From a virus, in the IMG/VR virus record IMGVR_UViG_3300023281_000042, positions 1 through 24,692 of that record: 24,692 bases of DNA. One strand, given 5' to 3'. The position numbers and the translations under genes are program-made. The notes beneath the pieces are model-generated. The model did no database searches. It was not told the DNA's origin and worked only from the letters and a program-made list of their open reading frames with translations. Positions 1-24,692 of this stretch are shown one piece after another; position 1 is the first letter of the stretch, and each line of letters begins with the position of its first letter.

Positions 1-1
1 A

Positions 2-217
2 CCGTCTGGTGCTGGTGGTGCTGGCGGAAACGGAGGGAACTTTGGTGCGGCTGGAGCTACTGGATCTACTGGCGCAGGCGGTGGTGGTGTTTGCAGTTCT
101 AGCGGTTCTAGCGGTTCTGGTGGCGGAGCGGCTGGTAGAGCGGTAACTTTCTCAGGTGTATCAGCTTACACAATAATTGGTACAAACTCTGGAACAATTA
201 ACGGAGCATACACTTAA
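2..217 (+). CDS. Glycine-rich tail fibre/tail protein, C-terminal end (5' partial)
   Basis: The reading frame is open from base 2 to the TAA at 215-217; the start lies outside the window. The 71 visible residues are dominated by Gly, Ala and Ser (runs such as GAGGAGGNGG and a short SSGSSGSGGG repeat) and finish with a conventional ending, AVTFSGVSAYTIIGTNSG then NGAYT. Glycine-rich C-termini of this type are known in phage fibre and tail-tip proteins, where they form polyglycine helix sandwiches or exposed receptor-facing loops. The receptor-binding role is inference from composition and from the virion genes that follow. The stop overlaps the next start by one base (TAATG). Confidence 0.65.
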   Translation, partial: PSGAGGAGGNGGNFGAAGATGSTGAGGGGVCSSSGSSGSGGGAAGRAVTFSGVSAYTIIGTNSGTINGAYT

Positions 218-357
218 TGACAGCTTCAGAACGATATGATATATGTAAAGAATGTGCTTGGTTTAGAAAGAGCATCTCACAATGTAAAAAGTGCATGTGC
301 ATAATGAAACTTAAAGTACACTTAAAATCTGCAAGTTGTCCGATGGGAAACTGGTAA
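217..357 (+). CDS. Small Cys-rich CxxC protein (46 aa), DUF6171-like
   Basis: A 46-residue ORF whose ATG shares one base with the preceding TAA. It contains two CxxC pairs plus additional cysteines: ICKEC near residues 9-13, QCKKCMC near 22-28, and a C-terminal SCPMGNW. The spacing CxxC, CxxCxC and a final CPxGxW matches a small zinc-ribbon-like protein found repeatedly in marine phages next to tail genes (recalled family resemblance, not searched). The cysteines probably bind one metal ion. Its function is unknown. It is translationally coupled to the fibre gene, so it could be an accessory of fibre assembly or a small regulator; neither is shown by the sequence. Confidence 0.8.
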   Translation: MTASERYDICKECAWFRKSISQCKKCMCIMKLKVHLKSASCPMGNW

Positions 358-372
358 AAAGGAAATATAAGT

Positions 373-675
373 ATGGATGTTACAATTAAAACAGATTATT
401 CTGACCCGTACCTTAAACATCCGACAACGAACGCAATTTCTTTGTTAGTAGATCGGGGTGTTGATACTCCGAACGACAAAAATAAGGTAATAGGGCGATG
501 GATTTTTGTTGACGATGGCAATAAGGTCAAAGCTTATTGCCTGTTGGACGATGATGGTTATTCCATTTATTTAGCGAAAGTTTATACCTCATGGAACTCA
601 GAAGGTTTTGATTGGTCTGACGATAACTTGAATAGTTTAGTACCAGAAAACCCTGTATATCCCTATGTCTTATAA
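373..675 (+). CDS. Hypothetical protein, 100 aa
   Basis: Not recognised. The ATG is preceded by AAGGA with 9 nt spacing. The protein is acidic, has no membrane segment or signal peptide and contains alternating hydrophobic/charged stretches (GRWIFVDDG, KAYCLLDDDG, SIYLAKVY) that suggest a small beta-rich domain. It sits in a tight rightward run between the Cys-rich peptide and another small protein, directly upstream of a large virion gene, so a role in the tail or tail assembly is possible but not demonstrated. Confidence 0.65.
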   Translation: MDVTIKTDYSDPYLKHPTTNAISLLVDRGVDTPNDKNKVIGRWIFVDDGNKVKAYCLLDDDGYSIYLAKVYTSWNSEGFDWSDDNLNSLVPENPVYPYVL

Positions 676-687
676 GGAAAGATAAAG

Positions 688-1068
688 ATGGATTATACAA
701 TAAAAGAATTGACAGACGGCAACGCAGTCGTGGTTTTCGCTGACGATTCTTGGGCTAATGTTTCAGTGATGACAAATGACACGAAGGCAACTTTTGAAGA
801 AAGGGTTCAAGGGTATGCTCCAAAAGCTACTGTACCAAACCCTTCATGGATAGCGGCTGGTCAAACTGGATCAGTAGGTCTAACATCACCAGTGTTACCC
901 GCTGCAATTTTTAGTCACGGAGAAGATTCGGATAACCCAGCTTGGTTGGACGCAAGAATAGCTGCATATGGATCGATGGCAAGTCAACTTGAGTTTATCA
1001 CGGAGAACGGTTTGGAGGCTTGGCAGGAGGAAGTAGCAAAAATTAAAGCTAAACATCCTACTTCATAA
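688..1068 (+). CDS. Hypothetical protein, 126 aa, tail-region
   Basis: Not assigned to a named family. The ATG follows an AAGGAAAG ribosome-binding site that overlaps the previous stop codon. The N-terminal half is predicted beta-rich (AVVVFADDSWANVSV) and includes the segment VQGYAPK; the C-terminal 40 residues are helical and charged (EAWQEEVAKIKAKH). Proteins with this start (YTIKEL...AVVxF.D.SWA) are common as small unknowns beside fibre genes of marine phages. A structural or fibre-accessory role is inferred from location only. Confidence 0.65.
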   Translation: MDYTIKELTDGNAVVVFADDSWANVSVMTNDTKATFEERVQGYAPKATVPNPSWIAAGQTGSVGLTSPVLPAAIFSHGEDSDNPAWLDARIAAYGSMASQLEFITENGLEAWQEEVAKIKAKHPTS

Positions 1069-1080
1069 CGGAGATAATCA

Positions 1081-2958
1081 ATGCCCCTACAGAAACTACA
1101 GTATAGACCTGGAATCAATCGAGATGTAACCTCCTATACAAATGAAGGTGGTTGGGTAGACAGCGATAAAGTTCGTTTTAGAATGGGTTTCCCAGAAAAA
1201 ATAGGCGGTTGGGTAAAATATTCTACTAACACTTATCTTGGATCAGCTAGAAGTTTATTCTCTTGGGTAGCCTTAAATGGAACTAAATTTTTAGGATTAG
1301 GTACTTCCCAAAAATACTATGTTGTAGAAGGTAACTCTTTTAACGATATTACGCCTATTAGAAAAACCACTACTGGTTCTGCAACTTTTTCGGTAGGAGA
1401 TGGTTTTACTGTAGCTACTGTGACAGATAATGGTCATGGAGCTGTAGTGGGTGATTTTGTTACTTTTAGCGATGCGGCCTCTTTAGGGGGAAATGTTACA
1501 GCCGCGATTCTTAATCAAGAGTTTGAAATACAAACTGTTCCAACTACCAACACTTATACTATAAATATATCAGCTACGGGAAACTCCAGTGACTCAGGCA
1601 ATGGAGGAGGAAGTACTGTTGCTAAATACCAAATTGATTGTGGATTAGATACTCAAGTTGGCGGAACAGGTTGGGGAGCTGGAACTTGGGGTCGTAGTAC
1701 ATGGGGATCTGCCGCAGGTGTTACCACCGAAAGTGAGCTTGCTTTATGGAGTGAAGATAACTTTGGTGAAGATTTGCTTTTAAATCTTAGAGATAGCGCT
1801 ATTTTTTACTGGGATAAAAGTGGGGGTGTGGCTGCAAGAGCAGTAAACTTAACTTCTTTATCAGGCGCTTCAGATACTCCTACAGTATCTAAACAAGTTA
1901 TGGTTTCAGATAACTCTAGACATGTAATTTGCTTTGGAGCAAATACAATAGGAACAGCGGTTCAAGATCCGTTACTTATACGTTTTTCAAGTTCAGAGTC
2001 TTTAACAGATTGGACTCCAACTGCTACTAACACTGCGGGTGATTTAAGAATAGGTAGCGGTTCTAAATTTGTTACTGCTTTAGAGACAAAAAGAGAAATA
2101 ATGGTTTTTACTGACACTTCTTTGCACTCTATGCAATTTATAGGACCACCTTTTACTTTTGGAATTAACGCATTAGCTACTGGAATTACCATAATGGGTC
2201 CAAATGCAGCGGTTGCAATTGAGGATTCTATATTTTGGATGGGTGAAGGATCTTTTTATACCTATCAAGGTGGCACTAAAGCTTTACCATGTACTGTAAA
2301 AGAACAAGTGTTTTTTGATTTTAATTATAGTCAAAAAGATAAAGTTTATGCGGCTCATAATAGTGAGTTTACAGAAATAACTTGGTTTTATTGTTCTAAT
2401 ACTAACTCAGTCGCCAATGGTGGTGATGGTCAAAACGATAAATATGTAACATATAATTACGGTGAAGGTGTTTGGTATTACGGAACTTTATCTAGAACAG
2501 CATTTATGGATAGAGGCGTAAACCAGTATCCTATTGGGGCGCAAGACGGATACTTATACAATCACGAAATTGGTTATGATGACGATGGTTCCGCTATGAC
2601 AGCATCTTTAGAGTCTAGTCCAATGGACGTTGGTGAAGGTGAAAGAATGGTGTTTATTAATAGAATTATACCAGATTTTACATTTCAAGGTTCTTCTACA
2701 TCTGGAGCAGCTCCTGCGGTAAATATGACTTTAAGTATGCAGGATTATCCTGGTAGTTCCTATGGACAAGCTGAAACAGATACTGTGACTTCTTCTGCAA
2801 TATCAACAACTACTGTGCCTTTTGAGCAGTTTACAACTAAAGCCGACATTAGATTAAGAGGAAGATCATTTGCTATGAAAGTATCTTCTACTGGTGCAGG
2901 GGTTCGTTGGAGGTTGGGAAGCCCTAGAATAAATCTACGAGCAGATGGTAGAAGATAA
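1081..2958 (+). CDS. Virion structural protein, 625 aa (head-tail stabilisation/tail type)
   Basis: A long beta-rich protein with no membrane segment, preceded by GGAG at good spacing. The N-terminus (LQKLQYRPGIN, then EGGWVDSDKVRF and MGFPEKIGGW) is a signature of a large structural protein conserved in podovirus-like marine phages. Residues about 80-190 are rich in Gly, Ser and Thr and look like an inserted beta domain; repeated Trp/Gly/Thr strands follow (GWGAGTWGRSTWGSA). The overall pattern, several similar all-beta blades around a ring, recalls P22 gp10-type packaged-DNA stabilisation proteins and podophage tail-tube proteins, but I cannot tell these apart from the sequence. It is followed by a coupled 99-aa gene (TAATG overlap). 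Confidence 0.75.
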   Translation: MPLQKLQYRPGINRDVTSYTNEGGWVDSDKVRFRMGFPEKIGGWVKYSTNTYLGSARSLFSWVALNGTKFLGLGTSQKYYVVEGNSFNDITPIRKTTTGSATFSVGDGFTVATVTDNGHGAVVGDFVTFSDAASLGGNVTAAILNQEFEIQTVPTTNTYTINISATGNSSDSGNGGGSTVAKYQIDCGLDTQVGGTGWGAGTWGRSTWGSAAGVTTESELALWSEDNFGEDLLLNLRDSAIFYWDKSGGVAARAVNLTSLSGASDTPTVSKQVMVSDNSRHVICFGANTIGTAVQDPLLIRFSSSESLTDWTPTATNTAGDLRIGSGSKFVTALETKREIMVFTDTSLHSMQFIGPPFTFGINALATGITIMGPNAAVAIEDSIFWMGEGSFYTYQGGTKALPCTVKEQVFFDFNYSQKDKVYAAHNSEFTEITWFYCSNTNSVANGGDGQNDKYVTYNYGEGVWYYGTLSRTAFMDRGVNQYPIGAQDGYLYNHEIGYDDDGSAMTASLESSPMDVGEGERMVFINRIIPDFTFQGSSTSGAAPAVNMTLSMQDYPGSSYGQAETDTVTSSAISTTTVPFEQFTTKADIRLRGRSFAMKVSSTGAGVRWRLGSPRINLRADGRR

Positions 2959-3257
2959 TGAGTACAGTTACCCCATTTCCAAGGCTACCTACGCCTCCTT
3001 CTGAAATAAATACTGTATATGTTTCAGATTTGGTTAGAACATTAGAATCTTTTATAGATCAAGTTCAAAACCCTGGAGATTTAAGGGGAACAAAATTAAC
3101 ATTAACAAACCTACAATCAGGGAATAATGTTGGTTTAGAAACAGGGGCATTGTATGAATTGGAAGGATTTGTTAAGATAACACTAGCCAATGTCCCAGCT
3201 TGTTCTGGATTATTGGGAACAAGCGCAATTGGAACAGTAACAGTATCGGTATCATAA
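2958..3257 (+). CDS. Small hypothetical virion-associated protein, 99 aa
   Basis: The start overlaps the stop of the 625-aa virion gene (TAATG) and its stop overlaps the next start in the same way, so the three genes should be translationally coupled. The N-terminus is proline-rich (PFPRLPTPPSE), followed by a helix (DLVRTLESFIDQV) and a C-terminal beta-rich, uncharged half ending GTVTVSVS. Small proteins with a Pro-rich start and a helix in this position occur after the stabilisation/tail gene in marine phages. The function is unknown; a virion or assembly role is inferred from coupling. Confidence 0.65.
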   Translation: MSTVTPFPRLPTPPSEINTVYVSDLVRTLESFIDQVQNPGDLRGTKLTLTNLQSGNNVGLETGALYELEGFVKITLANVPACSGLLGTSAIGTVTVSVS

Positions 3258-3448
3258 TGGCTAGAACAGCAAAAGAGGCTCACTCAAGAGTAGACGGTTT
3301 AGAACCTAGAGTTACTAAGTTAGAAACTGAAAACCATATACAATTTAAAGAAGTATTCTACCGACTCAAGCGTTTAGAGGCGTTTTTAATAACTGGTTTA
3401 AGCGCAACTATTGCTATGTTAGTAAGTATATTTTTTAGAATGGGCTAA
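3257..3448 (+). CDS. Small coiled-coil membrane protein, 63 aa (XhlA-like, holin-associated?)
   Basis: The chosen ATG at 3257 overlaps the previous TAA; an upstream in-frame ATG at 3200 would lie inside the previous gene and add unrelated sequence. The first 40 residues form a charged amphipathic coiled coil (VDGLEPRVTKLETEN...FKEVFYRLKRLE); one hydrophobic membrane helix follows (FLITGLSATIAMLVSIFF) and the protein ends RMG. A short coiled coil followed by a C-terminal transmembrane helix is the architecture of haemolysin XhlA-type holin partners. The assignment is by architecture, not by clear residue identity. It lies at the start of a run of membrane and exported proteins. Confidence 0.6.
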   Translation: MARTAKEAHSRVDGLEPRVTKLETENHIQFKEVFYRLKRLEAFLITGLSATIAMLVSIFFRMG

Positions 3449-3449
3449 T

Positions 3450-4079
3450 ATGAGAGTTAAGAAAAAAACTGCATTAGTATTCTTTCTTATAGCCTTTGGT
3501 ATAGTATCATATTTGTTTTTCGCAACTATAACACAGGCCGCAGATAGCAATACAGTTTCGAGTACCGTTGTGACAGATAAGTCTGTTCCGACAGCAAGCG
3601 CACCCTCGGTTGTAGTAAACAACAATGATGTGTGTAAGTCTGCGGCGGCGGCAAGTGTGCAAACTCAAGTGCTAGGTATAGCCACAGGTATTACTATTAC
3701 AGATGAGAACTGTGAGAGATTAAAACTTAGTCGTGGTCTTTACGTTATGGGGATGAAAGTAGCGGCGGTTTCTACACTTTGTGGTGATTACCGTATCTTT
3801 GATGCAATGTGGATGGCAGGAACTCCCTGCCCGTATATGGGTAAGATTGGAGATGAAGCTAAAACTGCGTGGCTAGGCGAAGGTATGGGAATGATACCAG
3901 AAGACTCTGCAATAAAAACAAACATTCTAACTACTAAGTTAGAAGAGAAGAAAGTAGAAAAAAAAATAAAGAAGGTAAAGAAGAAGAAAGTTAAACCCAA
4001 CAAAAGGCCGATTGATGCAGAAAAAGTTAAGTTATGGGCTACTCCTCTTGGGATTCTTAGCCTGCTCCTCCTTCTCTAA
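3450..4079 (+). CDS. Exported/membrane protein, 209 aa, Cys-containing, Lys-rich C-terminus
   Basis: Residues 1-31 are a positive N-terminus plus hydrophobic segment (KKKTALVFFLIAFGIVSYLFF) with a possible signal-peptidase site after ITQA. The central domain carries several cysteines and the blocks SVQTQVLGIATG, NCERLKLSRGLYVMGMKVAAVSTLC and GTPCPYMGKIGDEAKTAW. I recall similar blocks from an unnamed family in many marine phages. A very lysine-rich stretch (about residues 165-190) precedes a hydrophobic C-terminus, ATPLGILSLLLLL. The last 65 bases also encode the signal peptide of the next gene in another frame. The protein is probably periplasmic or inner-membrane bound; a lysis or entry role is possible, with no catalytic motif seen. 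Confidence 0.7.
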   Translation: MRVKKKTALVFFLIAFGIVSYLFFATITQAADSNTVSSTVVTDKSVPTASAPSVVVNNNDVCKSAAAASVQTQVLGIATGITITDENCERLKLSRGLYVMGMKVAAVSTLCGDYRIFDAMWMAGTPCPYMGKIGDEAKTAWLGEGMGMIPEDSAIKTNILTTKLEEKKVEKKIKKVKKKKVKPNKRPIDAEKVKLWATPLGILSLLLLL

Positions 4080-5736
4080 AGCAGACGAGGTTTGCCCTTC
4101 AGGAACTGTAGGTCTGTGCGATCCCGCAGTTATTGAGACAATTGTTGAAAGTATAGACATAACTACTCAGAATGATGGTGCGGGTACACTTACGACTACA
4201 GTTACTACCACGACTACAACCACAGATACAGTAGTCAATACTGACTCAGGTGATCTACTAGCTTCTGGATCTGACTATGTAGCTTCTAGTAAAGAAGGAG
4301 ACATGGACATAGATTGGGGAGGTCAAGGATCAGCTTCTATGCCTACAGGTAGTGGATGCGGTGCATTAGGAACAGACAAATGCGCTCAGATAACAGGGTC
4401 TGGTAATAACACCTCTGCGATGGGTGTTAGTGGTATGGGTACTACATTTATACAAACAATAGACATATCAGACTTAAATGTTAGTAGCGGTGGTAAAACA
4501 ACTTATACTATTAAAGTAGACAAGCAGGATGCGTCTGACTCCATCTACATGCACATTACAGGTAAGGATGGTAACACAACTTCGTTTGCAGGAACAGACG
4601 TACTATCGGCAACGGGTATTACAAGCGGGTATCAAGAATATACGGGGAGTTTTAATTTTGCTAACGCTCTTACATCTATTATTGTAGAAGTAGGTGGACG
4701 AGATATTAACTTAGCTATTGGACCATTGTTCGATGATGTAAGTATAAACGTGTTATATAATGTTATCTCTCAGATTATACTTCAGACAATAACCACTGTT
4801 GAACAATATGTGTACATAAACGGAGATGCGACTCAAGAAGAATTAGATATTGTAGAAGATATATTTGAGCATAATGATACTATAGAACAACCTGATGGTA
4901 ACTATGACTTAGAGCCTATTGATAGTGGTGGTGAAGTTGAAACTTCTTATGAGATGGTGGAAATGGAGTTAGAGCTTGAGATGGATTTTGATATTCCAGA
5001 CATTAACGTAGAGTTTGACATTCCAGACATAAATATGGAGCCTCCTGTTACCGCTGCCGATGTAGAAATGGAGATGGAAATGGATATGTTGCCTCCTCCA
5101 AACATGCCTGCTCCTCCTGAACCAGAAATAGAACCTGTAATTCCTAATGCAGAAGAATCTAAACCTGAAGTAGAAGCTCCTGTGGAGAAAATAGTAGTGG
5201 CTTCGACAGAGACAGAACCTGAGCCTGAAACAACTACAGAACCAGAGACAAAAGAAGAAGTTAAAGAAGAAGTAAAAGATGAAGTCAAAGAAGAACCTAA
5301 AGAGGAACTAAAAGAGGAAGTTAAGGAAGAGCCGAAGGAAGAAGTTAAGGAAGAAGTAAAAGAGGAGCCAAAGGAAGAGGTTAAAGAAGAACCTAAAAAA
5401 GAAGTACAAGTAGTAAAGAAGAAAGTAGTTAAGCCTAAAACTAAAGCAGAAAAGAAAGAAGAGAAACAAAAAGCAGGAACAAAAATTGTAAAGAAAATGG
5501 GTGATAAGGGTAGATATGATAATAGCAATCAATTAAAAACCCTTATTATTATGAACGTAATATCAGATGCCAAGAGTTTTTTTAACGCTCAAACTATGTT
5601 ACAGGACACGCCAGGCTTTTTTTCTAGCGCAACGGTTCCAGATGCGTTATTGTCAGATAATAACGTAGCGGCTTACTTAATGATGGTTGGGTCTAGTCAG
5701 AAAATGAACAGTTTAATAAATAGTCAATATGAGTAG
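4015..5736 (+). CDS. Large secreted protein with jelly-roll-like domain and E/K/P repeat, 573 aa
   Basis: The start chosen is ATG 4015, one codon after a possible TTG at 4012. Residues 1-23 form a signal peptide (MQKKLSYGLLLLGFLACSS then FSKA/DEVC), with a type I site after SKA; FLAC is a poor lipobox. Residues about 30-90 are Thr/Ser/Gly-rich; about 130-250 look like a beta-sandwich ending FDDVSINV, as in carbohydrate-binding jelly rolls. Then come acidic strands with a tandem FDIPDIN, a Pro-rich linker, about 60 residues of EEVKEEPKEE repeats, a Lys-rich segment and a folded C-terminal domain of about 70 residues. The extended repeat could span the periplasm, as in TonB-like proteins. Function is unknown; it may act in adsorption, entry or lysis. 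Confidence 0.75.
   Translation: MQKKLSYGLLLLGFLACSSFSKADEVCPSGTVGLCDPAVIETIVESIDITTQNDGAGTLTTTVTTTTTTTDTVVNTDSGDLLASGSDYVASSKEGDMDIDWGGQGSASMPTGSGCGALGTDKCAQITGSGNNTSAMGVSGMGTTFIQTIDISDLNVSSGGKTTYTIKVDKQDASDSIYMHITGKDGNTTSFAGTDVLSATGITSGYQEYTGSFNFANALTSIIVEVGGRDINLAIGPLFDDVSINVLYNVISQIILQTITTVEQYVYINGDATQEELDIVEDIFEHNDTIEQPDGNYDLEPIDSGGEVETSYEMVEMELELEMDFDIPDINVEFDIPDINMEPPVTAADVEMEMEMDMLPPPNMPAPPEPEIEPVIPNAEESKPEVEAPVEKIVVASTETEPEPETTTEPETKEEVKEEVKDEVKEEPKEELKEEVKEEPKEEVKEEVKEEPKEEVKEEPKKEVQVVKKKVVKPKTKAEKKEEKQKAGTKIVKKMGDKGRYDNSNQLKTLIIMNVISDAKSFFNAQTMLQDTPGFFSSATVPDALLSDNNVAAYLMMVGSSQKMNSLINSQYE
5241..5403 (+). repeat. In-gene tandem repeat encoding E-E-V/P-K-E-E units
   Basis: An imperfect purine-rich tandem repeat with a period of mostly 12 or 24 bases inside the secreted protein gene. 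It encodes alternating EEVK and EEPK units. Replication slippage could change its copy number, so length variation between related phages would be expected. The reverse strand of this purine-rich tract stays open by composition alone and gives long Ser-rich shadow frames. Confidence 0.7.
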
Positions 5737-5744
5737 GAAAAATT

Positions 5745-5879
5745 ATGAAAAAAGGTTTGTATGCTAACATAAATGCAAGAAAAAAAGCGGGAAAATCTCG
5801 TTCTAAAAAGAAAAGCACGATCACACCGAAGGCGTATGCTAATATGAAAGCGGGTTTTCCTAAAAAGAAAAAGGGCTAG
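5745..5879 (+). CDS. Small basic protein, 44 aa, 'KGLYAN' family
   Basis: A 44-codon ORF in the 145-nt gap, preceded by AGGAAAA at good spacing. About 15 of its 44 residues are Lys or Arg. It begins MKKGLYANINARKKAG and ends FPKKKKG, and it contains a second YANMKAG block, so the sequence has an internal YANxxA duplication. Short basic proteins beginning KGLYANIHAK are widespread in cyanophages and other marine phages next to structural genes; this is a divergent relative by recall. The charge suggests nucleic-acid binding or packing in the virion. Its function has not been assigned. Confidence 0.75.
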   Translation: MKKGLYANINARKKAGKSRSKKKSTITPKAYANMKAGFPKKKKG

Positions 5880-5881
5880 TT

Positions 5882-6595
5882 ATGGCTGAAGTTGAGTATG
5901 GTGGCGTAAAGGTATCTGGCAAAGGTTTCCTTGGTAAGCTCATTTGGATTTTACCTTTGATGGGAACCTTGGCTGGTGGATCTTGGGCGGTTTTTGAATT
6001 TTATAAAGATTATGAAGATATGAAAGAGGCCGTACAGCAATATGTCAGCCCTGATATGGGGTGGATAGAGTCTCACATTAGCGAAACTAACTCTGAACTT
6101 AAAATAGTTGAAAAAGAATTTGAATTGTTAAAAGAGGTTGATGAAGCTACTTCCGCAGTTATTAGAGAACAGATTAATAGCGTTAAGGCTATCTTGGCAA
6201 ATCTACAAACAGATCTACATGATCTACGAATGGATTTAAATCAAGACGTAGCTGAGTTGCACAATTCAATTGAAGTAGAAGTTGAGAAGGTAAATGCTAA
6301 CCTAGATAAACAAGAGGTTAGATTAGAGAAGCAGGACGCAAGAAACAGGCAGTCTGTAGAGGATGTCAACAAAACCAGTTCTGATAATGTGACTATAGTT
6401 AGGGGATTGATTGCAAGTTCAGAGGAGCGTCGAGACAAAATGGTAGACCGCTTGGACACTAAGATAGCAGAAACGCAGGCTATGATGGATAATTTGTTAA
6501 AGGAGAACAGACTTATGATTGAAGGATTAAAGGCTGATTTAGATAAGAAAATACGATTAGCATTAGAAAATCCATTATCGGGAATGTCAAAGTAA
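5882..6595 (+). CDS. Membrane-anchored coiled-coil protein, 237 aa (spanin- or tape-like, unknown)
   Basis: A short cytosolic N-terminus (MAEVEYGGVKVSGKGF) is followed by one transmembrane helix (LIWILPLMGTLAGGSWAVFEFY, about residues 20-41). From residue 60 to the end the protein is almost wholly charged coiled coil rich in Glu, Lys, Asp and Leu, with no cysteine. The start EYGGxKV plus GGSWAVFEFYK is recognisable from a recurrent marine phage family of unknown function. An N-terminal membrane anchor with a long periplasmic coiled coil resembles an inner-membrane spanin, although it is longer than usual. No obvious lipoprotein partner is embedded. It lies in the lysis region, two bases after the small basic protein gene. 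Confidence 0.65.
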   Translation: MAEVEYGGVKVSGKGFLGKLIWILPLMGTLAGGSWAVFEFYKDYEDMKEAVQQYVSPDMGWIESHISETNSELKIVEKEFELLKEVDEATSAVIREQINSVKAILANLQTDLHDLRMDLNQDVAELHNSIEVEVEKVNANLDKQEVRLEKQDARNRQSVEDVNKTSSDNVTIVRGLIASSEERRDKMVDRLDTKIAETQAMMDNLLKENRLMIEGLKADLDKKIRLALENPLSGMSK

Positions 6596-6618
6596 AAAAC
6601 AAAAGGGGGAACTGCAAA

Positions 6619-7251
6619 ATGACAAAACAAGCTACACTTCAAGGGGTGTTTGGTACGCCTATATATCAATCTAATATTGAACGACCATATACAAAGGAGG
6701 AACTTACTCTTTTTGAAAACTCAAAAAAACATCTAAGAAGAAATATTGGAAATGCTATTACGGCTAAAGATCGTAAGGGAACTTACATTTTAGAATTAGA
6801 AAAACTTATCGGTTTAAAAAAAGATCTTATGGAACATGTAAATTCTTATTTTGAACAAGTTTACTCACCTAAAACTGATTGTTCTTTATACATAACACAA
6901 TCATGGATAAATCACACAGAAGAAAAAGAACATCATCACATTCACTCACACGAAAACTCTTTTGTTTCAGGGGTGTTATATTTAAATGCAGATGCTAATT
7001 TCGATAGTATAACCTTATATAATAAACAAACGGATGCAACCATTAAAATACCCCCAAGAGAATGGAATCCATTTAATTCCGTCGAATGGACTTTTCCAAT
7101 GACAACAGGAAATATAATTCTTTTTCCTTCAAGTCTAAAGCATGGGGTAAAACAAAAAGAAGGTAAGAACATTAGAACAAGTCTTGCATTTAATACGTTT
7201 GTAAGGGGTGTTCTTGGTGAAGCAAAACAGGCAACGGAGTTACGATTATGA
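6619..7251 (+). CDS. 2OG-Fe(II) oxygenase-like protein (TIGR02466 type), 210 aa
   Basis: Preceded by AAAGGGGGA. The key block is at residues 96-121: SWINHT, then a His cluster with H109 and H111, then SFVSGVLYL; a distal H175 in FPSSLKHGV and R186 in NIRTSLAFNTF follow. This order (N-terminal His pair, SGVxYL strand, distal His, then Arg binding the 2-oxoglutarate carboxylate) is that of the putative 2OG-Fe(II) oxygenases in TIGR02466, which are very common in marine phages. Which His residues bind iron is inference. The substrate is unknown; hydroxylation of a host or virion protein is one possibility. The gene overlaps the next by four bases (ATGA). Confidence 0.75.
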   Translation: MTKQATLQGVFGTPIYQSNIERPYTKEELTLFENSKKHLRRNIGNAITAKDRKGTYILELEKLIGLKKDLMEHVNSYFEQVYSPKTDCSLYITQSWINHTEEKEHHHIHSHENSFVSGVLYLNADANFDSITLYNKQTDATIKIPPREWNPFNSVEWTFPMTTGNIILFPSSLKHGVKQKEGKNIRTSLAFNTFVRGVLGEAKQATELRL

Positions 7252-7571
7252 CTAAAAAGTTACAGAAAGACAGTAAGTACGCATTGGCTGATGCTGATGG
7301 AGATGGGATAGTTACAGACGAAGAAATGGACCGACATGCCACCTGGATCAGGCTTGAGAACGAAGATAAACAAGCTGACACACAAAGAATGATGGCTATT
7401 GTTTCCATGTTTGTATCTATTATAGGTGTAGCATTTTTGTTGCTTCCAGTAATTTCTCTTGACAGAATGGACGCAATATCTTCAGTATTATCTACATTTC
7501 TAATTGCTAATACTGGAATAGTTGCGGCATATATAACAGGTTCTGCATTATCTAAAACAAAGATGAAATAG
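7248..7571 (+). CDS. EF-hand membrane protein, 107 aa (holin-like candidate)
   Basis: The ATG overlaps the oxygenase stop (ATGA). The cytosolic N-terminal part holds a canonical calcium-binding loop, DADGDGIVTDEE (about residues 15-26), with Asp at positions 1, 3 and 5 and Glu at 12. A charged helix follows, then two transmembrane helices (MAIVSMFVSIIGVAFLLLPV, and ISSVLSTFLIANTGIVAAYI). This EF-hand-plus-two-TM design is a recurrent family in marine phages. Its place just upstream of a holin and lysozyme suggests a holin, antiholin or membrane regulator; calcium control of that step is inference. Confidence 0.75.
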   Translation: MTKKLQKDSKYALADADGDGIVTDEEMDRHATWIRLENEDKQADTQRMMAIVSMFVSIIGVAFLLLPVISLDRMDAISSVLSTFLIANTGIVAAYITGSALSKTKMK

Positions 7572-7580
7572 GAGGATAAA

Positions 7581-7751
7581 ATGGGAAAAGGACAAAAGCA
7601 TTATTTTAAAGATGGTAAAGAGTTTAAGGGAAATACTCATAAAATGCCTAACGGTTCTTTGCACACAGGTTTAAAACACACTAAAGGTTCTAAAGTAGTA
7701 GTACACTTTAAGGAACTTTCAAAAACATCACAGAAGAAAGCAGGGGGATAA
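7581..7751 (+). CDS. Small basic protein, 56 aa, 'KHYFKDGKEFKGNTH' family
   Basis: The ORF has a strong GGAGG ribosome-binding site six bases ahead of its ATG. It is Lys/His-rich, with blocks KHYFKDGKEFKG, HKMPNGSLHTG, KHTKGSKVVVHFKELSKT and QKKAGG. This set of blocks is typical of a widely conserved small phage protein found beside lysis or packaging genes; the resemblance is from memory. The function is not known. The basic character and size suggest nucleic-acid binding or a small virion component. It ends one base before the ATG of the holin, so the two are likely co-translated. Confidence 0.75.
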   Translation: MGKGQKHYFKDGKEFKGNTHKMPNGSLHTGLKHTKGSKVVVHFKELSKTSQKKAGG

Positions 7752-7752
7752 T

Positions 7753-8211
7753 ATGTTTGGATTATTAGGCACAATTCTAGGATTTGCATCATCGGCTGTT
7801 CCAGCCATCACAGATTCATTTGCTAGAAAGCAAGACAATAAGCACGAACTAGAGAAAATGCGAACAATGGCTGAATTAAGAGCATCTGGCTATGACCACG
7901 ATGTTAAAATGTACGAAACAATGGGTGCGGATAATGAACACGACAGACTTATCCAGCACGACATAAGTATTAATCAAGGTGTAGGTTTTATAGCAGGATT
8001 ACAAAAATCAGTTAGACCAGTTATAACCTATGCTTTCTTTTTGTTGTTTGCCACAATAGAAATCACTCTATTATTGGAAGCATTAAAGACTGGGATTGAT
8101 TTTGCAGAGGCCATACAGGTTTTGTGGGACGATGAAACCAAGGGGATCTTTGCGGCTATTCTAGCCTTCTGGTTTGGTTCAAGAGCAATAGATAAGGCAA
8201 GGAAAGTATAA
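7753..8211 (+). CDS. Holin of the three-TM GTA type
   Basis: This 152-residue protein has an N-terminal hydrophobic segment (MFGLLGTILGFASSAVPAI), a charged helical linker, and two C-terminal membrane helices (SVRPVITYAFFLLFATIEITL; GIFAAILAFWFGSRAI). The motifs SVRP and FWFGSRAI, with WDDETKG just before the last helix, match the family 'holin of 3TMs, for gene-transfer release' (PF11351) described for gene transfer agents of alphaproteobacteria and for their phages. It would form the inner-membrane holes that release the lysozyme encoded directly downstream (adjacent, no gap). The family link is one reason to suspect an alphaproteobacterial host. Confidence 0.85.
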   Translation: MFGLLGTILGFASSAVPAITDSFARKQDNKHELEKMRTMAELRASGYDHDVKMYETMGADNEHDRLIQHDISINQGVGFIAGLQKSVRPVITYAFFLLFATIEITLLLEALKTGIDFAEAIQVLWDDETKGIFAAILAFWFGSRAIDKARKV

Positions 8212-8655
8212 ATGAATTTAGAAGTATTAATAGAGCAATTAGAAATTGATGAGGGCTTAGTTGAAGCCGTTTATTTGGATCACTTAAATTTAAAAACGGT
8301 AGGAATTGGGCATTTATGTAGACAAGGTGAACCTGAATACGACATGGAAGTAGGAGATCCTGTAAGCAGAGAAAGAATAAATGAACTTTTTAATGAAGAT
8401 GTAGAAAGTGTACTTTCCGACTGTAACAGGCTTTATCCTGACTTTGACGAGCTTCCAGAAGAAGCCAAACAAATAATTTGCAATATGATGTTTAATATGG
8501 GTTTAGGGCGTTTATCAGCGTTTAAAGGTATGAAGCGTGGTGTAGATGCAAGGGATTGGGAGTCAGCCGCAAATGAGATGGTAGATTCGAAATGGTACAC
8601 TCAAGTTACAAACAGAGCAGAAAGATTAGTTGAAAGAATGAGACAAATACAATAA
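8212..8655 (+). CDS. Phage lysozyme (endolysin), glycoside hydrolase family 24
   Basis: At 147 residues this has the size of T4-type lysozymes. The catalytic triad of the family is visible: E14 in IDEGL, D23 in YLDHL and T29 in KTVGIGH, matching T4 lysozyme Glu11/Asp20/Thr26 and the conserved TxGxGH strand. The C-terminal lobe has the typical helices with NMMFNMGLGRLSAFKGM and W-Y-TQV-RAERLVERM. The enzyme cleaves the MurNAc-GlcNAc bond in peptidoglycan. No signal peptide or SAR anchor is present, so it depends on the holin immediately upstream. The gene begins on the base after the holin stop. Confidence 0.92.
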   Translation: MNLEVLIEQLEIDEGLVEAVYLDHLNLKTVGIGHLCRQGEPEYDMEVGDPVSRERINELFNEDVESVLSDCNRLYPDFDELPEEAKQIICNMMFNMGLGRLSAFKGMKRGVDARDWESAANEMVDSKWYTQVTNRAERLVERMRQIQ

Positions 8656-8708
8656 ACACTAGTAAAACTAATTATTTTTTGTTAAATTAATACAGAAAGG
8701 TGGTTTCC

Positions 8709-9623
8709 TTGTTACAGAACACAGCTAATATGGGTAGATTTGGCGATACAGAAATGGCTCACGTTAGTCCTGGAGAAGTCGTGGTCCCACGTCCAGTTCT
8801 GGAAAACAACCCTAATCTTGGTGCTGGAATTGCTACTGCGATTGAAAACATGGGGGGAAACCCAGAGCGTTATGTAGTTGGTTCACAGAGCAACAGCATT
8901 AATCCTGATACAGGAAATCCAGAATACTTTTGGAAAGAATTACTTTCTATAGGAAAATCTATTTTCGGCTCTAAAGCGGGGCAAGATATTATTACAAATG
9001 TAGCTTTGCAAAAGTTGATGGGTGGTAAAGTAAATGCAGGGCAAGCCTTAGCTAGTGGATTAGTAGGTGGATTAAGTGGGGATTCAGGTTTTTTTGGTGA
9101 AGGAGGAGGCCAACAAAAACCTAAAATAAAAACTGTAGCTAATAAAGCATCAAATACCGTAGAAAGCATAGCCCCTGTTGCTAAGAGAGCAAAAGCAGAA
9201 GGCACAATGGGGATAGGTAGTCTTCTTGGCGATGCAGTAGCAGGTAAAGGAAAAGATAACTTTTTAAGTAATTTATTAAATAGTAAGGGTGGGGAAGCTT
9301 TGCTATTTGGTTTAGGTTCAACATTCCTAGATAAGATGTTTGGAAAAGAAGAAGAAGAACCTGGAAGAAGACCTTTTGGAGGAACTACTGAATTTAGACC
9401 TATCTTAGGGGGCTATAATTATGGCGGTCAAGTTTACCAAAGAAGAGATGGTGGAATAATGCCAAGCGAGGGTTCGGGTACTGAAGATGATGTTCCTGCA
9501 ATGCTTACTGCTGGTGAGTTCGTGCTTACTAAAAAGGCTGTAGAAGGTCTTGGCAACGGCAATCTTGATCGAGGTATACAAAACGGTTATAAATTAATGA
9601 ATAATCTTGAAGGAAAAGCATAA
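8709..9623 (+). CDS. Virion protein with two 'PGE/AGE' motifs, 304 aa (internal/tail)
   Basis: The start TTG at 8709 is preferred: an AAAGGTGG ribosome-binding site ends at 8703, five bases ahead. A GTG at 8700 would overlap that site; the first ATG is at 8730. The N-terminus has FGDTEMAHVSPGEVVVP and the C-terminus has EDDVPAMLTAGEFVLTKKAV followed by GLGNGN. These two motifs occur in tape-measure-like or internal virion proteins of many marine phages. The middle is Gly/Ala/Lys-rich with low complexity and no enzyme motif. It opens a block of four long virion genes; a role in the particle interior or tail is inferred. The stop overlaps the next start (TAATG). Confidence 0.7.
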   Translation: MLQNTANMGRFGDTEMAHVSPGEVVVPRPVLENNPNLGAGIATAIENMGGNPERYVVGSQSNSINPDTGNPEYFWKELLSIGKSIFGSKAGQDIITNVALQKLMGGKVNAGQALASGLVGGLSGDSGFFGEGGGQQKPKIKTVANKASNTVESIAPVAKRAKAEGTMGIGSLLGDAVAGKGKDNFLSNLLNSKGGEALLFGLGSTFLDKMFGKEEEEPGRRPFGGTTEFRPILGGYNYGGQVYQRRDGGIMPSEGSGTEDDVPAMLTAGEFVLTKKAVEGLGNGNLDRGIQNGYKLMNNLEGKA

Positions 9624-10633
9624 TGGCTGAAGTTGTAGAAAGCATTAATCGTCGCCCAGAATATATAGAAGAACGTGAAAAAGCTTTATTAGATCAGATA
9701 TTTGGAAGATATAACGAAGAAACTGGTGAATACGAAGGCGGCACTATGCAGCAGGAGGATCTGTTCAGAGTACCTGAATACAGACAGCCTGGACTTGACC
9801 CTTTAGAAACAAAAGCTCTTGATTTAGCGGGTAGTGAAGGATTTATTAACAGATATTCTCCATATTTCGATAAGTCTACTGAAGCCATAGGTGGCGGCTT
9901 AGATACTATGGAAAAGGGTGCGGGATACTTTGATGATGCAAGAACTTCAGTAGATGCGGGTACTGGAACCTTTGATCCTGCGACTGCGACATCTAAATTT
10001 ATGAATCCATACAGGCAAAATGTTATTGATGAAGCAATGTCTCAAATAGACAGGCAGGGCAAAATAGCACAAAATAATATTTCAGCTAAAGCTATACAAG
10101 CAGGAGCGTTTGGTGGTTCTAGAGAAGGCATACAAAGAGCTGAAAATGATAGAAATATTTTGGCTCAAAAATCCCAAACTATAGCTGGTCTTTTAGACAA
10201 GGGTTATGGTGACGCTTTAAAAACATCTTTAGGTTCGTTTGAAGAAGAAAAGAAGAGAAACTTAGAAGCAGGTAGATTGACAGGTGGATTAGGATCTTCT
10301 TTATCAGGTGTTGGAGCTAACATGGGTAATGTTGGTGGAACTGCCGCTGACGTAGGTAGAGTTTATGGATCTATGGGTCCAGCAGATTTAAAACTTATGG
10401 CTGGCCTTGGCGGCGGGAAAAGAGCATACGATGCCGAAGGAATAGAGATAGCCCGCAAAGAGGCTCAAAGGCCACTTGAGGAGGCTAATAGACCTATTGC
10501 TTATGGTTATGACGCATTAAAAGGAACGCCTTCAGCGGCTCTATACAACACTTATAGACCACAGCCTGTCGCTAATCCATTTTTAAGTGGGATAGGGGCA
10601 TACACAGCCATTCAAGGCATTAACCAAGCATAA
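9623..10633 (+). CDS. Internal virion/ejection-type protein, 336 aa
   Basis: A mostly helical, Gly/Ala-rich protein. A central block is characteristic: FMNPYRQNVIDEAMSQIDRQ, then NNISAKAIQAGAFGGSRE. This 'FMNPYxxxVID...AxxAGAFGGSRE' block recurs in virion proteins of podophages and marine phages, often in the group of proteins delivered with the DNA. The C-terminus has a Tyr/Pro-rich segment (YNTYRPQPVANPF) and a hydrophobic end. There is no enzymatic motif. It is translationally coupled to the gene before and followed by two much longer proteins, an arrangement like the ejection-protein sets of P22 or T7. The exact role is inference. Confidence 0.7.
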   Translation: MAEVVESINRRPEYIEEREKALLDQIFGRYNEETGEYEGGTMQQEDLFRVPEYRQPGLDPLETKALDLAGSEGFINRYSPYFDKSTEAIGGGLDTMEKGAGYFDDARTSVDAGTGTFDPATATSKFMNPYRQNVIDEAMSQIDRQGKIAQNNISAKAIQAGAFGGSREGIQRAENDRNILAQKSQTIAGLLDKGYGDALKTSLGSFEEEKKRNLEAGRLTGGLGSSLSGVGANMGNVGGTAADVGRVYGSMGPADLKLMAGLGGGKRAYDAEGIEIARKEAQRPLEEANRPIAYGYDALKGTPSAALYNTYRPQPVANPFLSGIGAYTAIQGINQA

Positions 10634-10643
10634 GGACAGGAAA

Positions 10644-12530
10644 ATGGCTACTAGACCATTATTATCAGACAATGAGTTCAACAGTAGTGTTTATGATTTG
10701 GAAGGTCCAGAACAGTTAGGGTTAGGGACTGATGCCCAAAATCTTTTACGCCGTAGAGAAGCAGAAGAAAGATCTGACGACTACCAAGGATTTAGAGATT
10801 TTTTTAAAAAAATACCTGAATTTGGAGGAAAAGTTGTTACAGGTTTTGCTGATAAAAATCTTCAGGGTTTAGGTTTTTTAAGTGATGTTTTTGGAAGAAC
10901 AGAAGGTTCTGAAACTATAGCGAGGATGAGAGATCAATTATATGATCCAAGTAAAAACGCATTTCTTGTAGGTGATCAATTAAATACAAAAGTTGGAAAT
11001 TTAGATCCCGATAAAGTTTCTTTAAAAGATCAACCAAAACGTGGAGCGTATTCTCCTATTGCCATTGAGGACAGAAGTGTTGATGACGATGTATTTAACG
11101 AAGAAGGCCCACTGGGGTCTATGGATCAAGAGTTAATAAAAAAAATAAATTCTAGAGATAATTTTGAAGCTAAAAGAAATTTAATAGATGAAGAAGCTAA
11201 TTTAAAAACTTTTCCTGGAAGAACTGATATAATTGATATAGATACATCTACTGACCAAAAAACTGACCCAACAGAAGATCTATTTACGTCTGCCATGCAA
11301 GAATTTATTACAGGAGCGCGTGGAGCTGGCCCTGATTCCCCAAAAGAAAAGACTATTGAAGATTATAAAAAAGAATTTGCAAAAGCTACAGGCATTGATG
11401 TAAGCGGCAAAGTAGACAAAAGTTCGGCTTTAATGGCTATGGGTTTAGCTTTAATGCAAAATAAAGCTGGAAAAGGTTTTAATGTTGGTAAGATTCTTGG
11501 TGAAGTTGGTAAAGCAGGTGAGAAAGCTCTGCCAAAACTAGAAGCCGCTAAAGCAGTTGCGCGTCAAGGAGCATTAGCTGGCGGGAAGTATGCGCTTCAA
11601 ACTAAATCTGCTGACAAAGCAACTCGCGATGCAAAAGCAGAAAAAGCTATGATACGCGAACAATATTATGTTTATGAAAGAGGCCCAGATGGAGAACCGT
11701 TTGCAAGACTTGATAAAGGTGATTTGGTACATTTAAGTAAATATGAACTTAGTGAACTTATGAATAATCCAAATTTTGATACAAAATATTCTTTTATAAA
11801 AGGCAAAGATTATATGGATTTAAAAAGTTCAGATAAGGGAGATGATGATCTTGGTGATCCATATGGTAAAGAAACTAAAGTTTCTCTTTTAGGTGGTGAT
11901 ATCAAAGACATTAATCCAATATATATTGTTGATGGTCAACGTCCTGATGGTAATTACAAAGGGAATAAAAAACGAAAATCTTTTTTACAAAGTGATGCAA
12001 CTTCTGTTGCTCAAAATTTAATAAAAGAACAACAATCTATTATAAAGGAACAAAATGATTTCAAAGGTTTAATAGGAAATATTCAGTCTGGTACGTCTAT
12101 ACCTAAACAAATTGGCAGTAATATTATTCAATTTGGTAGAAATTTAGGTTTAGAATTAGGTTCTGGGCCAACAGAAATTTCAATAGCTAGAAAAAAATTA
12201 GAAAGAATACAACTTTTAAAGGCTACAGAAATTTTACAAGAATCTGGAAAAACATTGTCTGACCAAGACAGAGAAAGAGTTAAAAGGTATGTGGGATCAA
12301 TAGATTTAAAAAATGCTGATGATGCTTTAATCATAGATGGTTTAGGATATGTTTACAATCTTATTTTGAAAAGTAGACAAAGAGACTTAGACACGGCAGT
12401 GTTAAATTTAAATACAATTTTTGGAATTAAATTTGACGCTGGTGGGGATGCTCCTCCAACTCAAGCAGAACTTGACGCAATGAACAAAGCTAACAACACT
12501 AAATTGACGATGGCAGACTTTAAGCTGTAA
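10644..12530 (+). CDS. Large virion protein, 628 aa, unassigned (internal/ejection candidate)
   Basis: Preceded by AGGACAGGAAA. The sequence is hydrophilic, highly charged and largely helical, with many Asp/Lys stretches and no membrane helix or signal peptide. A Gly/Ala/Lys block about residues 255-330 (SSALMAMGLALMQNKAGKGFNVGKILGEVG and following, in parts) is the most ordered-looking feature and is shared in style with internal proteins that sit before a very large final one. No catalytic motif is recognised. The assignment to the virion interior depends on neighbours: it lies between the 336-aa and 1033-aa proteins in a tight run. Confidence 0.6.
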   Translation: MATRPLLSDNEFNSSVYDLEGPEQLGLGTDAQNLLRRREAEERSDDYQGFRDFFKKIPEFGGKVVTGFADKNLQGLGFLSDVFGRTEGSETIARMRDQLYDPSKNAFLVGDQLNTKVGNLDPDKVSLKDQPKRGAYSPIAIEDRSVDDDVFNEEGPLGSMDQELIKKINSRDNFEAKRNLIDEEANLKTFPGRTDIIDIDTSTDQKTDPTEDLFTSAMQEFITGARGAGPDSPKEKTIEDYKKEFAKATGIDVSGKVDKSSALMAMGLALMQNKAGKGFNVGKILGEVGKAGEKALPKLEAAKAVARQGALAGGKYALQTKSADKATRDAKAEKAMIREQYYVYERGPDGEPFARLDKGDLVHLSKYELSELMNNPNFDTKYSFIKGKDYMDLKSSDKGDDDLGDPYGKETKVSLLGGDIKDINPIYIVDGQRPDGNYKGNKKRKSFLQSDATSVAQNLIKEQQSIIKEQNDFKGLIGNIQSGTSIPKQIGSNIIQFGRNLGLELGSGPTEISIARKKLERIQLLKATEILQESGKTLSDQDRERVKRYVGSIDLKNADDALIIDGLGYVYNLILKSRQRDLDTAVLNLNTIFGIKFDAGGDAPPTQAELDAMNKANNTKLTMADFKL

Positions 12531-12544
12531 ACAGGAGATTATAT

Positions 12545-15500
12545 ATGACACCCCAAGAGCAGTTACGTCAATTTAGATCAACACAAAACAAAGAATTGTC
12601 TCCTCAAGAACAACTTAAAAAGTTTCGTTCATCTCAATCTGGAGGTAGTTATCTTGGCTCACCAAGATTACAATCGTTTGAAGATTTGCTTTCGGAATCT
12701 TCAGGTGAAAATGAAAACTTTGATTACGAAACTGGTGCTGGGGGAGGTTTAAGAGCTAAACTTTCTTTCATGGAAACAGAAGAAGAAAAAGAAAACCTAT
12801 TAAAAAATCTTGTTGGTGAAGAAGGATACACAAAAGACTCAAAAGGTAGGTTAGCTTTAACAGAAGCAGGTCAAATAAATCAAGGTATGGAGCCTATAGG
12901 TAAAAACCTTATTATTGACGAAGAAGGATTTAGTGCAAGAGATTTTGCAGATTTTGCAGGTCTTGTCCCAGAAACAGTTGGAGCTGTTGGAGGCGCTATT
13001 CTTGGCGCACCTTTAATTGCTACAAGCGCTCTTGGAGCTGCGGGTGGTGCAGCATTGGGGCAAAGTGTCGAAGAATCTATAGAGGCGATGTTAGGTCTTC
13101 AAAAACAATCTTTAGGAGAGGTTGCTGTAGATGTTGCTAAAGAAGCCGCCCTAGCAGGAACTTTAGACGTAGCGGGTAATATTATACTAAGAGCAGGTAA
13201 AGCCGTCATAGGTGGTGCAGTAAGAGGTGCTAAATCTCTAAAAGGAGGCCAACTTGATGAAGGTCTTACAGGATCAGGTGAAACAATTCAACAAAGAGGT
13301 TTGCGAATATTATCAGATGAAGATGCACCTGGTATGCCTAGCTTAGAAGCTATTGGCGTTAATCCAATTATATCCAGATTAGGAAAAATTTCTTCTAGTG
13401 TTGATGGAAATGAACAGCAACTTGCAAGAAACATATTTTATGCTTTAGGGCAAAAAGAAAAATTATTAAAAAGTGCAGGTGTTGGAAGTGTTGAAGAAAT
13501 TTCAGAAGCATTAAAAAATGCTGTTCCTGCAAAAAGAAAACTTTTACAAGAAGAACTTTTACAGGCTCAAAAAGCGGCTCAAGACGCTGTAGATTCTGGT
13601 GTAGAAGTTTTGACTAAAGCTACAAAAGAAGGAGCAGATGTAACAGATGACATCCTTAAAGGTTTAACACAAAGTTATGATGATTTTCAAAAACTATCAA
13701 AAAGTAATTATGACGCGATAGATGATATATTAAATACATTTGGCAAAGATATTCAAGTAGGGACGGGTTCAAACGCGAGAACTGTTTTTCAAGCAGGAGG
13801 TGAACTACCTGTCTTTAATATAAATGTTTTAAAAACTAAATTTGATGAAATAATTCGTACTGATTTTGACAACAATATATTGTTAGCTCCTGAACCTTTT
13901 CAAGAATTTGGAAAAAGATTAAAAGGAACTTTTGGTACTAACGAAAGTGGATCTAGGTTAGGATTTACTTCTTTTAAAGGTCTTAAAAGTTTAAGAAAAG
14001 ATGCTTTCGATACTTTAAGGGGTAAATATGGCCCTGTAGGTGTAGCAGATTCAAGCACAGCAAGATATTTACAAGGTATAAAACAGGATATGGATGATAT
14101 GCTGTTAGGCAATGTAGCTATAAAATATACTGGTATAGGTAGTGGTGCTAATGCGTTAAAAATGAAAGAGGCAGTTAAACTTTATAAAAAAGCTCAACTG
14201 GCTTACGCTAAAGATATAGAAGCTTTTTCAAAATTAGAAACTCTAAATGTTATAAGAACTATTGACGATCCTGCTGGTTTACCAAAAATTGAAGCAGATG
14301 AAATTATAAAACAAAATGTTCTTAACCTTACTACAGGTAGAGAAGGTCCAAAAAAAGTTAAATTACTTTTAAAAGCAACTAATAGAGATCCAGAAGAAGT
14401 TAGAAAAACTTTAGCTAAAGCCTGGTTAGATGATTCTCTTTTAAGGGCTGGAAAAGATTCCTTTGATCCATTAAAATTTAGTGGGACTAAATTTGCTGGT
14501 GATATTGAAAATATAAGGAAAAGCGGTTTAGGGCAAGTTTTGTTTAAAAATGAATGGGGAAAAGTTCAATCTTTAGCAAAAGCTTTATCATATAATGGAA
14601 TTAATAAAATAGATGATGAGCTTCTTAAAAAAATTATTAACCAAAGTCCAGGAGATGATGTTATCACAACATTAACAAAAGTTAATGAAGCAAAAATTAA
14701 TTTGGATAAAGGTTTTTCAGCGTCTATCATTAGCAAGTTAAACAAAGATTCATTAGATGCACTAGATTACGATGATGCCGCCCAAGCAATCTTAAATGAT
14801 AACATAAGACCAAATGAAATGAAAAAAATTCTTAACTTTTTTAAAGATGACGCACAGGCTACAAAAGATATACAGGACTCAGTTCTTAAAGAAATATTAA
14901 AGTCAGTTGATGAGAACATATTTATAGACACCAGTGCGGCACATTCTTTACAAAAAGCACTAAATTCTTACAAACCAGAAACTTTAAATTTAATTTTAGG
15001 AAAAGAAAAAGTAAAAGGTTTAACTAGATTAGCAGATGATTTAGTTTTTCTTAAAGATACTGCATCTAAAGGGGCTGGGGCTGGATCATTAGTTGCGGCA
15101 AACATTAAAGCAGGTTTAGTTACATCTCCAATAGATAATTTTCCAAAAGGGGCAAGATTTAAAATATTAAACAAATTTATAAATGACCCAGATAAAATGA
15201 AAAAATATTTAGAAATGCGCGTTAAAGCAAAAACTCCTGAAGAGATTATTGAAGGAACAACTAAATTACTGGGTCAAACAATAGAAGAATCAACAGGAAA
15301 AAGTCTTCCAACAGGTTCTCAAATTGCTAATTTAGCTAAGAAGACAGGAAGGGCTATAGAAAAAGTAAATCGAGGTCAAACTGCGGCTAGACAATTAGGT
15401 TCTCGGATGCTTCTTGCTGATACTGGGGCTACTTCGTTTAATCAACAATCTCGTGGAACGCCTGTTCCACAAGTAAAACCAACTGTTTTATCTGAAGAAA

Positions 15501-15646
15501 GTGCTTTTGGAACGCCTACAATAAGAAGGTCTAATCCTCCTAATAATAGAACAAAAGAAAGTTTAAGGAAACGAGCTGCACAAAACCCCTATATAGCGGC
15601 TACACTACTTGGGGGTCTTGGAAGCGCTGGATTATTAAAACCTTAA
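12545..15646 (+). CDS. Very large virion/ejection protein, 1033 aa, with N-terminal repeat and hydrophobic Gly/Ala segment
   Basis: The longest gene in the window. Residues 1-33 contain two copies of a PQEQLRQFRSTQ / PQEQLKKFRSSQ repeat. Residues about 135-180 form a hydrophobic Gly/Ala-rich stretch (AGLVPETVGAVGGAILGAPL, then ATSALGAAGGAALGQ) that could enter a membrane; the rest is a long helical, Lys/Asp-rich body ending with a small hydrophobic patch (YIAATLLGGLGSAG). Size, helical content and a membrane-active segment fit a pore or channel protein ejected with the genome, comparable to T7 gp16 in role, but no transglycosylase motif is visible. The TAA stop is within a TTAA shared with the stop of the opposing regulator gene. 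Confidence 0.7.
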   Translation: MTPQEQLRQFRSTQNKELSPQEQLKKFRSSQSGGSYLGSPRLQSFEDLLSESSGENENFDYETGAGGGLRAKLSFMETEEEKENLLKNLVGEEGYTKDSKGRLALTEAGQINQGMEPIGKNLIIDEEGFSARDFADFAGLVPETVGAVGGAILGAPLIATSALGAAGGAALGQSVEESIEAMLGLQKQSLGEVAVDVAKEAALAGTLDVAGNIILRAGKAVIGGAVRGAKSLKGGQLDEGLTGSGETIQQRGLRILSDEDAPGMPSLEAIGVNPIISRLGKISSSVDGNEQQLARNIFYALGQKEKLLKSAGVGSVEEISEALKNAVPAKRKLLQEELLQAQKAAQDAVDSGVEVLTKATKEGADVTDDILKGLTQSYDDFQKLSKSNYDAIDDILNTFGKDIQVGTGSNARTVFQAGGELPVFNINVLKTKFDEIIRTDFDNNILLAPEPFQEFGKRLKGTFGTNESGSRLGFTSFKGLKSLRKDAFDTLRGKYGPVGVADSSTARYLQGIKQDMDDMLLGNVAIKYTGIGSGANALKMKEAVKLYKKAQLAYAKDIEAFSKLETLNVIRTIDDPAGLPKIEADEIIKQNVLNLTTGREGPKKVKLLLKATNRDPEEVRKTLAKAWLDDSLLRAGKDSFDPLKFSGTKFAGDIENIRKSGLGQVLFKNEWGKVQSLAKALSYNGINKIDDELLKKIINQSPGDDVITTLTKVNEAKINLDKGFSASIISKLNKDSLDALDYDDAAQAILNDNIRPNEMKKILNFFKDDAQATKDIQDSVLKEILKSVDENIFIDTSAAHSLQKALNSYKPETLNLILGKEKVKGLTRLADDLVFLKDTASKGAGAGSLVAANIKAGLVTSPIDNFPKGARFKILNKFINDPDKMKKYLEMRVKAKTPEEIIEGTTKLLGQTIEESTGKSLPTGSQIANLAKKTGRAIEKVNRGQTAARQLGSRMLLADTGATSFNQQSRGTPVPQVKPTVLSEESAFGTPTIRRSNPPNNRTKESLRKRAAQNPYIAATLLGGLGSAGLLKP

Positions 15647-15849
15647 TCGTCTTCGAGTACTGACTCGATTCCATATCTATTTTTAGTTTCTGTAAATGGC
15701 TGCATTGGTCTGACGTTTTCATAAGCTTGGTCTACAAGCCTGGAAAGTTGTCTTCCTATTGATCTGTCTTCTACATCAGCAACATGGACAAGTTTGTCGT
15801 AAGCACTTAGAGTAAGGCTCACCGATTTATATTTAAGTGGATTTGGCAT
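15643..15849 (-). CDS. Ribbon-helix-helix (CopG/Arc-like) DNA-binding regulator, 68 aa
   Basis: The only complete leftward gene between the late and replication blocks. Residues 7-20 (YKSVSLTLSAYDKL) fit the beta strand and first helix, and residues 26-45 (VEDRSIGRQLSRLVDQAYEN) fit the second helix with the RSIxRQ pattern of CopG-family repressors. Such proteins act as dimers on short inverted repeats. The ATG at 15847-15849 follows AAAGGA at good spacing. The stop codon overlaps that of the 1033-aa gene (TTAA, 15643-15646). Divergent orientation to the replication genes suggests control of its own promoter and theirs; the palindrome at 15852-15862 is a candidate operator. Confidence 0.8.
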   Translation of the reverse strand: MPNPLKYKSVSLTLSAYDKLVHVADVEDRSIGRQLSRLVDQAYENVRPMQPFTETKNRYGIESVLEDD

Positions 15850-15851
15850 AT

Positions 15852-15862
15852 AAGGATTCCTT
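15852..15862. promoter_or_regulatory. 11-bp palindrome AAGGATTCCTT: two divergent ribosome-binding sites and possible operator
   Basis: AAGGA-T-TCCTT reads the same on both strands apart from its centre. On the plus strand AAGGA lies 13 bases before the ATG at 15870 of the DUF1064 gene; on the minus strand AAAGGA lies 8 bases before the ATG of the ribbon-helix-helix gene. Short inverted repeats next to the gene are usual binding sites for this regulator class, so one site may serve translation of both genes and repression of one or both. The operator role is inference. Confidence 0.5.
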
Positions 15863-15869
15863 TAAAAAA

Positions 15870-16244
15870 ATGTTAGTAAAAGCACCATATAATCCCAGAA
15901 GATTTGGGTCAAGGTCTAAATACAATAATAAAAAGGTAACCATAAACGGTATAAAGTTTGATTCTAAATGGGAGTCTGAGCGTTACCTATATATAAAGGC
16001 TTTAGAGAGAGCTGGAACAGTAAAAGATTTAGAATTACAGGTACGTTTTGCATTAGAAGTAAACGGACAAAAGATTTGTACTTATATTGCGGATTTCAGG
16101 TACAAAAAGCAAGATATGAACGGAATTTGGACAGAAATTGTGGAAGACGCTAAAGGCGTTGAGACACCTGAGTTCAAATTAAAAAAGAAGCTGATGAAAG
16201 CTTGTCTTAACATTGAAATATATTTAAGTAAAAAAACCTCTTGA
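15870..16244 (+). CDS. DUF1064-type phage endonuclease-like protein, 124 aa
   Basis: ATG 15870 is preferred over a GTG at 15837, which lies inside the regulator gene and lacks a ribosome-binding site. The protein has the DUF1064 (PF06356) layout: SKYNNKKVTINGIKFDSKWE near the start, ERYLYIKALERAGTVKDLELQ, IADFRY and VEDAKG. Glu in the WESER segment, Asp in YIADF and the D-A-K of EDAKG correspond to the acidic and lysine residues of PD-(D/E)XK nucleases, and the family is thought to be related to T7 endonuclease I or VRR-NUC enzymes. It could cut branched DNA during recombination or packaging. It is the first rightward gene of the replication block; its stop lies within a promoter -35 box. Confidence 0.8.
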   Translation: MLVKAPYNPRRFGSRSKYNNKKVTINGIKFDSKWESERYLYIKALERAGTVKDLELQVRFALEVNGQKICTYIADFRYKKQDMNGIWTEIVEDAKGVETPEFKLKKKLMKACLNIEIYLSKKTS

Positions 16245-16270
16245 CATACATGCTACGTTATGGGATTAAT
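16241..16270 (+). promoter_or_regulatory. Sigma-70-like promoter for the replication operon
   Basis: A perfect -35 box TTGACA (16241-16246) overlaps the stop codon of the DUF1064 gene. A TATGGGATTAAT element follows; ATTAAT (16265-16270, 18-nt spacer) matches TATAAT at four of six positions, and a TGG lies just upstream as in extended -10 sites. The predicted start site falls near 16277, inside a GTTC-CCGT-GAAC inverted repeat, and 32 nt before the next ATG. The -35 box is strong and the -10 box is weak. Confidence 0.55.
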
Positions 16271-16282
16271 GTTCCCGTGAAC
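16271..16282. promoter_or_regulatory. Inverted repeat GTTC-CCGT-GAAC at predicted transcription start
   Basis: A perfect 4+4 bp inverted repeat with a four-base centre lies over the predicted start site of the replication promoter. It overlaps a second short pairing, GGGA (16262-16265) with TCCC (16273-16276). It could be an operator or a small 5' hairpin of the mRNA. It is not the Gram-positive LexA box, which has the opposite half-site order. Confidence 0.3.
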
Positions 16283-16308
16283 GAAACAAATATCAAGGAG
16301 GTCATAAA

Positions 16309-16710
16309 ATGGATGGTGTTGAGCTATTCGAAAGACGCGAAGAATTACGTTATATCGTAAAAGATCTAAGCGCAGAACTAAAAGAAATTGATGAAAAGCT
16401 AGAAGATTTATTCTTACAAAAGTCTCGTGATACTTTGAGATCGCTGGGTAAAGACTTTGGCACAGCTACTATTGCAGAAGGCAACAGTAGGTTTAAAATT
16501 AACATTCCTAAAAAAGTAAAATGGGACAATGATATGTTAAAGGAAGTGTTTGAGGGAATGAATCCTGATGATGCTAACCACTTTGCAAAAGTAACATTTT
16601 CTGTAGATGAGCGAGTTTATAATGCGGCTCACAAAGAAATCAGGGATCTTCTTGAACCCTGTAGAGTTACTGAAATGGGTAAGTTTAAAATTGATAGAGA
16701 GGATTCTTAA
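16309..16710 (+). CDS. Sak4-neighbour hypothetical protein, 133 aa
   Basis: A strong AAGGAGG ribosome-binding site (16295-16301) lies seven bases before the ATG. The N-terminal 45 residues are a charged coiled coil (FERREELRYIVKDLSAELKE and on); the remainder looks like a small alpha/beta domain (GTATIAEGNSRFKINIPKKV, and ANHFAKVTFSVDERVY). Proteins of this length and layout are frequent just before Sak4-type ATPase genes in marine phages. The function is unknown, but immediate adjacency (the next ATG follows the stop without a gap) and a shared operon suggest a partner in recombination or replication. Confidence 0.7.
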   Translation: MDGVELFERREELRYIVKDLSAELKEIDEKLEDLFLQKSRDTLRSLGKDFGTATIAEGNSRFKINIPKKVKWDNDMLKEVFEGMNPDDANHFAKVTFSVDERVYNAAHKEIRDLLEPCRVTEMGKFKIDREDS

Positions 16711-17583
16711 ATGAAATTACAAATTATTTCTGCTGACGAACGCATGAAAGAAAAGCGTGGTCACAAGATTGTAGTATGTGGTCAGAGCGGTGTAGGTAAA
16801 ACTACACTTGCTCGAACACTGGACTCAGATAAAACTTTGTTCATGGATTTAGAGGCTGGAGATGCCGCTATTGAGGGCTTGCCTATTGATGTTATTCGTC
16901 CAAGAACTTGGCCTGAGTGTCGTGATCTAGCGTGTTTCTTGGGTGGTGGAAATCCATCCTTGGCAGATGAGTCTGCATATAGTCAGAAGCATTTTGAATA
17001 TGTATCTGCTCAGTATGGTGATCGTGAGGCTATGATGACAAAGTATGATACTTTGTTTGTTGATAGTATTACAGTCGCAGGGCGTTTGTGCTTTCAATGG
17101 TGCTTACAGCAACCCGAATGTCATTCTGACAAGAGTGGTAAGTTAGATACCAGAGCCGCCTACGGTTTACATGGTCGTGAAATGATGTCGTGGCTTACAC
17201 ATCTACAGCATATTCGTGAGAAGAATGTTATCTTCGTGGGTATCTTAGATGAGTACACAGATGACTATAACAGAAAGCAGTATAACCTTCAGATTGAGGG
17301 TGCGAAAACAGGAAGGGAAATGCCAGGTATTGTTGATGAGATAATTACGATGGCAATCCTAACTGGAGAAAATGGACAATATCGTGCGTTTGTGTGCGAT
17401 CCATTAAATGAATGGGGCTATCCTGCGAAGGATAGGTCTGGCAGGCTCGAAACTCTCGAAGAGCCTCACTTAGGTAAATTAATTGCAAAAATGGGTAGCG
17501 GAAAACCACAGTCTGAAAGACCTTTGGTATTTGTTGACCCTAAAAATCAAAATTCAAATGAAGGGAAAATTAAAGATGCTTAA
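16711..17583 (+). CDS. Sak4-type RecA-like ATPase (single-strand annealing recombinase), 290 aa
   Basis: The P-loop GQSGVGKT is at residues 24-31, followed by DLEAGD around 46-51, and a Walker B strand YDTLFVDS at 112-119. These motifs, the length and the position directly before an SSB-like gene fit the Sak4 branch of the RecA/RadA superfamily, phage ATPases that promote single-strand annealing together with an ssDNA-binding protein. NEWGYPAKDRSGRLE and a final HLGKLIAKM segment also fit the family. It would act on ssDNA in recombination-dependent replication. The last eight bases overlap the next gene. Confidence 0.85.
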   Translation: MKLQIISADERMKEKRGHKIVVCGQSGVGKTTLARTLDSDKTLFMDLEAGDAAIEGLPIDVIRPRTWPECRDLACFLGGGNPSLADESAYSQKHFEYVSAQYGDREAMMTKYDTLFVDSITVAGRLCFQWCLQQPECHSDKSGKLDTRAAYGLHGREMMSWLTHLQHIREKNVIFVGILDEYTDDYNRKQYNLQIEGAKTGREMPGIVDEIITMAILTGENGQYRAFVCDPLNEWGYPAKDRSGRLETLEEPHLGKLIAKMGSGKPQSERPLVFVDPKNQNSNEGKIKDA

Positions 17584-18163
17584 TTTAAATAACACACCTG
17601 TTGATGAATCAACAAAAGAGTTTGAACTTATTCCACACGGAACTGTAGTTCGTGCAATTCTCTCATTAAAACCTGGAGACATGGAAGTTCCTGAGTTTGG
17701 TAGAGGTAACTGGTTTAAACAATCGTCGAATACTGGAGCAAAGTGGACTCAGTTAGAACTAACTGTCTTCGGTGGACCATATGATCGTAGAAAAGTTTGG
17801 GACAATATCTTTGTAGATGGTTCTAAAATGGGCCAAAGCGGTATCCCAGTGGCTAAAGAGATTGGTCTAAGAACTCTTAGATCTATTATCGAAAGTCATA
17901 ATAATCTTGATCCTACGGATATGTCCGAAGCGGCACAATCTAAACGGCAAATCTCAGGTATTGACCAGTTGAATGGCATGGAAATCTGTGTTAAAATTAA
18001 GGTCGAAAAAGGCACAAATGGGTACGCAGATCAAAATAAAATGTTAGTGGTTCTTACTCCGAACTCAAAAGATTTTATCTCTGGTGGTGCGGCTCCTATT
18101 AGTAGCCAAGCTCCTCAACCACAGTCCACAGCAAGTGGTCCTGTTCCTGATTGGGCTAGATAA
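17576..18163 (+). CDS. Putative ssDNA-binding protein (DUF669-like Sak4 partner), 195 aa
   Basis: ATG 17576 is preceded by AAGGG at good spacing; upstream in-frame starts (17483, 17558) lie inside the Sak4 gene. The body (about residues 18-165) is beta-rich, with FELIPHGTVVRAILSLKPG, an aromatic basic segment (RGNWFKQSSNTGAKW) and QLELTVFGGPYDRRKVWDNI, consistent with an OB-like fold. A Gln/Pro/Ser-rich flexible tail (SSQAPQPQSTASGP) ends VPDWAR, a layout like SSB proteins although the tip is not strongly acidic. Sak4 ATPases are known to pair with such proteins, and the 8-nt overlap supports joint function. The SSB assignment is inference. Confidence 0.65.
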   Translation: MLNLNNTPVDESTKEFELIPHGTVVRAILSLKPGDMEVPEFGRGNWFKQSSNTGAKWTQLELTVFGGPYDRRKVWDNIFVDGSKMGQSGIPVAKEIGLRTLRSIIESHNNLDPTDMSEAAQSKRQISGIDQLNGMEICVKIKVEKGTNGYADQNKMLVVLTPNSKDFISGGAAPISSQAPQPQSTASGPVPDWAR

Positions 18164-18192
18164 AAGGCTAAATGTGAGTGGCTAAGGTGTTT

Positions 18193-18267
18193 ATGACCAC
18201 GCCGATTCACACTCTGACGAGGGGCAGAGTGCCACAAACCCCTCACCATTCTCTCCATTCCAACTAG
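18193..18267 (+). CDS. Possible 24-aa leader ORF overlapping the pseudoknot
   Basis: An ATG at 18193 follows AAGGTG at a workable distance (five bases after AAGG) and opens 24 codons (begins MTTPIHTLTRGR, ends HHSLHSN) to a TAG at 18265-18267, nine bases before the helicase ATG. It contains the whole pseudoknot. It may be chance, or a leader peptide whose translation opens or closes the RNA structure. There is no codon-use or homology evidence. Confidence 0.25.
   Translation: MTTPIHTLTRGRVPQTPHHSLHSN
18210..18244 (+). promoter_or_regulatory. H-type RNA pseudoknot in the helicase leader
   Basis: Stem 1 is CACTCTG (18210-18216) with CAGAGTG (18225-18231), seven pairs. Its loop holds GAGGGG (18219-18224), which pairs perfectly with CCCCTC (18239-18244), six pairs. 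The joining loops are 2, 0 and 7 nt, the geometry of a coaxially stacked H-type pseudoknot. It ends 32 nt before the helicase ATG. CCTC (18241-18244) can alternatively pair with GAGG (18267-18270) of the helicase ribosome-binding site, so formation of the pseudoknot could free that site. No U-tract follows, so it is not an intrinsic terminator. Ligand or protein partner is unknown. Confidence 0.6.
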
Positions 18268-18276
18268 AGGTTAATT

Positions 18277-19953
18277 ATGATACTAAGACCATATCAAGAT
18301 GTAGCGGTATCAGACGCATCCAAAGCTTTAGATGATAGAAAGAATACAATCGTTGTCGCGCCTACAGGTGCAGGAAAAACGATTATGCTTTCTGCTTTAA
18401 TTGGTAAGAGATATAAAAAAGGTAATCGTGTCCTAGTTCTACAGCATCGTAACGAGCTTGTAGAACAAAACATGATGAAGTTTAGTAAAATAAATCCATC
18501 TATGAAAACTAGTATTGTCAATGGTACAGTTAAAAACTGGGATGGTGATGCAGTTTTCTCAATGATTCAGACGTTATCAAGGGATAACAATCTGTCTAAA
18601 AGACCTAAGTTTGACATGGTAGTGGTAGATGAAAGTCATCACGTTGCCGCTGATACTTATAAAAAAGTAATCAATGCCGTTAGAGATGATAATGAATATT
18701 CAGAGATTGTAGGATTTACTGCCACGCCTAACAGAGGCGATGGAAAAGCATTAAAAGGTATATTCGATAATTGCTCACATCAGATTGAGCTAACCACCCT
18801 CATTAGAGAAGGATTTTTAGTTCCGCCAAGGGCGTTTGTAATTGATGTTGGAGTTAAAGATAAACTAAGTGAAGTTCGTAAACTGGCAAACGAGTTCGAT
18901 ATGGAACAAGTCGAAGCCATAATGAATAGAACTATTATTAATCAGAGAGTGGTTCAGGAATGGCTTGATAGAGCAGGGGATAGAAAGACTGTTGTATTCT
19001 GTTCTACTATCAATCACGCCAATGCGCTGCTTGATGAGTTTTTAGCTGAAGGTATAAATGCAGAAGTTGTAACAAGCGAAACACCTAAAAAAGATAGATC
19101 ACAGATTTTGCACGATTTAGAACATGGCGATGTTCAAGTGGTAGTAAACGTAGCAGTTTTAACTGAAGGTTTTGATGCTCCACCAGTGTCGTGCATCGTG
19201 CTGACAAGACCATGTTCTTACAAATCTACAATGGTTCAGATGATTGGTCGAGGTCTAAGGATTATTGATCCAGAGCTTTATCCTAATACAATTAAAAAAG
19301 ACTGTTTGGTCTTAGACTTTGGAACAAGCATCATTACTCACGGTGCTTTAGATGAGGGTGTAAACTTAGCAGGAAACGAAAACGATGGTGCTGAAGGTGT
19401 AGCTCCAACTAAAGAATGTTCTAATTGTGGTTGGACTGTTCCTCAAAACTCTCGTGTTTGTCCTAACTGTGGTCATCTGTTCGAGGGGCAAGATAAGTCT
19501 GAGCTACATGACTTTGAGTTAACTGAATTTGATCTAATGAAACTGTCACCATTTAGATGGATAGACATCTTTGGTAACGGCAATTGCATGATGGCAACTG
19601 GATTTGACGGATTCGGAATAGTGGCTACAATAGGTGAGAACTCAATAGGTCTTGTGAAGTCTCAGAATGGACGCTTAAAGGCTGTTGCGATTGGTAGCAA
19701 AGTACAGGCTACTTCTGCCGCAGACGACTTCCTGAGAGAGATTGAGAGCAGCAAAGCAGCTAACAAAAGCAAGAGGTGGTTAAACGATAGAGCTACACCA
19801 AAACAAATGGAACTTTTAAAGAAAAATAATGTTGAAATCAGCTTTATGGATTTCTCCTGGACAAAGTATAAAGCCGCCTGTTGGTTGAATTATCTTTGGA
19901 ATAAAGACAAAATAGATAAAATGGTTAAGGAAATGGGTTATGATAAGAAATAA
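18277..19953 (+). CDS. SF2 DNA/RNA helicase with zinc ribbon, 558 aa
   Basis: All core superfamily 2 motifs are visible: LRPYQ Q-motif at residues 3-7, Walker A APTGAGKT at 28-35, motif Ia VLQHRNEL, DESHH at 118-122, motif III FTATP at 147-151, VVFCSTI for motif IV, NVAVLTEGFDAP for motif V and QMIGRGLR for motif VI. A four-cysteine zinc ribbon, CSNCGW...CPNCGH, follows around residue 380-400, then a C-terminal domain of about 150 residues. This resembles RadD/SSL2-type phage helicases. It is the third recombination/replication gene and has its own 113-nt structured leader. A ribosome-binding site AGAGG lies at 18266-18270. The 3' end overlaps the next gene by 14 bases. Confidence 0.9.
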   Translation: MILRPYQDVAVSDASKALDDRKNTIVVAPTGAGKTIMLSALIGKRYKKGNRVLVLQHRNELVEQNMMKFSKINPSMKTSIVNGTVKNWDGDAVFSMIQTLSRDNNLSKRPKFDMVVVDESHHVAADTYKKVINAVRDDNEYSEIVGFTATPNRGDGKALKGIFDNCSHQIELTTLIREGFLVPPRAFVIDVGVKDKLSEVRKLANEFDMEQVEAIMNRTIINQRVVQEWLDRAGDRKTVVFCSTINHANALLDEFLAEGINAEVVTSETPKKDRSQILHDLEHGDVQVVVNVAVLTEGFDAPPVSCIVLTRPCSYKSTMVQMIGRGLRIIDPELYPNTIKKDCLVLDFGTSIITHGALDEGVNLAGNENDGAEGVAPTKECSNCGWTVPQNSRVCPNCGHLFEGQDKSELHDFELTEFDLMKLSPFRWIDIFGNGNCMMATGFDGFGIVATIGENSIGLVKSQNGRLKAVAIGSKVQATSAADDFLREIESSKAANKSKRWLNDRATPKQMELLKKNNVEISFMDFSWTKYKAACWLNYLWNKDKIDKMVKEMGYDKK

Positions 19954-20233
19954 TCTTTTAGATGCGGCTAAAGCAAAGATTAATGTTGATCGAGCTGATG
20001 TCTACGGTGATGCAAAGTTAAATCATAAGAGAATTGCGGACGGCTGGAACGTCATCATAAACTCTATTGATGGAGACATTAATGAGGGCCATGTGGTTCT
20101 AATGATGGATTGGTTGAAGACATCTAGGTTGCTAGAGTCGATGCACCATCAGGACAGTTGGGAGGATAAAATTGGCTATTCAGCTCTAGGTGGAGAATTT
20201 ATGATAAAGGAAGAGCAGGATGCCAAGGTTTAA
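19940..20233 (+). CDS. DUF6378 (MazG-like) phage protein, 97 aa
   Basis: The sequence has the family pattern: LLDAAKAKINVDRADVYGDA, then LNHKRIADGW, VVLMMDWLKTSRLL, and HQDSWEDKIGYSAL. This order (RxxxYGDxxxNHxRIAxxW, VALMMxxLKxxR, DSWxDxxGYxAL) is that of DUF6378, a small all-helical phage family suspected to be related to MazG nucleotide pyrophosphohydrolases. Acidic residues that would hold metal (YGD, DSWED) are kept. It could trim nucleotides or be only a structural relative. It overlaps the helicase by 14 bases and the next gene by 14 bases. Confidence 0.75.
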   Translation: MIRNNLLDAAKAKINVDRADVYGDAKLNHKRIADGWNVIINSIDGDINEGHVVLMMDWLKTSRLLESMHHQDSWEDKIGYSALGGEFMIKEEQDAKV

Positions 20234-20606
20234 GATGAATGTTTTTTTAATTAGTGAAAACACTGAAGGAGAAATATTTACGAATGAATTTAAAATGATT
20301 TGTTTTGTTAGGAATAGTTACGACGACCAAGAAGTAGCTGATCGTGCTGGAGAAATAACTAACGATTATATATTAAAATCTAAAAATAATGTTCTGTTTG
20401 GCTCTTGTTTTTATTCAGCTAGAAAAGATGACAAACCTTACAATTGGGAGATGTTTTCTTTTAAAGACAAAGGACTTGACGAGAAGTATACAGAAAGAGA
20501 TTTACGTCATATGATAAAATTATACACTCCAATTGAGTATATTAAAAAATTTAGATTATTTTCCAAAAAGGAAATGCTTACTAACAACAAACGAAAATTA
20601 CATTAA
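20220..20606 (+). CDS. Hypothetical protein, 128 aa
   Basis: Not recognised. The ATG lies inside the end of the DUF6378 gene after a GAGCAGGA stretch. The protein is mixed alpha/beta with aromatic strands (MNVFLISENTEGEIFTNEF; FGSCFYSARKDDKPYNWEMF) and a basic C-terminal tail (KKEMLTNNKRKLH). There is no membrane segment or known motif. Base composition is more AT-rich than its neighbours and resembles the structural half of the window, so it may be a recently gained small gene. Confidence 0.6.
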   Translation: MPRFKMNVFLISENTEGEIFTNEFKMICFVRNSYDDQEVADRAGEITNDYILKSKNNVLFGSCFYSARKDDKPYNWEMFSFKDKGLDEKYTERDLRHMIKLYTPIEYIKKFRLFSKKEMLTNNKRKLH

Positions 20607-20615
20607 GGGGGATAC

Positions 20616-20840
20616 ATGACTGATAAAATAAGTCCATTTAAAGAAATAGGACATGTGTGTAAGAAATTTGGTTGGGAAACTAAATTATGTGAAATGTCTC
20701 AAGAGCAAATAGAAGTATTAATTTATGCAATACAGCAAACAACACCAATCGAGGAGGAAATTTCCATTGATAGACTTGAAGAGAACTACTTTAGAATCAC
20801 AGGAAATTGGCCGACAAACAGCACCATCATCCCGTTCTAA
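20616..20840 (+). CDS. Small hypothetical protein, 74 aa
   Basis: A ribosome-binding site AAGGGGG precedes the ATG. The protein is acidic and helical: FKEIGHVCKKFGWETKLCEM, QEQIEVLIYAIQQTTPIEEE. Two cysteines are present without a CxxC. The last third of the gene carries the ribosome-binding site (AGGAGG, 20752-20757) and start of the Cas4-like nuclease in another frame, so translation of the two is probably coupled. The role is unknown. Confidence 0.6.
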   Translation: MTDKISPFKEIGHVCKKFGWETKLCEMSQEQIEVLIYAIQQTTPIEEEISIDRLEENYFRITGNWPTNSTIIPF

Positions 20841-21558
20841 AGATTTAGAGAATCAAATCTCAGACGCAGTAGACGAGAAGATCGTTGAGAATAATAAAAA
20901 AATACCGAAACGCAACTATATAGGCGCTTCGTCAATTGGTGAGGAATGTAGCAGAAAAATACAATATAGGTTTATGAACTATCCTTCTGATCCAGAAAGG
21001 GAATTTACTGCAAAGACATTGCGTATTTTTCAGTTCGGACATGAGATCGAAGATTACGCGGCTAAATGGTTGCGTGATGCAGAGTTTGATTTAAAAACAG
21101 AAGATAAGTCTGGAAAGCAATTTGGGTTCGCTATAGCAGAGGATCAAATAAAAGGTCACATAGATGGTGTTATATTATCTGGGCCAGTACCTATTGGGTA
21201 TCCTGCCTTGTGGGAAAACAAATCTGCGAATGATAGAAAGTTTAAAGAGTTTGTAAAGAACGGTGTTGCTAAAACAAATAAGGTTTATGCCACTCAGATA
21301 GCACTCTATCAAGCCTACATGGATCTTACGGAAAACGATTGTTTATTCACAGTTGTTAATAAAAATACCAGTGAAGTTTACTATGAGTTAGTTCCGTTTG
21401 ATAAAAAACTTGCTCAAGAAGCAAGCGATAAGGCAGTAGACATCTTGACTAGTATAAAAGCAAATGACATTCTACCTCGCATAGCACAAAGTAGAGATTT
21501 CTTTTTATGCAAATTCTGCGAGTATCAAGACTCGTGTTGGGGAGAAGAACTGAAATGA
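20767..21558 (+). CDS. Cas4/RecB-like PD-(D/E)XK nuclease with 4Fe-4S cysteines, 263 aa
   Basis: TTG 20767 is the preferred start: it is nine bases after a perfect AGGAGG, whereas the upstream ATG at 20725 has no such site. Nuclease motifs appear in order: SSIGEECSRKIQYR, FQFGHEIED, IKGHIDGVIL (catalytic Asp), LWENKS (Glu-x-Lys) and ATQIALYQAYM (the Q-x3-Y motif IV). The C-terminus has FLCKFCEYQDSCW, i.e. CxxCx5C, which with the early Cys in EEC forms the four-ligand iron-sulfur set of Cas4 and AddB-type exonucleases. It would resect DNA ends to feed the Sak4 and SSB proteins. It overlaps the 74-aa gene by 74 bases. Confidence 0.85.
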   Translation: MIDLKRTTLESQEIGRQTAPSSRSKDLENQISDAVDEKIVENNKKIPKRNYIGASSIGEECSRKIQYRFMNYPSDPEREFTAKTLRIFQFGHEIEDYAAKWLRDAEFDLKTEDKSGKQFGFAIAEDQIKGHIDGVILSGPVPIGYPALWENKSANDRKFKEFVKNGVAKTNKVYATQIALYQAYMDLTENDCLFTVVNKNTSEVYYELVPFDKKLAQEASDKAVDILTSIKANDILPRIAQSRDFFLCKFCEYQDSCWGEELK

Positions 21559-21565
21559 AAAAAGT

Positions 21566-21597
21566 GGAGGGTGAAATGTCGGTAAACATCACCCTCC
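21566..21597. terminator. Strong hairpin between nuclease and primase genes; terminator-like on minus strand
   Basis: GGAGGGTG (21566-21573) pairs perfectly with CACCCTCC (21590-21597). An AA bulge, four more pairs (ATGT with ACAT) and a six-base loop CGGTAA complete it. On the plus strand TAGATT follows, not a U-tract, so it may act as an mRNA stability or processing element. On the minus strand the hairpin is followed by ACTTTTTT, so it would stop antisense transcripts. A 16-codon frame beginning at the ATGA of the nuclease stop (21555) runs through it; I do not call this a gene. Confidence 0.55.
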
Positions 21598-21634
21598 TAG
21601 ATTAAAACGAACTTTATGTGGTGGGTACAGAATA

Positions 21635-23827
21635 ATGGTAGTAATAAGACTTAGCAATACTAAATCCAGTAATTTAGCAGAAGAAATCAGTGACAAAGTG
21701 CCTCGTAGCATACAGTTGCAAGCACTGGTGGATACATACCCAAACGGTGTTATCAGAGGCACTCAATTTGAGATCGGATCGCTAAGCGGTGAGGTCGGAA
21801 AATCTCTAAAAATTTCTGTAGATTCTAACCGTGCTGACTTTATGCAGGGTATGGATTTTAGTACCAGTGAGGGTATCGGAGGTATCGCAAAGATTATGAT
21901 GGAGGGTCGAGGAATGACCTTGAGAGATGTTACGGAATATTTTAGTGACTATTTAGATGGGCCAGAATACACCAGACCACCAGAAAACCCGATAAAACCT
22001 AATTTAGATGCGCCAGCTCCAGCTAAAGCTAAAGTTCAGATAGATATTAACACTCCTTTTGACGGTGAGCATTTCTATGTATCGGAGGATGGTGAGATCA
22101 TCTGTTCTGTCCGTAGATACATATCCAAAGATGATTCTGGTGAGATTATGCGAGGATCGGACGGCAAGGCCAAAAAAGAATTTAGACAGTTCTCAGGTCA
22201 AAGCACATATCCTAAAATGCCCGAAACTCGTCCCTTGTACAACATTCCAGACATTCTGGAAGCAGAGCGCGTTATCTGGGTTGAAGGTGAGAAATGTGCA
22301 GATGATCTAAAAGCTATGGGCTACACAGCAACCTGTAACTTAGGGGGTGCAGGTATGTTATCTGTTAAGTCAGCTCCAAGTTACGATTTCTCTCCATTAC
22401 AGGGTAAACAGGTTATTATCTGGCCTGACAATGATAGTGCAGGCATAAAGATTGCAAAGTTAGTCCAAGATTTATCCTCCAAAGCAGGGGCTAAGTCTGT
22501 AACAATGCTGTCGCCACCAAGGGGTAAGCCTGAGAAGTGGGACGTTTCTGATGCAATCACAGAGGGTTTTGACATCAATAAGTTCTTAAATGAACCACAG
22601 CATAAAACTAAACAGAATATTTCTTTAAAAGATAACAGCTTACTCATATCGGAAATGTTTGTAGGTAAAGCACCAGAGCAGAAGTTTCTGATTGCAGATA
22701 CAATACCTCTGGGCGTACCTGTCGTTTTTGCAGCGGCTGGTGATTCGGGAAAAGGAATGATGACACTTGATCTCGCTATGAAAGTAGCGTCTGGGTTCTC
22801 AATGCAAAGCTCCTTCGGGGGATTAGTATCTACGCATGGTAATGTAGTCATTATGACAGCGGAGGATGATAAAGACGAATTGCACAGACGTGTGGAGCGA
22901 TTAGATCCCAGGAGAAAAAGATTTGATTACGAACACGATATGAGAGTGCTTCCGTTACCTAACTTGGGCGGTGTATTTCCCATGATGCAGAAGATAGATA
23001 ATTCATACGTCATGGGAGCAGAGTTCGAAAGGCTCTATGAACAGATATTAGAAATTGATAACTTAGCTCTGTTTATTGCTGATCCAATGGCATCGTTTGT
23101 TCATGCAGACATAAACGCTGATCCAGCGGCAGGGGCGGCCTTCATGGGTATGCTTGCACAGCTATCCACAGAAACAGGTGCAACAGTCATGGTTAATCAC
23201 CATATGGCTAAGATTAGAGAGAATGAGCCGATTACAACACCAGAACAGGCGCGTAACCTTATTAGAGGTACATCAGCTATTGTAGACGGTGTTCGGTCTG
23301 CGTTCTCCGTCTGGCAAGTGGACGAGAAGATCGGGAGACAAAGATGTAAGGATCTTAATGTAACATATACAAGAAACACCGTATTCGATGGTGGTGTAGT
23401 TAAATCAAACGGTCCAGCTAATCGGGATATACGTCACTTTATTCGTAATCAAGACACAGGTTTACTTGAGGATAGATCACAAGATATTCGTAATTTAGCT
23501 CTTTCGGAAACCGTACGTTTAAGACAAGACTATATGTACCAGTTTATCGACATGTGTGAGCGAAACGGTGAGGCAGTCACCAAAGGCGGTAAAGATGATG
23601 GCGTGTTTGAATCTATTCGTGTTGCCACATTAACAGAACCTTTCGTAATAGCGTTAAAAGCATTTGAACAAACTACAATAAAAAACACCGTTACCCAACT
23701 TCAAGAAACTGGTAGGATTGACGTATATAGACTTACTCAGGGAGGAGCTAAAAAGTGGCTCGGAACTATGAATGGCTCAATGGCAAATAAGGTATACGAG
23801 GCGCGTACTGCAAGAGATAATCTTTAA
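21635..23827 (+). CDS. TOPRIM primase / RepA-like (AAA_25) helicase fusion, 730 aa
   Basis: Residues about 40-110 have the pattern GTQFEIGSLSGEVGKSLKI...DFMQGMDFSTSEG seen in phage primases that lack the usual zinc finger; no CxxC is present. The TOPRIM domain follows with EGEK (217-220) and DND in IIWPDNDSAG (265-267), the metal-binding acidic residues. The helicase half has Walker A GDSGKG (369-374), Walker B LFIADP (479-484) and a VNHHM sensor segment (520-524), as in hexameric RepA-type helicases. The C-terminal 100 residues are a helical DNA-binding-like extension. The protein would unwind the fork and make primers. Only a weak ribosome-binding site (GGTGGG) is present. Confidence 0.88.
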   Translation: MVVIRLSNTKSSNLAEEISDKVPRSIQLQALVDTYPNGVIRGTQFEIGSLSGEVGKSLKISVDSNRADFMQGMDFSTSEGIGGIAKIMMEGRGMTLRDVTEYFSDYLDGPEYTRPPENPIKPNLDAPAPAKAKVQIDINTPFDGEHFYVSEDGEIICSVRRYISKDDSGEIMRGSDGKAKKEFRQFSGQSTYPKMPETRPLYNIPDILEAERVIWVEGEKCADDLKAMGYTATCNLGGAGMLSVKSAPSYDFSPLQGKQVIIWPDNDSAGIKIAKLVQDLSSKAGAKSVTMLSPPRGKPEKWDVSDAITEGFDINKFLNEPQHKTKQNISLKDNSLLISEMFVGKAPEQKFLIADTIPLGVPVVFAAAGDSGKGMMTLDLAMKVASGFSMQSSFGGLVSTHGNVVIMTAEDDKDELHRRVERLDPRRKRFDYEHDMRVLPLPNLGGVFPMMQKIDNSYVMGAEFERLYEQILEIDNLALFIADPMASFVHADINADPAAGAAFMGMLAQLSTETGATVMVNHHMAKIRENEPITTPEQARNLIRGTSAIVDGVRSAFSVWQVDEKIGRQRCKDLNVTYTRNTVFDGGVVKSNGPANRDIRHFIRNQDTGLLEDRSQDIRNLALSETVRLRQDYMYQFIDMCERNGEAVTKGGKDDGVFESIRVATLTEPFVIALKAFEQTTIKNTVTQLQETGRIDVYRLTQGGAKKWLGTMNGSMANKVYEARTARDNL

Positions 23828-23835
23828 AATAATTC

Positions 23836-23866
23836 TTTACTTATCCCGTACTCTATGGTAATTAAT
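23836..23866 (+). promoter_or_regulatory. Promoter-like element before the DUF3846 gene
   Basis: TTTACT (23836-23841) lies 13 bases before TAC-TC-TATGG and is followed by ATTAAT (23861-23866). The first 23 bases align without gaps to the replication promoter at 16241, with TTxAC, TAC and TATGG in register. The -10 match to the sigma-70 consensus is weak, so this rests mainly on the shared motif. An AAAGGA ribosome-binding site follows before the ATG at 23888. Confidence 0.35.
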
Positions 23867-23887
23867 AGTATATGAAAGGAATAGAAA

Positions 23888-24121
23888 ATGTTCGCAGTAT
23901 ATAATACAAAAAAAGAAAGACCGACTTTAAAAGAAGCACAAGAATACGTTGGAGGAATGGTTCAAATAGTCTATTGCCCTTCAGATCCTGATGCTCAGTT
24001 GCTCGTTAACGAAGAAGGTCTACTCTTAGACCTACCTTGGAACGATAAGGCTACAGATTTAGCTAAAACAGGCATCGTCGGGAACGCTATTTTCTTAAAA
24101 GGTGATGCTAGGTGGGATTAA
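23888..24121 (+). CDS. DUF3846-like protein, 77 aa
   Basis: The sequence follows the DUF3846 (PF12957) pattern: LKEAQEYVGGMVQIVYCP at the start, LLVNEEGLLLDLPWNDKATDLA in the middle (the vNEeGxlxxLpxNxxAT signature) and IVGNAIFLKGDARW at the end. The family is common in phages and mobile elements and its function is unknown. The gene is separated from the primase gene by 60 bases carrying a promoter-like motif, and ends four bases before a second, stronger promoter. Confidence 0.8.
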   Translation: MFAVYNTKKERPTLKEAQEYVGGMVQIVYCPSDPDAQLLVNEEGLLLDLPWNDKATDLAKTGIVGNAIFLKGDARWD

Positions 24122-24124
24122 GTC

Positions 24125-24152
24125 TTGCTTAAAACAAATACTATGATATAAT
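24125..24152 (+). promoter_or_regulatory. Strong sigma-70 promoter with extended -10
   Basis: The -35 box is TTGCTT (24125-24130), then a 16-nt spacer and a perfect TATAAT (24147-24152) preceded by TGA, an extended -10. Predicted transcription starts near 24159. It contains TACTATG, which resembles the TAC-NN-TATGG of the two other promoter-like sites. The next feature downstream is a 34-codon ORF and then a terminator, so it should drive a short transcript of about 150 nt. Confidence 0.7.
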
Positions 24153-24174
24153 TTTTATATACATAATTTCTTTT

Positions 24175-24279
24175 ATGTTGAAAAAATTGTTCAAAAAAAG
24201 TGGTAAGCTAGAACTTGCTACTAACTATTTGATAGACTTGTCATTGGGTCTGCCATTTAAAGAAAACTTCCGCTTCTAG
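24175..24279 (+). CDS. Small ORF of 34 aa in a short transcript, or part of a small RNA
   Basis: An ATG about 16 nt after the predicted start site opens 34 codons that end with TAG in the loop of the terminator hairpin. The peptide has a cationic amphipathic start, MLKKLFKKSGKLEL, then ATNYLIDLSLGLPF and a short end. The leader shows no ribosome-binding site (it is ATTTCTTTT), so translation would be weak or atypical, and the region may instead be a small regulatory RNA. The coherent amphipathic peptide argues for coding. Not recognised from any family. Confidence 0.4.
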   Translation: MLKKLFKKSGKLELATNYLIDLSLGLPFKENFRF

Positions 24280-24307
24280 GTATTAACTAAGGCGGGAGTT
24301 TTTTTTT
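24265..24307. terminator. Bidirectional intrinsic terminator
   Basis: AACTTCCGCTT (24265-24275) pairs with AGGCGGGAGTT (24290-24300) over eleven positions, two of them G-T, around a 14-nt loop. Nine T residues (24299-24307) follow on the plus strand. On the minus strand the hairpin is followed by TTTTCTTT, so it can also stop the leftward genes whose last stop codon is at 24352. It is the meeting point of the two transcription directions. Confidence 0.85.
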
Positions 24308-24351
24308 GGCTGCTGGCGTTAAGTCGAAGAATTGTTCGGGTTAATTACTTA

Positions 24352-24519
24352 TTAAAACTTAGGTTCATAATTAACTCCCTTATTATGTAATGCTTTAAGT
24401 TTTCTAAGCTCCGCTCCCAATGCCTCGAACCTCGGATCTTGATCCCACTCAGCATCCGCAACCTCTTTGGTCAGTTCGGACATTCGAGCTACGATGTCTA
24501 TCAATCTATCATCCATCAT
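24352..24519 (-). CDS. Small hypothetical leftward protein, 55 aa
   Basis: The minus-strand ORF starts MMDDRLIDIVARMSELTKEV and ends HNKGVNYEPKF. It is a charged helical protein with no known motif. Its start overlaps the end of the upstream leftward frame by 11 bases, indicating coupled translation, and it ends 52 bases before the bidirectional terminator. Function unknown; small helical proteins in this place are often early phage genes. Confidence 0.6.
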   Translation of the reverse strand: MMDDRLIDIVARMSELTKEVADAEWDQDPRFEALGAELRKLKALHNKGVNYEPKF

Positions 24520-24692
24520 CGGGCAACCCAGTACCTTCTAAGGCATATAACTGATGTTCAAGAACAGAGATCGCTGTGCTTATGTGTCCTGTGCCTCGAT
24601 TCGTAACTTGTGCTTTTAAGAGTTCGATCTCTTCACGCAAGAACTTTGCGCGTAATCCTCCGGCTAACTTATCTAAGCTTTCTATCTTAACC
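24509..24692 (-). CDS. Hypothetical leftward protein, C-terminal part (5' cut by window end)
   Basis: The minus-strand frame is open from the window end to TGA at 24511-24509, giving 60 visible residues. It is helical and charged (LRAKFLREEIELLKAQ) and then has the segment RGTGHISTAISVLEHQL, ending GLPDDG. A TGHIxTAIxxLxxxL pattern is familiar from small phage proteins of unknown function. No start codon can be chosen with the 5' end missing. With the next gene it forms a leftward operon opposite to the rest of the window. Confidence 0.6.
   Translation of the reverse strand, partial: VKIESLDKLAGGLRAKFLREEIELLKAQVTNRGTGHISTAISVLEHQLYALEGTGLPDDG

Follow-up and report, generated by a model that had tools for sequence, protein, structure and literature searches.

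The locus: an SSB-like gene, a structured RNA and a helicase gene

The window, a stretch of 24,692 nucleotides of viral DNA (IMG/VR record IMGVR_UViG_3300023281_000042) with no nucleotide similarity to phage isolates, carries on its + strand a gene for an SSB-like protein (phrog_2300; 17576..18163) and, as the next cistron, a DEAD/ResIII helicase gene (phrog_16; 18277..19953). A structured RNA element (18169..18250, + strand) occupies the spacer, which thus runs from the SSB-like stop codon through the RNA and a tail (18245..18276) with the Shine-Dalgarno (SD) sequence GAGG at 18267-18270 to the next start codon. In the window, the SSB-like gene and the gene before it overlap, so that the SSB-like gene has no leader of its own, and in all loci the RNA lies 3′ of the SSB-like stop codon, not within a leader of the SSB gene.

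The protein encoded at 17576-18163 matches no Pfam or NCBIfam family, phrog_2300 is a PHROG of unknown function, and a sequence-profile search of the PDB returned spurious weak matches only. Among PDB entries, its AlphaFold2 model (pLDDT 84) is most similar to PrgE, which plasmid pCF10 encodes and which binds ssDNA through an OB fold (Foldseek 3.7e-5; Z 9.5 over 113 residues, well above all others). Since this PrgE-like model is combined with a P/Q/G-rich linker beside the predicted OB-fold core and a conserved P-x-W-A C-terminal tip, the label SSB-like seems fair, and the model lends support to the earlier statement that an SSB-like gene adjoins the RNA. Among phage isolates, tblastn with this protein found only distant homologues, in Wolbachia phage WO, Acidithiobacillus phage AcaML1 and a Megaira phage; in WO and AcaML1, the two isolate homologues examined, the RNA is absent. 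The WO and AcaML1 proteins (L325 and L326), which are ~33-35% identical to the SSB-like protein and annotated as hypothetical, may be unrecognised SSBs.

The pseudoknot is the 3′ half of a five-helix RNA

The first-pass annotation had described an H-type pseudoknot in the leader of the helicase gene, with a 7-bp stem 1, a 6-bp stem 2 and loops of 2, 0 and 7 nt. The letters of the window agree, as CACTCTG (18210-18216), GAGGGG (18219-18224), CAGAGTG (18225-18231) and CCCCTC (18239-18244) are all found there. The 24.7-kb window has a single H-type pseudoknot of this size (7 + 6 Watson-Crick pairs with short loops) on its + strand and none on its − strand; from 60 dinucleotide shuffles, the chance expectation is 0.017 per window. 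A plain minimum-free-energy calculation does not set the leader apart (z 0.27), which is no surprise where pseudoknots are part of the fold; since plain energy is uninformative, the case for the pseudoknot rests on relatives.

Comparison with these relatives revealed an RNA of ~80 nt that folds into five helices (X, Y, P1b, Z and W), with the pseudoknot as its 3′ half. The strands follow one another in the order X5, Y5, hairpin P1b, X3, Z5, W5, Z3, Y3, W3, and there are three helix crossings, of X with Y, Y with W and Z with W. Stems 1 and 2 correspond to helices Z and W and are retained, but the real element is larger, X, Y and P1b having been missed. A covariance model matches 18169..18250 over model positions 1-78 of 78 (38.1 bits, E 4e-11), partly by construction because the near-identical L001 is among the 39 training sequences; this is the only match in the window.

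Helix X, in which all four pairs covary, joins GUGA (18174..18177) to UCAC (18207..18210) and takes forms as different as CUAG/CUAG, GCAAC/GUUGC, UCCAA/UUGGA, CUAAC/GUUAG and UAGCA/UGCUA in relatives. Helix Y (GUGGC, 18178..18182, with GCCAC, 18231..18235) is supported by covariation, in the form of pair swaps among relatives, and by RNAalifold; most relatives have CGGC/GCCG, L217 has CGGUA/UACCG, L270 and L295 have CCUC/GAGG, and L273 has CGC/GCG. Hairpin P1b (18186..18198) pairs GGU (18186-18188) with ACC (18196-18198) around the loop GUUUAUG, with compensatory changes among relatives at 3/3 pairs. Helix Z (18211..18230) is made of ACUCUG (18211-18216) and CAGAGU (18225-18230), with 98.1% of cells paired and covariation at all five pairs counted. 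It comprises the inner pairs of the reported 7-bp stem, but the outermost pair, 18210-18231, fits the neighbouring helices better: C18210 was reassigned to helix X and G18231 to helix Y. Helix W pairs GAGGGG inside the Z loop (18219..18224) with CCCCUC (18239..18244), a strand with a conserved A directly 5′ of it (98%), and its letters are swapped pairwise in relatives (GGGGGG/CCCCCC, GGGUAGC/GCUACCC, GAGGAGG/CCUCCUC). All of these features are on the + strand. Conserved unpaired bases are few, namely A15 (90%), A95 (98%), A94 (85%), T56 (81%), G57 (86%) and A64 (94% where present).

Covariation among relatives supports an RNA on the gene-sense strand

Relatives (L001-L080 and L082-L209) were obtained from IMG/VR by helicase queries, and their leaders share a common architecture written in very different letters. 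A strict descriptor found the RNA in 183 loci, once per locus and in the gene direction only, with one false positive in 1.18 Mb of shuffled sequence; slightly widened, it found the RNA in 192/209 loci. A looser descriptor gave many chance matches in shuffles and served only to segment known copies.

In a structure-blind MAFFT alignment of 39 sequences (A1), 91.4% of cells pair (75.5% when shuffled), two-sided changes occur at 16/22 pairs (9.7 when shuffled), and the covariation score is 0.383, as against 0.129 for shuffles and at most 0.121 with partners slid. From this alignment RNAalifold proposed helix Y unprompted, one pair longer. A covariance model built from A1 without helices Y and W (R1) matched, over the full length of the model, all 67 distinct relatives tested, many of them outside its training set, and none of six distant SSB-like loci. 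In a second alignment of 63 distinct sequences (A5), for which X, P1b and Z guided the fit while Y and W were left out of it, 96.6% of cells pair, compared with 75.4% in shuffles and at most 50% with partners slid; double changes are seen at 21/22 pairs, and the covariation score reaches 0.512 (0.150 shuffled, 0.129 or less slid). The helices to which A5 was not fitted still pair, Y in 98.8% and W in 97.6% of cells. The shuffles leave kinship in, and the guards against it are the slid controls and the structure-blind alignment. The original proposal was to be dropped if neither stem varied in a compensatory manner; both stems do so among relatives.

On the gene-sense strand, G-U occurs 40 times and A-C 10 times, an excess indicating that the folded molecule is a transcript of that strand, i.e., mRNA. 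These alignments show that a structured RNA of ~80 nt, read from the mRNA strand, is conserved where the SSB-like gene borders on the remaining operon, and hundreds of mostly marine phage sequences carry the element 3′ of an SSB-like gene. The covariation is exceptional, so models and mutants of the fold can be made without delay.

Whole phage records contain one strong copy each (22/22 records), located within the replication module. Such a distribution could reflect an element that acts at the DNA level, as a folded single strand or as an RNA primer site for replication or recombination that is present once per genome beside the replication genes, and a comparable role has been discussed for the STAXI pseudoknots near SSB genes (PMC2864571). 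However, the excess of G-U over A-C points to RNA, and the orientation is constant, always behind the SSB-like stop codon, making a DNA-level role very improbable. Two pieces of one 4.4-kb contig (L337 and L393, both from IMGVR_UViG_3300030103_002197) hold one RNA copy each, through overlap or duplication. Use of the RNA by bacteria was not seen in 395 genomes of the family of a Rhodobacteraceae MAG, in which the only strong match lies on that MAG's own contig and three others are chance-like (22-24 bits).

The RNA stays with the SSB-like gene while the next gene changes

Scans of IMG/VR that were blind to protein, using two RNA-only patterns and the covariance model, gave 192 matches that were analysed for context. 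An SSB-like gene lies upstream in 183 of them, six are truncated and three are at chance level (17 bits). In the other direction, of 297 SSB-like loci that extend 150 nt or more past the gene, 289 pass the descriptor; the remaining eight are two near relatives, L130, which has the RNA but falls below the score cut, and L321, which is cut off, and six distant homologues without the RNA (Wolbachia WO, AcaML1 and four genome loci). The tie between RNA and SSB-like gene is therefore near-perfect, which supports this part of the first-pass interpretation.

The RNA starts at most 25 nt from the SSB stop codon in 278/289 loci. Wider spacers of ~100-230 nt are found in L317-L324, and in L317, L318 and L320-L324 the spacer contains a second apparently structured segment, ~+1 to +110 nt after the SSB-like stop, which takes the form of an inverted repeat of the GGGAAGAGCC...GGCTCTTCCC type. 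In L298/L299 and L455/L462/L463/L510/L533, an ORF of ~300 codons intervenes between SSB and RNA. The product of this ~300-aa ORF (L298:3613-4467; L462:6399-7319; L455:573-1493), which occurs in two lineages, has a conserved FGxDGxLKDGQNRLxAC motif and looks ParB-like by eye; Pfam returned nothing for the L298 copy.

The next start codon follows 12-34 nt past the RNA in nearly all loci, whichever gene comes next, and this spacing is equally short where the unrelated ORF separates SSB and RNA. The next cistron is the helicase in most loci; elsewhere it encodes a PDDEXK_14 endonuclease, small Cys-rich ORFs, a C5 methyltransferase, a cell-wall hydrolase, an HTH protein or unassigned proteins. In 46/46 loci in which other genes separate the helicase from the RNA, the latter is found on the SSB side, and the CUAG-bearing tail, where present, remains ahead of the inserted gene. 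Thus, the constant partner of the RNA is the SSB-like gene and not the helicase. The first-pass annotation had the structure controlling helicase translation; since the next gene varies and the RNA stays on the SSB side, a helicase-specific regulator is unlikely.

Retention of the RNA with SSB as the next gene changes favours either a role at the operon boundary or protection of an mRNA 3′ end. In the latter case, the multiple pseudoknots would stop 3′-to-5′ exonucleases after endonucleolytic cleavage downstream, such that the SSB part of the polycistronic mRNA outlasts the rest and no ligand is necessary. The close spacing to the SSB stop, the position of inserted genes beyond the RNA wherever a helicase follows later (46/46 loci), the irrelevance of the downstream gene and the scarcity of conserved unpaired bases are all consistent with such an insulator, and in T4-like phages an RNase E site is conserved near the stop codon of gene 32 (PMC3014915). 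However, the ~300-aa ORF splits SSB from RNA in two lineages, an arrangement that a longer protected mRNA would tolerate, and a passive block needs neither of the additional complementarities described below. We regard protection as rather unlikely, though worth keeping in view.

It has also to be considered that the RNA could be a processive antitermination or anti-Rho element, similar to put, that lets RNA polymerase into the distal operon. Such an element would account for the identity of the next gene not mattering, but the site is in the middle of the operon and not near a promoter, and we give this explanation a very slim chance.

Possible alternative pairings at the X/Y junction and in the tail

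Two bases at the junction of helices X and Y have two potential partners each. Alignment base 10 is complementary to base 58, in helix X, and to base 92, in an extension of Y; base 11 is complementary to bases 57 and 91, again in X and Y. From this complementarity, the X/Y junction could migrate or form base triples. In addition, X3 is complementary to the tail just 5′ of the SD in many relatives (p<0.05 in 15/35 clades, Fisher 1e-9; the 35 clades are not independent, and the p-values for alternative pairings are descriptive), and this complementarity is kept despite letter changes, as in L062 (CCAAUUA/UAGUUGG) and L324 (UUAACGA/UCGUUAG). In the window itself the X3-tail pairing is absent (p 0.92). 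Neither the shared junction bases nor the X3-tail pairing figured in the original account.

What had been proposed instead was a two-state switch, in which CCTC of helix W leaves its partner and pairs with GAGG of the SD. The complementarity exists in the window (18241-18244/18267-18270), but it is conserved, at p<0.05, in only 4/35 clades (Fisher 0.003), and both the W3 and SD strands are compositionally biased; we therefore rejected it as a conserved feature. Kissing between the P1b loop and the SD (5/35 clades, Fisher 0.08) was likewise rejected, and pairing of the tail with W5, Z5, Y3, X5 or Y5 gave no signal across the 35 clades.

The fold is compact and interlocked, there is an apparent alternative pairing close to the SD, and the RNA precedes a start codon, all of which one might expect of a metabolite riboswitch that acts on the following cistron or cistrons. 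The RNA has fewer conserved unpaired bases than would be expected of a binding pocket, however, the downstream genes share no pathway, and the link to SSB is strict; we consider a riboswitch improbable.

Could the RNA be a new self-cleaving ribozyme, cutting the mRNA between SSB and the remaining operon? Interlocked pseudoknots at an intercistronic site in a phage are compatible with this idea, and a pairing of X3 with the tail would put the strands in an order like that of the nested double pseudoknot of the HDV-like ribozymes. HDV-like ribozymes have a 7-bp P1 and a 2-bp P1.1. In our element, Y is 4-5 bp and W is 6 bp, a strongly conserved core is absent, no Rfam ribozyme matches, and the tail pairing is not universal. 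We therefore rejected an HDV-like ribozyme, as the likeness is one of topology only, and view self-cleavage in general as, if anything, a little less probable than a riboswitch. The CUGACGAG string in the window suggested a hammerhead, a candidate that was discarded since the relatives compared do not share the string at the same place.

Relation to described RNAs

Rfam 15 gave no match at or above the gathering cut-off in the window or in 14 diverse relatives (85 kb), and on the leader at E up to 10 only irrelevant eukaryotic families were returned. We found no published description of the RNA in the open-access literature. By these comparisons, the element is a new RNA family that is absent from Rfam.

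The precedent for an SSB that reads a pseudoknot is T4 gp32, which binds a translational operator in the gene 32 leader of T4, T2 and RB69 (PMC3014915). There, as here, the mRNA of an SSB operon in a phage carries an H-type pseudoknot, and a weakly structured stretch that bears the SD comes after it (PMC3014915). The analogy to gene 32 drawn in the first-pass annotation holds, however, at most as a functional likeness: the T4 pseudoknot is upstream of its SSB gene and ours downstream, our RNA has three more helices and further crossings, and the SSB-like protein would, from its model, belong to another OB-fold family (PrgE-like).

STAXI RNAs (RF01728), too, are pseudoknots that occur close to SSB genes and to genes for other proteins that handle DNA (PMC2864571). 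They consist of two or three tandem pseudoknots in Enterobacteriales, whereas our element is single and non-repeated, with five helices; one strong copy per phage record and the lack of an Rfam match place it outside that family. The L17 downstream element and other 3′-UTR elements are likewise structured RNAs that come straight after a stop codon and possibly act on the upstream gene (PMC2864571), but the L17 downstream element differs from ours in structure, host and gene, and its Rfam family does not match our RNA. To these the present element adds a pseudoknot RNA that is larger, that goes with a different SSB-like protein across hundreds of phage sequences and that is undescribed in the literature searched.

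A possible switch at the operon boundary

How might such an RNA function? Our preferred reading, which we rank ahead of 3′-end protection and to which we assign a probability of roughly 0.4, is that the RNA exerts control in cis at the operon boundary, as a switch tied to the level of SSB. When SSB exceeds its ssDNA targets, the SSB-like protein would read the compact X/Y/Z/W fold, as T4 gp32 does its leader pseudoknot; a rearrangement of X, Y and tail would then alter the ribosome start on the following cistron, whatever gene that is, and the distal replication operon would be tuned to the supply of SSB. The role of the RNA is probably to control the part of the phage replication operon in which it lies.

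Several observations bear on this boundary switch. The small number of conserved unpaired bases suggests that the RNA is recognised by its shape and does not hold a metabolite pocket or a ribozyme core, and the short, constant distance to the start codon, together with the X3-tail pairing, favours the following cistron as the target, although spacers are short in compact phage genomes anyway. Against the switch, downstream genes without a common function are odd for a translational operator, and the RNA follows its SSB-like gene, whereas the T4 operator precedes its own. The X3-tail pairing is missing in the window and in about half of the clades, which are not independent, and the dual complementarity at the junction could mean base triples instead of two states. 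It is also possible that synteny conserved within one phage lineage could alone hold the RNA and the SSB gene together.

A broader possibility is that the RNA represents a new functional class in phages and has an active mechanism of its own. It might be a ribozyme that cleaves itself; it might be a switch, driven by a ligand or by SSB, in which three pseudoknots interlock and the X/Y/tail junction migrates; or it might be an antiterminator similar to put, by which SSB is set against the remainder of the replication operon. We see this as unlikely on balance, yet a real prospect.

Finally, we note that the natural compensatory variants and the rearrangements of gene order provide material for testing whether phage SSBs regulate mRNA. 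Small ORFs that begin MKTYEQ or MKTYED and have a C-x2-C ... C-x3-C pattern lie between RNA and helicase in L137, L158, L166, L185, L230, L246 and others; from their sequences, they recur at this one site in several clades, as if the junction were a preferred insertion site. In L070 and L073, two records in which the RNA is 1.6-1.7 kb away, a GTT-rich, repeat-like non-coding stretch (GTTGGGTTCAGTTGCG...) is located just 5′ of the helicase.
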